Assembly: GCA_017619355.1 (NCBI GenBank)
Contig: JAFZSO010000003.1
Location: 20,949-84,948, forward strand
DNA: 64,000 nucleotides
Direction: 5' to 3'
DNA from: Muribaculaceae bacterium
GTDB lineage: Bacteria; Bacteroidota; Bacteroidia; Bacteroidales; Muribaculaceae
The number at the start of each line of letters is the position of its first letter. Positions within the stretch are counted from its first letter, which is position 1. Below the pieces are notes generated by a model, which saw only the letters and a list, made by a program, of their open reading frames with translations, searched no databases and was not told where the DNA came from. The position numbers were made by a program, and so were the translations under genes. Shown piece by piece: positions 1 through 64,000 of this stretch.

Positions 1-2
1 TC

Positions 3-791
3 CTGTTCTGGCTCGCCCCCTTCTTTGTGGTGACGGCATCGGTACTCACCTTTGCGTGTCTGCCATGGGGCAAGGGAATGCAGGTGATAGACTTCAACAT
101 AGGCGTGTTCTTCATCATCGCCGTGTCGTCGCTGGGCGTGCTTGGTATCTTGCTGGCAGGCTGGTCGAGTAACAGCAAGTACACCTTGCTGGGCGCTATG
201 CGAAGCGGTGCGCAGATGGTGAGCTATGAGCTCTCGGTGGGCATCTCCATTCTCACCGTGGTGTGCCTTGCCGGCACCATGAGCATAAGCGGCATTGTCG
301 AGGCTCAGAACGACGGCTGGTTCCTGTTCAAGGGTCACCTGCCCGCCATCATAGCCTTTGTCATTTACATCATAGCGGCCAATGCCGAGAACAACCGTGG
401 CCCGTTTGACTTGCCCGAGGCCGAGCATGAGCTCACCGCCGGTTATCACAGCGAGTACTCGGGTATTCATTATGGTCTGTTCTATCTGGCCGAGTACCTG
501 AACCTGTTTATCGTGAGTGGTATTGCCACACTGCTGTTCCTGGGTGGCTGGATGCCGTTGCACATTCCCGGCTGGGAAGGCTTCAACAAGGTGATGGACT
601 TCATACCCTCTACCTTCTGGTTCCTGGGCAAGGCCTTCTTCATGACCTTCGTGTTCATGTGGATTCGCTGGTCGTTCCCTCGTGTGCGTATCGACCAGAT
701 GCTGGCCCTGGAGTGGCGCATACTGATGCCCATTGGCCTGGTGAACCTTGTGGTGATGGCGCTGTGCGTGTCGTTTAACTGGGTATTTTAA
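3..791 (+). CDS. nuoH: NADH-quinone oxidoreductase subunit H (partial, 5' end outside window)
   Basis: Membrane subunit of respiratory complex I at the junction between the hydrophilic arm and the membrane arm, near the quinone site. The reading frame is open back to base 3 (reading [13 protein letters not shown]), so the GTG at 27 is not the true start. About 262 residues are visible against a usual 330-360, so roughly 80-100 N-terminal residues are missing. The family signature [20 protein letters not shown] followed by GYHSEYSG is intact, as are several hydrophobic helices. The next complex I gene, nuoI, comes only at 7637, after a whole ATP synthase operon; the gap to atpD is 38 bases. 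Confidence 0.96.
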
Positions 792-805
792 AATTGAAAC
801 ATTAA

Positions 806-2335
<1,530 letters not shown>

Positions 2336-2374
2336 AAAAGATAAAAACAGATTATTAACATCATATTGCATTAT

Positions 2375-2608
2375 ATGACACTCAAGATTATATCGGCAGA
2401 GAAAATTGAATTTGAAGGCGCTGTAGAATCGGTCACCTTGCCAGGCGTGAGCGGACTGTTCCAGGTGCTGAAGAATCACGCTGCTCTCATCTCGGCTTTA
2501 GACAAGGGCACAGTTACTTATGTGGCCGAAGGCGAGACTCACACCCGTGAGATACTGGGAGGAGTGGCTGATATAAAGAATAATGTGGTGTCGGTATGCC
2601 TATATTGA
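2375..2608 (+). CDS. atpC: F1Fo ATP synthase subunit epsilon, short form
   Basis: Central-stalk subunit of F1. The 77-residue product matches only the N-terminal beta-sandwich domain (MTLKIISAEKIEFEG, VTLPGVSGLFQVLKNHAALIS). The E. coli protein has about 139 residues and a C-terminal helical domain that can block rotation; that domain is absent here, which as far as I recall is common in Bacteroidetes. ATG 2375 is chosen over TTG 2366 because it starts the conserved domain. It lies between atpD and atpB with short spacers. The small size is real: a stop follows immediately and no extension is seen in another frame. Confidence 0.9.
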   Translation: MTLKIISAEKIEFEGAVESVTLPGVSGLFQVLKNHAALISALDKGTVTYVAEGETHTREILGGVADIKNNVVSVCLY

Positions 2609-2612
2609 ACTG

Positions 2613-3686
2613 ATGATGAAAAAGGTTATAACCGCAATAGTGGCTCTTGTGATTGTAGCGCTCATGGCATTTGGTTACATGAACGCCTCGCATCATGCCG
2701 CTAAGGGGCACGAATCGAAACTCGACCCCAAGGAGGTGATTTTCGAACACCTGGGCGATGCCTATGGGTGGGAGATACCTTTCTCTCATCATTACCGCAT
2801 ACCGCTGCCCATTATCGTGCATGACAAACAGGGGTGGCATTGCTTCCTGTCGAGCCGCTTGGCCGACGGTAAGGAGTATGACGGCTTCAAGATAGCCACT
2901 GAAGGCGATTATAAAGGCAAGGTGGTGAGTGTTGACGGTACGCGACCGCTCGACCTCTCGATCACGAAAAACGCCTTTGGCATATTCATTGCCGCCGTGC
3001 TGGTGATCCTGATGGTGTTCAGTATCAAGAGATGGTACAAGAAGCATGGCATGAAGGCTCCACGCAAGGGGACCGCCATGCTCGAACTTGTGGTGGACTT
3101 TGTGTACACCGACACCATCCGGCCCATTATGGGTCGTGAAGCGCCCAAGTATGCTCCCTATCTGCTCACGGTGTTCTTCTTCATCTTGACGATGAACCTG
3201 CTGGGCCTGATCGTGATATTCCCCGGTGGCGCTAACCTGACCGGCAACTTGGCTGTGACCATGGTGCTGGCCCTGTGCACCTTTGTGGTTACTAACCTGA
3301 CGGGAACCAAGGAATACTGGAAGGAAATCTTCTGGCCCGATGTGCCCTTTGCGCTCAAGTGCCCCGTGCCCATGATGCCGCTCATCGAGTTCCTGGGCAT
3401 CCTGACCAAGCCCCTGGCGCTGATGGTCCGTCTGTTCGCCAACATGCTTGGCGGTCACATGGTGGTGCTGGTGCTGGTGCTGCTGATCATGATATTCACT
3501 GAGATGTTTGGCGCTGCAGTGGGTGCCGGCACAGCCGTGATATCGGTGCTGCTGTCGCTGTTCATGCTGCTGCTCGACACGCTGATCAGTTTCATTCAAG
3601 CATTTGTGTTTACCCTGTTGTCGACCATCTTCATCTCAATGGCGCATGTGAAGCATCATGTGAAGGTGGAAGTGAACAAGGAATAA
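2613..3686 (+). CDS. atpB: F1Fo ATP synthase subunit a
   Basis: Membrane stator subunit forming the two proton half-channels against the c-ring. The 357-residue product is longer than the E. coli protein (271). The extra length is an N-terminal segment of about 100 residues after a first hydrophobic stretch, containing a His- and Pro-rich part (FSHHYRIPLPIIVHDKQG), likely periplasmic. The core has the essential stator arginine in LALMVRLFANMLGGH at about residue 273. ATG 2613 lies 4 bases after the atpC stop; the ORF start 30 bases upstream would overlap atpC. Confidence 0.95.
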   Translation: MMKKVITAIVALVIVALMAFGYMNASHHAAKGHESKLDPKEVIFEHLGDAYGWEIPFSHHYRIPLPIIVHDKQGWHCFLSSRLADGKEYDGFKIATEGDYKGKVVSVDGTRPLDLSITKNAFGIFIAAVLVILMVFSIKRWYKKHGMKAPRKGTAMLELVVDFVYTDTIRPIMGREAPKYAPYLLTVFFFILTMNLLGLIVIFPGGANLTGNLAVTMVLALCTFVVTNLTGTKEYWKEIFWPDVPFALKCPVPMMPLIEFLGILTKPLALMVRLFANMLGGHMVVLVLVLLIMIFTEMFGAAVGAGTAVISVLLSLFMLLLDTLISFIQAFVFTLLSTIFISMAHVKHHVKVEVNKE

Positions 3687-3719
3687 ATCAAGAAACAAAA
3701 CAAAAAACAAAAATAATAA

Positions 3720-3977
<258 letters not shown>

Positions 3978-3996
3978 TTCATAACGACCTTTATCA

Positions 3997-4494
3997 ATGG
4001 AACTTTTCAAGCCCGAATTTGGTTTAATATTCTGGATGTTTCTGGCATTCCTGTGCCTGTACTTCATCTTGGCTAAATTTGCGTGGCCTTTCATTGTCAA
4101 GAGCATGGAGCAGCGTGCCGACCTGATTGACAAGGGTGTGGCGTATGCCCAGCAGGCGAAGGCCAATCTCGACAATGCCAAGGCAGAGGCCGACAAGGTG
4201 ATAGCCGAGGCCCGCAATCAGCAGGCCGAGATACTGCGCGAGGCGGCCAAAATGAAGACCCAGATTATTGAAGAAGCCAAAGTGGCAGCTTCGGCCGAAG
4301 CCCAGAAGGTGACCGAGGCCGCACAAGTTTCTATTGAACAGGCGCGTCGCGAATCGGAAAAGCAGCTCAAGGAAGAGGTGTCGGAACTGGCATTGCAGAT
4401 AGCCGAGAAGATACTGCGCAAGAACATGAGCAACGACACGGCGCAAAAGGAACTTGTGAACCGACTGTTGAACGAGGTTGAGACTAAAAACTAA
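3997..4494 (+). CDS. atpF: F1Fo ATP synthase subunit b
   Basis: Peripheral stalk subunit linking the membrane sector to F1. The 165-residue product has one N-terminal membrane helix (about residues 8-28, FGLIFWMFLAFLCLYFILA) followed by a long charged Ala/Glu/Lys/Gln-rich coiled coil. It lies 19 bases after atpE and 6 bases before atpH, the usual order. Start ATG 3997 places the membrane helix at the extreme N-terminus, as in the family. Confidence 0.95.
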   Translation: MELFKPEFGLIFWMFLAFLCLYFILAKFAWPFIVKSMEQRADLIDKGVAYAQQAKANLDNAKAEADKVIAEARNQQAEILREAAKMKTQIIEEAKVAASAEAQKVTEAAQVSIEQARRESEKQLKEEVSELALQIAEKILRKNMSNDTAQKELVNRLLNEVETKN

Positions 4495-4500
4495 GCGAAT

Positions 4501-5043
4501 ATGAACGACGGACTCATACCACGCCGATATGCCAAGGCGCTGTACAAGTATGCCAAGGAGAACGGTGATGCCGATGTCATCTACGAGCAGCTGAAGGTGC
4601 TCAATTTCAGCTATTCGGGAATCAACGCCTTGAAGAAGGTGATGCTGAATCCTCATGTTCCCGATAGCGACAAGAGCAACATGGTGCTGGCTGCCGCAGG
4701 TGCTAAGCCAGGAAGTTCGCTTGACCGATTCATATTGCTGGTTCTTAAGAACAATCGTGCTGAATTTTTGCGCCGTATAGCGCTGTCCTATGTTCGCCTT
4801 TATCGGGAGGAACATAACATTGCCAAGGTTGAAATCGTGATGGCAACCCAGTTGCCTGCCGATGAGATCAAGGCCATCACCGACATCGTCGAGCGTCAGC
4901 TCAAGGGAATGACCCTTGAAATATCGGAGCGCATCGATCCTGAAATCATAGGCGGCTTTGTCGTCATTATCGATTCGCTTGTGCTCGACGCGTCGGTCAA
5001 GAATGAATTACAACATTTGCGTTTAAAACTACAAAGGAAATAA
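4501..5043 (+). CDS. atpH: F1Fo ATP synthase subunit delta
   Basis: Stator subunit (OSCP equivalent) that caps the alpha/beta hexamer and holds the b dimer. The 180-residue length is normal. The N-terminus NDGLIPRRYAKALYKYAKENG and C-terminal IDPEIIGGFVVIIDSLVLDASVKNELQHLRLKL are the recognisable family ends. It sits 6 bases after atpF and 6 bases before atpA. Confidence 0.95.
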   Translation: MNDGLIPRRYAKALYKYAKENGDADVIYEQLKVLNFSYSGINALKKVMLNPHVPDSDKSNMVLAAAGAKPGSSLDRFILLVLKNNRAEFLRRIALSYVRLYREEHNIAKVEIVMATQLPADEIKAITDIVERQLKGMTLEISERIDPEIIGGFVVIIDSLVLDASVKNELQHLRLKLQRK

Positions 5044-5049
5044 AGTGAT

Positions 5050-6627
5050 ATGATCAACCCAAGTGAAATATCCGACATACTGAAGCAACAGTTGAGCGAC
5101 GTGGAGCAAAAGGTGTCGTTCGAGGAAATTGGCACTGTGCTGGAAGTGGGCGATGGCGTTGCCCATGTCTACGGTCTTGAGAACGTGGAGGCCAACGAGC
5201 TCGTAGAGTTCGAGAATGGCGTTACGGGCGTTGCCATGAACCTTGAGGAGAGCGATGTGGGTGTCATTCTGCTCAACGAGGTAGACTCCATCACCGAGAA
5301 CATGAAGGTTCGCCGTACTGGTGAAATTGCTTCTATCAGGGTGGGCGAGGGTCTGCTGGGTCGCGTGGTGAATGTCTTGGCCGAGCCCATTGACGGCAAC
5401 GGCGAGATTGATGGTGACCGCATTCGTCTGCCTCTCGAGCGCAAGGCACCGGGCGTTATCTTCCGCCAGCCGGTGAAGGAACCGCTGCAGACGGGCCTGA
5501 AGGCCATCGACTCGATGATTCCCATTGGTCGCGGCCAGCGTGAGCTCATCATTGGCGACCGCCAGATTGGCAAGACTGCCATCGCCATCGACACCATCAT
5601 CAACCAGCGTTCGTGCTACGAAGCCGGCAAGCCGGTATATTGCATCTATGTGGCGATAGGGCAGAAGGCTTCGACCGTTGCCGCTCTGGTGAACAAACTG
5701 CGTGAGTATGGCGCCATGCCTTATACCATTGTGGTTGCGGCAACCGCCTCTGACTCGGCCTCGATGCGCTACTATGCCCCCTTTGCAGGTGCAGCCATCG
5801 GCGAGTACTTCCGCGACACCGGCCGCGACGCACTGGTTATCTATGACGACCTCTCGAAGCATGCTGTTGCCTATCGCGAAATCTCGCTCATCCTGAAGCG
5901 ACCTTCAGGACGAGAGGCTTATCCCGGCGATATCTTCTATCTGCATAGCCGCTTGCTTGAGCGCGCCGCAAAAATCAACGAGAACCAGGATGTGGCCTCG
6001 GTGATGAACGACTTGCCCGAAGCCCTGAAACCCATGGTGAAGGGTGGCGGTTCGCTCACTGCACTGCCCATCATCGAGACGCAGGCGGGCGACGTGAGTG
6101 CCTATATTCCCACCAACGTGATTTCGATTACCGACGGCCAGATTTATCTGGAAACCGCCCTGTTCAATAATGGTATTCGTCCGGCTGTGAATGTGGGTAT
6201 CTCGGTGTCGCGTGTGGGTGGTAATGCCCAAATCAAGTGCATGAAGAGGGTGGCAGGTACGCTCAAGATTGCTCAGGCCCAGTTCCGTGAACTGGAGTCG
6301 TTCACCAAGTTTGGTGGCGACATCGATGCCGTGACCGCAAGAACCATCGACACGGGCCGCAAGAACGAGCGCCTGCTGGTTCAGCCGCAGTACAATCCCA
6401 TGGCAGTAGAGGAGCAGGTGGCTCTTATCTATTGTGGTGTGAATGGCCTGTTGCAGAACGTGCCCATCGATAAGGTGGCAGAATTTGAGAAACTCTATAT
6501 CCAGTATCTGCATGGTAAGCATCAGGAAGATGTGCTCGACATACTGAAGTCGGGTAAGATCGACGATGATGTGATGGCGAAACTGAAAGCCGCTGCCAGC
6601 GATATTACTGGCAAATATACCGCTTGA
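5050..6627 (+). CDS. atpA: F1Fo ATP synthase subunit alpha
   Basis: Non-catalytic nucleotide-binding subunit of F1, 525 residues, the usual size. Walker A GDRQIGKT lies at about residues 169-176. The arginine finger that reaches the beta catalytic site is in GISVSRVGG at about residue 388. Start ATG 5050 follows the atpH stop by 6 bases. Confidence 0.98.
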
Positions 6628-6642
6628 ATTTAACGCATTGAT

Positions 6643-7530
6643 ATGTCGACGTTACGAGAATTAAAAAGCAGAATTGGTTCGGTTGCCTCTACGCAGAAGA
6701 CCACCAGTGCCATGAAGATGATATCTTCGGCCAAGATGCACAAGTTCACTGGTCAGTTGCAGCGCCTGTCGCCTTATCGCGACATGGTGCAGCAGACGCT
6801 GAGCCATCTGCTTCTCACCGATGTGGAATTTGCTTCGCCGCTCATTGAGACGCGTGAGGTGAAGAATGTGGCCATTGTGGTGTTCGGTTCCGACGACGGA
6901 CTTTGTGGTGCATTCAACATCAACATAGTGAAGCGACTGCAGGAGTTGCTGAAAAGTGTCGACAAGCACTACGGCAAAGGGGTGAATGTGACCATTTTCC
7001 CCGTTGGCCGCAAGGTGGTGAAGTCGGTGAAGAAGAACATGACCAGTGGCGTGAAAATTGAAACCACCGACTACATGAGCACCCGCAGCACGAGCGACGA
7101 CCTGAGCCGTTTTACGGCCTCGTTGCGTGAGCGATTCCTTGATGGTGAGTTTGATAGGGTGGATGTGTTATACATGCACTTTAAGTCGACAAGCCGCCAG
7201 GTGCTCCAGCTCGAGCAACTGTTGCCCGTGAGCTATGAGGCCCTTGCCCATGAGGCTGATGCCCGTGAGGCCAACAGCCCCTGCATCTTTGAGCCCGACG
7301 CCAACAGCATCTTCAACAGTGTGCTGCCGTTGTTTGTCCGCTCCATGATGCAGGATGTGTTCACACAAAGTTCGGCAAGTGAACAGGCCTCGCGCGTGAT
7401 GGCCATGCAGACGGCCAGCGACAATGCCAAGGAATTGCTCGAAGCGTTGAATTTGGAATATAACAAGTTGCGTCAGCAAAGCATTACCACCGAGCTGCTC
7501 GATATCCTGGGCGGTCAGGTGCAACGGTAA
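6643..7530 (+). CDS. atpG: F1Fo ATP synthase subunit gamma
   Basis: Central rotor shaft of F1. The 295-residue product has the conserved N-terminal helix (LRELKSRIGSVASTQKTTSA, then MKMISSAKM) and C-terminal helix (MQTASDNAKELLEALNLEYN, then LRQQSITTELLDI). It is the last gene of the ATP synthase operon. No T-rich intrinsic terminator is seen after it; instead a hairpin-forming inverted repeat (7574-7617) separates it from nuoI, so read-through into the complex I genes is plausible. Confidence 0.96.
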   Translation: MSTLRELKSRIGSVASTQKTTSAMKMISSAKMHKFTGQLQRLSPYRDMVQQTLSHLLLTDVEFASPLIETREVKNVAIVVFGSDDGLCGAFNINIVKRLQELLKSVDKHYGKGVNVTIFPVGRKVVKSVKKNMTSGVKIETTDYMSTRSTSDDLSRFTASLRERFLDGEFDRVDVLYMHFKSTSRQVLQLEQLLPVSYEALAHEADAREANSPCIFEPDANSIFNSVLPLFVRSMMQDVFTQSSASEQASRVMAMQTASDNAKELLEALNLEYNKLRQQSITTELLDILGGQVQR

Positions 7531-7573
7531 AGGCGCTACTATAATTATAATGTGATTTGACAACCATGCAAAG

Positions 7574-7617
7574 CTATGCCAGTTGTGTGGTTGGTTCAAA
7601 AACAAAAATTGGCATAG
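7574..7617 (+). repeat. 8-bp perfect inverted repeat at the atpG-nuoI junction
   Basis: CTATGCCA at 7574-7581 is the exact reverse complement of TGGCATAG at 7610-7617, with a 28-base spacer. It fills most of the 106-base gap between atpG and nuoI. No T-run follows, so it is not a standard terminator; an RNA processing hairpin, a protein site, or a leftover of the rearrangement that placed the ATP synthase genes here are all possible. An 8-bp repeat can also arise by chance. Confidence 0.45.
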
Positions 7618-7636
7618 ATTTTAATAAGATATACTT

Positions 7637-8308
7637 ATGACAATAACGGAGTATTTCTCTTCTCTTTTCAAGGGCTTGCATAGCCTGATAAAAGGAATGG
7701 AGGTGACGGGAAAAGAACTGGTGACCAAGAAGGTTACCGAGCAGTATCCCGAAAATAGAGACACGTTGCAGATCTCGAAGCGTTTTCGAGGCACATTGCA
7801 GTTCATCTACGACGATGAAGGTTATCACAAGTGCATAGCTTGCAAGTCGTGCGAGCGCAATTGCCCCAATGGCACCATTCAGGTCATCACCAAGATGATA
7901 GACCTTGATAACGGCAAGAAGAAGATGGTGCTCGACAAGTATATGTACGACTTGGGCAGTTGCACTTTCTGCGACCTGTGCGTGCTCACTTGTCCGACCA
8001 ATGCCATCGAGTTCAGCAATGACTTTGAGCAGTCGGTGTTCCGCCGTGAGGTGCTGCTGAAGCAACTCAACTATCTGCCCGAAAAAATCAAGCCCACCCC
8101 AGCGCCAGCCACAAAGCCGGCAGCACCGGCAGCCGCACCTGCGGCAAAGCCTGCTGTGGAGCCCGCGGCAAAACCCGCTGTGGAGCCTGAAAAGAAAGAG
8201 GCGACTCCCGAGCCTGCACCTGCTGCCAAACCCGCAGCCGAACCTGCTGCCGAGCCCGAAGCAACCCAGGCGCCTCAACCCGAATCAGAAAATAACGAAA
8301 ACAAATAA
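7637..8308 (+). CDS. nuoI: NADH-quinone oxidoreductase subunit I with Ala/Pro-rich tail
   Basis: Iron-sulphur subunit of complex I carrying two 4Fe-4S clusters (N6a/N6b) in the electron path to quinone. The ligands are clear: C66, C69, C72, C76 (CIACKSCERNCP) and C109, C112, C115, C119 (CTFCDLCVLTCP). The conserved domain ends near residue 151. The remaining 72 residues or so are low-complexity Ala/Pro/Lys/Glu (repeats such as PAAKPAVEP) and end in an acidic NNENK. The tail is in frame and unbroken. The gene opens the second part of the complex I string, nuoI-J-K-L-M-N, with 2 bases to nuoJ. Confidence 0.95.
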   Translation: MTITEYFSSLFKGLHSLIKGMEVTGKELVTKKVTEQYPENRDTLQISKRFRGTLQFIYDDEGYHKCIACKSCERNCPNGTIQVITKMIDLDNGKKKMVLDKYMYDLGSCTFCDLCVLTCPTNAIEFSNDFEQSVFRREVLLKQLNYLPEKIKPTPAPATKPAAPAAAPAAKPAVEPAAKPAVEPEKKEATPEPAPAAKPAAEPAAEPEATQAPQPESENNENK

Positions 8309-8310
8309 AC

Positions 8311-8826
8311 ATGGATTCAGTAGGAAATTTGATTATCTATGCTATTGCTGCCATAGCAATAATAGCATTTTCGATTTTAGCTGTGACCACGAAGAAGATT
8401 CTTCGCTCGGCTACCTACCTCTTGTTTACCCTGCTTGCAACTGCCGTCATCTACTTCCAGATGGACTATGAGTTCCTTGGGGCGGTGCAGATAGCGGTGT
8501 ATGCAGGAGGCATTGTCGTGCTCTTTGTGTTTGCCATCATGCTCACACACAAGCCCGGCAAGGACGCCGAACCGCTCTCTTCACACAAGAAGTGGCTTGG
8601 GGTGGGCGCTGCCTTCGCAGGCGCAGCTGTGTGTGCAGGCGCACTGTTCAGCTACGGCAAGTTCTGTTGCGCCAAGTTGCTGCCAGGCTCTGGTTTCGAT
8701 ATCAAGGAAATCGGGTCAGCTCTTCTCGATACCGACAAGTTCGGTTATCTGCTGCCTTTTGAGGCAATCAGTATCTTGTTGTTGGCATGTATAATAGGAG
8801 GCGTTGTGATAGCACGTCGCCGTTAA
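8311..8826 (+). CDS. nuoJ: NADH-quinone oxidoreductase subunit J
   Basis: Membrane subunit of complex I beside the quinone module. The 171-residue product has about five hydrophobic helices, and the motif FLGAVQIAVYAGGIVVLFVFAIML is the typical NuoJ helix 3 with its pi-bulge region. It ends at 8826, 20 bases before nuoK. Confidence 0.95.
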   Translation: MDSVGNLIIYAIAAIAIIAFSILAVTTKKILRSATYLLFTLLATAVIYFQMDYEFLGAVQIAVYAGGIVVLFVFAIMLTHKPGKDAEPLSSHKKWLGVGAAFAGAAVCAGALFSYGKFCCAKLLPGSGFDIKEIGSALLDTDKFGYLLPFEAISILLLACIIGGVVIARRR

Positions 8827-8846
8827 AGAAAGGGAGGAGATACAAA

Positions 8847-9158
8847 ATGGAAAGCAATATTTTTATGTATTTGATTCCCAGCCTCATCATGTTTGGCTGC
8901 GGTGTGTTCGGGTTCATCACCCGAAAGAATATGATTGCAATCTTGATTTCGCTCGAGCTGATGCTCAACTCGGTCGATATCAATTTTGTTGTGTTTAACC
9001 GATTCCTGTATCCTGATCAGCTCAACGGCATGTTCTTCGCGCTCTTTGCCATCGCCATAGCGGCGGCCGAAACGGCAGTTGCCATAGCGATTATCATCAA
9101 TGTGTATCGCGTTGCCAAGAAAGTGGATATCAGTGAAATCACTAAATTGAAATTCTAA
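8847..9158 (+). CDS. nuoK: NADH-quinone oxidoreductase subunit K
   Basis: Membrane subunit of complex I with three helices and the two membrane glutamates used in proton transfer (ISLELMLNSVDINF and IAAAETAVAIAI). The 103-residue product is family size. ATG 8847 is chosen because a strong ribosome binding site (GGGAGGAG at about 8830-8837) precedes it; the longer open frame from 8787 overlaps nuoJ and adds a non-homologous basic segment. Confidence 0.95.
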   Translation: MESNIFMYLIPSLIMFGCGVFGFITRKNMIAILISLELMLNSVDINFVVFNRFLYPDQLNGMFFALFAIAIAAAETAVAIAIIINVYRVAKKVDISEITKLKF

Positions 9159-9163
9159 GAGTT

Positions 9164-11125
9164 ATGTCGTTTGATTTTTCTATATTAGTTTTAGCAATCC
9201 CCTTCTTCATGTTCCTGTTTCTGGGACTTGTGGGGGTGAAAATGGGTAAGAAAATCACTGGCGTAGTGGGCACCATAGCCATGGGCGTGACGCTGTTTAT
9301 TTGCTACAGCATAGCGTTTACCTACTTCTTCGGCACTGATCAAGGTCAGATATCGGCCGAAGGGGTGCGTCAGAGTGTTTTGGCCTATGATTGGAATTGG
9401 CTTACCTTCACCGATAAACTCGTTGTGAAACTGGGCATCTTGCTCGACCCCATTTCGGCGATGATGCTCATAGTGATATCCACTATCTCGTTCCTGGTTC
9501 ACCTGTTCAGTTTGGGCTACATGAGCGACGAGTATGGCAAACCCGAGAAGGGTTTCCAGCGCTATTATTCATTCCTTGCGCTGTTCACCTTCTCGATGCT
9601 GGGCCTGGTGGTGGCCACCAACATCTTCCAGATGTTCATCTTCTTTGAGATGGTGGGTGTGTCGTCGTATTTGCTCATCGGATTCTACTACACTTCGCCA
9701 GCCGCAATCCATGCGTCGAAGAAGGCGTTTATCGTGACCCGCCTGGCCGACCTCTTCTTCCTGGTGGGTATCATGATTCTGTCGTATTACACTGACACCT
9801 TCGACTTCAATGCCCTCATGGCAAGTCCCGAGTCGGCTTTGAGCAGCGCTCACGGCCAGACCTTCATGGGCTGCTCGGTGATGGCATGGGCACTGACCTT
9901 TATTTTCATTGGCGGTGCCGGCAAGTCGGCCATGTACCCGCTCCACATCTGGCTCCCCGACGCCATGGAGGGCCCCACGCCTGTTTCGGCACTGATTCAT
10001 GCCGCAACCATGGTGGTGGCCGGTGTGTTCCTGGTAGCTCGCCTGTTCCCGCTCTATGTGCTTGAGCAGGGATCTATGAACATAGTGCTTGTGGTGGGTG
10101 CCTTTACAGCCCTGTATGCAGCCGCCATTGCCTGTGTGCAGAGCGACATCAAACGCGCACTTGCTTTCTCGACCATCTCGCAGATTGCCTACATGATGAC
10201 GGCTCTGGCCGTATCGTCGGCTCCTGGAGTGGGCGAGGAGGGTGGCTTAGGCTATATGGCCTCAATGTTCCACCTGTTCACTCATGCAATGTTTAAGGCG
10301 TTGCTCTTCTTGTGCGCAGGTGCCATTATCCATGCAGTTCACAGCAACGAGAACTCGCACATGCACGGCTTGCACAAGTTTATGCCCATTACCAGCATAG
10401 CCTTCCTCATAGGTTGCCTTGCCATTGCAGGCATTCCGCCATTTGCAGGTTTCTTCAGTAAGGATGAGATTCTTGTGGCATGCTACGAGAAGAGCCCGCT
10501 GTGGGGCGTGTGGATGGCGATAGTTGCCGGTATGACGGCATTCTATATGTTCCGCATCTATTATCTCATCTTCCACTGGAAGAAACATGAGGTGAAAGAA
10601 GGACACCATGCTCCGCACGACATGCAGTGGACGATGACCCTGCCACTCATTATCCTGGCAGTGATCTCGTGTGTGGCCGGTTTCATTCCCTTTGGCAAGT
10701 ATGTTACAGCCGATGGTCAGGCGCTGCACACGCACACCAACTGGCCTGTGGCCATCTCCAGTGTGTGCATAGCACTGGTGGGTATAGGCCTTGCCACGAA
10801 GATGTATTTTAAGGAGAACGACCTTCCTTCGAAACTCAAGAGCAAGTTCAACGGCTTGTGGACAGCAGCCTACAACCGCTTCTATATGGACGAGCTTTAC
10901 CAGTTCATTACACACAAGGTCATTTTCCAGAAGGTGTGCAAGCCCATTGCGTGGTTTGACCGCCATGTGATCGACGGCACGATGAACCTGCTTGCCGACA
11001 TGACCACCTCGGCCTCGTTTGCCATCCGCAAGATGCAGTCGGGCAGCATTCAGAGTTATGTGCTCTACTACTTCTTGGGTGCGATTATGCTGGCAGCAGT
11101 AACTATGGTGATTGTATTAATTTAA
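9164..11125 (+). CDS. nuoL: NADH-quinone oxidoreductase subunit L
   Basis: Distal antiporter-like proton-pumping subunit of complex I. The 653-residue product has the Mrp/NuoL core motifs: FFEMVGVSSYLLIGFYY, and LPDAMEGPTPVSALIHAATM around the pumping lysine and histidine region. The C-terminal part continues with a hydrophilic linker and a last helix (YYFLGAIMLAAVTMVIVL), fitting the lateral helix of NuoL. It lies 5 bases after nuoK and 25 before nuoM. Confidence 0.97.
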   Translation: MSFDFSILVLAIPFFMFLFLGLVGVKMGKKITGVVGTIAMGVTLFICYSIAFTYFFGTDQGQISAEGVRQSVLAYDWNWLTFTDKLVVKLGILLDPISAMMLIVISTISFLVHLFSLGYMSDEYGKPEKGFQRYYSFLALFTFSMLGLVVATNIFQMFIFFEMVGVSSYLLIGFYYTSPAAIHASKKAFIVTRLADLFFLVGIMILSYYTDTFDFNALMASPESALSSAHGQTFMGCSVMAWALTFIFIGGAGKSAMYPLHIWLPDAMEGPTPVSALIHAATMVVAGVFLVARLFPLYVLEQGSMNIVLVVGAFTALYAAAIACVQSDIKRALAFSTISQIAYMMTALAVSSAPGVGEEGGLGYMASMFHLFTHAMFKALLFLCAGAIIHAVHSNENSHMHGLHKFMPITSIAFLIGCLAIAGIPPFAGFFSKDEILVACYEKSPLWGVWMAIVAGMTAFYMFRIYYLIFHWKKHEVKEGHHAPHDMQWTMTLPLIILAVISCVAGFIPFGKYVTADGQALHTHTNWPVAISSVCIALVGIGLATKMYFKENDLPSKLKSKFNGLWTAAYNRFYMDELYQFITHKVIFQKVCKPIAWFDRHVIDGTMNLLADMTTSASFAIRKMQSGSIQSYVLYYFLGAIMLAAVTMVIVLI

Positions 11126-11150
11126 TGTCAACGGTTTTAAAATAGAAAGC

Positions 11151-12686
11151 ATGATGGAAATTTTCAGTAATATCTTAATCTACTTTGTGATTGTTCCGCT
11201 GCTCACGCTGGCGGGATTGGCACTGTGCCGCAACAAGGGAATCGGTGCCATCAGAACCGTTGCCGTTATGGGAGCTTCGGCGCTCATGATACTTGCCATC
11301 ACACTGGTTGTGATGTTCTTGAAAGAGAGAGGAGCCGGCAACAATGCCGAGATGATTCTCACAGCAAGCTGGACGTGGTATGCACCGCTCAATGTGAAAC
11401 TTGCTCTGGGCGTGGATGGCGTGTCGGTGGTGATGATACTGCTCTCGGCGTTCATCGTCTTTGCCGGCGTGTTTGCTTCGTGGAAGATGGATCCGCTGCC
11501 CAAGCAGTTCTTCCTGTGGTTCTTCCTGCTCTCGACCGGTGTGTTCGGTTTCTTCATCTCGATCGACCTGTTCACCATGTTCATGTTCTATGAGGTGGCA
11601 CTCATCCCCATGTACCTGCTCATTGGCGTGTGGGGTAGTGGCAACAAGAACTACTCGGCGATGAAACTCACCCTGATGCTGATGGGTGGCTCGGCGTTCC
11701 TGATGCTGGGCATCCTGGGCATTTACTTCCACTCGTCGGCCGATGGCAACCTCACCATGAATGTGCTTGAGATTGCTCAAAACAATGCTATACCCGAGAA
11801 CTGGCAGCTGTTCCTGTTCCCGATGACCTTTGTGGGCTTCGGTGTGCTGGGTGCCATGTTCCCGTTCCACACATGGTCGCCCGATGGTCATGCGTCGGCG
11901 CCCACTGCAGTGTCGATGCTCCATGCAGGTGTGCTTATGAAACTTGGTGGATATGGCTGCTTCCGTGTGGCCATCTATCTCATGCCGTTTGCCGCAAGCC
12001 AGCTGTCGTGGATATTCCTCACGCTCACGGGCATCAGCATCGTGTATGGTGCGTTCAGCGCCTGTGTGCAGACCGACCTCAAGTATATCAATGCCTACAG
12101 TTCGGTGAGCCACTGCGGTATGGTGCTCTTCGCCATCCTTATGTTTAACCAGACCGCGATGACCGGTGCTGTGCTGCAAATGCTCTCGCACGGTTTGATG
12201 ACGGCCTTGTTCTTTGCCTTGATTGGTATGATTTACGGTCGCACCCACACGCGCGACATTCGCGACATGGGTGGTCTGATGCAGATCATGCCGTTCCTGG
12301 GTGTGGGCTATGTGATAGCAGGTCTGGCTTCGCTGGGTCTGCCGGGCTTGAGTGGTTTCGTGGCCGAGATGACCATATTTGTGGGCTCTTATGAGAACGC
12401 CGATGTGTTCCGCCGCGTGCTCACCATTCTTGGCACCTCGTCGATTGTCATCACCGCCGTCTATATTTTGCGTGTGGTGGGCAAACTGCTGTTTGGTGCC
12501 GTGCAGAACGAGCATCACAAGCAGTTGACCGATGCCAACTGGTTTGAGCGGTTGTCGACTACCACGCTCATGGTGTCGGTGGCGATTATCGGTTGTTTCC
12601 CCAACTTCTTTGTCGACATCATTCGCGACAGCTTCGTGCCAGTGGTGAATGCGCTGAGCGACTTCTTCCCGGTTGTGATTCGTTAA
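11151..12686 (+). CDS. nuoM: NADH-quinone oxidoreductase subunit M
   Basis: Middle antiporter-like proton-pumping subunit of complex I, 511 residues. Landmarks are MFMFYEVALIPMYLLIGVWG (containing the key glutamate) and FPFHTWSPDGHASAPTAVSM followed by LHAGVLMKLGGYG. Two adjacent ATG codons (11151, 11154) could start translation. It is followed by nuoN after 37 bases. Confidence 0.97.
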   Translation: MMEIFSNILIYFVIVPLLTLAGLALCRNKGIGAIRTVAVMGASALMILAITLVVMFLKERGAGNNAEMILTASWTWYAPLNVKLALGVDGVSVVMILLSAFIVFAGVFASWKMDPLPKQFFLWFFLLSTGVFGFFISIDLFTMFMFYEVALIPMYLLIGVWGSGNKNYSAMKLTLMLMGGSAFLMLGILGIYFHSSADGNLTMNVLEIAQNNAIPENWQLFLFPMTFVGFGVLGAMFPFHTWSPDGHASAPTAVSMLHAGVLMKLGGYGCFRVAIYLMPFAASQLSWIFLTLTGISIVYGAFSACVQTDLKYINAYSSVSHCGMVLFAILMFNQTAMTGAVLQMLSHGLMTALFFALIGMIYGRTHTRDIRDMGGLMQIMPFLGVGYVIAGLASLGLPGLSGFVAEMTIFVGSYENADVFRRVLTILGTSSIVITAVYILRVVGKLLFGAVQNEHHKQLTDANWFERLSTTTLMVSVAIIGCFPNFFVDIIRDSFVPVVNALSDFFPVVIR

Positions 12687-12723
12687 AATGAAAGTGTTCA
12701 ATTAAAAAAACAGATATAACACA

Positions 12724-14184
12724 ATGGATTATTCTCAGTTTTTGATTATGCCGCAAGAGATTGGCCTGCTGGTGGTCTTCTTGTTAGTATTCTTATATGA
12801 CACTTTTATGCCCGACAGGTGCCAGAAAGCGTTGCCTACTTTCACAACTGCGCTGTTCGGTCTCTATACCGTCTTCAGTTTCTTCCCGGTTCATTCAGGC
12901 ATGGCTTTTGCCGGCATGTTTGAATCGTCAGATGCCACATGGGCCATGAAGGCCATCTTGAACGTGGGCATGCTGCTTGTGCTGCTGCAATCGATCAAGT
13001 GGGCCAACAGCGAGTTTGTAGCCGTGCGCCGTGGAGAGTTCTACGAGTTGCTGCTGCTCACCCTGTTTGGCATGTTCCTGATGGTGTCGGCACGCAATAT
13101 GCTCTTGTTCTACATTGGCCTTGAGACTGCTTCTCTGCCGCTGGCAGCACTTGCCGCCTTCGAGAAGAATCACTATGAGTCGCATGAGGCAGCTGCCAAG
13201 TATATGTTCACCGCCATCTTCTCGTCGGCGATACTGCTGTTAGGCATGTCGTTTGTCTATGGTCTGGCCGGTTCGTTCGATTACAATGTGCTTGCCAGTG
13301 CGCTCGGCGACAAACACTCGGCGCTGCTCATCGCTGCAGTTGCATTTGTGGTGGCAGGTGTGGGATTCAAGCTCTCGCTGGTTCCCTTCCACCTGTGGAC
13401 TGCCGACGTGTATCAGGGCGCACCCACAGCGGTGACCAGCTACCTCTCGGTCATCTCCAAGGGTTCGGCCGCTTTTGCCTTCCTTGTGATTCTGGTTCAG
13501 GTGTTCGGCACCGTGTATGCCGATGTGTGGAAATGGATGCTTTATGCCATCATCATTCTCACCATCACTATCGGTAACCTGTTTGCCGTGCGTCAGCGCA
13601 ACCTGAAGCGATTCCTCGCATTCTCGTCAATTTCACAGGCGGGTTACATCATGTTAGGTATTATTGCTGCCAACACGCTGGGCATGACCTCGATGATGTA
13701 CTACATCCTGGTTTACATCTTCTCTAACCTGGGTGCATTTGCCGTGATTGCCGCGATTGAACGCCAGACCGACAAGGTGACCATTGACGACTACAATGGC
13801 TTGTTCAAGACCAATCCTTGGCTGGCATTCACCATGATGATAGCCATGTTCTCGCTGGCAGGTATTCCGCCGTTTGCAGGTTTCTTCAGCAAGTTCTTCG
13901 TGTTTGCCGGAGCCCTGAAGACGGCCGACACCGCCGTCTACATTCTGGTGCTTATCGCCTTGATCAACACCATTATCTCACTCTACTACTATCTGCTGGT
14001 GGTGAAGGCCATGTTCATTCGTCAGGACGAGTGCTCTATTCCCACGCTCAAGTCGCACTGGAGCGAGAAGACGGGTATGATTCTGTGTGCCATGGGCATC
14101 ATCCTCATTGGCCTTGTGAGCTGCATCTACACCTTCCTGAACGGTGTGGCTGAGAACTCAAGTTCGCTATTCAATCTTATATAA
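12724..14184 (+). CDS. nuoN: NADH-quinone oxidoreductase subunit N
   Basis: Third antiporter-like proton-pumping subunit of complex I, 486 residues. Landmarks are LLFYIGLETASLPLAALAAFEK and LVPFHLWTADVYQGAPTAVT, with the pumping lysine in SKGSAAF. It is the last gene of the energy block and is followed by an intrinsic terminator at 14209-14241, marking the end of the transcription unit. Confidence 0.97.
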   Translation: MDYSQFLIMPQEIGLLVVFLLVFLYDTFMPDRCQKALPTFTTALFGLYTVFSFFPVHSGMAFAGMFESSDATWAMKAILNVGMLLVLLQSIKWANSEFVAVRRGEFYELLLLTLFGMFLMVSARNMLLFYIGLETASLPLAALAAFEKNHYESHEAAAKYMFTAIFSSAILLLGMSFVYGLAGSFDYNVLASALGDKHSALLIAAVAFVVAGVGFKLSLVPFHLWTADVYQGAPTAVTSYLSVISKGSAAFAFLVILVQVFGTVYADVWKWMLYAIIILTITIGNLFAVRQRNLKRFLAFSSISQAGYIMLGIIAANTLGMTSMMYYILVYIFSNLGAFAVIAAIERQTDKVTIDDYNGLFKTNPWLAFTMMIAMFSLAGIPPFAGFFSKFFVFAGALKTADTAVYILVLIALINTIISLYYYLLVVKAMFIRQDECSIPTLKSHWSEKTGMILCAMGIILIGLVSCIYTFLNGVAENSSSLFNLI

Positions 14185-14208
14185 TAGTTCGACTTCATTT
14201 GATTTAAA

Positions 14209-14241
14209 AGAGGCTTCTCGTTGAGAGAGGTCTCTTTTTTT
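14209..14241 (+). terminator. Intrinsic terminator after nuoN
   Basis: An 11-bp stem pairs 14209-14219 (AGAGGCTTCTC) with 14225-14235 (GAGAGGTCTCT), including two G-T wobbles, around a 5-base loop, followed by seven T (14235-14241). It lies 25 bases after the nuoN stop and closes the nuo/atp block. Confidence 0.85.
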
Positions 14242-14273
14242 GTTGACGCACCTATTTTTTCAAAAGATTTGTA

Positions 14274-14303
14274 GTTGTGTGTTAAATTTATTTTATAACT
14301 TTG
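14274..14303 (+). promoter_or_regulatory. Bacteroidetes-type promoter for the propeller/amidase genes
   Basis: A TAACTTTG box at 14296-14303 matches the Bacteroidetes -7 consensus TAnnTTTG. GTTG at 14274-14277 is 18 bases upstream (consensus TTTG); a full TTTG at 14268-14271 is 24 bases upstream. The site lies between the nuoN terminator and the gene starting at 14375. Confidence 0.6.
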
Positions 14304-14374
14304 TGAGATGTATTTAGGGTAGGGCAAGATGCCCTGTTCTCTCTTTGATTTCTACAATAAAAACAACCATAGTC

Positions 14375-15250
14375 ATGCGAAAGTTTATCACTTTATTATC
14401 ACTTATGGCAGCCTTTTGCGTGAATGCGCAAGTGGTGACGGTCACCTCCGATATGGTGATGACCGACAGTGCCGCCTATTTTCCGCAACTGAGCCTCGAT
14501 GGCCGGCATCTCGTGTATGCTCCCACTGATGCGCATCCGCTCGTTATGCAGGATGTTGCCACAGGAGCCACCCGCGTGGTGAGCGACGAGGGATTACCCG
14601 GATTTGACGCCGTGTTTGATGCCGATGGCAACATCGTGTTCATGACCATGGAGCAGCGTAAAGGCCGCCTCATTTATCGTGGCGTGAACCGCTATGATGT
14701 GGAGAAAGGCAAAATCAAACGATTACTCAAACCCCAGCATGGTGCCGTGCACATTGTGAAGGGCACCAAGGGCATGGCCCTGATAGGGGAGAGCAAGAGC
14801 AAGGATTTGAAGAAAGCTGGCACCGTTGCCTGGACTCGCGGTGATAAACTCATGATTTCGGTCGATGGCAATGTGCGAGAACTCCGGCCTGTTCAGGGCA
14901 CGGTAGGCCTGTTGTGGGCCTCTGTGTCGCCTGATGGCACCAAGGTGGTGTTTGAAGCCGCCGCCAAGGGTACCTATGTGTGCGACTTGATGGGCAACTA
15001 TCTCACCCCGCTGGGCATGTATCTCATGCCTTGCTGGTATAACAACGAGTATCTGGTGGCGATGAGCAATGCAGGCAACATACGCCTCACGGGTTCCAAT
15101 ATCCATCTGCTCAAGGCTGATGGGTCGTTTGCTCAGGCTCTCACCGATAATGAGATAGCCGCCATTCAGCCCATGGTGTGTGGCGACAAGATTGTGTTTA
15201 CAACCAAAACCGGGGTGGTTCATGTGATGACCATTTCCATTCAAGACTAA
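14375..15250 (+). CDS. Secreted beta-propeller-like protein (TolB/PD40 type), copy 1
   Basis: Function not recognised. The 291-residue product starts with a signal peptide (MRKFITLLSLMAAFCVNAQ), so it is exported. The body has repeats typical of WD40-like/PD40 propeller blades: YFPQLSLDGRHLVYA, GFDAVFDADGNIVFM, LLWASVSPDGTKVVF. It is a paralogue of the gene at 16340: both share PCWYNN(E/D)Y, LLKADGSF and the (S/P)DGTKV blade. Each copy stands directly upstream of an amidase gene, suggesting a periplasmic partner or sensor for wall fragments; this is inference. ATG 14375 is chosen over 14345 because it starts the signal peptide. Confidence 0.75.
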   Translation: MRKFITLLSLMAAFCVNAQVVTVTSDMVMTDSAAYFPQLSLDGRHLVYAPTDAHPLVMQDVATGATRVVSDEGLPGFDAVFDADGNIVFMTMEQRKGRLIYRGVNRYDVEKGKIKRLLKPQHGAVHIVKGTKGMALIGESKSKDLKKAGTVAWTRGDKLMISVDGNVRELRPVQGTVGLLWASVSPDGTKVVFEAAAKGTYVCDLMGNYLTPLGMYLMPCWYNNEYLVAMSNAGNIRLTGSNIHLLKADGSFAQALTDNEIAAIQPMVCGDKIVFTTKTGVVHVMTISIQD

Positions 15251-15270
15251 TCGAGAGGAGGAACCGAACA

Positions 15271-16338
15271 ATGAAGAAATGCTTATATCCCTTAGTGATG
15301 CTGGCAATGGTGCTGTGCGGTGTTCAGTTGTCCGATGCCAAACCTGAAGTGAAACCCCGTGTCTTCGTCAATCCTGGGCATGGTGGTGAAGACAGCAACG
15401 ACCGCCCCTGTCCCTTCTACTGCTATGGCGTGGGCGACACCATTCCTTATTTTGAGTCGATTTCCAACTGGTATAAGGGCAATGCGCTTGTCGACATCTT
15501 GCAGCGCAAAGGCTACGAAACGGCCATTTCGCGTGTGAACAACACAACCCTCGATGACCTTGACCTTTTTGAAATCATGTCGCTTGCTGCCAATAGCGGC
15601 GCCGATCTGTTCTTCGCCATTCACAGCAATGCAACCGGAATCCAAAAGCAGATGAATGCTCCGCTGGCTCTCTACCGAGGCTTTACGGGTGAACCGGCTG
15701 TAGAAGGCAACGATGTCATTGCTCAGCTCATGATGGATGCCTTGGGTGGCAGCGGTGCCACACAATGGTCATCAAAACCTGAGATTTCGGGCGACTGGAC
15801 CTTCTATGACTGGGGTTACAAGGTGGGCCTTGGCGTGTTGCGCTACAACAAGTTGCCAGGCATGCTCTGCGAGGGCTCGTTCCACGACTATATAGGTGAG
15901 CGTTGCCGTCTGGAGAGTCCCGACTACTGCTGGCTGGAAGCCTGGAATCAGTCATGTGCCATGGACAAGTATTTCAATCATAAGCCCAAGATTCAGTTGG
16001 GCTGTATAGCAGGCCTGCTACGTAGCTCTGAGACCAGTCCTTATCTGGCTGACGGCTACCAGTTGTATGGTGATGACAACAAGCGAGGCAAGAATGGCTG
16101 CGAACTGGAACTCTTTGATGCCGAGAAAAAACTTGTTGCCACTTATGTGACCGACAACCATGACAATGGTTTCTACCTTTTCAAGAACCTGAAACCAGGG
16201 CTTTACTATCTGTATTATGCCGGCCACTATCACGAAGTGACTGTAGAGGCCAATAAGGTGGCCTATTTGAGTTTTCAGGATTTTGACTCTGTGAACCACC
16301 CGCCAATGAAACAGATTAAACCTAAAAAACCAGAATAA
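15271..16338 (+). CDS. N-acetylmuramoyl-L-alanine amidase (Amidase_3), periplasmic
   Basis: Predicted zinc amidase that cuts the bond between MurNAc and the stem peptide. The 355-residue product has a signal peptide (about residues 1-23). The amidase_3 residues are visible: H37 in NPGHGGED, E62 in PYFESISNW, H118 in FFAIHSNA, and the catalytic-type E201 in GMLCEGSFHDY. A C-terminal beta-sandwich resembling a carboxypeptidase regulatory domain (about 255-340, NGFYLFKNLKPGLYYLYYAG) follows, then a basic tail. Unlike its paralogue at 17245 it has no type IX sorting domain, so it probably stays in the periplasm. ATG 15271 follows a GAGAGGAGG ribosome site. Confidence 0.85.
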   Translation: MKKCLYPLVMLAMVLCGVQLSDAKPEVKPRVFVNPGHGGEDSNDRPCPFYCYGVGDTIPYFESISNWYKGNALVDILQRKGYETAISRVNNTTLDDLDLFEIMSLAANSGADLFFAIHSNATGIQKQMNAPLALYRGFTGEPAVEGNDVIAQLMMDALGGSGATQWSSKPEISGDWTFYDWGYKVGLGVLRYNKLPGMLCEGSFHDYIGERCRLESPDYCWLEAWNQSCAMDKYFNHKPKIQLGCIAGLLRSSETSPYLADGYQLYGDDNKRGKNGCELELFDAEKKLVATYVTDNHDNGFYLFKNLKPGLYYLYYAGHYHEVTVEANKVAYLSFQDFDSVNHPPMKQIKPKKPE

Positions 16339-16339
16339 T

Positions 16340-17230
16340 ATGAAACATCTATTACTTTCAATCCTTGGCTGTTGTGCGCTGCTTGCCAGTGCGCAGCAGG
16401 TAGATGTGGTGAAGCACCAAAGGCTTCTCCAGGGAGTGGAAGGCCCGGCCTATTATCCCGTGCTCGACCAGACGGGCACGAAGCTGCTCTTTGCCAGTGG
16501 CGCCGAATATGGCCTGAAACTCTACGACATGAGCAACGATGTGGTGACCCGCATCAGCAATGAGCGCTGTGCCGGCATCGATGCTGGCTTTGACAGCGAT
16601 GGTAATGTGATCTTTATCGGACAGTCGATAAACGAGAATAATCTCATTTATCGCACCGGCTACCGCTACGATGTGAAACGTGCCGCCACCGATGTAGTGC
16701 TTGAGGCTCAGCATGGTGCCGTGAATCGTGAGATGGGCTCCCGAGGGGTGGCCATTCACGGACCACGCAAGAGTTATGCCTCGGCTCAGAACATAGGCAC
16801 AGCCGTGAATGTGCAGGGCTCTAACCTGATTATCACGGTCAACGGCAAGCAGCGTTCCTGCTCACCCGTTGAATCCTATGCCGGTTATCTGTGGCCGTCG
16901 CTTTCGCCCGATGGTACCAAGGTGCTCTTCTATGCAGCTGGTGCCGGAGCTTTTGTGACCGACCTCAACGGCAAGGTGCTGGCCAGGCTGGGCAACTATG
17001 AGATGCCCTGCTGGTACAACAACGACTATGTGGTGGCCCAGAATGCCACCGACGATGGTCATCAGTTCACCTCGTCGCAGATCATGCTGCTCAAGGCCGA
17101 CGGCTCGTTCCGTCATGAGCTAACCAAGCCCACATCCATGTCGATGCAGCCCACCTCGGCTGCCGGCAAAATCGTGTACACCTCGATTGACGGACTGCTT
17201 TATTTGATGGAAATTTCTATTAACGATTAA
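16340..17230 (+). CDS. Secreted beta-propeller-like protein (TolB/PD40 type), copy 2
   Basis: Paralogue of the protein at 14375, 296 residues, with signal peptide MKHLLLSILGCCALLASAQ. Blade-like motifs include YYPVLDQTGTKLLFASG, GIDAGFDSDGNVIFIG and YLWPSLSPDGTKVLFYA. It begins 1 base after the first amidase stop and ends 14 bases before the second amidase, so four genes (propeller, amidase, propeller, amidase) form one run. The arrangement points to duplication of a two-gene unit. Molecular function is unknown. Confidence 0.75.
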   Translation: MKHLLLSILGCCALLASAQQVDVVKHQRLLQGVEGPAYYPVLDQTGTKLLFASGAEYGLKLYDMSNDVVTRISNERCAGIDAGFDSDGNVIFIGQSINENNLIYRTGYRYDVKRAATDVVLEAQHGAVNREMGSRGVAIHGPRKSYASAQNIGTAVNVQGSNLIITVNGKQRSCSPVESYAGYLWPSLSPDGTKVLFYAAGAGAFVTDLNGKVLARLGNYEMPCWYNNDYVVAQNATDDGHQFTSSQIMLLKADGSFRHELTKPTSMSMQPTSAAGKIVYTSIDGLLYLMEISIND

Positions 17231-17244
17231 AATTTGCTACTACT

Positions 17245-19674
17245 ATGAAAAAGAATATTTTGTTTTTCGCTTTCATGCTGCTTGTGGCAGTTTTTGCCGT
17301 TAATAATAAGGTGATGGCTCAGGAACAGCCACACGTCTATATCAATCCCGGACATGGCGGTCACGACAGCGATGACCGAAACGTGGTGATACCTCCCTTT
17401 GTGCAGGGCGACACCATGGGCTTCTGGGAGTCGAACTCTAACTTGTGGAAAGGTTTTGCCTTGAAGGAGGTTCTCACCAAGAAAGGCTACAAGACCAGCA
17501 TTTCACGCATCTCTAACACAACTGCCGACGACCTGCCGCTGTCGACGATTGTGTATTTGAGCAATCACAGTGGTGCTGATGTGTTCTATTCCATTCATAG
17601 CAATGCATCGGGCTATGGCGATGCCACATATATCAACTTCCCCATGGGCTTCTATCGTGGCTATACTGGCCAGCCTGTGAACCCTGAATCGGCTCGGCTC
17701 GTTGATGCTCTTGGTCCCTACATTATCGAAAACAAGAGTACCGTGTGGAGCCGTCAGGACTATGCCATTTATGGCGACTGGACCTTCCACTCCGAGTGGG
17801 GCACACAGGGCTTTGGTGTGTTGCGTGGAAACAACATCCCATCGATGCTCGACGAAGGCTCGTTCCACGATTATTATCCCGAAGCATATCGACTCATTAA
17901 CCACGAGTATTGCTGGGTTGAGGGCTGGAGTTTCTCGCAAGGTGCCGATGCCTATTTTGGCCGTCTTGATATGTATGATCTTGGGCTTGTCACAGGCACC
18001 ATTCGCGACGACCGCGTGGAGCGCACCGACATCACTCGCATGCTGGGTGCCGACAAGCGTGTGCCGGTAGATGGGGCAGTGGCGAAACTGCTCGATGCAG
18101 AGGGTAATGTGCTCGATACCTATACTTGCGATAATGTGCGCAATGGCATTTATCTGTTCAAGTATGTGGAGCCCGGTTTCTATACCGTTGAGGTTTCTCA
18201 TCCTAAATATTTCACCAAGACGGCAGAAGTTGAGGTCAAGGCCAATGCCAAGACCTATCAGAACTTTGACCTGAAGCGTGTGCGCGACACCCCACCTGAG
18301 GTGGTCGAGTACTCGCCGGTGTGGGGCGAAGACGATGCCCCGGTGCTTTGTAACACGCCCATCGTGCTCCAGTTTAACTGGGACATGGACACCGAGAGCG
18401 TGGAAGATGCCTTTGAACTGGAGCCTGCCGTGCAGGGTGCTTTCAAGTGGGAAGATGCTAACTACCGGCTCATCTTCACGCCCGACGATGCTTATGATAT
18501 CGATACCGATTATAAGCTTACTCTGAAGAAGACGGCAATGCATGGTGGCGGAACACCTATGGAAGAAGACTTCATCCTGAACTTCCGCACCCAGTCGCGC
18601 AACCACATTACCAAGCTCGCCATGTTCCCTGAAGAAGGCGACAAGGTGCACTGCAAGGCTGGTGCTTATGTGGAATTCCGTTGCGACTCGTTGTTGGCCG
18701 CTAAAGATCTTTACACCTTATTCCATATATATGATAAGGATGGCAATGATGTCGATATCAATAAGCGCAACATCCGTAACAACAAGAAGGGTGATGACTA
18801 TGGTTACATACGCCTCTCGCTGCTCAAGGCCTTAAATCCCGATGAGCCTTACAAGATTGTGGTTGACAAGGAAGTGTCAGACACTGCAGGCTTGCATTTG
18901 GCTGAGCCAATTACGGTTAATTTCACAGCTGTTGATGCTGCTACGATGGCAACTCAATCTCTTGCAATAGAAGAGTTTGAGAAGGTGGATGACTTCACGC
19001 TGACTTTGCCTGAGTCTGATGTCGACGGCTTGACAGGCAATCTCTCCCTGAGTGCCGAGAAACTCTTTGGGAACAAGTCATTACAACTGAGTTATACCTT
19101 CCCTGATGATGCCGAAAACGAAATCAAGGTGAGCATGAAAATGCCACCTGCTGGTACATTTAACAGTACTGACAAGGTGGGTCTCTATGTCATGGGTGAT
19201 ATGAGTTTCAATAAGCTCAATCTCTATTTCACAAGTCCCAACCGTGGTGTTGTGAAGGTGCCCCTTACCGATGTGAGCTTCCACGGATGGCGTTATGTGG
19301 ATGCCCTGCTCGATGTGCTTGACGACGGCGAAACTTATGTGTTTGCGGGACTCTCTCTTGAGAAGAACGGAACTGTTATGGGCCGCAACGGCGCAATTTG
19401 CCTCGACAATCTGGTGAAGGAGAGCGCTGTGGGCGTTGATGATGTTTCGACCAGATCGAATGTGAAGGTGATGCCCAACCCTGCCAGTGACTATGTGGTG
19501 GCCACTGCCGATGGTTACATCATGGGAGTGGAACTGCTCAATGCTGCTGGTCAGGTGCTTGTGCGCAACGCCGCCAACTATGTGAATGTGGGTGACATTC
19601 CTGCCGGTGCTTATTTCATGAGAGTGTATACTGGCGGATCGGTAACGACTCACAAGGTGATTGTGGCCCATTGA
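17245..19674 (+). CDS. N-acetylmuramoyl-L-alanine amidase with Ig-like domain and type IX secretion tail
   Basis: 809 residues. Signal peptide at about 1-26; amidase_3 domain at about 28-245 with H37, E62, H118 and E204 (MLDEGSFHDY), the same spacing as the protein at 15271. Next comes a carboxypeptidase-regulatory-like sandwich (about 250-345), a Big_5/SbsA-type Ig domain (about 350-450, PPEVVEYSPVW ... FNWDMDTESVEDAFEL), and a less clear beta-rich region. The C-terminal 75 residues (KVMPNPASDYVVATADG, then GVELLNAAGQVL and IPAGAYFMRV) form a type A sorting domain of type IX secretion, so the enzyme should be surface-bound or released. A strong terminator follows at 19731. Confidence 0.85.
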   Translation: MKKNILFFAFMLLVAVFAVNNKVMAQEQPHVYINPGHGGHDSDDRNVVIPPFVQGDTMGFWESNSNLWKGFALKEVLTKKGYKTSISRISNTTADDLPLSTIVYLSNHSGADVFYSIHSNASGYGDATYINFPMGFYRGYTGQPVNPESARLVDALGPYIIENKSTVWSRQDYAIYGDWTFHSEWGTQGFGVLRGNNIPSMLDEGSFHDYYPEAYRLINHEYCWVEGWSFSQGADAYFGRLDMYDLGLVTGTIRDDRVERTDITRMLGADKRVPVDGAVAKLLDAEGNVLDTYTCDNVRNGIYLFKYVEPGFYTVEVSHPKYFTKTAEVEVKANAKTYQNFDLKRVRDTPPEVVEYSPVWGEDDAPVLCNTPIVLQFNWDMDTESVEDAFELEPAVQGAFKWEDANYRLIFTPDDAYDIDTDYKLTLKKTAMHGGGTPMEEDFILNFRTQSRNHITKLAMFPEEGDKVHCKAGAYVEFRCDSLLAAKDLYTLFHIYDKDGNDVDINKRNIRNNKKGDDYGYIRLSLLKALNPDEPYKIVVDKEVSDTAGLHLAEPITVNFTAVDAATMATQSLAIEEFEKVDDFTLTLPESDVDGLTGNLSLSAEKLFGNKSLQLSYTFPDDAENEIKVSMKMPPAGTFNSTDKVGLYVMGDMSFNKLNLYFTSPNRGVVKVPLTDVSFHGWRYVDALLDVLDDGETYVFAGLSLEKNGTVMGRNGAICLDNLVKESAVGVDDVSTRSNVKVMPNPASDYVVATADGYIMGVELLNAAGQVLVRNAANYVNVGDIPAGAYFMRVYTGGSVTTHKVIVAH

Positions 19675-19700
19675 TTTAGGTGGGTTGTAATGTGTCTATA

Positions 19701-19717
19701 ACGGTCGTGAAGACCGT
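19701..19717 (+). repeat. Small hairpin upstream of terminator
   Basis: ACGGTC (19701-19706) and GACCGT (19712-19717) form a 6-bp perfect stem with a 5-base loop, just ahead of the main terminator at 19731. It could strengthen termination or protect the 3' end. Confidence 0.4.
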
Positions 19718-19730
19718 GTGTGATAATTTC

Positions 19731-19763
19731 AAAGTGTGAAGGTTTTTTGCCTTCACACTTTTT
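19731..19763 (+). terminator. Intrinsic terminator after the second amidase
   Basis: A 12-bp perfect stem pairs 19731-19742 (AAAGTGTGAAGG) with 19750-19761 (CCTTCACACTTT), loop of 7 bases, with the T-run reaching 19763. It ends the propeller/amidase transcription unit. Confidence 0.9.
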
Positions 19764-19835
19764 ATAATTTTAAAGCATAGTGTGTTAATCAAAATGTTTA
19801 TGTGTTAAATTGTGTATATTTTCTTGGGTTGTTAT

Positions 19836-19865
19836 TTTGTATCTATCAAATATTCACTAATTTTG
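19836..19865 (+). promoter_or_regulatory. Bacteroidetes-type promoter upstream of the kinase gene
   Basis: TTTG at 19836-19839 and TAATTTTG at 19858-19865, 18 bases apart, match the TTTG / TAnnTTTG consensus. The gene start is at 19932, leaving a leader of about 60 bases. Confidence 0.7.
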
Positions 19866-19931
19866 CACAAAATATTTGAAAACTATTGTTTAAGTTATAA
19901 AAAAGAATTGTAATCCTGTTCTTGGATAACT

Positions 19932-20777
19932 ATGAAGATTATTGCTGATAGTAGTTCTACACGCACCGAGTGGATGCTGGTTGAAGGTACAGAAGTAAAG
20001 GAACACGCCTTTACCGTGGGTTTGAACCCATTCTTTCAGACACGTCGTGAAATCAGTCACAGCATCAGGCTCGAATTGCCCCATCAGTTTTTTAAACGAC
20101 GCTGGGAGCACGTGCATTATTATGGCGCTGGATGTTCCAGTCCCGAGAAGAATATGATAGTCGAGGCCTCGCTGGTAGCACAGTTCAAGACCCCTGTGAC
20201 CATTGAGAGTGACCTTGTGGGTGCCGCCCGCGGTCTGCTCGTTCACGAACCGGGCCTGGCTTGCATCTTGGGCACTGGCTCCAACTCTTGTTTCTACGAT
20301 GGTACGAAGATTGTGAAGAACGTGCGTCCGCTGGGCTTCATCCTGGGTGATGAGGGTAGTGGTAACGCTCTGGGCCGCATTTTCTTGGGCGATGTTCTCA
20401 AGGAGCTTGCTCCCAAGCATTTGAGCGAAGAGTTCTTCGCAAAATATCGTGTTACGCCCGACGACATCATGAATGATGTGTATAGCAACACCTATGCAAA
20501 CCGCAACCTTAGCACCTATTCCCGATTCCTGTCGGAGCATCTCGATGATGAATACGTGCATGATCTCATTTATAACGAGATTTCTCGCTTCTTTGAGCGC
20601 AATATCTTGCAATATGAGAATTACAAGGACTTCCCGGTTTGCTTTGTGGGTGCTGTAGCTTGCTTGTATAGCGAGATACTGCTTGCAGTGGCAGCCAAGT
20701 ATGGTGCCACCATCAAGAAGATTGTCAACAATTCACTGCCAGGCCTCATCACTTATCATTCAACTGAGCGTCTTTAA
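19932..20777 (+). CDS. BadF/BadG/BcrA-type sugar kinase, MurK paralogue
   Basis: Predicted cytosolic ATP-dependent amino-sugar kinase of the ASKHA fold, 281 residues. Motifs: N-terminal phosphate loop ADSSSTRTEW (normally closer to DGGSTKT), GTGSNSCFYDG and GFILGDEGSGN. It is clearly related to the MurK-like kinase at 35985 over its whole length (shared GTGSNSC(F/Y)YDG, P-V/A-NR, FFxRN(I/V), YKxxPxxFVG, P-GLI-YHST). Tannerella MurK accepts MurNAc and GlcNAc, so one copy here may have shifted to GlcNAc; that is inference. It is transcribed alone, between its own promoter and a terminator. Confidence 0.8.
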   Translation: MKIIADSSSTRTEWMLVEGTEVKEHAFTVGLNPFFQTRREISHSIRLELPHQFFKRRWEHVHYYGAGCSSPEKNMIVEASLVAQFKTPVTIESDLVGAARGLLVHEPGLACILGTGSNSCFYDGTKIVKNVRPLGFILGDEGSGNALGRIFLGDVLKELAPKHLSEEFFAKYRVTPDDIMNDVYSNTYANRNLSTYSRFLSEHLDDEYVHDLIYNEISRFFERNILQYENYKDFPVCFVGAVACLYSEILLAVAAKYGATIKKIVNNSLPGLITYHSTERL

Positions 20778-20822
20778 CGGCATTTTTCGTTTCAGTTAAA
20801 GACTCCTTTTTTATGACTTTGT

Positions 20823-20849
20823 AACACCCGTTTTGAGCGGGTGTTTTTT
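20823..20849 (+). terminator. Intrinsic terminator after the kinase gene
   Basis: AACACCCG (20823-20830) pairs with CGGGTGTT (20838-20845) as a perfect 8-bp stem with a 7-base loop, followed by a T-run to 20849. Confidence 0.88.
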
Positions 20850-20929
20850 ATTGTGAGTCCGTGATTTCAAAAAATATGTATTTAAATCATAAATAACCTA
20901 AAATTTATCGAAAAACATGCAATAAATAG

Positions 20930-20960
20930 ATTGTTGTACAAAATGTTTATATTATTTTTG
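20930..20960 (+). promoter_or_regulatory. Bacteroidetes-type promoter upstream of the large amidase operon
   Basis: TATTTTTG at 20953-20960 fits TAnnTTTG, with ATTG at 20930-20933 19 bases upstream (consensus TTTG). It lies between the terminator at 20823 and the gene at 21023 and would drive the long run of wall-related genes downstream. Confidence 0.55.
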
Positions 20961-21022
20961 TACTATTCAAATACTGCGCTTTGTTGTGAAGTTCATTTAT
21001 GATATTTATCAAGAGTTATAAT

Positions 21023-24000
21023 ATGAAACTAAACAAATCTTTTAGACCGTTGCTGTTGTTGCTCATGATGCTGTCAGTGTCGGCATTCTTGTGCGATGCT
21101 CAGGATTTCACACGTGAACAGTTGAATCAAGTTGAACAAATAGTTCGATCGAGTCTTCAGCAGCACATTGAGGTGGGTAAAGTGGGAGTCAATACCTTGT
21201 CGGCGGATGATGGAACAATCAAACTCGATTTGAGCGAGAATTTCGGTCAAGTGCCGTTTACTCGCGAGTCGATAAACAAGTTGAAGGCCGATGTGAAGCA
21301 GGTGCTTGGCGATGCTTATGCCGACAGCAATGTGAATATTACCATTAAAGGCAACGATATTGAGCTTTATTTTGCCGATTTCGACGATGCCTATGTGCGC
21401 AAGCATACCTCATTTATCACTCCTCAAGACCCCAATCGCCATTATGGCAAGGGACTTGACAAGAATGTGATAGCCCTGTGGCAGAGCCATGGCTGGTACT
21501 TTGAGCCCAAGCTCAACCGTTGGGAATGGCAGCGCGGCCGCCTGATGCAGACGGTGGAGGACATGTACACCCAGAGTTATGTGGTGCCTTTCCTCATTCC
21601 CATGCTCGAGAATGCTGGCGCCTATGTGTGGGATGCGCGCGAGCGTGACACACACAGCATTGCCGTGGTGGTTGACAATGACGGTGCCAATGCTCAGAAT
21701 GGCTATGGCGAAACTAACGGAAAGAAGAAGTGGGGAGCTGGTACCGAAGCCGGTTTTGCCTACTATGAGAAAGAATATAAAGACTTCGAGAATCCCTTCG
21801 CAACTGGTACTTATCGCCAGGTAGAATCGGTGAAAGATGCCAAGAAGACATCGACAGCCCGTTGGGACGTGGATATGCCTGAGGCTGGCGAGTATGCTCT
21901 CTATGTCAGCTACAAGTCTTTGCCTAACAGTGTTAACGATGCCCGCTACACTGTTAATGACTTGAGCGGCGCTCATGAGTTTGAGGTCAATCAGGCCATG
22001 GGTGGTGGCGTGTGGGTTTATCTCACCGCTGTGCAACTGAAGAAAGGTGTGAACAAAGATGTGGTCACGCTCTCAAACCTCTCGAGCGTCGACAAGCACA
22101 TGGTCACCGCCGACGCCATCAAGGTGGGTGGCGGCATTGGCAACATCATCAGGAAGGTGGCTCCTTGCACTGAGGAGAACCTTGCTATAGCCAAAGAGAA
22201 TGGTGATGAGAAATATCTTGCCAAACCTGGTGTGAACTACAAGTATGTGCCTTGTGGCGACCGTCCCTGGTTCACCATTGGTTCGCGCTACTATCTGCAG
22301 TGGGCAGGATTCCCTCATGAGGTTTATTCCACTTCGCAGGGCATCAATGACTATGTCGATGACTATCGCAGCCGTGGCGAGTGGGTCAACTACCTTGCCG
22401 GTGGCTCTGATGTGTTGCCTAATCGTGCAGGACTGAAGATTCCTGTAGACCTCTCACTGGCATTCCATACCGATGCCGGTACTACCAACGATGATGGAAT
22501 CATAGGCACGTTGGGCATCTATTGCACCATGAAGAACGGCAAGTCGTTCGGTACTTATGAGAACGGTACATCGCGTCAGTTGTCGCGACTTTATACCGAC
22601 CTTGTCATGAAAGAGATATGCAATGATATCAGGGCACAATATGAGCCGAACTGGACCCGCCGTGGATTGCGCGACGCCTCTTACTATGAGGCCCGTGTGC
22701 CCGAAGTTCCCGCCATGCTGCTCGAGTTGCTCTCTCACCAGAACTTTGCCGACATGAAGTATGGCCTCGACCCCTCGTTCCGCTTTGTTGTGAGTCGTGC
22801 CATCTACAAGGGCATGCTCAAATTCATTGCACAGCGCGACCATCGCGACTATGTGGTGCAGCCGTTGCCCGTCAATAGCTTTGCCATTCGTCCTTTGCAG
22901 GACAAGGGCGAATTCCTGCTCTTATGGAAGCCCACTGTCGATACCCAAAGCGAAAATGCCGACCCCACAAAATACATTGTGCTTGAGCGCAAGGCGGAGG
23001 GGGCCGGATTTGTGGAAATCGCAACCACCAAGGGCACTGAATATATTGTTGAAATCAAAGATAACGAGGTTCACTCCTACAAGATTATTGCTCTTAACGA
23101 GGGCGGACGCTCATTCCCCAGCGAGGTGCTCTCGTGCGGTGTGGCGCCCGGCAGCAAGGGCACTGTGATGGTGGTGAACTCCTTTACTCGCGTGAGCGCC
23201 CCCGACTGGTTCGATGCCGGCACCATTGCCGGTTTTGCCGACGAGAAGGATCACGGTGTGCCCTATATGCAGCAAATCAACTATGTGGGCCCACAGTTTG
23301 AGTTCGACCGCTCGCTCGAGTGGCGTGACGATGATGCTGGCGGTTTCGGCGCAAGCCGCTCCAGCTATGAGAAGCAGGTGGTGGCCGGCAACACGTTCGA
23401 CTATCCTGCCATACACGGCAAGGCCATCATGAAGGCTGGCTACTCGTTTGTTTCCAGCAGTGTGAAGGCTGTAGAAGACCAGGAGATTCATCTCCAGAAC
23501 TTCAAGCTTGCCGACTTCATCATGGGCAAGCAGAAAGAGGTTCCCAATGGTAGCGGCTATTATCCGGCTCGTTACAAGATTTTCACTCCAGGCCTGATTA
23601 GTGCCATTCGCGATTTTACCTCACAGGGAGGTTCCGTGTTCATGACGGGAGCTTATGTGGGTACCGATGTTTGGAACAAGAAGAATGTGAACTATATGGA
23701 ATCCAGCCTTGCCGAGAATGTGCTTGGCTTCAAGTGGCTCACCGACCAGGCTTCGCAGTCGGGCGAGGTCACGACGGTGCCTTCGCAGTTCTCTGAGCTC
23801 ACCGATGGCAAGACCTTCACCTTCGAGAGCAAGCTCAACGACCGTTTCTATGCAGTAGAGTCGCCCGACGCCATCACTGCAAGCGACGACCAGGGTGCTA
23901 CCATCATGCGATACAGCGAGAACAATATTCCCGCAGGCATTGCTTCTGATCGTGGCACTTATCGCACCGTGGTGCTTGGCTTCCCCTTCGAGACTATGAA

Positions 24001-24058
24001 GGACGAAGCTGCCCGTGAGTCGCTCATGAGCGATGTGCTCAAGTTCCTCAACAAGTAA
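21023..24058 (+). CDS. Large exported amidase-like protein with golvesin-like insert and fibronectin III domain
   Basis: 1011 residues with a signal peptide ([20 protein letters not shown], then cleavage near AFLCDAQD). An amidase_3-type site appears split: H156 (LWQSHGWYF) and E168 or E179 ([15 protein letters not shown]), then after a long insert H482 (SLAFHTDAG) and E568 ([12 protein letters not shown]). The insert (about 260-375) looks like a golvesin/xanthan-lyase carbohydrate-binding domain ([20 protein letters not shown]). A fibronectin III-like module follows at about 615-705, then a C-terminal domain with [16 protein letters not shown], possibly glutamine-amidotransferase-like. Homologues are often named xanthan lyase; the zinc-ligand pattern favours amidase. 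It is followed after 5 bases by a glycosyltransferase. Confidence 0.72.
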
Positions 24059-24063
24059 TTTAT

Positions 24064-25524
24064 ATGCTTAACGACGACAAGAATAGTAGCAAGTTAACTG
24101 TGTGTTGCTTGTGTGGAAATGCCAGCTTCGTCACCGACCCAGCCGACTGGCCTTGCGAGGTGCATCATCAGCCCGACTTTGAGCCTGGCTGTCTCGACGC
24201 CTGGTTCAAGATACCGGCTGATTGCGCTTACACGCTTGTGCTGCTCAACGATGTGGAGGTGGTGATGAACTATCATGCCATTCAGCGCATGCTGATTGTG
24301 GCTCGTGACACACAGGCTGCTATGCTTTATTCTGACCATTACAGACGCAAATCTGATGGCAATGTCGTCAAGCATCCACTCATCGATTGTCAGCTTGGTG
24401 CCTTGCGCGATGATTTCGACTTTGGTTCTGTCGTCATGTTCCGCACTTCGGTTCTCCAGCAGGCTTTGGACGAATTGAAGCACTGCCTTGTTAGTGGCGA
24501 GTTGAATGTCGACAAGTTGCATTATGCGGCGTTCTATGCAATCAGGCTAGCCGTCTCGCGATGGGGTAGTGTGGTGAGAATACCAGAATTTCTCTATACC
24601 GATGTGGAGACCGATTCCCGTTCGTCGGGTGTGAGGATCTTCGATTATCAATTACCCGATGCCGCTGTGGCGCAGCAAGAGATGGAGCAGGTTTGCACCT
24701 GGCATCTCAAGCGGCTGGGGGCTTATTTGCCGCCAACCGATTTCCTTGATGTTGATTTTGACGCTGAGCAGTTTCCCGTTGAGGCAACTGTGGTGATGCC
24801 AGTCCTTAACAGGGGGAGTGTGATTCGCGATGCCATCAAGAGCGTTCTCATGCAGGAAACCACATTTGATTTCAATTTGATGGTGGTTGACAATCACTCG
24901 ACCGATGGGACAACCGAGGCCATTGATGAATTCACAGGTGACCCGAGAGTAATCCACATCATTCCTGACCGCGACGACCTGGGTATTGGCGGCTGTTGGA
25001 ATCTTGCAATTAACGATGCCCGTTGTGGCAAGTTTGCCATTGGGCTTGATAGCGACGATGTCTATGCTACGCCAGCAACGCTTGAAACGATGATAAAACA
25101 GTTCTATCGGGAAAATGCTGCCATGGTGTGCGGTACTTATCAGGTGACCGACATGAATCTCAACACAATACCTCCAGGCATTGTCGCTCATCGTGAATGG
25201 ACTCCCGAGAACGGTCGCAACAATTTGCTGCATGTGAATGGGGTGGGTGGCCCTCGTGCCTTTTATACGCCTGTTTACCGTTCAATCAATGTTCCTAACA
25301 CCAATTATGGTGAAGACTACGCCATGGGGCTCTTGATTTCACGCAACTATCGCATAGGGCGCGTCTATGATGTCATGACCTGTGCCCGGCGTTGGGAGGA
25401 CAATACCGATGCCGACCTGGATATTGAACATGAGAATGCCAATAACCTCTACAAGGACCGCATTCGCACCTGGGAAGTGATGGCCCGCATCGATAAAAAC
25501 AAGAACAAACAAATAAAACAATAA
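24064..25524 (+). CDS. Double-domain family 2 glycosyltransferase, copy 1
   Basis: 486 residues, no signal peptide or membrane helix, so likely cytosolic. The C-terminal half (from about residue 238) is a GT-A family 2 domain: [37 protein letters not shown], the DSDD metal motif in [10 protein letters not shown], and GEDYAMGL. The N-terminal half also has a GT2-like outline ([40 protein letters not shown]) but lacks a clean DXD. It is a tandem paralogue of the gene at 25551. Acceptor and donor are unknown; the neighbours suggest wall sugars or a storage glycan made from them. Confidence 0.78.
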
Positions 25525-25550
25525 CAATAACATTTAAAACAAAAACAACT

Positions 25551-27035
25551 ATGGCAAGAATTAATTGCTTCATTCCTTTTGCAAATGCCGAACAGGCAAA
25601 ACTTACCGTTCAGAACCTCAAGGCCGAAGAACTGGTCAGCAAGATCTATTTGCTTGCTACCGACGATTCGCAAGGTGAAATTGAAGGTTGCGAGATAATC
25701 AAAGTCAAGAATCTTGCAGCTTCGAGCACTATGAAGGCGATTGCTGAGCATGCCGATGCCGATTATGTGCTTTTCTACAATAAGTACAACACGCTCAAGT
25801 TTGCTCCCTTTGCTGTTGAGCGCTTTGTGAAACTGGCCGATGACTCACAGGCGGGCCTCCTCTATGCCGACCATTACAATGTGACTGACGGTGGTGCTGT
25901 CAAGGCTCCCGTGATCGATTATCAGTATGGTAGTCTGCGCGACGACTTCGACTTTGGTTCGGTCTATTTCTTCTGCGCCTGCTGCTTCAAGAAAGCTGCA
26001 GCTGCCATGAAGGCCGACTATGAATTTGCCGGACTCTATGACTTGCGTCTCAAACTCTCGCAGTTTGCCGACATCTGCCACATCAACGAATTCCTTTATA
26101 GCGATGTGGAACTCGATACCCGCAAGAGCGGAGAGAAGATTTTTGACTATGTTGACCCCCGCAACCGTGGCCGTCAAATCGAAATGGAGGCTGCCTGCAC
26201 CGAGCACCTGAAGGAAATAGGTGGTTATCTCGCTCCCACCAAGGTGGTGGATGGCAAGGAAGTTCCCAACTTCAAGCACATTGAGTTTAATCAGGGCCAC
26301 TTTGAAGTGGAGGCTACTGTGATGATTCCTGTGCGTAACCGCATTCGCACCATTCGCGACGCTATCGACAGCGTGCTGCGTCAGAAGACCAACTTCAAGT
26401 TCAACCTGATGGTGGTTGACAATTTCTCGACCGACGGCACCCGTGAGGCTATTGCCGAATACGATGATCCACGACTGATTCACATCATCGCCGACTTCTA
26501 CGACATGGGTATTGGTGGTTACTGGAACCTGGCTGCTCACCATGAGAAAGCCGGCAAGTTCATCGTTCAGCTCGACAGTGATGATATGTACAAGGATGAG
26601 AACACCCTGCAGACTATGGTCAATGCCTTCTATGAGCAGAATGTGGCCATGGTGGTGGGTACCTACCTGATGACCGACATCAACTGCAACCCAATTCCTC
26701 CCGGCGTGATCGACCACAAGGAGTGGACGCCCGAAAACGGCCGCAACAATGCTCTGCGCATCAATGGTCTTGGCGCTCCCCGTGCATTCTACACGCCCGT
26801 GCTTCGCGATGTGAAGATTCCTAACACCAGCTATGGCGAAGACTATGCTCTGGGTCTGAATATCTCACGCACTTACCAGATTGGTCGTGTCTATACTCCA
26901 GTGTATATGTGCCGCCGTTGGGACGACAATAGCGATGCCAGCCTTGATGTGGAGAAGATGAACCGCAACAACCTTTACAAGGACCGCATCCGCACTTGGG
27001 AACTTCAGGCACGCGTTGCTTTGAACAAGAAATAA
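25551..27035 (+). CDS. Double-domain family 2 glycosyltransferase, copy 2
   Basis: 494 residues, paralogue of the gene 27 bases upstream; shared blocks are VVDN(H/F)STDGT(T/R)EAI, LDSDD, PPG(I/V)[14 protein letters not shown], GEDYA(M/L)GL and [12 protein letters not shown]. The N-terminal half is again GT2-like ([39 protein letters not shown]) and the C-terminal half a complete GT-A domain. Cytosolic by lack of signal or membrane segments. Both copies keep the catalytic motifs, so neither looks decayed. Substrate unknown. Confidence 0.78.
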   Translation: MARINCFIPFANAEQAKLTVQNLKAEELVSKIYLLATDDSQGEIEGCEIIKVKNLAASSTMKAIAEHADADYVLFYNKYNTLKFAPFAVERFVKLADDSQAGLLYADHYNVTDGGAVKAPVIDYQYGSLRDDFDFGSVYFFCACCFKKAAAAMKADYEFAGLYDLRLKLSQFADICHINEFLYSDVELDTRKSGEKIFDYVDPRNRGRQIEMEAACTEHLKEIGGYLAPTKVVDGKEVPNFKHIEFNQGHFEVEATVMIPVRNRIRTIRDAIDSVLRQKTNFKFNLMVVDNFSTDGTREAIAEYDDPRLIHIIADFYDMGIGGYWNLAAHHEKAGKFIVQLDSDDMYKDENTLQTMVNAFYEQNVAMVVGTYLMTDINCNPIPPGVIDHKEWTPENGRNNALRINGLGAPRAFYTPVLRDVKIPNTSYGEDYALGLNISRTYQIGRVYTPVYMCRRWDDNSDASLDVEKMNRNNLYKDRIRTWELQARVALNKK

Positions 27036-27058
27036 TCATATCTTGAGATTTTCGCCCT

Positions 27059-27991
27059 ATGATTGATAACACTCTTTCGCATCAAGTGCAGTCGCTCGTG
27101 GAGCGACAGTTGTGCGAGTGGCCGCTCGTGCGCGACAATTATGCTGCGCTCGAGCGTGCCGAGGTGCGTGAGATTTGGTTGGGCGAGAGTCGCATCATTC
27201 TTCAGCACAATCCAGAGCGCATACGCTCTACCGCTGCCGATGTGAGTGACGAGGCCATACAGGCGCGTCCGTGCTTCTTGTGCGATGCCAACCAACCCGT
27301 TGAGCAAGAAGCGGTGCACTGGAAGTCAGATGATGGATCTGAATACAAAATCCAAGTAAATCCATATCCCATCTTCAGGCGCCATCTCACCATCTCGCTA
27401 ACGGAACACAAGCCACAGAAGTGTTTAAAGCGCGACATGATGCAACTTGCACAACTGCTGCCCGGATATGTCATTATGTTCAACGGAAAGGGTTGTGGCG
27501 CTTCGGCACCCGACCACCTTCACTTCCAGGCCACAATGCAGCAAGAGTTGCCCTTATGCACCGAGCTTGAAGATAGAGCCGATAACAGCGGATTAGACAC
27601 TTGCTATGGTGACCGCAACTTGTGGATTGACGGTGACACTGGTCGCCAACTTATCTATATCAGGATAAGATTAATCGACAGTGCTATTCTGTATGACATG
27701 AGCCACGCCTTGAATGGACTGATGCGCAATGCCCTATGTTGGTTCAAGGACGATGTGTGGCACTATGTCTTCTTCCCGCGCACCAAAGGGCGACCCCAGT
27801 GCTACGGCACGGGCGAGGGATGCTTCCTTGTTAGTCCTGCCGCCGCCGAGTATGGCGGTGTGTGGGTGTTGCCCCGCAAGCAGGATTTCGAGCATCTCAC
27901 CCCCGAACTCATTTGCTCATTCTACAAGGAGTTGTCGATCAACTCTCTGGAGATGGGACATATTTATGACGCTTATGTAAGAGTTAATTAA
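27059..27991 (+). CDS. DUF4922-type protein, GalT/HIT-like nucleotidyltransferase or phosphorylase
   Basis: 310 residues, cytosolic. Several features resemble the GalT/Ap4A-phosphorylase branch of the HIT superfamily: a CxxC pair (C72, C75 in RPCFLCDANQP), a VNPYPIFRRHLTI block (residues 100-111) like the substrate loop of GalT, and an HxHxQ active-site motif (H153, H155, Q157 in APDHLHFQ). This suggests transfer or phosphorolysis of a nucleotide-sugar or dinucleotide bond. It lies between the glycosyltransferase pair and a SpoIID-domain gene. The DUF name is from memory; the enzymatic reading is from motifs only. Confidence 0.68.
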   Translation: MIDNTLSHQVQSLVERQLCEWPLVRDNYAALERAEVREIWLGESRIILQHNPERIRSTAADVSDEAIQARPCFLCDANQPVEQEAVHWKSDDGSEYKIQVNPYPIFRRHLTISLTEHKPQKCLKRDMMQLAQLLPGYVIMFNGKGCGASAPDHLHFQATMQQELPLCTELEDRADNSGLDTCYGDRNLWIDGDTGRQLIYIRIRLIDSAILYDMSHALNGLMRNALCWFKDDVWHYVFFPRTKGRPQCYGTGEGCFLVSPAAAEYGGVWVLPRKQDFEHLTPELICSFYKELSINSLEMGHIYDAYVRVN

Positions 27992-28003
27992 ACGATAAAT
28001 GAT

Positions 28004-29317
28004 ATGAACACACAACCCACAGTGAAAGTTGGCATTATGAACGAGCCCTCGATAGATTTCGTTCTCAATGGCAATTACACAATAAATGGCAGTGATTGCA
28101 CCGGCTTGCAGTCGGTATGCTGCACCGATGGTAAAGTTGCGTGGAACGGAACAACTAGCGACGAACTGCTTTTTGAGCCTACTGATGCCGACTCTTGTTC
28201 GTTCACTCTCAAGGATGTGACCATCGGCGTGAGTTTCCACTGGAAACGCAAGGAGGATCAGACCTTCAAGGGTGCCCTCAAGCTCATCATTGAAGATGGC
28301 AAGGTTACGGCCATCAATATCCTCCCCATCGAGGACTATCTGCTCAGCGTTATCTCGAGCGAGATGAGCGCCAATGCTTCGCTCGAACTGCTCAAGGCAC
28401 ATGCTGTGATTTCGCGCAGTTGGCTTCTGGCACAGATCCAGAAGGACTCGGTCAATCAGCTCACTCAAGGCTTTGAAAAGAACCAGAATCCCGACGAGGA
28501 AATCAAGTGGTGGGACCGCGACGACCATGTGAACTTCGACGTGTGCGCCGATGACCATTGCCAGCGCTATCAGGGCATCACCCGCGCCTCGACCGACAAA
28601 GTGTTGCAAGCTATCAAAGCCACTTGGGGGCAAGTGCTCACCTATGGCGGCGACCTGTGCGATGCACGCTTCTCCAAGTCATGTGGAGGTGTTTATGAGG
28701 AGTTTGAGAACTGCTGGGAACACAAGCATCACGGCTACTTGGTGGCTCGCCGCGACAGTGCCGATGAGATGAATTTCCCCGACCTCACTCGCGAAGATAA
28801 TGCCGCCGAGTGGATTCTCTCGGCACCCGAGGCTTTCTGTAACACCATTGACCCTGAAATTCTCTCTCAAGTGCTCAACGACTACGACCAGGAGACTAAG
28901 GACTTCTATCGCTGGAAGGTGGAATATACTCAGGAGCAGATTTCTGACCTTATTCGTCGCCGCACGGGTACCGACTACGGCCGCATCCGCAACCTCGAAC
29001 CTGTGGCTCGTGGCACTTCGGGCCGTCTTTATAAACTCAAGATTGTGGGCGAAAAACTCACAAAGGTCATAGGCAAAGAATTGGCCATCCGATATGCGCT
29101 GAGCGAGTCGTGCCTCTACAGTTCGGCCTTCGTAGTTGAAAAGCATGACGTGGATGGCGACGGTTTCCCCGACAAGTTCGTGCTGCGCGGAGCCGGCTGG
29201 GGCCATGGAGTGGGGTTGTGCCAGATTGGTGCAGCCGTGATGGGTGCCAAGGGTTACAACTACAAGGACATCTTGCTCCACTACTTCATTGGCGCTACCA
29301 TTAATAAGCAGTATTAA
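28004..29317 (+). CDS. SpoIID/LytB-domain protein without signal peptide
   Basis: 437 residues. The SpoIID core is plain: ILPIEDYLLSVISSEMSANA, then LELLKAHAVISRSWLLAQ, CxSCGGVYEEFENCWEHKHH-type region, and C-terminal LRGAGWGHGVGLCQIGAAVM followed by YKDILLHYF. In Bacillus SpoIID is a lytic transglycosylase acting on amidase-denuded glycan. Unusually, the N-terminus (MNTQPTVKVGIMNEPSIDF) has no signal peptide and no upstream in-frame extension, so the protein seems cytosolic, or exported by another route. It lies 12 bases after the DUF4922 gene and 28 before the AmpG-like permease. Confidence 0.82.
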   Translation: MNTQPTVKVGIMNEPSIDFVLNGNYTINGSDCTGLQSVCCTDGKVAWNGTTSDELLFEPTDADSCSFTLKDVTIGVSFHWKRKEDQTFKGALKLIIEDGKVTAINILPIEDYLLSVISSEMSANASLELLKAHAVISRSWLLAQIQKDSVNQLTQGFEKNQNPDEEIKWWDRDDHVNFDVCADDHCQRYQGITRASTDKVLQAIKATWGQVLTYGGDLCDARFSKSCGGVYEEFENCWEHKHHGYLVARRDSADEMNFPDLTREDNAAEWILSAPEAFCNTIDPEILSQVLNDYDQETKDFYRWKVEYTQEQISDLIRRRTGTDYGRIRNLEPVARGTSGRLYKLKIVGEKLTKVIGKELAIRYALSESCLYSSAFVVEKHDVDGDGFPDKFVLRGAGWGHGVGLCQIGAAVMGAKGYNYKDILLHYFIGATINKQY

Positions 29318-29345
29318 TCACGATATAACTTAAAAACTCGATAAT

Positions 29346-30743
29346 ATGGAAATTACGAAAGAAACAGGCAAAGTGCGCCGCCAGAGTCCCTGGTGGTGGG
29401 TGCCTACACTCTACTTTGCCGAAGGTGTACCTTACTTTGTGGTCAATAACATCTCGGTGATGATGTTCACCAAGATGGGTGTGCCTAACGGTGACATGTC
29501 ATTCTTCACTACCTTGCTCTACTTCCCTTGGTTCCTCAAGGGCATTTGGAGCCCTATTGTAGATGTGGTGAAGACCAAACGCTGGTGGATTGTCTCCATG
29601 CAGGCACTTCTCACAGCCATGATGATTCTGCTCACGCTCACCTTGCCGCATCCCGAACCCGATGTAGTGGCAAGCGGGCACACGCCCATAAGCATGTTCA
29701 CGGTCACATTGATACTGTTCATTATTGCGGCTTTTGCCAGTGCTACTCACGATATTGCAGCTGATGGCTACTACATGCTGGCACATAGTCCCAGCAGTCA
29801 GGCAGCCTTCATAGGCATTCGCAGTGTGTTTTATCGTGTGGCTTCGGTCTTCGGTCAGGGCGTTCTGGTCTACATTGCCGGTACCATCGAGAAGAGCAGT
29901 AACGACATTCCTTTCTCTTGGCAGATAACCCTTGGCGTTTCGGCGGCCATCTTCTTTGTGGTCACACTCTATCACACATTCGCTCTGCCTCACTCTAAAG
30001 ACGATAAGCCCCGCATCGACCAGGCAACCAGTTCGGCCAAAGACAATCTGCGCGAACTTGGCAATTCTTTCTTGACCTTTATCAAAAAGCCGGGTGTGCT
30101 GCTTGCAATTGCTTTCATGTTGCTCTATCGTCTTCCCGAGGGATTCCTCATCAAGTTGTGTCAACCTTTCCTCGTTCATCCTGTTTCTGAAGGAGGTCTG
30201 GGATTGGCAACCGACCTCGTGGGTACGGTCTATGGCGTGTTTGGTGTGATAGCCTTGCTGCTCGGCGGTATCCTTGGTGGTATCTACTCCTCAAGGGTTG
30301 GTCTCAAGAAGTCGTTGTGGGTAATGGCAGCATGTATGACACTCCCATGCCTCACATTTGTTTATCTGGCTATTGCACAGCCTACAAATGTGGTGATTAT
30401 TACGATTGCCTTGTGCATTGAGCAGTTTGGTTATGGCTTTGGTTTTACTGCCTATATGCTCTATATGATGTACTTCTCTGAAGGTGAGTTCAAGACATCG
30501 CACTATGCCATTTGCACCGCATTTATGGCATTGAGTATGATGTTGCCTGGCTTTGTGGCTGGTTATATTCAGGAGGCTATCGGTTATGTCAACTTCTTCT
30601 GGATGGTGATGATTTGCTGTTTTGCAACACTTGCTGTCACCTATTTTGTCGACAAGAAGATAGATCCGAACTACGGTCGCAAAGATCCTAATACTCCCGA
30701 TGCTGGTACAAAGGCTGATACTCCAGCTGAAACTGAAATTTAA
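29346..30743 (+). CDS. ampG: AmpG-like muropeptide permease (MFS)
   Basis: Inner-membrane major facilitator, 465 residues, about 12 hydrophobic helices. AmpG-family features are YFAEGVPYFVVNNISV at the N-terminus, FPWFLKGIWSPIVDVVKTKRWW, and the signature FASATHDIAADGYYM (E. coli SATQDIVIDAW-like). AmpG imports GlcNAc-anhydroMurNAc peptides from the periplasm. The location between a SpoIID-domain gene and namZ supports wall-fragment import. The exact cargo cannot be read from sequence. Confidence 0.8.
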   Translation: MEITKETGKVRRQSPWWWVPTLYFAEGVPYFVVNNISVMMFTKMGVPNGDMSFFTTLLYFPWFLKGIWSPIVDVVKTKRWWIVSMQALLTAMMILLTLTLPHPEPDVVASGHTPISMFTVTLILFIIAAFASATHDIAADGYYMLAHSPSSQAAFIGIRSVFYRVASVFGQGVLVYIAGTIEKSSNDIPFSWQITLGVSAAIFFVVTLYHTFALPHSKDDKPRIDQATSSAKDNLRELGNSFLTFIKKPGVLLAIAFMLLYRLPEGFLIKLCQPFLVHPVSEGGLGLATDLVGTVYGVFGVIALLLGGILGGIYSSRVGLKKSLWVMAACMTLPCLTFVYLAIAQPTNVVIITIALCIEQFGYGFGFTAYMLYMMYFSEGEFKTSHYAICTAFMALSMMLPGFVAGYIQEAIGYVNFFWMVMICCFATLAVTYFVDKKIDPNYGRKDPNTPDAGTKADTPAETEI

Positions 30744-30773
30744 TTGCTGTTGACACAAACCAAATAACAAGAT

Positions 30774-32012
30774 ATGAAGAAGATTTTATTATCAATAGCT
30801 ATGAGTGTAGTGGCACTTCTTGCCTCGGCGGTGGTGAAGCCGGGCATTGAGGTGCTGCGCGACATGGATTTTGCTCCCTTGCAGGGCAAAAGGGTGGGGC
30901 TGGTAACTAACCCCAGCGGTATAGACAACAATCTGAAGTCGACCGTCGATATCCTCAATGAGGCTCCAGGTGTGAAACTCGTGGCTCTTTATGGTCCCGA
31001 GCATGGTGTGCGTGGCAACGCTCACGCTGGCGACGCTGTGGGCGACGAGGTCGATTCCAAGACGGGAATCAAAATGTATTCGCTCTACGGCAAAACCCAC
31101 AAACCCACTCCCGAGATGTTGCGCGACATCGATGTGCTCGTCTATGACATTCAGGACATTGGCTGCCGCAGTTACACCTTCTATGCCACGATGGGCGTGT
31201 GTATGGAGGCCTGTGCCGAGTGCGGCAAGGAGTTCATGGTGCTCGACCGTCCCAATCCATTGGGAGGTAACAAAGTGGAGGGCAACCTCGTTGAGGACGG
31301 CTATTATTCCTTTGTGAGCAAATATAAGATACCTTATGTCTATGGTCTTACTCCTGGCGAACTTGCCACATTCTTGAACGAAGAAGGCGGCTATATCAAA
31401 GGCAAAGCCAAGCTCACCGTCATTCCCATGGAGGGCTGGAAGCGTAGCATGAAGTTCCGCGAAACGGGCATGCCCTGGGTGCTTCCGTCACCCCAGGTGC
31501 CAACGCCTGAAAGTGCTTTCTTCTATCCCTTGAGCGGCATTTTGGGCGAACTCTACATCTTCAACACTGGTATTGGCTACACATTGCCATTCCAGCTGTT
31601 CTGCGCCACTTGGGCCGATGCCGACCGCGTGGCCGATGCCATGAACGCACTCAACCTGCCAGGACTCCAGTTCCGTCCCATCAATGTGAAGCCATTCTTC
31701 GTGACCAGCGTTGATGTAAACCAGGAAAAGAAAGAGGTGCATGGTGTGCAGACCTACATCACCGATGTTGACGCTGCCAACCTCACGCTCACGCAGTTCT
31801 ATTTCTTGCAGGTGATGCACGAACTTTACCCTGATGTGAAGATCTTTGAGCAGAACCCCAAGCGTTATGCTATGTTCGACAAGGTGTGCGGTACCAGCAA
31901 GATTCGCGAACTCTTCACCAAGCGTTACAGGGTAGAGGATATGGCCGATTACTGGAACAAGGACGCCGATGCTTTCCGCAAGCTGTCGAGCAAATATTAC
32001 CTTTACTATTAA
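30774..32012 (+). CDS. namZ: Exo-beta-N-acetylmuramidase NamZ (DUF1343)
   Basis: Predicted periplasmic glycosidase releasing terminal MurNAc from the non-reducing end of wall glycan. The 412-residue product has a signal peptide (MKKILLSIAMSVVALLASA). DUF1343 landmarks: GLVTNPSGID, YGPEHGVRG (E76), VYDIQDIGCRSYTFYATMG (about 124-140), LDRPNPLGG and YGLTPGELA. Placed after ampG and upstream of murT-murK-murQ, it would supply free MurNAc for the transporter and kinase. Known activity comes from work on B. subtilis NamZ and its Tannerella homologue. Confidence 0.88.
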   Translation: MKKILLSIAMSVVALLASAVVKPGIEVLRDMDFAPLQGKRVGLVTNPSGIDNNLKSTVDILNEAPGVKLVALYGPEHGVRGNAHAGDAVGDEVDSKTGIKMYSLYGKTHKPTPEMLRDIDVLVYDIQDIGCRSYTFYATMGVCMEACAECGKEFMVLDRPNPLGGNKVEGNLVEDGYYSFVSKYKIPYVYGLTPGELATFLNEEGGYIKGKAKLTVIPMEGWKRSMKFRETGMPWVLPSPQVPTPESAFFYPLSGILGELYIFNTGIGYTLPFQLFCATWADADRVADAMNALNLPGLQFRPINVKPFFVTSVDVNQEKKEVHGVQTYITDVDAANLTLTQFYFLQVMHELYPDVKIFEQNPKRYAMFDKVCGTSKIRELFTKRYRVEDMADYWNKDADAFRKLSSKYYLYY

Positions 32013-32033
32013 CCCTTTCATCTTTCCTGCAAT

Positions 32034-34820
32034 ATGAACGAGAGTTATAAGACATTTCTTCGCAACATTTCATGGTTTGTGCCCGACGACAGGGTATATA
32101 CCGACGACCTGCGATGTCTTGCATGGGGCACCGATGCGGGCTTCTATCGTCATGTTCCCAAGATTGTGGTGCGTTCAAAAGACGAGAACGAGGTGTCGCG
32201 ATTGCTCAAGGAGGCTCATGCCCTGGGCTTGCCTGTCACCTTCCGTGCGGCAGGTACCAGCCTGTCGGGGCAGACGAATACCGACTCAATACTCATAGTT
32301 GCCGGAAAGAACTGGGAAGATTATACTATCTCACCCGACGGCTCCGTCATCACCTTGCAGCCCGGTTTGGTGGGTGCTCAGGTCGATGCATTGCTCAAGC
32401 CCTATGGTCGCATATTCTCGCCCGATCCCGCATCGAAGGGCTCAGCTATGGTGGGCGGCATTGTCATCAACAATGCCTCGGGCATGAGTTGCGGCACGCA
32501 TGCCAACAGCGACAAGATTCTGCACTCGATGCGCATTGTGTTTGCCGACGGCACCGTGCTTGACACGGGCGACGAGGAGAGTCGCCGGCAGTTTGCCGAG
32601 ACGCATCCCGAGTTCATTGCCACCATTGAACGCATCCGCAACGAGGTGATGGCCGATGAGCAGCTGGTGGCACGCATCCGTCACAAGTATGCCATCAAGA
32701 ATGTGACGGGTCTTAACATTTCGCCCTTCGTCAACTTTACCGATCCTTTCGATATTATCACTCACCTCATGGTGGGCAGCGAGGGTACGCTGGGCTTTGC
32801 CAGCCAGTTCACCATGGCCACGCATCACCTCTATCCGCACTCGGCAAGCGCTATGCTTTATTTCAAGGATATGCGCAAGGCATGCGAGTGTGTGGTGAAG
32901 ATGAAGAGCGGTCCTGTGGAGTGTGCCGAGATTCTCGACAAGAAATCGCTTGCTTCGGCCGAAGATACTACGGGCGAAGGCTTGACCGCCATTCTCGTGC
33001 GCACCTCGGCCGACACCAAAGAGCAACTCGACGATAACATCGCCGCCATCATGAAGATTCTCGATGAATTTGAGCTTTATGTCCCCGCCAAGTTCACCGA
33101 TAAACCTGAGGAATATGGCAAGTATTGGGCAATACGCTCGGGCATCTTCCCCGTTGTTGCAGGAACTCGTCCGCTGGGCACGACCGTGATTATCGAGGAC
33201 ATTGCTTTCCATATCGAAGATCTGCCCGATGCCACCGTCGATCTGGCAAATATGCTCAACGAGCATGGCTACGACGACTGCTGCATCTATGGCCATGCCC
33301 TTGAGGGCAATTATCACTTTATCATCGCACAGTCGTTTGATACGCCCGAGGAGGTGGCACGATACCAGAATCTCATGAACGAGATTGTGAAGCTTGTGGT
33401 TGACAAGTACGACGGCTCGCTCAAGGCTGAGCATGGCACTGGCCGCAATATGGCTCCCTTCGTTCTCAAGGAGTGGGGCGAGAAGGCCTATGGCGTGATG
33501 CGTCAGGTGAAGCAGCTCTTTGACCCCGAGGGCATCTTGAATCCAGGTGTCATCTTCAATGATGACCCCGAGTGCTTCATCAAGAATGTGAAACCCCTGC
33601 CTCTCACGAATCCCAATGTAGACAAATGCATGGAGTGCGGTTTCTGCGAGGTGAACTGCCTGAGCAGCGGTTTTTCGCTGTCGTCGCGTCAGCGCATTGT
33701 GGCTCAACGCGAAATATCACGACTCAAAGCCACTGGCGAAGACCCCAAACGGCTCGCACGGCTTGAGAAATTATATAAATACTACGGCAACTCTACCTGC
33801 GCTGCCGATGGGCTGTGCAGCACGTCCTGCCCCATGAAAATCAATACGGCCGACCTCACGCACGATCTTCGTGCACAGGCACGACCTCAACAGACCATGG
33901 GATACAAGGTGGGAGGTTTTTGTGCCCGTCATCTCAATGGTGTGCGCACATCGCTCAAGGGCCTTTTGTACATGGCCGATGCTGCGCACTTCGTGCTGCG
34001 CGACAAGGGCGTGGAAGTTGCCGGCAAGGCACTGCACAAGGTGGGTGCTCCACTGTGGACTCCCTCTCTGCCCAAGGCGCATAAGGCTCGCAACGCCCAT
34101 GTTGAACCGGCAGACAAAAAGGTTGTCTATTTCCCGAGTTGCCTGAACCAGACCATGGGTCACGGCCACCAAGGTCCCAAGACCGATTTGGCCGATGTGG
34201 TGGTGACATTCCTCAACAAGGCGGGCTGGCAGGTTATCTTCCCCGAGAACATGAAGAAGATGTGCTGCGGCATGATTTGGGAAAGTAAAGGCATGCCCGA
34301 CTTGGCCAAGCAAAAGGCAATGGAATTGGAAGAGGCCATGTGGGCCGCCAGCAATCAGGGCGAGTACCCTGTGGTATGCGACCAGAGTCCCTGTCTGCAT
34401 CACATGCGCAAGCACTTCACTCGGTTCAAACCCCTTGAACTTATGGAGTTTGTTCATGATTTTGTGGCGCAAGACCTTGACTTCCATCCCGTTGATGAGC
34501 CTGTTGCTTTGCATCTCACATGCTCTACTAAGCTCATGGGCATCGATAGCAAGGTGCTTGAACTGGCACGCAAGTGCTCCACGCATGTCCTCGTTCCCGA
34601 GGGGGTGGGGTGCTGCGGTTTTGCTGGCGACAAGGGCTTCACGCATCCCGAGCTAAATGTCTATGCTCTGCGCAAGTTGCGACCCCAAATCGAGAAGGCC
34701 GGCATAAGCCGCGGCTTCTCCAATAGCCGCACTTGCGAGATTGGACTCACAACCCATAGCGGCGTACCTTATCAGTCGCTCATCTATCTCATCGACGAAT
34801 GTACAACTAAAAAACAATAA
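32034..34820 (+). CDS. FAD- and Fe-S-dependent D-lactate dehydrogenase (Dld-II type)
   Basis: 928 residues, close to the 934-residue Shewanella Dld-II. Order: FAD-binding domain (about 40-270; AAGTSLSGQTNTDS at 72-85, PDPASKGSAMVGGIVINNA), FAD-oxidase C-terminal domain (about 290-520; YGHALEGNYHF and LKAEHGTGRN), two ferredoxin-like clusters (C532/C535/C538/C542, and C589/C595/C599 with further Cys), and a CCG domain (CCGMIW near 743, GVGCCGFAGD near 859). It should oxidise D-lactate, or another D-2-hydroxy acid, at the inner face of the membrane and reduce quinone. MurQ, two genes on, releases D-lactate from MurNAc-6-P, giving a direct rationale for this placement. Confidence 0.82.
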   Translation: MNESYKTFLRNISWFVPDDRVYTDDLRCLAWGTDAGFYRHVPKIVVRSKDENEVSRLLKEAHALGLPVTFRAAGTSLSGQTNTDSILIVAGKNWEDYTISPDGSVITLQPGLVGAQVDALLKPYGRIFSPDPASKGSAMVGGIVINNASGMSCGTHANSDKILHSMRIVFADGTVLDTGDEESRRQFAETHPEFIATIERIRNEVMADEQLVARIRHKYAIKNVTGLNISPFVNFTDPFDIITHLMVGSEGTLGFASQFTMATHHLYPHSASAMLYFKDMRKACECVVKMKSGPVECAEILDKKSLASAEDTTGEGLTAILVRTSADTKEQLDDNIAAIMKILDEFELYVPAKFTDKPEEYGKYWAIRSGIFPVVAGTRPLGTTVIIEDIAFHIEDLPDATVDLANMLNEHGYDDCCIYGHALEGNYHFIIAQSFDTPEEVARYQNLMNEIVKLVVDKYDGSLKAEHGTGRNMAPFVLKEWGEKAYGVMRQVKQLFDPEGILNPGVIFNDDPECFIKNVKPLPLTNPNVDKCMECGFCEVNCLSSGFSLSSRQRIVAQREISRLKATGEDPKRLARLEKLYKYYGNSTCAADGLCSTSCPMKINTADLTHDLRAQARPQQTMGYKVGGFCARHLNGVRTSLKGLLYMADAAHFVLRDKGVEVAGKALHKVGAPLWTPSLPKAHKARNAHVEPADKKVVYFPSCLNQTMGHGHQGPKTDLADVVVTFLNKAGWQVIFPENMKKMCCGMIWESKGMPDLAKQKAMELEEAMWAASNQGEYPVVCDQSPCLHHMRKHFTRFKPLELMEFVHDFVAQDLDFHPVDEPVALHLTCSTKLMGIDSKVLELARKCSTHVLVPEGVGCCGFAGDKGFTHPELNVYALRKLRPQIEKAGISRGFSNSRTCEIGLTTHSGVPYQSLIYLIDECTTKKQ

Positions 34821-34823
34821 GTA

Positions 34824-35978
34824 ATGGCACAACCTAAACGACTTCTGGCTCTTGACGTGCTGCGTGGCATCACCATTGCGGGCATGTTGCTGGTCAACAA
34901 TCCCGGCACCTGGAGCCATATCTATGCACCTCTCGAACATGCCGAGTGGGAAGGCTTGACCCCCACCGACCTTGTGTTCCCGTTCTTTGTGTTCGTAATG
35001 GGTGTATCGATGTATTTTTCTCTCAAAAAATTCAATTTCTCATTAAACAGGCAGGTGTTTTTCAAGATTGTGAAGCGCACCGTCATCCTCTTCCTCATTG
35101 GTGGGGCGGTGTCGTGGTTCGCAGTGTGGCTTCGCGGCCTGTTCAATCCTGATATCGACTTTGTCGATCGCGCTATCAATCACTTACGTATCCTGGGCGT
35201 GTTCCAGCGTCTTGCCTTGGTTTACTTCTTTGGCTCCATGATTGCTGTCACACTCAAGCATCGCTTTGTGCCGTGGCTCATAGGGCTGATTCTTGTGGCC
35301 TACGCCATCATTCTGGCGGTGGGGCACGGCTATGACATTAGTGCCGACAACATCATTGCCCGCATCGACAATGCTGTGCTGGGCGAGAACCACATGTATT
35401 CAGAGGGCGTTTTTGAGGGTATCATCGCCTTCGACCCTGAAGGCATCCTGAGCACGCTCCCGTGCATTGCCCATGTGCTCATAGGTCTCATGGTGGGTAA
35501 ACTCATTATGACTTATCACAACAACACCGAGCGCATTGCCAAGATTGCGCTTCTTGGTATTGCCATGGTGCTGGGCGGATGGTTGCTCCAGTATGGCATT
35601 CCTTGTGGCAAGAAAATGTGGTCGAGCACCTTCGTGCTCATCACCACCGGCATGGCATCATGCCTGCTGGCGCTGCTCATCTACATCATTGATGTGAAGG
35701 GCCGCAACAAGTGGTGCCGATTCTTCCAGTCGTTTGGCGTGAATCCTCTGTTCTGCTACTTGGTGGGCACCATCCTCTCCATCGTCTTCGGCACGGTTCG
35801 CTTCGGAACCAATGCCGCTGGCGACCCGGTGAGCATTCACTCGCTCATACACGACGGCTGCAAGGCTGTGACCTGCAGTCCCGAGGCGGCATCGTGCCTC
35901 TACGCCATTGTGTTTGTGTGCATTTGCTGGCTCTTTGGCTACATATTATATAAGAAGAAAATTTACATTAAAATATAA
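34824..35978 (+). CDS. murT: MurT-like MurNAc permease (DUF5009 / HGSNAT-NagX family)
   Basis: Multi-helix membrane protein, 384 residues, of the family named after heparan-alpha-glucosaminide N-acetyltransferase. Motifs: LALDVLRGITIAGMLLVNNPG, HAEWEGLTPTDLVFPFFVF, and FDPEGILSTLP. In Tannerella forsythia a three-gene unit of transporter, kinase and MurQ forms a PTS-independent MurNAc uptake route; the same order occurs here (34824, 35985, 36902). That the Tannerella transporter belongs to this exact family is my recollection, so the symbol is by position and family together. It lies 3 bases after the dehydrogenase. Confidence 0.72.
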   Translation: MAQPKRLLALDVLRGITIAGMLLVNNPGTWSHIYAPLEHAEWEGLTPTDLVFPFFVFVMGVSMYFSLKKFNFSLNRQVFFKIVKRTVILFLIGGAVSWFAVWLRGLFNPDIDFVDRAINHLRILGVFQRLALVYFFGSMIAVTLKHRFVPWLIGLILVAYAIILAVGHGYDISADNIIARIDNAVLGENHMYSEGVFEGIIAFDPEGILSTLPCIAHVLIGLMVGKLIMTYHNNTERIAKIALLGIAMVLGGWLLQYGIPCGKKMWSSTFVLITTGMASCLLALLIYIIDVKGRNKWCRFFQSFGVNPLFCYLVGTILSIVFGTVRFGTNAAGDPVSIHSLIHDGCKAVTCSPEAASCLYAIVFVCICWLFGYILYKKKIYIKI

Positions 35979-35984
35979 TTGACT

Positions 35985-36833
35985 ATGATTTTAATTGCTG
36001 ATTGCGGCTCCACCAAGATTAATTGGTGTCTGCTTAATGGAAATGAGAAGGTCGCTCAGATTTTTACGACCGGAATGAATGCTTTGTTGATGACCGAAGA
36101 GGAGATGACCGTTCGCATCAAGGACGAGCTTATGCCTCATATGGCCAACTACAAGATCGACGAGATTTACTACTATGGTGCCGGTATCATCTCCGACGAA
36201 ATCAAGCAGCAGGTGGTGAACGCCCTCAAAGCCAATATCCCCACTGCAGTGAAGATTGAGGTCGACAGTGACCTGCTTGCCGCTGCACGCGCTCTGTGCC
36301 AGCGCAAGCCTGGTATTGCCTGCATCATTGGTACAGGTTCTAACTCTTGCTACTACGATGGCGAGAAAGTGGTCGACAATGTGTCGCCGCTGGGCTACAT
36401 CCTGGGCGACGAGGGCAGTGGTGCCGTGCTGGGCAAGCTGCTGGTAGGCGATGTGCTCAAGAAGCAACTGCCTGAGTACATCTGTGAGAAGTTCCTCAAG
36501 GAGTATGACCTCGACCGTACCAAGATTATCGAGGCTGTGTATCGCAAGCCTGCTGCTAACCGCTTCCTGGCACAGTTTGCTCCCTTCCTTGAGCGCAATA
36601 TGGATGTGCCCGAGGTGCGTAACATCGTGTTCCGCTCCTTCACCGACTTCTTTAAGCGCAATGTGGCCAACTACAAGAATTATCAGGCACTGCCCTGTAA
36701 CTTTGTGGGCTCCATCGCTCTCAAACAGAAGGACACTCTCATGGAGGCTGCTCAACAGCTCGGCATTACCATAGGGCGCATCATTCAAGACCCCATGGAA
36801 GGTCTCATCAAGTATCATTCTACGGTGCAATAA
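35985..36833 (+). CDS. murK: N-acetylmuramic acid kinase MurK-like (BadF/BadG fold)
   Basis: Cytosolic ASKHA-fold kinase, 282 residues, expected to make MurNAc-6-phosphate from MurNAc. Motifs are the phosphate loop ADCGSTKINW, GTGSNSCYYDG and GYILGDEGSGA. ATG 35985 (6 bases after murT) is preferred to the upstream TTG 35979. Position between the MurT-like permease and murQ matches the Tannerella murTKQ unit. The second kinase at 19932 is a paralogue. Confidence 0.85.
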   Translation: MILIADCGSTKINWCLLNGNEKVAQIFTTGMNALLMTEEEMTVRIKDELMPHMANYKIDEIYYYGAGIISDEIKQQVVNALKANIPTAVKIEVDSDLLAAARALCQRKPGIACIIGTGSNSCYYDGEKVVDNVSPLGYILGDEGSGAVLGKLLVGDVLKKQLPEYICEKFLKEYDLDRTKIIEAVYRKPAANRFLAQFAPFLERNMDVPEVRNIVFRSFTDFFKRNVANYKNYQALPCNFVGSIALKQKDTLMEAAQQLGITIGRIIQDPMEGLIKYHSTVQ

Positions 36834-36901
36834 TGTGATGTTGAACTTCGTGTTTCTCTCTATTTTTATACTTAAAGTAAAACTTCAAAAACATTATCGT
36901 A

Positions 36902-37723
36902 ATGGCTTTTGTAAAAATAAGTGAGCAACCTTCGCTCTATAACGATCTTGAGAAAAAGTCGGTGCATGAAATCCTCACTGAAATCAATCAGGAGGATCAC
37001 AAGGTGGCCGATGCTGTCCAGAAGGCGATTCCTCAAATCGAGAAACTCGTCAAAGGCATTGTTGAGCGCATGAAGGAGGGTGGACGCATCTTCTATATGG
37101 GGGCTGGTACATCGGGCCGTCTTGGTGTGCTTGATGCCAGCGAGATTCCACCCACTTTTGGCGTTGATTCGGGTTGGGTCATCGGACTCATTGCCGGTGG
37201 AGATACTGCCCTGCGCAATGCTGTGGAAAAGGCCGAGGACGACGAACATCAGGGATGGAAGGACTTGCTCGAACATGGCGTGAACGAACTCGATACCGTC
37301 GTTGGTATTGCTGCATCGGGTACCACACCCTATGTGATTGGTGCACTGCGTGATGCTCGTGAACACGGATGCCTCACAGGCTGCATCACCAGCAACCCCG
37401 ATGCGCCCATCTCGCAGGTGGCCGAGGTGCCTATCGAAATGATTGTGGGTCCTGAGTATGTAACCGGCAGCAGCCGCATGAAGTCGGGAACCGGGCAGAA
37501 ACTCATCTGTAACATGATAACAACCACTGCCATGATACAGTTGGGGCGCGTGAAGGGTAATAAGATGGTGAATATGCAACTCACCAACAACAAGCTTGTG
37601 GACCGTGGCACGCGTTGGGTGGCCGAGGAGTTGAAACTGTCGTACGATGAGGCACGCCAGTTGCTGCTTGAGCATGGTTCGGTGAAGAAAGCCACCGATG
37701 CCTATCGCAAACTGAATCAATAA
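36902..37723 (+). CDS. murQ: N-acetylmuramic acid 6-phosphate etherase
   Basis: Splits the lactyl ether of MurNAc-6-P to give GlcNAc-6-P and D-lactate. The 273-residue product has the SIS domain motif MGAGTSGRLGVLDASEIPPTFG and AGGDTALRNAVEKAEDD. Glu81 and Glu112 match E. coli Glu83 and Glu114, with the same 31-residue spacing. It lacks the longer N-terminus of the E. coli enzyme (298 residues). It is the last gene of the MurNAc unit, 68 bases after murK, and is followed by a strong hairpin at 37742-37766. Confidence 0.95.
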   Translation: MAFVKISEQPSLYNDLEKKSVHEILTEINQEDHKVADAVQKAIPQIEKLVKGIVERMKEGGRIFYMGAGTSGRLGVLDASEIPPTFGVDSGWVIGLIAGGDTALRNAVEKAEDDEHQGWKDLLEHGVNELDTVVGIAASGTTPYVIGALRDAREHGCLTGCITSNPDAPISQVAEVPIEMIVGPEYVTGSSRMKSGTGQKLICNMITTTAMIQLGRVKGNKMVNMQLTNNKLVDRGTRWVAEELKLSYDEARQLLLEHGSVKKATDAYRKLNQ

Positions 37724-37741
37724 TTTCGCTTCATAAAGCAG

Positions 37742-37766
37742 GGGAGTGCTGCATCCCAGCACTCCC
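37742..37766 (+). terminator. Strong hairpin between murQ and the SGNH hydrolase
   Basis: GGGAGTGCTG (37742-37751) pairs perfectly with CAGCACTCCC (37757-37766), 5-base loop. No T-run follows, so it is not a textbook terminator; it may act as a weak or factor-aided terminator, or stabilise the murQ 3' end. Confidence 0.55.
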
Positions 37767-37800
37767 TATGCTTCAAAAACCCGCATTATAAACTGTGGTT

Positions 37801-38460
37801 ATGAAAAAACTTGTTTTAATACTTTGCGCTGTGGTGGCGCTGGGTGCCTTTGCTCAGAATCAACCCGCCAATACCGATGTGTACTATGCCCGTCGTGCGT
37901 CGTTGTTCCAGTATCTGCCCATTACCAAGCACGACATCGTGTTTCTCGGCAACAGCCTGACCGATGGTTGCGAGTTCAACGAACTCTTCAACAACCGCCA
38001 CATCAAGAACCGTGGCATAGTGGGCGATATCGTGCAGGGACTTATCGACCGCATCGATCCCATTCTTAAAGGCAAACCCAAGAAGATTTTCATCTTGAGC
38101 GGTGTGAATGATGTGTCGCACGCCGTCACGGCCGACAGCATAGCACGTGCCACCGAGAAACTCATCGTGCTCATCAAGCAGCATTGCCCCAAGACTAAAA
38201 TCTACCTGCAGAGCATGCTCCCCTTCAACAACGATGTGCGCATGTGGAAGAATCTCAAGGATCGCGAACAGGTGGTGGTCGATGGCAACAAGGCTCTTGA
38301 GGAAGTCGCTCGTCGCCAGAATGTTACATGGATCAACCTCTATCCGCTATTTGTGAACAGTGAAGGCAAACTGCGTCCCGAACTCACCAACGACGGCCTG
38401 CATCTCATGGGCGAAGGCTACCTCATTTGGCGCGACGCCATCAAGAATTACGTCAAGTAA
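37801..38460 (+). CDS. Exported SGNH/GDSL-family esterase
   Basis: 219 residues with signal peptide (MKKLVLILCAVVALGAFAQ). SGNH residues are present: Ser52 in FLGNSLTDG, a conserved Gly/Arg region (NRGIVGD), Asn103 in LSGVNDV, and Asp198/His201 in NDGLHLMGEGY. Such periplasmic enzymes remove acetyl groups from sugars; next to murQ a peptidoglycan or sialate O-acetylesterase role is possible but unproven. ATG 37801 is chosen over GTG 37795 since it begins the signal peptide. Confidence 0.8.
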   Translation: MKKLVLILCAVVALGAFAQNQPANTDVYYARRASLFQYLPITKHDIVFLGNSLTDGCEFNELFNNRHIKNRGIVGDIVQGLIDRIDPILKGKPKKIFILSGVNDVSHAVTADSIARATEKLIVLIKQHCPKTKIYLQSMLPFNNDVRMWKNLKDREQVVVDGNKALEEVARRQNVTWINLYPLFVNSEGKLRPELTNDGLHLMGEGYLIWRDAIKNYVK

Positions 38461-38506
38461 CATTCTAATTTAATTTAAGTTATATAATAAAAAATTTGTA
38501 TCTTTT

Positions 38507-38537
38507 TTTGTAATTATTCCAAATTAAATTACTTTTG
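38507..38537 (+). promoter_or_regulatory. Bacteroidetes-type promoter for the RND efflux operon
   Basis: TTTG at 38507-38510 and TACTTTTG at 38530-38537, separated by 19 bases, match the consensus well. The first gene starts at 38691, leaving a leader of about 145 bases that contains an inverted repeat at 38609. Confidence 0.75.
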
Positions 38538-38608
38538 TAGCTTAATTACAAATGAGAACAAATGTTTTTATATAACAATATATTGGCAGATCCATTCTAT
38601 GGGTCGCG

Positions 38609-38633
38609 TAATTTATTGATTTGTAATAAATTA
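38609..38633 (+). promoter_or_regulatory. Inverted repeat in the leader of the RND operon
   Basis: TAATTTATT (38609-38617) and AATAAATTA (38625-38633) are exact reverse complements with a 7-base spacer. Lying between the promoter and the adaptor gene, it could be an operator for an efflux regulator or an RNA hairpin. No regulator gene is adjacent, and the A/T composition raises the chance of coincidence. Confidence 0.4.
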
Positions 38634-38690
38634 TAATGTGGTGCGCTATGGTTTCGTTACTGTAGTGTGCCATTCTTTTTTTAATTTTCT

Positions 38691-39923
38691 ATGAGAAGTA
38701 TTTTGTTTGATTTTAAGTGTCGGTTTTTGAGCGTGGGCGTTCTGGTGCTTTTGGCCATGGTGATGGCAACGTGCGGAATTGATAAGCCCGAGGAGAAGCA
38801 GTCGTCGTTTGAAACCATGACGGTAGAGAAGACCGACATCGAGGTGCCCATCAAGTTCAGTGCGAAGATGAAAGGTCAGTCCGATGTGACAATTTCGCCA
38901 CAGGTGAGCGGCCAGTTGATGAAAATATGCGTGATTGAAGGCCAGCAGGTGAGCCGAGGGCAAGTCCTGTTTGTGATCGACTCTCGCAATGCCCAGCATG
39001 ATCTGCAATCGGCACAAGCCAACCATCAGGCTGCTCTGGCCAGTCTGCAATCGGCACAGGCCAATCTGCAGTCGGCACAGGCACAGGCCAATAGTGCGAA
39101 ACTGGAATATGAGAGCAATAAGAACCTCTATGACAAGAAAATTGTGAGCAACTACACTCTTGAAAACTCGCTGAACACCTATCGGCAGGCGCAAGCGGCC
39201 GTTGGTCAGGCACAGGCATCGGTTCAGCAGGCAAGGGCTTCGGTGAGTCAGGCTCAAGCGGCAGTGAATCGTGCCCGAGTGAATCTGGGCTTCTGCACTC
39301 TCACATCGCCGGTGTCGGGTGTTGTGGGTGAAATCAATGTTCGCGCAGGCGACCAGGTAACTCCCATGACGCAACTCACCATCGTGAGCGGCAACCGTCA
39401 GATGGAGGCATGGTTCTCGGTTCCAGAGTCTGTTCTTGAAGCAGGTGTGTCGTCGGGGGTAACTCAAAGTGATAAAAGCAAATATCTTGAATCACTCCCT
39501 GATGTGTCGTTTGTCATGAAGAACGGAACCGAGTATCCTCATAAGGGCCGCATCTCTAGTCTGACAGGTGTAGTCGATGCCTCCACAGGTTCGCTTGCCT
39601 GCAAAGCCACATTTCCTAACCCCGATGGTCATCTGTACTCGGGCATTCAAGGCACAGTGGTGCTGCCTCTTAGCCAAAAGGGGGTGATGGTGATACCTCA
39701 GGCTGCCGTGGTTCGCCTGCAAGATAAATCCCTGGTCTATAAAGTGAAGGCCGACAGCACCGCTACTGCTGTGGCTGTGGCGATAACCGATGCCGGTAAC
39801 GGCAAGGATGTTATCGTGACCGAGGGGCTCAATGTGGGCGACCGCATTGTCACTGTGGGTGCAAACAATCTGCAGGAAGGACAAAAAGTCTTATTCCCGG
39901 CTACACCCAAAAAGAAAGACTAA
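38691..39923 (+). CDS. RND efflux periplasmic adaptor (AcrA/MexA type)
   Basis: Periplasmic membrane-fusion protein joining the pump to the outer-membrane channel, 410 residues. After a hydrophobic N-terminus (VGVLVLLAMVMATCGIDK; the Cys may be lipidated but the lipobox is poor) come the lipoyl/barrel halves (VTISPQVSGQLMKICVIEGQ and TSPVSGVVGEINVRAGDQV) flanking a long helical hairpin with Ala/Gln heptads (LQSAQANHQAALASLQSAQA). The C-terminal membrane-proximal part includes GIQGTVVLPLSQKGVMVIPQ. The pump gene follows after 3 bases. Confidence 0.92.
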   Translation: MRSILFDFKCRFLSVGVLVLLAMVMATCGIDKPEEKQSSFETMTVEKTDIEVPIKFSAKMKGQSDVTISPQVSGQLMKICVIEGQQVSRGQVLFVIDSRNAQHDLQSAQANHQAALASLQSAQANLQSAQAQANSAKLEYESNKNLYDKKIVSNYTLENSLNTYRQAQAAVGQAQASVQQARASVSQAQAAVNRARVNLGFCTLTSPVSGVVGEINVRAGDQVTPMTQLTIVSGNRQMEAWFSVPESVLEAGVSSGVTQSDKSKYLESLPDVSFVMKNGTEYPHKGRISSLTGVVDASTGSLACKATFPNPDGHLYSGIQGTVVLPLSQKGVMVIPQAAVVRLQDKSLVYKVKADSTATAVAVAITDAGNGKDVIVTEGLNVGDRIVTVGANNLQEGQKVLFPATPKKKD

Positions 39924-39926
39924 GCA

Positions 39927-42900
39927 ATGAAGAATAACATATTCATAAACCGATACGTGATGGCATGCGCAATAGCGATTGTCATCACGCTTGTTGGTTT
40001 CATTTGCATGAGCACACTGCCCATTGAGCAGTATCCCAACATTGCCCCGCCCACGGTGCGCGTCTCGACATCATACACGGGTGCCGACGCTAACACCATT
40101 ATGAAGGCGGTGGTGCAACCGCTTGAGGAGAACATCAATGGCGTGCCGGGGATGACCTATATCACCAGCTCGGCTTCGGCATCGGGCGATGTCTCGATTC
40201 AGGTCTATTTCGAGCAGGGTACCGACCCCGACCTTGCCGCCGTGAATGTGCAGAACCGCGTGAGCCGTGCCACAGCCTTGCTGCCTTCGGAGGTGACGAA
40301 GGTGGGCGTGCAGGTGATGAAGCAGCAGAGCAACATCCTGCACATTGGTGCATTGAAGAGCGTTGACGGCAAGTATGATGCCGACTTTATAGCCAACTAC
40401 ATCGATATTAATGTGCGACCCCGCCTGATGCGCATCACTGGTGTGGGCGACGTGATGGCTCTGGGTAACACCTATGCCCTGCGCATCTGGCTCAAGCCTG
40501 ATGTGATGGCGCAATACGGGTTGGAACCAAACGACGTGTTTGCGGCCATTGGCGGCCAGAGTTTCGTCGCTGCCACAGGCTCACTGGGTGAGCAGTCGGA
40601 GAATGCTTACCAGTACTCAATGGAGTACAAGGGCACGCTGAAGACCGTTGAGGAGTTCAACGACATTGTGCTGCGCACCAGCGACAGTGGCCACCTGTTG
40701 CACTTGAGCGATGTGGCCGATGTGGAAATTGGGGCTGTGAGCTACAACTTCACCTCCAACATCGACGGTAAGCCCGGCACCATCTACATGGTGTTCCAGG
40801 CGCCAGGCGCCAATGCTACCGAAGTGAATGCCCGCATCAACAAGCTCTATGAGGAATTGAAGCCTACGATGCCCGCAGGTCTGGAGTTTGAGATTCTGGA
40901 AACCAGCGACGACTTCCTCTTCGCCGCCATTCACAATGTAGTCGAGACGCTTGTCATCGCCATCATCCTTGTGATTCTCGTGGTGTATTTCTTCCTGCAG
41001 AATTTCAAGGCGACGGTTATTCCCTCACTCTCAATCATCGTATCACTGTTAGGAACCTTCGCCATCGTGTCGCTTGCAGGGTTCTCGCTCAACATACTGA
41101 CGCTATTCGCCTTGGTGCTCGCCATCGGTACTGTGGTCGACGATGCCATCGTGGTCGTGGAGGCGGTGATGGCGAAAATGGAGGGTGGCATAACCGATGC
41201 CCGCGAGGCCACGCGTCAGGCCATGAGCGACGTGTCGGTGGCCGTTATCACGTGCACCTTGGTGTTCATGGCGGTGTTCATCCCCGTGGCCTTCATGCCC
41301 GGCACATCGGGTTCGTTCTTCACGCAGTTCGGTGTCACGCTGGCTTCGGCTGTAGGCCTGTCGTGCGTGTCGGCCTTGACGCTGTGTCCTGCCCTGTGCG
41401 CCATCATGATGCGCTACTCGAAGGATGGAAAAGAGAAGAAGAATCTGAACTACTATGTGACCAAGGCTTATACTGCCAGCTATAATGCCATTCTCAAAAA
41501 ATATAAGAAAAGCGTAGGGCGCTTTATCAAGAAACCGTGGATTTCAGGTGTGCTGCTTGCCGGTGCTGCCTTGTTGCTCATCTTCTTCATGCGCAATTTG
41601 CCTTCTGGACTTGTGCCGCAGGAAGACCAGGGCGTGTTCTTCGCCGAGGTGCGTGCACCTGAAGGTTGCACCCTGCATGAAACACAGGAGATTGTGAAGA
41701 AGGTGGAGGAGAAGGTGAAAAAGATTCCCGAATTAGAGAACTACGCTGTGGTGAGCGGTTACGGCATGATGGCTGGTCGCTCGGGCAGTTGCTATGCCAC
41801 GCTCATCATTCGTCTGAAGAACTGGGACGACCGTCCAGGCATGAATCACAACATCATGCTGGTGTATGCACGCTTTGCCTTCGATTGCAAAGAAATCAAG
41901 AATGCCAAGGTCATCCCCTTCCAGATGCCACAGGTGCCAGGCTACGGTTCCAACAGTAGCGTGAACCTCGTGCTGCAAGACATGCAGGACCGCCCGATGT
42001 CAGATTTCAACGCCGATGCAACCAAGTTCCTCAACAAACTTAATGAGCGGCCTGAAATCATGACGGCCATGTCCACCTACTCTGAGCGCTTCCCGAAGTA
42101 TCAGGTTGAGGTCGATGCCACCCAGTGCGACCGCTCCGGTGTGACACCTGCCACGGTGCTTCGCACGCTTGGTGCCTACTGCGGCGGCTCTTATGTGGGC
42201 AACTTCAATCAGTTCGGTAAGGTATATCGCATCATGGCCAACGCCGCTCCCGAATATCGTCTCGACCCGCAGTCGTTGAATAATATATTTGTGCGTGTGC
42301 AAGGTGGCAAGATGGCTCCCATTTCAGAGTTTGTCACACTCAAGGAGGTTGTCGGTTCGGCCTCGGTCGACCACTTCAACCTGTTCCAGAGCATCACCTG
42401 CGGTGTGATGACCGCCAGCGGATACTCTGAGGGCGACGCCCACGAGGCCATCGCCGAGGTGTTCAAGGAAGAGATGCCTAATGGCTACAGTTATGAGTAT
42501 GGTGGCATGTCGCGCGAAGTGGAGGAGGCAGCTGGCTCTAACGCCACGGCCCTCATCTATTGCATCTGCGCCATCCTCATCTACCTCATTCTTGCATCGC
42601 TTTACAACTCGTGGTTCACTCCGTTGGCAGTGTTGCTCAGTGTGCCCTTCGGTCTGATGGGGTCGTTCGGCATCACTTGGCTCGTATCGCTGCTTCACCT
42701 GCCTGGCATGGAGAACAACATATATCTGCAGACGGGTGTCATCATGCTCATAGGTCTGCTTGCCAAGACGGCCATCCTCATCACCGAGTTTGCTTCTGAA
42801 CGACGTGAACAGGGCATGAGCATTCGCGATGCGGCCTTTGCTGCCTGTGAGGAGCGTCTGCGTCCCATCCTGATGACCGTCGTCACAATGATTGCGGGTA

Positions 42901-43118
42901 TGATTCCGCTCATTATTGCCGGTGGTGCCGGAGCCAATGGTAACCGTGTGCTCGCCCTTGGCGTTACAGCCGGTATGGCCGTGGGCACGCTCGCCTTGCT
43001 CTTTGTTGTGCCTGCCTTCTTTATCGTGTTCCAGAAACTTCACGAAAAGTATCAGGGTGGTCCAAAGAAGAACGACGAAGAACAATTGCAAGAATCAAAC
43101 GAAACAAAATCATTATAA
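39927..43118 (+). CDS. RND multidrug efflux pump (AcrB/HAE1 type)
   Basis: Inner-membrane proton-driven drug exporter, 1063 residues. Signs: INRYVMACAIAIVITLVGFI at the N-terminus, LPIEQYPNIAPPTVRVSTSY, the proton relay pair in IGTVVDDAIVVVEAV (equivalent to AcrB D407/D408) and the lysine in LIGLLAKTAILITEFA (K940). These residues mark the drug (HAE1) rather than the heavy-metal subfamily, which limits the metal-export reading of its neighbour at 43149. Substrate unknown. Confidence 0.95.
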   Translation: MKNNIFINRYVMACAIAIVITLVGFICMSTLPIEQYPNIAPPTVRVSTSYTGADANTIMKAVVQPLEENINGVPGMTYITSSASASGDVSIQVYFEQGTDPDLAAVNVQNRVSRATALLPSEVTKVGVQVMKQQSNILHIGALKSVDGKYDADFIANYIDINVRPRLMRITGVGDVMALGNTYALRIWLKPDVMAQYGLEPNDVFAAIGGQSFVAATGSLGEQSENAYQYSMEYKGTLKTVEEFNDIVLRTSDSGHLLHLSDVADVEIGAVSYNFTSNIDGKPGTIYMVFQAPGANATEVNARINKLYEELKPTMPAGLEFEILETSDDFLFAAIHNVVETLVIAIILVILVVYFFLQNFKATVIPSLSIIVSLLGTFAIVSLAGFSLNILTLFALVLAIGTVVDDAIVVVEAVMAKMEGGITDAREATRQAMSDVSVAVITCTLVFMAVFIPVAFMPGTSGSFFTQFGVTLASAVGLSCVSALTLCPALCAIMMRYSKDGKEKKNLNYYVTKAYTASYNAILKKYKKSVGRFIKKPWISGVLLAGAALLLIFFMRNLPSGLVPQEDQGVFFAEVRAPEGCTLHETQEIVKKVEEKVKKIPELENYAVVSGYGMMAGRSGSCYATLIIRLKNWDDRPGMNHNIMLVYARFAFDCKEIKNAKVIPFQMPQVPGYGSNSSVNLVLQDMQDRPMSDFNADATKFLNKLNERPEIMTAMSTYSERFPKYQVEVDATQCDRSGVTPATVLRTLGAYCGGSYVGNFNQFGKVYRIMANAAPEYRLDPQSLNNIFVRVQGGKMAPISEFVTLKEVVGSASVDHFNLFQSITCGVMTASGYSEGDAHEAIAEVFKEEMPNGYSYEYGGMSREVEEAAGSNATALIYCICAILIYLILASLYNSWFTPLAVLLSVPFGLMGSFGITWLVSLLHLPGMENNIYLQTGVIMLIGLLAKTAILITEFASERREQGMSIRDAAFAACEERLRPILMTVVTMIAGMIPLIIAGGAGANGNRVLALGVTAGMAVGTLALLFVVPAFFIVFQKLHEKYQGGPKKNDEEQLQESNETKSL

Positions 43119-43148
43119 TCTATAAATTCTATTATAATTTCTACTTTT

Positions 43149-46100
43149 ATGAGAACCTTTGTTTTGAAAAAACTGTTACTGTTATTTATTTTAGCGATAG
43201 GAACAGGAACTGCATTGGCTGAAGACTACGCTGTGCAGTGGGTGAAGACAAGTCTCAATGGTGTACAATCAGGCGATACCATTCTGCTTGTTGATGAGTA
43301 CTATTCTGTTGCACTTCCTAATAATCTTACTGATTTTAGGGGAATCGATGTGACATTAAAAAATGACAAAATTATTGGAGATGTCTCGAGTGGCATCAAG
43401 TGGACTATTACAAAAAATGCAAATGGTACCCTTACATTCAAAAGGGCCGACGGTCGTCCGCTTGCTGCATCATCTGACGCTAATCTGGTTGTAAGTGCTG
43501 GCGGCGTGTCTCAATTTACTTATGATGAAGAATTTGGCCTTCTCAGTTGCGTTGTGAACAATAAGGAATATTTTATTGAATGGAACTATGCAGTTGATTG
43601 TTGGGCAAGGCTTCATGATGCATCAACACCCAGTCCCAGTCCTGCAAGTTTCTCCATCTTCAAAAGAGATTACCAGACTTTTGTAAAGTGGAAAAAGGTT
43701 GCATTTAGTAATATTGCTGATAACGATGAGCTGGTGATAGCTGATTTGGCGACAGCAAATGCCATGTCGAACGACAAGGGGGCTGACAAGGCGCCCGCCT
43801 TGGTGTCAGTGGAACTGAATGCCGATAAAGACCGCATCACGGGAGATGTGCCTAATAATATTAAGTGGAAGGGCAAAAAAGGTTCAGGTGTCAGTTTCGT
43901 TACACCCTCAAATGATACCTTAATGCTTATTGGAAAAAGCAATGGCCTGCGTGTGGGTAGTGTTTCTGATGGCAGTTCGGAGTTTACCTTAAAGAAAGAT
44001 TTTCTCTCTACTATTATTGATTCGAAAACCTACTATGCTGGTGTGAAATCAAGCTTTATGAGCAGCAAGTGGGAACTTTTGGAAGAAACACAGGATGGAA
44101 ATGTAAGCGACGACATTATCGATACCCAGATAGCATTCTTCAAGAAGGAAGTTTCTAAACAAAAGATTGTGACCCTGGAATTCGCATCCGACGATTTCTC
44201 TGCCGACTTATCGGACGGAACTGTAACTCTTGGCATTACATGCAATGGAGCACCTGAGTCAATGATTCAATGGTCAAGCGGCAATACTGCTATAGCTACC
44301 GTCAGCAATGGCGTGGTGACTTTGTTGAAACGCGGTACGGTAGTGATTACTGCAAGAATTGAAGAAAATGAATATCATGACAAGGCTTTAGCCACCTGCA
44401 CACTGAGAATTGACGATGCTTCATCGTCGCTGCCTGGCAGCAAGAATCATCCGTTCACTGTGGCACAGGCCAAGGAACTGGCTGAGAATGGTACTGTCAC
44501 CATCGACAATGTGACCATTACGCTCGAAGAAGGCTGCAACTACTACATTAGAGGTATGGTGAGCAAAGTCAATTCCGGTATGCTCAGCATGTTCGGTGAC
44601 TTAGGCCTTGACGAGATGATGGGCGGAGACATGGATATGGATGAGATGTTTGGCGACATGGACTTTGACATGGACGCGATGGGTGATATGGGTTTTGACA
44701 TTTCATCTCTCATTCCTGGTTTTGGCAGTTCTGACGGACTCACTTATTATATATCTGATGACGGCACTAAAGACAATCAGTTGAAGGTTGTCAATGGTCA
44801 TGGAGTGGAAATTCCCAACTCAAGTGAAGGAGCCGATGTGACATTTGCAGAGCTGAAAGACTTGAGCCCTGGTGACAATGTGGTGGTTTGTGGACCGCTG
44901 ATTTATACCGAGGACAATAATATGTTTGCCAGTCTGATGGGTGGTTCCGACAACGAGGAACCTAAGATGTCGGCCAAGGTGGGTGAACTGAACCACCTTG
45001 ATGATATTGATTTAACGCTCCTTGTCTCAGACCAGGCGATATTTGTTAACTCTACCAAGAGCCTCACAGAAGAGCCTGATTTCTTCTACAGACTTACAAA
45101 AGACGTTCAAGGAGAAGTTACTATCAAGACATCTGACGAGGAGATTGCCTCGTGGGATGATGAAGCCAAGACGCTTACTGGTGTGCAGGTGGGCAAGGCA
45201 AAGATCACCGTTAAGGTGAAAGTGAAAGTGGCTGAAGATAATCCTGAAACAACAGATGTCAACGAGGAGAAGTCATACACGATGAAGCGCAAGTTCCAAC
45301 TGACCGTGCAGACGAGAGACATCTTGCCAGCCGGAAAGAATGCCGGTAGCTATGTGCTGACTCATAATGTCACTAGCCTGACCGACGGCACCCGCCTGCT
45401 GCTTGTTGGCACAAGGGTTAAGGATGGTGAATCCACACACTACGCTATGAGCGCCAATAACTCAATGATGGGTGGTGGCAAGGGCGGTAACAAAGTCACT
45501 ATCGAAAATAATAGAATTCCATTCAATTCGGTTCCCGAGAATACTCAGGAGATCGTTCTTGAAAAAGAAGGTGATGTGTGGTATCTCAACGTGGGACAGG
45601 ACGAGGATGGCAATAACCTCTATCTCTACGCTTCTGATACATCAAGTGATGACGAGGAAGACCCTGAGGGTTCTGAAGGTTCTGAAGGTTTTGACATCTC
45701 GGCATTATTGGAAATGTTCATGCCAGGTTCTGGTCTGAAAGTGGCAACCAAAGAGGCCGCTGGTGACAGTTGCAAGGCTGTCATTGACATAACAGACGGC
45801 ATTGCAACAATCCAGTTCCCCACAACTGAAGGCAAAAAGACCATCATTAAACTCGCAAGTTCTTTCGACATGGAGGAAATGATGAATATGTTCGGTGGCG
45901 AAGGTGAAGGTGGCAGTAGCGGTGGCGGTAGCACTTCCTTCGACATGGGCTCCTTCGACTTCTTCATGGCTTCATTTAACACCAAGGCTGCCGATGATGA
46001 GAAAGGCATTATGCCACGCATATTCCGCTTCGTTCCAGATTCGCAATTTGATATCAATATTGATGAATCTCATTGGATTACAATAGTACCTTATAATAAT

Positions 46101-46631
46101 GTGACCATGCCAGAAGATCTTCAGGGATATGTGGTGACAAGAATCAAGACTGAAGAGGATAAGGCCATTATCAGAAAAGTGGATGCGTTGAAGGGCGGCG
46201 AGCCTTATCTGCTCCATAGTGATAGGGGAGGAACATTCACTTTGACTCTGACTCAAGACTCCATTGCAGCACCTAAGAAAAACTTGTTGCTGATAAGTGA
46301 TGCCACTACGGCTGATAGTGTATTCGTGTTAGACTATGTCGACAGTTTGGCCGCATTCTATCGCTGGAATGGTGGGCTCTTGGGTTCAGGACATGTATAT
46401 CTGCCAGCTGAGAGTTCGACAACCAGTGACTGTATCATTTTTGGTGAAGAGTTCCTCTTGGGTGATGTGAACCGTGATGGCGAAGTGGATGTGCTTGATG
46501 TCACCGCACTCATTAATATGATACTTGGTGTACTTGAAAAGGATCAGGAAGTTGCCGATGTGAATGCTGATGGCGAAGTGGATGTGCGTGATGTCACAAT
46601 GCTCATCAACATTATTCTAAACATTAACTGA
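43149..46631 (+). CDS. Large secreted protein with Ig-like domains, Met/Asp-rich segments and dockerin-like C-terminus
   Basis: 1160 residues; function not recognised. Signal peptide about 1-25 (LLLLFILAIGTGTALA). BIG2-like Ig modules at about 357-425 (IQWSSGNTAIATVSNGVVTL) and near 635-700. A striking stretch at about 478-520 is rich in Met, Asp and Gly (MMGGDMDMDEMFGDMDFD), with a second Met/Gly/Ser-rich run near 905-940. The C-terminus carries two dockerin type I-like calcium loops (GDVNRDGEVDVLDVTALINM and ADVNADGEVDVRDVTMLINI). It stands between the RND pump and outer-membrane factor genes, 30 bases after the pump; a terminator-like hairpin follows it. Confidence 0.75.
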   Translation: MRTFVLKKLLLLFILAIGTGTALAEDYAVQWVKTSLNGVQSGDTILLVDEYYSVALPNNLTDFRGIDVTLKNDKIIGDVSSGIKWTITKNANGTLTFKRADGRPLAASSDANLVVSAGGVSQFTYDEEFGLLSCVVNNKEYFIEWNYAVDCWARLHDASTPSPSPASFSIFKRDYQTFVKWKKVAFSNIADNDELVIADLATANAMSNDKGADKAPALVSVELNADKDRITGDVPNNIKWKGKKGSGVSFVTPSNDTLMLIGKSNGLRVGSVSDGSSEFTLKKDFLSTIIDSKTYYAGVKSSFMSSKWELLEETQDGNVSDDIIDTQIAFFKKEVSKQKIVTLEFASDDFSADLSDGTVTLGITCNGAPESMIQWSSGNTAIATVSNGVVTLLKRGTVVITARIEENEYHDKALATCTLRIDDASSSLPGSKNHPFTVAQAKELAENGTVTIDNVTITLEEGCNYYIRGMVSKVNSGMLSMFGDLGLDEMMGGDMDMDEMFGDMDFDMDAMGDMGFDISSLIPGFGSSDGLTYYISDDGTKDNQLKVVNGHGVEIPNSSEGADVTFAELKDLSPGDNVVVCGPLIYTEDNNMFASLMGGSDNEEPKMSAKVGELNHLDDIDLTLLVSDQAIFVNSTKSLTEEPDFFYRLTKDVQGEVTIKTSDEEIASWDDEAKTLTGVQVGKAKITVKVKVKVAEDNPETTDVNEEKSYTMKRKFQLTVQTRDILPAGKNAGSYVLTHNVTSLTDGTRLLLVGTRVKDGESTHYAMSANNSMMGGGKGGNKVTIENNRIPFNSVPENTQEIVLEKEGDVWYLNVGQDEDGNNLYLYASDTSSDDEEDPEGSEGSEGFDISALLEMFMPGSGLKVATKEAAGDSCKAVIDITDGIATIQFPTTEGKKTIIKLASSFDMEEMMNMFGGEGEGGSSGGGSTSFDMGSFDFFMASFNTKAADDEKGIMPRIFRFVPDSQFDINIDESHWITIVPYNNVTMPEDLQGYVVTRIKTEEDKAIIRKVDALKGGEPYLLHSDRGGTFTLTLTQDSIAAPKKNLLLISDATTADSVFVLDYVDSLAAFYRWNGGLLGSGHVYLPAESSTTSDCIIFGEEFLLGDVNRDGEVDVLDVTALINMILGVLEKDQEVADVNADGEVDVRDVTMLINIILNIN

Positions 46632-46649
46632 CCTTCAAAAAAAAGACGG

Positions 46650-46690
46650 TTTTGTGTGGGGCAGGGTTTCACCTCCTTGCCCCCACAAAA
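46650..46690 (+). terminator. Terminator-like hairpin after the dockerin protein
   Basis: TTTTGTG(T)GGGGCAGG from 46650 can pair with CCTTGCCCCCACAAAA ending at 46690, with single-base bulges. No pure T-run follows on the + strand, so it may attenuate rather than stop transcription into the outer-membrane factor gene. Confidence 0.45.
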
Positions 46691-46712
46691 ATAATAAATA
46701 ATATAATATTTA

Positions 46713-48128
46713 ATGAACAGGAACACTATTCTAATCTTTGTCGTCAGCATTATACTGACTGGGTGTGGGCTACATCAAAAATATGTGCAGAGTGTGACCC
46801 CACCTGCCAACGCCTTTGGCACATCGCAAGACGTGCTGGCGCAAGGAGGTGGCACATCCATGGCACAGTTGTCGTGGCGAGAGTTCTTCACCGACCCCTT
46901 GCTTCAACAGCTCATTGAGCAGGTGTTGGCCAACAATACCGACTTGAACTCGGCCCGCATTGCTGTGGAGAAAAGCGATGCCGCTCTGACTGCAGCCAAG
47001 AAGGCCTTCTTGCCGTCGGTCTATTTCTCGCCGTCGGGCTCGCTGTCGAGTTTCGACTTCGGGCCCCTGAGCAAGACCTACAACCTGCCGCTTCAAATCA
47101 ATATGGACTTTGACGTCTTTGGTTCCATATCTAACAAGAAACGTGCTGCCAATGCTGTGCTTCTCCAGTCCCAGGTGCGTGAAGAAGCCATGCGTGCCAA
47201 CCTCATATCGGCCGTTGCTCAGCAGTATTATATGCTGCAGTTGCTCGACCGTCAGTTAGAGATTCTGACTGCCACCGACAGCCTGTGGCACGCTTCGTTA
47301 GAGACCGAGAAAACGCTTTGGGAAAACGGAAAAGTTTATTCCACTGCTGTCAATCAAATGGAATCGTCATACCTGAACGTGAAGACCCAGATTGTTGACG
47401 TTCGCCGCAATATTCGCAGCGTGGAGAATGACATCTGCAGTTTGCTGGCCGACACGCCTCACCACATTGAGCGCAGTCATTGGGGCAGTTCTGCTTTACC
47501 AGAGCATTCCGACGAAACGACTGGACAAAGAATGTTTGACACGAAGTTTATTCAGATAGGTGTTCCCGCAACCATGCTCGAACTGCGGCCCGACATACGT
47601 CTTGCCAACTTTGCAATGGAAGAGGCCTTCTACAACACGCAGGATGCCCGTTCGGCATTTTACCCCAACATCTCGTTGCAGGGTGTCGCAGGGTGGACCA
47701 ACAGTGCCGGAAGCATGGTGGTGAACCCAGGCAAGATTTTGCTTAACGCCGTGGCATCGCTCACACAGCCAATCTTTGCCAGAGGCAAGATCAAGGCAAA
47801 CTACAAGATTGCGCAGCTCACAGAAGAAGACCTGAAACGCAGGTATGTGCAGACCGTCATTGATGCCGGCAATCAGGTGAATGAAGCGCTGGCCGACTGC
47901 CAGGCAGCTCGCGAGAAACACAGCTACTTCCACCGACAGGTTGATGTGCTGCACCAGGCCTATATTGGAACTCATGAACTGATGGACAATGGCAAGTCGA
48001 GCTATCTCGAAGTGCTTACTGCTCAGGAAACTCTCCTTAATGCTCAGCTCAACGAGGCCATGAACATGTATAATGGAGCGCAGGCTGTCATTGCTCTTTA
48101 CATTGCTTTAGGAGGAGCAACACGATAA
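46713..48128 (+). CDS. Outer-membrane efflux lipoprotein (OprM/TolC type)
   Basis: Third part of the tripartite efflux system, 471 residues. The signal ends in a lipobox (VVSIILTGC, Cys18). Family features: TNSAGSMVVNPGKIL-type region, RPDIRLANFAMEEAFYNTQDA (typical RPDI.xAE motif), NISLQGVAGW and a C-terminal helical repeat LTAQETLLNAQLNEAMNMYN. It lies in the same run as the adaptor and pump but is separated from them by the 3.5-kb dockerin gene. Confidence 0.93.
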   Translation: MNRNTILIFVVSIILTGCGLHQKYVQSVTPPANAFGTSQDVLAQGGGTSMAQLSWREFFTDPLLQQLIEQVLANNTDLNSARIAVEKSDAALTAAKKAFLPSVYFSPSGSLSSFDFGPLSKTYNLPLQINMDFDVFGSISNKKRAANAVLLQSQVREEAMRANLISAVAQQYYMLQLLDRQLEILTATDSLWHASLETEKTLWENGKVYSTAVNQMESSYLNVKTQIVDVRRNIRSVENDICSLLADTPHHIERSHWGSSALPEHSDETTGQRMFDTKFIQIGVPATMLELRPDIRLANFAMEEAFYNTQDARSAFYPNISLQGVAGWTNSAGSMVVNPGKILLNAVASLTQPIFARGKIKANYKIAQLTEEDLKRRYVQTVIDAGNQVNEALADCQAAREKHSYFHRQVDVLHQAYIGTHELMDNGKSSYLEVLTAQETLLNAQLNEAMNMYNGAQAVIALYIALGGATR

Positions 48129-48134
48129 AAACAA

Positions 48135-49187
48135 ATGAAGAATATGAAGCATATATTATTGGCACTTTGTGCACTGTTTTTGCTTGCCTCGTGCGAGCAT
48201 GATGAGCCTAACCAGGTAAAGCGTAGGGGTGAACGCCAGATCTTGGTGTTGACATCTGAAGGTCATGTTTATGACCTGATGGGCGACAGGATTATGGAAC
48301 TCCCCAATTGCGAGTATGCCAGTGAAATCATTAGTGACGGTGATGACTACTTTGTTTCTGGAAAAAATAGCAAGGGTAAAGTAGGTTACTGGAAAAACGG
48401 CAAGTGGAACACGCTGCATGTCGATTTTATAAATGATGTGGAGCACGAGACTCAAGGTATAGCCAAGTGGGACTATTACATTTATCTGTTTGACTATCCC
48501 AATGTGCTGAAAAACAGTGGTATATTCCCGCTGGATGACTGTGAGAATTTCAGCCCTTCAGGCAAGTGTCTTGCCGTGAGCAACGGTAAGTGCTATATCA
48601 CGGGAATGGAATACCATGGAGATGAAGCTACTAACGATGCGGTGCTCTATTATGAGTACAAGGGCCGGTATGCCAAAGCTATTTTGCCCAAGCCCAGCGA
48701 GGATGTGGATGGTCACGCCACTGCGATTTATGCTTATGACACCGACCATACTATTGTGGGCGGCCATGTGGGGGAGGAACCTTGTATCTGGGTTGACAAG
48801 GAACTACAAGTTCTCCCGCGCATTTTTAACGCGCCTAATCCTGCTTCATACTTAACGCTCGCTCATGTGAGTTCAGTGGTTAAACTTAATGGGCACATCT
48901 ATGCTTGCGGATATGAGACTGATTTTGATGGTCAGGATAAGGCAGTATTGTGGGTCGATGGCGTACCACAACTTATACATTCAGGAAGACAGGAAAAAAT
49001 TATTTTTTCCTTTGCCGAAGAGTTAATTGCTTATGGTGAGGATTTGTATATGCTCACTTTTGAGTGTTATGAGAAAATGTTACCAAATGGCGAGAGTGAC
49101 CATGAAATCGACATCCTTATCTGGATGAACGACAGGATAATTGCTAAGTATAATGATATTGATATTGTGAATTTTGCAGTGGTTTAA
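48135..49187 (+). CDS. Lipoprotein with repeated beta-propeller-like segments
   Basis: 350 residues; no known function. The signal ends in the lipobox LLASC (Cys20). The body has recurring short motifs of the kind (V/I)S-G-x-Y-(F/Y)-V-x-G with aromatic and Asp/Gly turns (DDYFVSGKNSKGKVGYWKNG, GKCYITGMEYHGDE, GHIYACGYETDFDGQDKAVL), consistent with a propeller of about 5-7 blades. It lies 6 bases after the efflux factor gene and 22 before pldA. ATG 48144 is an alternative start. Confidence 0.65.
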   Translation: MKNMKHILLALCALFLLASCEHDEPNQVKRRGERQILVLTSEGHVYDLMGDRIMELPNCEYASEIISDGDDYFVSGKNSKGKVGYWKNGKWNTLHVDFINDVEHETQGIAKWDYYIYLFDYPNVLKNSGIFPLDDCENFSPSGKCLAVSNGKCYITGMEYHGDEATNDAVLYYEYKGRYAKAILPKPSEDVDGHATAIYAYDTDHTIVGGHVGEEPCIWVDKELQVLPRIFNAPNPASYLTLAHVSSVVKLNGHIYACGYETDFDGQDKAVLWVDGVPQLIHSGRQEKIIFSFAEELIAYGEDLYMLTFECYEKMLPNGESDHEIDILIWMNDRIIAKYNDIDIVNFAVV

Positions 49188-49209
49188 ATTAATTGAAAAC
49201 ATTATAAAA

Positions 49210-50055
49210 ATGAAGATTTACAGAATTATATTATGTGTTGCTGTTGCATGCATGTTCAACACATTGTCGGCGCAGATTACTCATATTGGCAAGGAACAGG
49301 AACAATTTAATGTCGACAGCATTGTGAATGACTTTGACAATCGCCCGTTCTTTGGCATCTACAAAGACAATTATTTTGTGGCAGGAACTGCGTTGAACGA
49401 GAAACCCACTGAGTTCAACAGCGATGTGAAGTTCCAGATCAGTTTCCGCCAGCGTCTCACAAAATCGATACTTCCATTCCATAGCCACCTGTTCCTTAGC
49501 TATTCGCAGAAGGCTATGTGGAACATCTTTGAGGAGTCGTTGCCGTTCCATGACTTGAACTTCAACCCGGGCATCGGTATCCAGGGACTTATTATCAGCA
49601 AGGGCAAACTTGTGGGTAACGCAACCATTATGCTTGAGCATGAGTCAAACGGCCGCGACGGTGAGGCATCGCGCAGTTGGAACAAAATCTCGTTCTGTGG
49701 TTCGGCATTTATTGACCCACGCCTGATGATTCATGCCAAGACATGGATTCCTATCATCGACGGTCAGCAGAACAAGGATATTCTCAAGTATAGCGGCATA
49801 TTCCAAGCTGGAGCACAGTTCGTTTCGGCCAACAAGCGCTGGGTTGCCGATGTGACCTTTGTGAAGCGGCAGGGCTGGAATTTCAACTTCAACACCATTA
49901 TCAATGTGGGTTTCCGCATCCGCAAGAAGGACAACCAGTTCCTGATGCTGCACTTCTATGACGGCTATGGCGAGAACATGCTCGACTATAACAAGTATCA
50001 CTGCCGTGTGCGTTTGGGACTTCTCATTCGCCCAACATTCTTTAGCGATTTCTAA
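49210..50055 (+). CDS. pldA: Outer-membrane phospholipase A
   Basis: Barrel enzyme of the outer leaflet that hydrolyses phospholipids when lipid asymmetry is lost. The 281-residue product has a signal peptide (1-21). The OMPLA catalytic triad is clear: His144, Ser146 and Asn158 in LEHESNGRDGEASRSWNKI, only two positions from E. coli H142/S144/N156. Upstream YSQKAMWNIFEESLPFHDLN matches the family's YxQKSxW...PF..xN block. ATG 49210 is chosen for the signal peptide; the open frame from 49174 overlaps the lipoprotein gene. Placement after an efflux operon suggests an envelope-stress theme. Confidence 0.9.
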   Translation: MKIYRIILCVAVACMFNTLSAQITHIGKEQEQFNVDSIVNDFDNRPFFGIYKDNYFVAGTALNEKPTEFNSDVKFQISFRQRLTKSILPFHSHLFLSYSQKAMWNIFEESLPFHDLNFNPGIGIQGLIISKGKLVGNATIMLEHESNGRDGEASRSWNKISFCGSAFIDPRLMIHAKTWIPIIDGQQNKDILKYSGIFQAGAQFVSANKRWVADVTFVKRQGWNFNFNTIINVGFRIRKKDNQFLMLHFYDGYGENMLDYNKYHCRVRLGLLIRPTFFSDF

Positions 50056-50080
50056 ACCTCTATCATTTAAATAACGGTTG

Positions 50081-51310
50081 ATGATGAAAAGGTGTTACCT
50101 GATATTGATGCTCATGCTTTGCATGCCTGTGGTGTTGTGGGGTCAAGACTCCACGCAGGTAGCGCTGCCGCAGGTAATCCTGCAGGACGACAGTGTGCCG
50201 CAGCAGTCGATTGACACTGAGAAATCTCAGAATAGATTGCAAAAGATAAAGCATGGCATCAAGCAGCGCATCGACGAGAAACTCAACGAACCCTATGACA
50301 CTACCCGTGACGGGCGTTACTGGTGGCGGGCCATGAAGCATGGTAAGGTTGACTTCAATGACAGCACCATGGGCTATCCCAAGTTTTTGCTGTTCTGCTA
50401 CAAGACCTACAAATGGGGCGATCGCGCCTTCAACAGCTACGACACCGCCTATGTGAAGGGTACCGGCAAGAATTGGAAACTCATCTTGAAGAGCGATAAC
50501 TGGGTAGACTCCTACATAGGCCGTCCGTTTGAGGATGTACACATGATCATGAACAGCAATCTGGTGTCTAACGTCGGTGTGTCGTTGTCGTTCATGGCGG
50601 TGAGTCTGGGCTACTCGGTGAGCATCAGTAATTTGGTGCATGGGGGCAAGGTGTCGAACAAGGTCGACTTCTCGTTCACCTGCGCCCGTTTTGCGGCCGA
50701 TGCCTACTATTGGGAAAACCAGAACAAGATGAATATCACTTACTCCAATAAGAATAACGGCATCGAAGACCAGAAGTTGAGGCAATCGGGCATCATACGC
50801 AAAGCCATGGGTGTGACCGCCTATTACTTCTTCAACAACCGCCGCTATGCCCAGGCGGCAGCCTATTGCTTCTCGAAGTACCAGAAGCGCAGTGCCGGCT
50901 CCTGGCTGGCAGGCTTCAGCATTCAGCACGCCGATGTGAACATTGATGTGGAGCAGCTCGATGCCGAAGGACGCAAATACATTCCCACACAGGCCGACGC
51001 GCCACGCATTCTCTATAACGACTACTGCCTGTTGGTGGGTTACGGCCACAACTGGGTGTTGGGCCCCAAGTGGCTCCTGAACCTCACTGTCACGCCCTAT
51101 ATCGGCTACCGACACAACATTTTGTATGAACCTGGCAATAAAGGGGCTTTGTCGCTCAACTTGCGAGGTCGGCTGGGTGTGGTGTACAACCACAGGCAAT
51201 TCTTTGTGGGGCTTCAAGGATATGCCGATCATCACCGCTACAAGTCAAACGGCACCCGCATGGTCAACTCCTTCCTTGATTTCTCGGCCCTGGCCGGAGT
51301 CCGGTTCTAA
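50081..51310 (+). CDS. DUF4421-type outer-membrane beta-barrel protein
   Basis: 409 residues with signal peptide (MMKRCYLILMLMLCMPVVLWG). After a charged linker and KFLLFCYKTYKWGDRAFNSYDTAYV, the protein alternates aromatic/polar strands (VSLSFMAVSLGYSVSISN, DFSFTCARFAADAYYWEN, LLNLTVTPYIGYRHNILY) and ends in LDFSALAGVRF with terminal Phe, typical of a barrel inserted by BamA. The family name is from memory; function is unknown. It is the last gene of the run that starts at 38691. Confidence 0.7.
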   Translation: MMKRCYLILMLMLCMPVVLWGQDSTQVALPQVILQDDSVPQQSIDTEKSQNRLQKIKHGIKQRIDEKLNEPYDTTRDGRYWWRAMKHGKVDFNDSTMGYPKFLLFCYKTYKWGDRAFNSYDTAYVKGTGKNWKLILKSDNWVDSYIGRPFEDVHMIMNSNLVSNVGVSLSFMAVSLGYSVSISNLVHGGKVSNKVDFSFTCARFAADAYYWENQNKMNITYSNKNNGIEDQKLRQSGIIRKAMGVTAYYFFNNRRYAQAAAYCFSKYQKRSAGSWLAGFSIQHADVNIDVEQLDAEGRKYIPTQADAPRILYNDYCLLVGYGHNWVLGPKWLLNLTVTPYIGYRHNILYEPGNKGALSLNLRGRLGVVYNHRQFFVGLQGYADHHRYKSNGTRMVNSFLDFSALAGVRF

Positions 51311-51368
51311 CTTCCTTCTCTGATTATTCTTTTGCTGGCCGCTTGTGTGGTCGCTAAGGATGTGTTGT

Positions 51369-51602
51369 TTACTCGATTTGGAGGAGCACCTTGGCGTAGT
51401 CGCCGGTGCGACGGTCGCGAATGCCGAAGAAGTCGTCTTCGTCGATGCGCTCCACATCGTTTTCCATGCCGAAGAGTTCTTCAATCGTTTCGCTTAACTC
51501 GGCAAACTTGTTCAAAGCATCTTCTTTGTTGTCAAAGCGATAGCGGTTTGTGCCGCTTTCGCTCTCACTCGCATACTCATAATAAACCACATATTTCTTC
51601 AT
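51369..51602 (-). CDS. Small conserved-looking cytosolic protein
   Basis: 77 residues, the only gene on the minus strand in this window. Sequence begins MKKYVVYYEYASESESGTNR and includes a charged helix (EDALNKFAELSETIEELFGM) and DDFFGIRDRRTGDYAKVLLQ. It has no signal peptide. Start at 51602 is chosen over an upstream in-frame ATG at 51653 because the extra 17 residues look like untranslated leader. Not recognised. Coding is supported by its clean frame and a sensible composition, but it is short. Confidence 0.6.
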   Translation of the reverse strand: MKKYVVYYEYASESESGTNRYRFDNKEDALNKFAELSETIEELFGMENDVERIDEDDFFGIRDRRTGDYAKVLLQIE

Positions 51603-51699
51603 TGTCGTCAACCTTTTGAGCTGCGAATTTATAAAAATCTTTCCATGAATCACACTTGCCGAACATTTTTATTGATTTTTTTATTTTAATTAAAGATTA

Positions 51700-51731
51700 T
51701 TTGTTTATTAGGGGCGAATTGTTTATATTTG
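51700..51731 (+). promoter_or_regulatory. Bacteroidetes-type promoter upstream of the BspA-like gene
   Basis: TTTG at 51700-51703 and TATATTTG at 51724-51731 with 20 bases between them match the consensus. The gene start at 51829 leaves a leader of about 90 bases. Confidence 0.78.
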
Positions 51732-51828
51732 CAAGTAATTGTATTGGAGTGCATAGTCCATGTCAAGCTTGTTTCTCCTTCATACCATGTTTTCTGACAA
51801 ATATTTACTAACTAAAAAATACTGTTTT

Positions 51829-54800
51829 ATGAAAAAGTTTTTACTTACATCAATCGCATTGCTGCTCCTGTCGTGGTTCTCGGGCCATGCCATAGAATTC
51901 ACCGTGGGCAACCTCAATTACAAGACCTACTCCGGTGAAACCATGGAGTGTACAGGACTCTCGGAAGCCGGTCAAAGCGTTTCTTCGCTCATTATTCCCG
52001 GCAAAGTGACCTATGGAGGCAAAACTTATCGCGTGAAGGCCGTGAGTGTCGAGGCCTTCATGAATAATCAACGGTTGACCATTGTGCGACTGGGATGGGG
52101 CATCGAGTACATTTTCTCGCGTTGTTTCAGTGGCTGTTCAAGACTCAGCTTGGTGTGGGTTCCCAGTTCTGTGCATCAAATCAATACTGATGCATTCAAG
52201 AATTGCACCAAACTGGCCAACTTTGTTTATGGCGGTGAAACACCACCTGGCGTCTCTAACGATGAGTCACCGTTCTCTGGCGTGAGCAACCTCTCGATTA
52301 CTGTTGCCACTCAGCCTGGTAAGAACAATTTCACCAGTTCAGTCTGGAAGAACTTCGGCACCATCAGTTATAATGGTGACATCGCCTACGACTTCTCTGA
52401 CAATGGAATGAACTTTATGATTACCAGTGGCTTGGATGATATCAATGGTTATTGTACGCTAGTGGGTGTTCAGTCAGGAACCACCACGCTCGACCTTTCA
52501 AGGAGTGTATATGACGTGATAAATGCTAACCACGGCGGTGGTTCAAACTATATGTGTACCATCAAGCATGTGGCCGATTATGCCTTCTACGGTAACTCTA
52601 CCATCACACGCATTGGCACTTCTTCGGACTACATGACCTCGGTCGATAATATCGGATTTGCCGCTTTCTCAGGCTGCTCGGCTTTGACGGCGGCCTATAT
52701 TGATGCCGACACGCTCTCGAACAGCGCTTTTGCCAACTGCGCTAATCTGACCACTGTCAGCCTCTCGTTGGGTTCGGGCGGTGGTGTGAAGTACATCGGT
52801 CTTTATGCTTTCTCGGGCTCGGGTCTCACCTCGGTCACCATTCCCGCAAGCACCAAGTACATTGGCACAGGTGCTTTCCGTGATTGTCATTCGCTCAAGC
52901 GCATCGATGTGAGTTCCAGCAACACTACTTTCAAAGGCTCAACCTCGGGCACACTGTTCAACGCCAACTATTCGACCATTATCCAGGTGCCTGGTGGTGC
53001 CACTACGTTTGGTTACACCGATGCCACCATCAACATCAACGATATGGCGTTCTATGGTTGCCAGGGATTGAGTTTCGTTGATATTCCTTACGGCATCACC
53101 ACCATTGGTAATGCCGCATTCTGCAACTCAAAGATCACCACGCTCAAGATTCCGTCGTCGGTCACCAGGTTCCACACCTATAGCCTCGAAGGTCTCAAGA
53201 ATTTACAGAATCTTTATTTCAACTTCAATACGATCCCCACTTCTTATCAGGGGGTTAAACTCCTCGTGCCTGACATGAACAGCAGCGCCAAGCTGCATGT
53301 GCCTCAGTACAAGAAGAGCAACTACACCAGCAATTCGAACTGGAATGCCGCCTTTGCCTCGATCGACGAGGGTGGTTATGACATCGAGCAGAATTACATG
53401 TACTATACGGTGACCTCGACCACTCCCTATACCGACACCTATGTGCAGTCCACTCCAGCCGACGGTAGGGCTCGCATGGTGAAGGGACGCAACATCAACA
53501 ACACCAACACCGCTGGCATACTCACCATTCCCAACATGGTGCAAAGCCAGGGCAAATCCTACATTGTTGAAGAGCTCGCCCCAGGCCTGTTCAAGAACCA
53601 CAAGAGCCTGAATCGCGTGACGGGCGGCGACGGTGTCAAGTATTTAGGCGCGCAGGCGTTTTATGGCTGTACCGATCTGGAGTATTGCAACATCATGAAT
53701 CCCTATTCGTTTGGCGACTCGCTGTTCTATGGAGCCACTAAGCTCATCTCCTTGAACATGGGCTCCCGCCTTGCGAGAGTGGGCAAGAGCTGCTTCCGCG
53801 AAACGGCGCTTACATCGCTCATCTTCCCGCCCTCGCTCGTCTACATTGGTCAGCAGTTTGTCATGAATGCGCAGCAGCTCGACACCATCAAGCTGTCGCC
53901 AGCTATACAGGAGATTCCTGAGCGCGCCTTCCAGAACTGCTATGCCAAGTATCTTGTGATCCCCTATGGCGTGCCCAAGATTGGAGCCGAGGCTTTCCGT
54001 AACGATGCTGGTGGCGCCAAGCATGTTGTGGTCATTCCCAGCTCGGTTACTACCATGAGCAGTCGCGCCTTCTATGGTGCCAAGAACATCGATGCCATCT
54101 ACCTTAATGTGCCAACCAGCGTGTTCCAGACGGTGAAGACCGACTGGGAGCGCTCTGCATCGCTCGGGGCGAGTAGCATCTACGACTGGTCGGGCGTGAA
54201 CCTATATGTGAGTGCGGGCAATCTCAACAACTTCAAGAACGACCCGGGCATCAAAGCCTGCTTCAGTGCCTCGAAGATTACGCTGGGCGCCTTCGACTTT
54301 TGTATAAGTAAGGCGTTTAGAAATAGCTGGTATTTGGGAACCGTTGTCGATAAGTATAACAAGACTGCTAAATATGTTTATTCGGGCAGCACGAATGCCC
54401 TTAGTGGATATTTCTATGCCACGTCGACCGAAAAAGACTATCAAACCGACATTGTTTATACCATGGTCGCCTTCGACGACAGCTGCTTAATTGACCGTTA
54501 TGGTCTCTCGAGTATCAACATTCCCTCTACAATCACAAGAATTGGCAAATATGCCTTCAACAACACAGGAATTGGGGGAGATATCGAGCTTCCTGCTTCG
54601 GTCAATTTCATTGGCTGGAAGGCCTTCTACGGATGTCTGAATCTGAAGTCGCTCTTCATCAACAATCCCGATGTGGGTGATGTGGAGTATGGTTTCTTTG
54701 GCAATAACGACACTTACTTCAGGTGCTATCTTCCCCTCTCACAGTACTACCGCATCTATAATTTGGCCACTTGGGATGGTCAATATATGAACACCGCCAA

Positions 54801-55428
54801 GTATTATCTGCGGCCTTACTACCGTCCCAAGACACAGTGGGCTGCTATCTCGTGCTTCCAGCCTGTCAAGTTGCCCGACGACCTTGAGTGCTATGTGGTG
54901 TCGAGCTACGATGCCTCGAAAAAGCAGGCCAAGACCGAACGCATCACGGGCAGCATTTACTCCGATTTGGGTATGATTGTGAAGGGCACGGTGGGTGCTA
55001 CCTACATTCTCGATACCAATCTCGAAGTAGCCAACAGTCCCACCGACTTGCTGAAAGGTCCCGCGGGTGGAGCTCCCTTTACGGCAAACTCCACATCTTC
55101 GACCGACGTCTATGTGTTCAACACCAGTACGCGCAAGTTCGACCGACTCAATGGCACAATGACCATCTATTCGGGCGATGCCTATATGCCACTTTCGGTC
55201 AATACTTCGCACTCGGTTGCCAATATCACGGTCGACATTCTCGACACATTGCTCAGGGGTGATGTAAACCGCGATGGCAAGGTGAATGTGAGTGATGTTA
55301 CCGCACTGGTGAACATGATTCTGGGCGTCATTCCCAAGGACATGGAGAGTGCCGATGTGAATGGCGACGGCAAGATCAATGTGAGCGATGTGACAGCACT
55401 CATCAACATCATCCTCGGTGTTTCCTGA
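51829..55428 (+). CDS. BspA-like leucine-rich repeat surface protein with dockerin-like C-terminus
   Basis: 1199 residues with signal peptide (MKKFLLTSIALLLLSWFSGHA). The body is made of LRR_5 repeats of the form AF-x2-C-x2-L-x-x(V/I)-x-IP-x2-V-x2-I-G (for example GAFRDCHSLKRIDV, AFCNSKITTLKIPSSVTRF, AFYGCLNLKSLFI). The C-terminus has two dockerin-like calcium loops (GDVNRDGKVNVSDVTALVNM, ADVNGDGKINVSDVTALINI) closely matching those of the protein at 43149. Such proteins are surface adhesins or binding proteins; the ligand is unknown. The upstream ATG at 51760 adds a non-signal extension and is rejected. A terminator follows at 55485. Confidence 0.85.
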   Translation: MKKFLLTSIALLLLSWFSGHAIEFTVGNLNYKTYSGETMECTGLSEAGQSVSSLIIPGKVTYGGKTYRVKAVSVEAFMNNQRLTIVRLGWGIEYIFSRCFSGCSRLSLVWVPSSVHQINTDAFKNCTKLANFVYGGETPPGVSNDESPFSGVSNLSITVATQPGKNNFTSSVWKNFGTISYNGDIAYDFSDNGMNFMITSGLDDINGYCTLVGVQSGTTTLDLSRSVYDVINANHGGGSNYMCTIKHVADYAFYGNSTITRIGTSSDYMTSVDNIGFAAFSGCSALTAAYIDADTLSNSAFANCANLTTVSLSLGSGGGVKYIGLYAFSGSGLTSVTIPASTKYIGTGAFRDCHSLKRIDVSSSNTTFKGSTSGTLFNANYSTIIQVPGGATTFGYTDATININDMAFYGCQGLSFVDIPYGITTIGNAAFCNSKITTLKIPSSVTRFHTYSLEGLKNLQNLYFNFNTIPTSYQGVKLLVPDMNSSAKLHVPQYKKSNYTSNSNWNAAFASIDEGGYDIEQNYMYYTVTSTTPYTDTYVQSTPADGRARMVKGRNINNTNTAGILTIPNMVQSQGKSYIVEELAPGLFKNHKSLNRVTGGDGVKYLGAQAFYGCTDLEYCNIMNPYSFGDSLFYGATKLISLNMGSRLARVGKSCFRETALTSLIFPPSLVYIGQQFVMNAQQLDTIKLSPAIQEIPERAFQNCYAKYLVIPYGVPKIGAEAFRNDAGGAKHVVVIPSSVTTMSSRAFYGAKNIDAIYLNVPTSVFQTVKTDWERSASLGASSIYDWSGVNLYVSAGNLNNFKNDPGIKACFSASKITLGAFDFCISKAFRNSWYLGTVVDKYNKTAKYVYSGSTNALSGYFYATSTEKDYQTDIVYTMVAFDDSCLIDRYGLSSINIPSTITRIGKYAFNNTGIGGDIELPASVNFIGWKAFYGCLNLKSLFINNPDVGDVEYGFFGNNDTYFRCYLPLSQYYRIYNLATWDGQYMNTAKYYLRPYYRPKTQWAAISCFQPVKLPDDLECYVVSSYDASKKQAKTERITGSIYSDLGMIVKGTVGATYILDTNLEVANSPTDLLKGPAGGAPFTANSTSSTDVYVFNTSTRKFDRLNGTMTIYSGDAYMPLSVNTSHSVANITVDILDTLLRGDVNRDGKVNVSDVTALVNMILGVIPKDMESADVNGDGKINVSDVTALINIILGVS

Positions 55429-55484
55429 CCAGGGGATGACATTGTAGGGTGGTTGCTTGTGGCAATCGCCCAATAAACAGCATT

Positions 55485-55517
55485 ACGGGGCTGGCACAAC
55501 GCCAGCTCCGTTTTTTT
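55485..55517 (+). terminator. Intrinsic terminator after the BspA-like gene
   Basis: ACGGGGCTGGC (55485-55495) pairs with GCCAGCTCCGT (55501-55511), one G-T wobble, 5-base loop, followed by seven T (55511-55517). Confidence 0.9.
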
Positions 55518-55558
55518 GTGAAAAAATGTTGAACTCACGCCAAATTTTCCTTAAAATC

Positions 55559-55574
55559 TTGGTGGGGTCACCAA
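55559..55574 (+). promoter_or_regulatory. Short inverted repeat, possible operator
   Basis: TTGGTG (55559-55564) and CACCAA (55569-55574) are exact reverse complements with a 4-base spacer, 55 bases upstream of the gene at 55629. An imperfect -7 box (TTAATTTG) lies downstream at about 55596. The arrangement could be an operator, but a 6-bp repeat may be chance. Confidence 0.3.
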
Positions 55575-55628
55575 AATGCAGTAATTTAGTTGGTTAATTT
55601 GATTATAAACATATACTATTTACTATAT

Positions 55629-56510
55629 ATGCGACGATTTTTATATCTTCTGGTGCTCCTGATGTGTTCAGTATCAGCCGTTAAGGCACAAAGTCAGACT
55701 ACGCTTTTTGCATATCCCGTTGCTCCTGACACCTGCACCACACTCGAGGGCCGCTGCAACTACATCGTGCAACGCTTTTGGGACAACTTCGACTTCTCGA
55801 AACCCATTCCTGCCGAAAACGATAGTGCGTTGGCCTCTACCATGACCGACTACTTCGAGATTATGATGAATGCCAACACCAATGTGGGGCTGGCATCTAT
55901 CCGCGATATGCTCTTCAAGGCGCAGACCAATCAGCCCAACTTCATGAAATTGGTGGGTATCGCCGAGTATATCCTTTATATGCATCCCGTTTCTGTCATC
56001 GACGATGTTTATCTCACCTTTGCACAGGCGGCGGCCGATGCCTCATGGATGAAGAACGATGCCAAGAGCTACTACAAGTCGCAGATTGAGCGCATCAATG
56101 CCAGCAAACTGGGCAGCAAGATCATGAACTGTGATCTTTATGATGCGACGGGTCGCAAGACCAAGCTCTACGATGTTCCCCTCGACTCGGCCAAGGCCGT
56201 CATCGTCTTTTTCACTGGCGACGGATCGGCAAGCTCCATTTCACGCGTCAGGGTGTCGACCGATGTGGGCATCAATGCATCGCTGCAGAATGGTCGCATC
56301 AAGCTCTTCAACATCGTGGTGGGCGACAAGGCCAAGCAGCAGGTGATTGCTGACGCTTCGCAGTACCCCGACTGGACGCTGCTCGCCATGCCCGATGCTG
56401 CCCGCAAGCTCGACTTGCGCATCCTGCCCAGCGTGTTTGTGCTCGACGAGAATCTTGATATTATCAATAAAAACCTCACTGTCGACGAGATAAAGGATAT
56501 TTTCAACTGA
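55629..56510 (+). CDS. Exported DUF5106/thioredoxin-like protein lacking CxxC
   Basis: 293 residues with signal peptide ([20 protein letters not shown]). The N-terminal part ([18 protein letters not shown] ... [14 protein letters not shown]) resembles the helical DUF5106 domain and the C-terminal part a thioredoxin fold ([20 protein letters not shown] ... [19 protein letters not shown]). The usual CxxC is replaced by GDGSASS, so it cannot act as a dithiol oxidoreductase. Its TGA stop overlaps the ATG of mnmA by one base, suggesting translational coupling. Confidence 0.65.
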
Positions 56511-57583
56511 TGAAGATTGCCGTCCTCATATCGGGTGGCGTAGATAGCGCCGTGGTTCTCCACCTCCTTCACGAGGCGGGGCACGAGCTGCATCCCTTCT
56601 ACATTCGCATTGGCATGGACAATGGCGAGGGCGACTGCTCGGCCGAGGAAGACATTGAGATGTGCACGCTCATCACCCGCAAGTATGGGCTGCCTCTCGA
56701 GGTGGTCTCGCTGCATCAGGAGTATTGGGACAATGTCATGGAGTATGCCCTTCGCACCGTCAAGGCCGGACTCACGCCCAACCCCGACATGATGTGCAAC
56801 CGAATGATCAAGTTTGGCTACTTCGAGCAGCGGTGGGGTAAGTACTTCGACATGACCGCCACAGGCCACTATGCCACAACCGATGTGGTCGATGGCGTCA
56901 AGTATCTCGCCACAGCGGTCGACCCCGTCAAGGATCAGACCGACTTTCTGGCGCAAATCACCTATGACCAGCTCAAGCACCTCATGTTCCCCATTGGCAA
57001 TCTGCCCAAGGAGGAGGTGCGCCGCATTGCCGAGCAGGTGAAGATGCCCAATGCCTACCGCAAGGACAGCCAGGGCATCTGCTTCCTGGGACAGATCAAC
57101 TATAACGACTTCATTCGCCGTCATCTGGGCGAGAAGAAAGGTCCCATCATCGAGATTGAGACGGGTCGCAAGCTGGGCGAGCACAACGGCTACTGGTTCC
57201 ATACCATCGGGCAGCGCAAGGGCCTGGGCCTGAGTGGTGGTCCCTGGTATGTGGTGAAGAAGAATGTGCGCGACAATGTCATCTATGTGAGCAATGGCTA
57301 CGGCACCGAGAAACAGTATGGCCGCATCCTGCACCTCGACGAGATGCACTTCATTTCGGGCAATCCCTGGGGCGAAGCCTCCGGGCCCGTGCGCATCTGT
57401 TTCAAGAACCGTCACACGCCCTTGATGCTCAAGGCCACTTTCACCCACCTGCACGATGCCGAGTGGGTGATAGAGAGCGACGAGAATGTGCAGGGCATAG
57501 CTCCAGGTCAGTTTGCCGTCATCTACGACGAGCAGGGGCATCTGTGCTACGGCAGTGGTGTTATCACTGGCCAACAGATTTAA
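56510..57583 (+). CDS. mnmA: tRNA-specific 2-thiouridylase
   Basis: Adds sulphur to U34 of Lys, Glu and Gln tRNAs. The 357-residue product has the PP-loop SGGVDSAV at the N-terminus, the catalytic Cys in [13 protein letters not shown], the second active-site Cys in [11 protein letters not shown], and the C-terminal barrel ([20 protein letters not shown]). ATG 56510 overlaps the previous stop (TGATG). The bifunctional nuclease gene follows 11 bases downstream. Confidence 0.96.
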
Positions 57584-57594
57584 AGAAGAAAACA

Positions 57595-58173
57595 ATGGAA
57601 CAGAACGATAAAATAGAATTGCAGGTCTGGGGCATCACCTATAACCCCGTGCAGAGCGGAGCCTATGCGTTGTTGCTCCGTCAGGTCGATGGCGACTACC
57701 GCATTCCCATTGTTGTGGGGGTGGCCGAGGCTCAAGCCATTGCCATGCGACTGGAGAATGTGATTCCGCCTCGTCCCATGACGCACGACCTCATGGTGAG
57801 CATCCTGCACGCCTTTGGCATCTCCATCGACGAGGTGCTCATCTATGAGTTCAACGATGGCGTGTTCATGTCGCAGATTCTGCTCAACGATGGCGAGAAA
57901 CAGGTTTCGCTCGACTCCCGCACGAGTGATGCCATCGCGCTGGCGCTGCGCACCAATGCCCGCATCTTCACTACCCCCGAGGTGCTCAAACTCACGGGCA
58001 TCCTCATCGAGAAGAACGAGAAGGGCGACCCCGTCATCCGCAAGGAGCCGCGCACCTTGGCCGATTATTCGCTCAACGAACTTCAGTCGTTGCTCGACGA
58101 TGCAGTCGACCGTGAAGAGTATGAGCGCGCGGCCGAGATTCAGCGCATGATGAAGACAAAAACAGGTCAATAA
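57595..58173 (+). CDS. Bifunctional nuclease family protein (DUF151) with UVR motif
   Basis: 192 residues. The DUF151 domain (about 5-130) is seen in YALLLRQVDGDYRIPIVVGV, EAQAIAM, RPMTHDLM and SLDSRTSDAIALALR. A UvrB/UvrC-type helical hairpin closes the protein (SLNELQSLLDDAVDREEYER). Homologues have RNase/DNase activity in vitro. ATG 57595 is chosen since the open frame from 57463 overlaps mnmA and shows no homology. Confidence 0.88.
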   Translation: MEQNDKIELQVWGITYNPVQSGAYALLLRQVDGDYRIPIVVGVAEAQAIAMRLENVIPPRPMTHDLMVSILHAFGISIDEVLIYEFNDGVFMSQILLNDGEKQVSLDSRTSDAIALALRTNARIFTTPEVLKLTGILIEKNEKGDPVIRKEPRTLADYSLNELQSLLDDAVDREEYERAAEIQRMMKTKTGQ

Positions 58174-58217
58174 CATAACTCGAAAATAATATTTATAAAC
58201 TAAATAAATCATTGATT

Positions 58218-59561
58218 ATGAAAAACTTGAAATTAAGACTGATTGTGATGAACTTCCTGCAGTTTGCTGTGTGGGGAGCTTATCTCACCTGCATGGGTAA
58301 CTATCTGGGACGAGCTGGCATGGGTGCCAATATCGCGTGGTTCTATGCTTTGCAAGGCATTGTGTCGATTTTCATGCCCACCATCATGGGTATTGTTGCC
58401 GACAAGTGGATTCAGCCGCAGCGTCTGCTCGGTATCTGCCACATGGTGGCTGGTGCCGCGATGATTGGACTCTGGTGGATGGGTGCACAATCGCCAACTC
58501 CCGACCCGACGGCCTTTATCTCTCTCTACACCGTGAGCGTGGCATTCTATATGCCCACATTGGCCCTCTCTAACACCGCCGCCTTCACTATCCTGAAGGA
58601 AAACGGACTCGACACTGTGAAGAATTTCCCGCCCATCCGTGTGTTCGGCACCATTGGCTTCATCGCCACCATGTGGTTTGTCAACTGCGCTACACTCGAT
58701 GATGGCTCGTTCTTCTTCTCGTTGGGCAACTACGACGGCAAGTTCCAGTACACACATTATCAGTTCCTGGTTTCAGGTATCTTGAGCGTTATCCTGTTTG
58801 CTTACTGCTTCACACTGCCGCAGTGCAAGATTGTGAAGAAACCCAAGCAGTCGCTGGCCGAGACCTTCGGGCTCAATGCCTTCAAGCTGTTCAAGACCAA
58901 GAAGATGGCCCTCTTCTTCATCTTCTCCATGCTGCTCGGCATGTCGCTCCAGGTGACCAATGGCTATGCTACGCCGTTTATCACCAGCTTCAAGGGCGAC
59001 CCCGCTATGGCGCACACCTTTGCTGCCAATAATGCTACGCTGCTCGTCTCGCTCTCGCAAATTGCCGAGGCTCTTTGCATCCTGCTCATCCCGTTCTTCC
59101 TGAAGCGTTTCGGCATCAAGATTGTGATGCTCATCGCCATGTTTGCATGGGTGCTCCGCTTCGGTTTCTTCGGTCTGGGCAATCCCGCATTCCCGGGCGT
59201 TATTCTCTTCATCCTCTCTTGCCTCGTCTATGGTGTGGCCTTCGACTTCTTCAATGTGTCGGGCGGCCTGTTCGTCGACAAGGAGTGCGACCCGAGCGTC
59301 AGGGCTTCAGGCCAGGGCTTGTTCATGCTCATGACCAATGGTCTGGGTGCTACCATCGGCACGCTCGCCGCTGGTGCCATCATCAACAAGTTCTGTGCTT
59401 ACAACGACCAGGGCTTCCTCATGGGCGAGTGGAAAACTCCGTGGTTCATCTTCGCCGGCTTTGCACTGGTAGTGGCCGTTTCGTTCATGTTCCTCTTCAA
59501 GTACAAACATGTGCGTGACGAGGAGAATCCGGCTCCCGCTCCTGAAACCGCTGAAGTATAA
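58218..59561 (+). CDS. Nucleoside permease of the NupG/XapB MFS family
   Basis: Inner-membrane proton-coupled nucleoside importer, 447 residues, about 12 helices. Family signs are the N-terminus LKLRLIVMNFLQFAVWGAYL, GIVADKWIQPQRLLGICH and FFNVSGGLFVDKECDPSVRA followed by SGQGLFMLMTNGLG. ATG 58218 is preferred to TTG 58212. It ends 12 bases before rsmE. Specificity among nucleosides is not readable. Confidence 0.88.
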   Translation: MKNLKLRLIVMNFLQFAVWGAYLTCMGNYLGRAGMGANIAWFYALQGIVSIFMPTIMGIVADKWIQPQRLLGICHMVAGAAMIGLWWMGAQSPTPDPTAFISLYTVSVAFYMPTLALSNTAAFTILKENGLDTVKNFPPIRVFGTIGFIATMWFVNCATLDDGSFFFSLGNYDGKFQYTHYQFLVSGILSVILFAYCFTLPQCKIVKKPKQSLAETFGLNAFKLFKTKKMALFFIFSMLLGMSLQVTNGYATPFITSFKGDPAMAHTFAANNATLLVSLSQIAEALCILLIPFFLKRFGIKIVMLIAMFAWVLRFGFFGLGNPAFPGVILFILSCLVYGVAFDFFNVSGGLFVDKECDPSVRASGQGLFMLMTNGLGATIGTLAAGAIINKFCAYNDQGFLMGEWKTPWFIFAGFALVVAVSFMFLFKYKHVRDEENPAPAPETAEV

Positions 59562-59573
59562 TTTCACCACTCC

Positions 59574-60293
59574 ATGCCCCGTTTCTACGCACCCGATATT
59601 GCCCGCACACTCGCTCTTCCTGAAGAGGAAGCGCGCCATTGCACACGCGTCCTGCGCATGCACGAGGGCGATGTCATCGAGGTGGTCGATGGGGCAGGGG
59701 GACTCTTCCAGTGCCGCATCACGCTGGCACACGACAAGCACTGTGCTGTCGAGATTCTGGAGCATGTCACGCAGCCTCCTCACTGGGGGCATCACATCGT
59801 GCTGGCGATAGCGCCCACCAAGAATCTCGATCGCATCGAGTGGGTGGTCGAAAAGGCAACCGAGATGGGCATCGACCGCATCGTGCCCCTGCTGTGCTGC
59901 AACAGCGAGCGCAAGGTGCTCAAGACCGAGCGTCTGCACAAGATTGCCATTGCAGCCATGAAGCAGTCGCTCAAGGCCACTTTGCCCGTCATCGACGAGC
60001 TCACGCCTTTCAGTCGCTTCATGGCACAGCCTTTCGATGGCAATCGCTTCATTGCCTATTGCGACCCCATGCTGCCGCGCAGCGAGCGCAAGCTCTTCGC
60101 TCAGCAGTATGTGCCTCATGCACACACGCTTGTGCTCATTGGTCCCGAAGGCGATTTCAGTCCCGAGGAGGTTCAGCAGGCTTTGGCTGCAGGTTTCATT
60201 CCCGTTTCGCTCGGCGAGAGCCGTTTGCGCACCGAGACCGCTGCCATTGCCGCTTGTGCCACTTGTCATGCATTGGATATGTCCAACCCCTAA
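59574..60293 (+). CDS. rsmE: 16S rRNA m3U1498 methyltransferase
   Basis: Methylates U1498 of 16S rRNA using AdoMet. The 239-residue product has an N-terminal PUA-like part (MPRFYAPDI, HCTRVLRMHEGDVIEVVDG) and a SPOUT knot with LIGPEGDFSPEEVQQALAAG and VSLGESRLRTETAAIAA, the RsmE signature. Confidence 0.95.
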   Translation: MPRFYAPDIARTLALPEEEARHCTRVLRMHEGDVIEVVDGAGGLFQCRITLAHDKHCAVEILEHVTQPPHWGHHIVLAIAPTKNLDRIEWVVEKATEMGIDRIVPLLCCNSERKVLKTERLHKIAIAAMKQSLKATLPVIDELTPFSRFMAQPFDGNRFIAYCDPMLPRSERKLFAQQYVPHAHTLVLIGPEGDFSPEEVQQALAAGFIPVSLGESRLRTETAAIAACATCHALDMSNP

Positions 60294-60325
60294 CTCTGAT
60301 TAATAACTATAAAACATAATAAAAA

Positions 60326-61939
60326 ATGAAACTAAAGTATCTATTTCTTGCTCTCGTCTTTGCCGTTTCGTCATTCAGCTTTACGGCTTTTGCCGATGAT
60401 AACGACGAAGAACTGAAGAGGAAAATCAACGAGGCTGTCATGGGTGTCTACGACAAGCACCTTGCCGACGACCCTAACAACTACGAGGTCCGTTTCGCTC
60501 GCGCTAATCAGTATTACTTTAACGGTGAGTACGAGAATGCGCTTGCCGATGTCACCAAGTGCATCGAGCAGACCCCCGAAAAGGACACCGACCTCCTCTT
60601 CGACGAGTTGATGCTGCGTGCAAAACTCTACGATGAACTCAATAAGCTTAACGACGAGAATGCCGATCTCAAGCGGGCTTTCACCCTCAAGCCCTCGGCC
60701 CTGAACTGCGTCGACATGATGGCGAAACTCGCCCTCAAGCAAGGCGACCTCGAGATTGCCGAGAACAACTTCAATGTGATTCTGCGCCAGGAGCCTAACA
60801 ACTTCGATGCCATCTACGGTCTGGCTCAAGTCGAGGTCAAGCGTCACGACTACGAGAAGGCCATGGAGTATGCTAATCGTGCCGTCGCCACCTTCCCCGC
60901 CGAGCAACAGGTGTTCCTCAATCGCGCTAAGATTCTTGAGGGTTGCGGTCAGTATGAACAGGCTGCGCAAGACCTCATCATTGCCATGAGTGTGAGCGAC
61001 GAGGTGTCAGAACCCGTTGCCCAACTCATCGACATGAGCGACTCGCACTACAATGCCGTCATGACCGCCCTCCAGAACTCAATCAACCAGGCACCGCAGG
61101 CAGGTATGTTCTATTATGTGCGCTCGGCCATCGCCATGCGCCACCAGCACTACGGACAGGCTTTGCGCAACCTGCGCACCATCATCAGCTATGGGCTTTA
61201 CGATTATCATTCGATCTACGCCAGTGCAGCTCGTTGCCACTTCGAACTCATGCAGTACGACGAGGCGCTTGCCAACATCAATAAGGCCATCGATCAGCAG
61301 TACAAGCCCGAGTACTTCGTGCTCCAGTCAAAGATTCAGCTTATGCGTGGCAAGGGCAATAACTTCAAGGCTGCTACCGACGCCGTTGAGCAGGCTCTCT
61401 CGCTCGACAAGACCAATGGCGAGGCTCTCCTTCAGATGGCTCGACTTCTCATTGCCCAGCGCAAGGATAAAGAGGCCGTCACCTATCTCAACACCGCCAT
61501 CGATGCCAATCCCAAGAACAACGAGGCGCTCCTCCTGCGCGGTTGGGTCAACAAGTATCGCCTGAACAAGCTCTCTGATGCCAACCTCGACTTCGCCACC
61601 ATGCTGCAGAATGGCAACAACATGGCAAGTCTGCGCGGTTTTGCTCTGCATGAAATGGACCGTGCCGATGAAGCCCGCGCCTGGGCACAACAGATCATTC
61701 AAGACAATCCGCTCATTGGCGGCGAGGCCTATTTTAATGCTGCCGCACTGTTGAGCGACATGGGCGACAACAATGCTGCCATGAAGTATCTCGAAAGCTG
61801 TCTCGCAAATGGCTACGGCAGCCTCTATGAGATGAGAATCAACGAGAATCCTTATGTGAACCTCAAGCTCTTGCGCCGTGTGTCTGGCTTCAACGAGTTG
61901 ATTTCCAACAACCAATCCAACTTCCAGGAGCGCGAGTAA
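60326..61939 (+). CDS. Exported tetratricopeptide repeat protein
   Basis: 537 residues with signal peptide (LFLALVFAVSSFSFTAFADD). TPR units are visible along the protein: NYEVRFARANQYYFNGEYEN, FDAIYGLAQVEVKRHDYEKA, IYASAARCHFELMQYDEALA, GEALLQMARLLIAQRKDKEA and EALLLRGWVNKYRLNKLSDA. Likely a periplasmic scaffold; partner unknown. It is the last gene of the housekeeping run and is followed by a palindrome and a terminator. Confidence 0.8.
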   Translation: MKLKYLFLALVFAVSSFSFTAFADDNDEELKRKINEAVMGVYDKHLADDPNNYEVRFARANQYYFNGEYENALADVTKCIEQTPEKDTDLLFDELMLRAKLYDELNKLNDENADLKRAFTLKPSALNCVDMMAKLALKQGDLEIAENNFNVILRQEPNNFDAIYGLAQVEVKRHDYEKAMEYANRAVATFPAEQQVFLNRAKILEGCGQYEQAAQDLIIAMSVSDEVSEPVAQLIDMSDSHYNAVMTALQNSINQAPQAGMFYYVRSAIAMRHQHYGQALRNLRTIISYGLYDYHSIYASAARCHFELMQYDEALANINKAIDQQYKPEYFVLQSKIQLMRGKGNNFKAATDAVEQALSLDKTNGEALLQMARLLIAQRKDKEAVTYLNTAIDANPKNNEALLLRGWVNKYRLNKLSDANLDFATMLQNGNNMASLRGFALHEMDRADEARAWAQQIIQDNPLIGGEAYFNAAALLSDMGDNNAAMKYLESCLANGYGSLYEMRINENPYVNLKLLRRVSGFNELISNNQSNFQERE

Positions 61940-61959
61940 CCCCCTCCTCACACATGTAG

Positions 61960-61979
61960 GGACAGGGCGCGCCCTGTCC
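61960..61979 (+). repeat. Perfect 20-bp palindrome
   Basis: GGACAGGGCG at 61960-61969 is followed at once by its reverse complement CGCCCTGTCC (61970-61979), with no spacer. It lies 20 bases after the TPR gene stop, ahead of the terminator. Zero-loop palindromes form poor hairpins, so a protein site or an intergenic repeat is more likely than a terminator. Confidence 0.7.
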
Positions 61980-61999
61980 ATTAAATAAAACATGAATCT

Positions 62000-62029
62000 A
62001 AGGGCTGGCCTCTCCGCCAGCCCTTTTTT
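62000..62029 (+). terminator. Intrinsic terminator after the TPR gene
   Basis: AAGGGCTGGC (62000-62009) pairs perfectly with GCCAGCCCTT (62016-62025), 6-base loop, with a T-run to 62029. Confidence 0.9.
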
Positions 62030-62040
62030 GCCCACCCCCT

Positions 62041-62120
62041 CGTTCCTCGTCAACCCGTCCCCTCGTCAGCTCGATTGCTCGTTTACACGTTTACACGTTT
62101 ACTCGTTCTTTCGTTTACTA
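62041..62120 (+). repeat. Degenerate octamer tandem array, about ten units
   Basis: The stretch can be cut every 8 bases into units that mostly start GT and end TC or AC: GTCAACCC, GTCCCCTC, GTCAGCTC, GATTGCTC, GTTTACAC, GTTTACAC, GTTTACTC, GTTCTTTC, GTTTACTA (62049-62120), preceded by a 7-base GTTCCTC. The strongest part is 62081-62104. Short ORFs across it are a by-product of the repeat. It sits between a terminator and a promoter. Confidence 0.7.
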
Positions 62121-62181
62121 TTATTTCTAATTATATAATTGTCATTTATCAAATCATTATTCATCAATTGTCTGAGAAAAT

Positions 62182-62213
62182 TTTGCTTTTTTACACATTA
62201 TATATTAAATTTG
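62182..62213 (+). promoter_or_regulatory. Bacteroidetes-type promoter
   Basis: TTTG at 62182-62185 and TAAATTTG at 62206-62213 with a 20-base spacer fit the consensus closely. Transcription would begin near 62220, about 260 bases ahead of the next start codon, and would first produce the structured segment described at 62218-62430. Confidence 0.78.
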
Positions 62214-62217
62214 CAAT

Positions 62218-62430
62218 TGTTCATGGATGTTACTGCTCACGAACAGACTTTTTGGTAAACTAAAAAGCGTTTGCTTATCTCTTGTTGAGAGAATATAGGA
62301 AATTTTTACAATGATGAGAGGGTAACAAAGCGATTCTCGCGTTATAGCGTGAACTGTTGTTCCCATATTTTCATCAATGGTTTTATCCGACCATCTCAAC
62401 AAGTGTGACGAATCAGTCCACGCTTTTTTT
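62218..62430 (+). ncRNA. Candidate structured RNA or attenuated leader
   Basis: About 210 nt between a consensus promoter and an intrinsic terminator, without an ORF. Pairings I can see: TGTTC/GAACA (62218-62222 with 62241-62245); CTTTTT/AAAAAG (62248-62253 with 62262-62267); a long-range perfect 9-bp helix TTGTTGAGA (62282-62290) with TCTCAACAA (62394-62402); inside it GATGA/TCATC, GGG(T)AACAA/TTGTTCCC and TTCTCGC/GCGTGAA around loop GTTATA. The nested helices form a rod with a large internal bubble, somewhat as in 6S RNA. It may be an independent small RNA or a riboswitch-like leader of the gene at 62483. I do not recognise the family. Confidence 0.5.
62402..62430 (+). terminator. Intrinsic terminator inside the leader of the BspA/Ig-like gene
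   Basis: AGTGTGAC (62402-62409) pairs with GTCCACGCT (62416-62424) with one bulged base and one G-T pair, 6-base loop, followed by seven T (62424-62430). Its first base abuts the long-range helix 62282-62290/62394-62402, so the two structures are in contact. The gene at 62483 begins 53 bases later. Confidence 0.7.
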
Positions 62431-62482
62431 CTCGTTTTTAACCGCCTTTGAGGACTGCAATGGCATGCAATGATTGCGCAAT

Positions 62483-64000
62483 ATGAAAACCAATCGCAAA
62501 CACATCACTTCAATCCTGGTGATAATCCTCCTCGCCACACTCGCACACAACACTTACGCATATTCCTTTATGGTCAATGGTATTGCCTATGATTATAACA
62601 GCGATGGTACCTCAGTTTCAGTTGTTTCAGGTGGCAATTATTTAGGTGAAATAATTATACCTTCATCGGTAGCCTATAATGGTATATTATATTCAGTCAC
62701 CAGAATTGGAGCATTTGCGTTCTATAACTGCAGCAGTCTAACTAGCATTACTATCCCTAAACCTGTCATAGCAATAGGATGGAATGCTTTCTATGGTTGC
62801 ACGAGTCTAACATCAGTAAATTGGAACGCTGAGAATTTTATAACTCCATCAACGGAGAATGGTGTGGCTATTAGTGATATTCCTTTTTTTTATGTTAAAG
62901 AGAATATTACCTCATTTAATTTTGGAAGCAATGTAAAAACTATACCAGACTATATATGCGATGGGATGATAAAACTATCTCATGTAACTATTCCAAATAC
63001 AGTCACATCCATTGGTGCTAGAGCATTCTCGGTTTGCACGGGCTTGACAAGCATCACTATTCCTAACTCCGTTGTCACCATCGGCAACTATGCCTTCTCG
63101 GCCTCTAGCGGATTGTCAAGCGTGACCATTCCCAACTCCGTTACCACTATCGGCCAGTATGCGTTCATGGGTTGCAGCGGACTAAATAATCTTTATTGTA
63201 ATATTCAAAACCCCAATCAAGTTACCCTGGGAAGTGATGTGTTTTTAAATGTTCCTAAACAATCGTGTATTCTTCATGTCCCATCTGGTTCCAAAGAACT
63301 TTTCGAGAACGCAGCCCAGTGGAAAGAATTTAATACCATTATTGATTATATCGGAATTAAGTTGAACAAAACTTCAACAAGCATATTTGTGGGTGGTACT
63401 GAAACGCTGATTGCAACTGGTACACCTAGTGATGCGTTCATCAATAATCTCTCATGGACCTCCAGTGCCCCAAATGTGGCCTCCGTTGACCAGGACGGTG
63501 TCGTGACAGCAAATGCTCTTGGAACAGCAGTCATTACTGCGACAACCACCGACGGCACCAATCTCAGCGCCTCGTGTACGGTAACAGTGAAAGAAGTTCC
63601 GCAGGTTACCCTGAACAAGAGCTCGACAAGCATCTATGTGGGCGGCACAGAGACGCTGACAGCAACGATCACCCCGAGCGATGTAGTCATCAAGACACGA
63701 ACATGGTCCTCCAGCAACCCAAATGTTGCTACGGTTAATCAGAACGGAATTGTGACAGCAAAAGCGCTAGGAAATGCAACAATCACCATTAATGCCACGA
63801 CTTCCGATGATATTGATCTCAGCGCCTCTTGCACTGTGACAGTGAAAGGAATCACTAGAGTTACCCTGATCAAGAGCTCGACAAGCATCTATGTGGGCGG
63901 CACAGAGACGCTGACGGCCACGATTACCCCGAGCGATGTGATCATCAAGACACTCTCATGGACCTCCAGTGCCCCAAATGTGGCCTCCGTTGACCAGGAC
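62483..64000 (+). CDS. BspA-like / BIG2-repeat surface protein (3' end outside window)
   Basis: An open frame of 506 codons runs from ATG 62483 to the window edge with no stop. It starts with a signal peptide (MKTNRKHITSILVIILLATL, ending near AYS). LRR_5 repeats follow (GAFAFYNCSSLTSITIPK, AFSVCTGLTSITIPNSVVTI, AFMGCSGLNNLYC), and from about residue 290 tandem BIG2 Ig-like modules of 83-85 residues (SSTSIYVGGTETLTATITPS ... SSNPNVATVNQNGIVTAKAL). The first and third modules share identical DNA stretches. Likely a surface adhesin or binding protein; ligand unknown. Its transcript leader may be the structured segment upstream. Confidence 0.85.
   Translation, partial: MKTNRKHITSILVIILLATLAHNTYAYSFMVNGIAYDYNSDGTSVSVVSGGNYLGEIIIPSSVAYNGILYSVTRIGAFAFYNCSSLTSITIPKPVIAIGWNAFYGCTSLTSVNWNAENFITPSTENGVAISDIPFFYVKENITSFNFGSNVKTIPDYICDGMIKLSHVTIPNTVTSIGARAFSVCTGLTSITIPNSVVTIGNYAFSASSGLSSVTIPNSVTTIGQYAFMGCSGLNNLYCNIQNPNQVTLGSDVFLNVPKQSCILHVPSGSKELFENAAQWKEFNTIIDYIGIKLNKTSTSIFVGGTETLIATGTPSDAFINNLSWTSSAPNVASVDQDGVVTANALGTAVITATTTDGTNLSASCTVTVKEVPQVTLNKSSTSIYVGGTETLTATITPSDVVIKTRTWSSSNPNVATVNQNGIVTAKALGNATITINATTSDDIDLSASCTVTVKGITRVTLIKSSTSIYVGGTETLTATITPSDVIIKTLSWTSSAPNVASVDQD

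What the first reader, a model, noticed from the sequence alone, without database searches (positions are those of the whole stretch)
62182..62482. Promoter, about 200-nt structured segment, then terminator: a candidate undescribed RNA or riboregulator
A close match to the Bacteroidetes promoter consensus (62182-62213) is followed by an ORF-free segment with nested helices (perfect 9-bp long-range helix, an 8-bp helix with one bulge, and an apical 6-bp helix) and ends in an intrinsic terminator at 62402-62430. The terminator lies 53 bases before a surface-protein start codon. This is either a free small RNA or a leader that controls read-through into a BspA/Ig-like gene. The rod with a large internal bubble recalls 6S RNA, but I do not recognise it as any known family.
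Basis: partly seen in the sequence, partly recalled or inferred. Interest (0 to 1): 0.72.

Follow-up and report, generated by a model that had tools for sequence, protein, structure and literature searches.

The report
Bacteroidota-wide multi-copy structured leader RNA
The stretch is one copy of a large, intricately folded RNA that gut bacteria and their relatives carry, often several times per genome, at the very start of the messages of unrelated surface and accessory genes; it is not in the Rfam collection and probably controls how those genes are expressed.

Summary
Promoter, nested helices and U-tract hairpin are in the sequence; Rfam 15 has no match at its thresholds. Homologues occur in 300 of 397 genomes of the family, 116 of 393 of the order and 28 of 247 of the phylum, with up to 24 copies per genome and 5 in this one. 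Compensatory change is strong: 50 of 55 pairs, 904 double-change cells against 293 shuffled; ten pairs beat every tree-based null. An ATG follows, median 50 nt after the core, in 119 of 128 representatives: a 5' leader, not 6S RNA. Downstream genes are unrelated (87 Pfam families over 119 proteins) and include mobile cargo. Most likely it acts in cis on the full-length mRNA; signal and level of control are not shown. Outside Bacteroidales 14 of 28 loci lack a near ORF.

The parts
62182..62213 (+). Promoter: TTTG (62182-62185), 20 nt, TAAATTTG (62206-62213); start of transcription inferred near 62219, not measured
   Evidence: TAnnTTTG upstream in 108 of 128 representatives
62217..62246 (+). 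5' hairpin near the expected transcript start (TGTTC 62218-62222 x GAACA 62241-62245, by eye), then the linker to the core
   Evidence: the region folds better than shuffles across 103 homologues (mean -9.5 vs -4.4 kcal/mol)
62263..62429 (+). Core RNA, match to model R2 positions 1-169
   Evidence: 126.3 bits, E 3.7e-26, the only match in the window at E<=10
62262..62269 (+). P0 5' strand (AAAAAGCG), pairs with 62421-62428 (CGCTTTTT)
62270..62280 (+). PKa 5' strand (limits approximate), pairs with about 62319-62330 between P3 and P4
   Evidence: (columns 22-79 above all nulls)
62281..62290 (+). P1 5' strand, pairs with 62394-62403
62294..62302 (+). P2 5' strand, partner in 62381-62391; weak in this copy
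   Evidence: window pairing -3.3 vs consensus -12.1 kcal/mol
62312..62319 (+). P3 5' strand, pairs with 62369-62376
62329..62358 (+). P4, apical hairpin
62401..62430 (+). P5 hairpin (about 62401-62407 x 62419-62425) followed by a T-run: terminator-like, and in conflict with P0 and P6
62414..62419 (+). P6 5' strand CAGTCC in the loop and 3' arm of P5, pairs with 62452-62457
62444..62464 (+). P7 hairpin whose loop shows GGACTG (62452-62457); its pairing partner is 62414-62419
   Evidence: predicted fold -5.7 kcal/mol; P6
62458..62482 (+). 25 nt between the P6 partner and ATG
   Evidence: median 22 nt, IQR 19.5-26, in 103 homologues
62483..64000 (+). Downstream ORF (open at window end): BspA-type LRR and Big_2 surface protein with signal-peptide-like start
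   Evidence: Pfam LRR_5 3.2e-39, Big_2 4.1e-28

Best explanation
The element is a cis-acting structured 5' leader of the BspA/Ig-like mRNA and a member of a large, multi-copy leader-RNA family of Bacteroidota. Shown by comparison: a compact fold made of a rod (P1, P2, P3, P4) closed by P0, with pseudoknot PKa, plus a downstream hairpin P7 whose loop pairs (P6) with the loop and 3' arm of P5; the whole lies at a nearly fixed distance from the start codon. Inferred: it works mainly on the full-length mRNA. P6/P7 and P0 draw the P5/U-tract strand into the fold and leave about 22 nt, AU-rich next to the ATG, free for the ribosome, so the leader sets translation initiation and/or mRNA stability of whatever gene follows. 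In lineages with a T-rich tail, such as this one, P5 plus the T-run may also stop part of the transcripts early. The signal, if any, is unknown; because the downstream genes are unrelated, a general expression or condition sensor fits better than a metabolite riboswitch for one pathway.
For: Covariation: 50 of 55 pairs with two-sided changes, 89.1% of cells paired vs 69.1% shuffled, 904 double-change cells vs 293 shuffled and 134-157 slid; ten pairs with no null pair as high in 20 tree-based nulls, in P1 (5), P2 (3), PKa (1) and P3 (1); own partners beat swapped partners for P0, PKa, P1, P2, P3, P4 and P6, while three control segment pairs (z 1.4, -0.4, 1.0) and the P6 control (z -1.4) do not. 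Position: ATG-started ORF in 119 of 128, in those 45-54 nt (IQR) after the core; P6 partner ends 22 nt (IQR 19.5-26) before ATG in the 103 of 119 with a P6 score of at least 13, where the last 15 nt before ATG are 77% A+T. Promoter box upstream in 108 of 128. Signal-peptide-like starts, by a simple rule, in 85 of 119 downstream ORFs vs 45 of 169 other ORFs of at least 100 aa in the same loci.
Against: No transcript, ribosome or mutant data. The ~22-nt gap is close to the commonest 5' UTR length reported for B. thetaiotaomicron (23 nt; PMC7366714, passage), so fixed spacing may only mean that the leader sits in front of an ordinary initiation region. The tail after P5 has at least 5 T of 8 in 46 of 48 own-family and 57 of 77 other copies, which attenuation would also predict. 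P5 itself covaries weakly (swap z -2.7). Of 128 representatives 9 have no ATG-started ORF of 60 aa within 140 nt, and among 28 loci mostly of other orders and classes 14 have none within 160 nt. This copy has a weak P2. The P6 score threshold is also reached by 60% of shuffled targets, so P6 rests on the swap test (z -10.5) and on its paired variants.
Confidence: 0.55

Rival explanations
1. Transcription attenuator or riboswitch: a ligand or condition shifts folding between P5 with its T-run (stop) and P0/PKa forms (read-through); the terminator is the output.
For: P5 plus a T-rich tail in most copies (at least 5 T of 8 in 46 of 48 own-family and 57 of 77 others); P0 and P5 compete for the same 3' strand; strand 38-44 can pair either in P1 or with 54-61 (P2b, swap z -5.0), as in a switch.
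Against: Tails such as TTCGTGGT in 7 of 77; the 3' strand is already explained by P0; P6/P7 are kept although they lie beyond the T-run and would emerge too late to prevent termination (inference); downstream genes share no pathway.
Confidence: 0.25
2. Processive antitermination RNA that acts on RNA polymerase in cis (like put or EAR elements, recalled), helping poorly translated or horizontally acquired genes to be transcribed in full.
For: Sits directly behind the promoter box of accessory, surface and mobile genes; large compact fold; indifferent to the gene.
Against: Nothing here tests polymerase binding; many downstream ORFs are short (median 167 aa for complete ones); P6/P7 near the start codon has no role in it.
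Confidence: 0.1
3. Cassette or recombination site: the element is copied or shuffled together with, or in front of, accessory genes, and its fold matters as DNA.
For: Copies on plasmids, one phage record and 8 viral contigs; same-strand pairs 1-2 kb apart (G147:C18; G585:C931 and G136:C295); cargo of many kinds.
Against: Promoter box and near-fixed ATG distance point to RNA; G-U pairs are common in the helices, which suits RNA; of 94 loci with up to 1.5 kb on each side only two, which share one place (L153, L171), hold a second copy. No integrase was looked for.
Confidence: 0.07
4. Free small RNA (6S-like or base-pairing) that ends at the T-run.
For: Promoter, fold and T-run; 14 of 28 loci, mostly of other orders and classes (for example L229, L300, L304), have no ATG-started ORF of 60 aa within 160 nt.
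Against: In the Bacteroidales set an ATG follows at 45-54 nt (IQR) in 119 of 128 (nine have none) and P6 joins the core to sequence beyond the T-run; own genome has Bacteroidales-1 elsewhere; no Rfam match at threshold.
Confidence: 0.05

Closest known systems
Riboswitches and other structured 5' leader RNAs (as a kind)
   Same: Long conserved fold directly behind a promoter and before a start codon; pseudoknot; possible terminator
   Different: No Rfam match at threshold; downstream genes share no pathway; up to 24 copies per genome; conserved hairpin contact beyond the T-run
FopS/GibS paralogous sRNAs of Bacteroides (PMC11697453, passages)
   Same: Multi-copy RNA family of gut Bacteroidales with sigma-ABfr-type promoters, also seen in a phage
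   Different: FopS is a single-stranded 5' stretch plus terminator hairpin and acts in trans; this is a ~170-nt pseudoknotted core in front of an ORF
Bacteroidales-1 (RF01693) / 6S-Flavo (RF01685)
   Different: Own genome has a separate Bacteroidales-1 gene (107.2 bits); no match of the element to either model
Flavo-1 (RF01705; PMC9723704 passages)
   Same: Widespread motif of Bacteroidota, some copies in transcribed 5' regions
   Different: No match in 17 member loci, including those from other orders, at E<=0.5; Flavo-1 hits there lie on either strand
put / EAR processive antitermination RNAs (recalled)
   Same: Compact RNA behind a promoter, indifferent to the gene
   Different: Polymerase effect untested; conserved contact near the start codon

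Membership tests
Any Rfam 15 family | Score at or above the gathering threshold | tested here: not met
   0 matches in the window and in 20 loci of members; at E<=10 on the window copy 7 matches, all far below threshold; at E<=0.5 on 17 further loci a tRNA and a weak ROSE_2 match, both outside the element
6S RNA / Bacteroidales-1 | Match to the family model | tested here: not met
   own genome's Bacteroidales-1 lies at C71:11869-12055
6S RNA / Bacteroidales-1 | Free transcript that binds RNA polymerase | not testable with these tools
   no transcript or binding data
Riboswitch | Conserved covarying aptamer-like fold in a 5' leader | tested here: met
Riboswitch | Downstream genes linked by one metabolite or pathway | tested here: not met
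   87 Pfam families over 119 proteins, commonest LRR_5 in 8
Riboswitch | Direct ligand binding | not testable with these tools
   needs in-line probing
Riboswitch / attenuator | Expression platform: conserved intrinsic terminator with a competing structure | tested here: inconclusive
   P5 and T-rich tail common but not universal; P0 and P6 compete for the same strand
FopS sRNAs | Single-stranded 5' seed followed by one terminator hairpin | tested here: not met
   member fold is ~170 nt with P0-P5 and PKa; FopS description from passages
Flavo-1 | Match to RF01705 | tested here: not met
Integron attC site | Paired core boxes and a linked integron integrase | not tested
   no integrase or box search was made
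Processive antitermination RNA | Makes RNA polymerase read through terminators | not testable with these tools
   needs a reporter assay

The most novel reading that the evidence does not exclude
A portable expression module: a phylum-wide, gene-indifferent leader RNA, with its own promoter and a pseudoknotted fold that ends at a near-fixed distance from the start codon, which Bacteroidota and their mobile elements place in front of accessory, surface, defence and resistance genes to bring them under one shared, so far unknown, RNA-level control in a phylum whose translation does not rely on Shine-Dalgarno pairing (recalled).
Probability: 0.35. Interest if true: 0.9.

Novelty: new variant of a known kind. 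Interest (0 to 1): 0.77.

Why it matters
If right, a much repeated structured leader RNA of gut bacteria has been missing from the main RNA library. It would tie many unrelated accessory genes (119 were scanned here: surface proteins, defence-like genes, mobile cargo) to one RNA-based control in a phylum where post-transcriptional control is poorly known. Five copies in this genome, and copies on plasmids of Bacteroides and Parabacteroides, make it directly testable with existing genetics and transcriptome data.

Tried and rejected
6S/Bacteroidales-1 identity: rejected. FopS and Flavo-1: rejected. Pathway-specific riboswitch: made unlikely by the unrelated downstream genes. Hairpin AAGC/GCUU at the 5' end (used in R1): replaced by P0 and PKa, which use the same bases and covary. 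Stand-alone-only RNA: not supported for the Bacteroidales copies; left open for copies of other orders, where an alignment of 17 loci showed no extended well-conserved 3' domain (by eye). A search for 16S rRNA in the own genome, meant for testing complementarity to ribosomal RNA, found none in this incomplete assembly; the idea was dropped. Paralogues in three copy-rich genomes looked alike, by eye, from the promoter region to P7, which does not separate function from copying. Literature: five subject listings, two further listings, one listing on Prevotella riboswitches (19) and a search for four sequence strings (79, no paper) showed no description of this element. What I saw of papers: PMC8040213 abstract/outline, passages and section 7; passages of PMC7366714, PMC2864571, PMC9723704 and PMC11697453; term searches without a hit for Bacteroidota names in PMC11109978 and PMC8632094. 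Supplementary files could not be read, so a candidate from the 3161 motifs of PMC8040213 may overlap it.

Limits of the counts: genome searches over 40 genomes used strict filters and scored only 7-11 candidates per genome; copy numbers are lower bounds. Thresholds differ: E<=0.01, E<=0.001. No genomes outside Bacteroidota were searched with R1 or R2, so specificity rests on the window and on genomes of the order without a match (10 of 14). A7 was aligned to a model that already held P1-P5; P0 and PKa were not in that model. The first alignment used 27 of 30 loci then held, window copy included (L024, L025, L032 left out). The 144-sequence set left out reverse-strand chance matches, one match cut at a contig end (L159), L205, the sister type L067/L068, duplicates of the same place, loci L209-L221 (fetched but not scanned), and the viral, phage and two plasmid loci. 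One search mislabelled five own-family copies as other families; one search recounts. The tree-based null and the signal-peptide rule are my own scripts; the downstream ORFs there had a 60-aa floor, the comparison ORFs 100 aa.

Full report
What is there. The window copy lies at G000:C27:83211-83377 in a draft genome of 2.63 Mb. Titles of contigs with the same motif, some of the same length as contigs of my loci, read Muribaculaceae, Prevotellaceae, Porphyromonadaceae or Bacteroidales MAGs, one of them Candidatus Sodaliphilus; that the own family is Muribaculaceae is inferred from these. The fold is better than shuffled sequence (z -2.5), which alone would be weak evidence. Rfam 15 has no match at its thresholds in the whole window, and only weak matches at E up to 10 for the element.

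Homologues. A DNA search of 200 relatives found matches in 76; the long ones cover the core, many others are short stretches outside it. From 27 sequences, the window copy included, I built a covariance model, R1. R1 finds the RNA in 300 of 397 genomes of the family, in 116 of 393 drawn from the order and in 15 of 296 drawn from the phylum. A broader model, R2, from 79 sequences finds it in 28 of 247 genomes of the phylum, including other orders and classes, and in 24 of 36 relatives, 20 of them among the 22 genomes of the own genus. The large searches score few candidates per genome, so these are lower bounds. With up to 150 candidates scored, copy numbers reach 24 (G684), 19 (G136), 17 (G585) and 14 (G596). 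The own genome has 5 copies with R2; behind them, by eye, are two BspA-type proteins, a Sel1-repeat-like protein and two others. In the window R2 finds this copy alone. Named carriers include plasmids of Bacteroides finegoldii, B. uniformis, Phocaeicola massiliensis and Parabacteroides distasonis, and a Prevotella replicon.

Structure. On 79 structure-aligned members 50 of 55 named pairs have changes on both sides that keep the pair; 89.1% of cells pair, against 69.1% after shuffling and 38-48% when partners are slid; double-change cells are 904 against 293 and 134-157. A separate test on 144 sequences, with nulls that replay each column's changes on a tree, leaves ten pairs with no null pair as high in 20 nulls: five in P1, three in P2, one in P3 and one in the pseudoknot PKa. 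PKa was in no earlier model; its key pair is U-A in 39 and A-U in 30 of 79, though its outer part pairs in only 59% of cells. Swapping strands between members weakens P0 (z -6.4), PKa (-11.4), P1 (-43), P2 (-18), P3 (-42), P4 (-14.5) and P6 (-10.5), but not three control segment pairs or the P6 control. P5, the terminator-like hairpin, shows only z -2.7. Relatedness can inflate such z values.

The strand after the terminator-like hairpin (CGCTT...) pairs with the 5' end of the core (P0). Beyond the T-run a small hairpin (P7) shows GGACTG or a variant that pairs with CAGTCC or its counterpart in the P5 loop and arm (P6): CAGTCC/GGACTG, CAGTTCC/GGAACTG, GTTGTCCC/GGGACAGC, TGGCTCA/TGAGCCA and others. 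The score cut used there is also met by 60% of shuffled targets, so P6 rests on these paired variants, the native median of 17 against 13, and the swap test. P2 joins two segments that could each be the loop of a small hairpin (GAAA...UUUC and GGU...ACC), so a loop-loop contact is possible; that reading is inference. In the window copy P2 is weak, so this copy may be diverged or slightly decayed; P0, PKa, P1, P3, P4 and P6 can form.

Position and cargo. In 119 of 128 representatives an ATG-started ORF of at least 60 aa follows; the ATG lies a median of 50 nt (IQR 45-54) after the core and, in the 103 with a P6 helix, 22 nt (IQR 19.5-26) after the P6 partner. Nine have none within 140 nt. The downstream proteins match 87 Pfam families, the commonest being BspA LRR_5 in 8 of 119, with single cases such as a MUN beta-lactamase, a lincosamide nucleotidyltransferase-like protein and defence-like genes. 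Signal-peptide-like starts, by a simple rule, occur in 85 of 119 against 45 of 169 other ORFs in the same loci. On pBUN1 the element lies between mobV and its cargo gene, and on a Parabacteroides plasmid behind an AAA ATPase, a toprim protein and a hypothetical protein and before a DUF4433 gene; reading that block as a mobilization region is inference.

How it most likely works. It is a cis-acting leader. Because P6/P7 can form only when the polymerase has gone well past the T-run, the conserved full structure belongs to the read-through mRNA; this argues that the main output is translation or mRNA stability. Against this, most copies keep a T-rich tail (46 of 48 in the own family, 57 of 77 elsewhere have at least 5 T of 8), so partial early termination is possible, above all in the own family. 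The fixed spacing is compatible with both, since B. thetaiotaomicron mRNAs most often have 5' UTRs of 23 nt (PMC7366714, passage). I give the translation/stability reading 0.55 including the leader claim itself, which I hold at about 0.9 for Bacteroidales.

Outside Bacteroidales. Of 28 loci read (one of them of the same order, one further locus cut short), 14 have an ATG-started ORF of 60 aa within 160 nt (for example L223, L232, L299, L305, L321) and 14 do not (for example L229, L300, L304). Whether the latter are free RNAs or long leaders is open.

Novelty. I found no description in the listings named in Tried and rejected, but supplementary tables could not be read. As a structured leader RNA it is of a known kind; its size, pseudoknot, copy number, spread over a phylum and indifference to the gene set it apart from the known families I could test.

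Noticed in passing
L067 (1501-1707, -) and L068/L322 (C67:12780-12984, -), own genome: A diverged sister type of the same RNA (AGAAAGCGTTTTTGC...GGCATGCCGA) in front of another BspA-like gene and of a further ORF; R1 scores it weakly (4.2e-4, 0.11), R2 at 2.6e-9 and 3.4e-8.
   Followed up: partly
L248 4001-4273 (B. uniformis pBUN1): The leader lies between mobV and an annotated beta-lactamase gene; described only.
   Followed up: no
L249 4001-4202 (Parabacteroides distasonis plasmid): The leader follows genes for an AAA ATPase, a toprim protein and a hypothetical protein and precedes a DUF4433 gene.
   Followed up: no
L229, L304, L307, L310, L312, L319 (other orders): Homologues with a promoter box and T-run but no near ORF; ATTCTTAGC recurs shortly after the T-run and could pair with the 5' GCTTAGAAT or GCTTTGAAT (by eye).
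   Followed up: partly
L267, L268, L270, L271 (genome G684): Four similar small secreted proteins (158 aa each), each behind its own copy of the leader.
   Followed up: no
L153/L171 (G147:C18), L277 (G585:C931), L278 (G136:C295): Two same-strand copies 1-2 kb apart: small arrays.
   Followed up: no
L088: A contig labelled Oscillospiraceae MAG carries an exact motif match; mis-binning is likely, as the other 43 titles are Bacteroidales-type.
   Followed up: no
L001 (G000:C71:11869-12055, -): The genome's own Bacteroidales-1 RNA, 107.2 bits.
   Followed up: no
L119, L125, L129, L142, L145 downstream ORFs: A recurrent secreted protein type with the motif FLGIPVDG or close to it follows the leader in several genera.
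   Followed up: no
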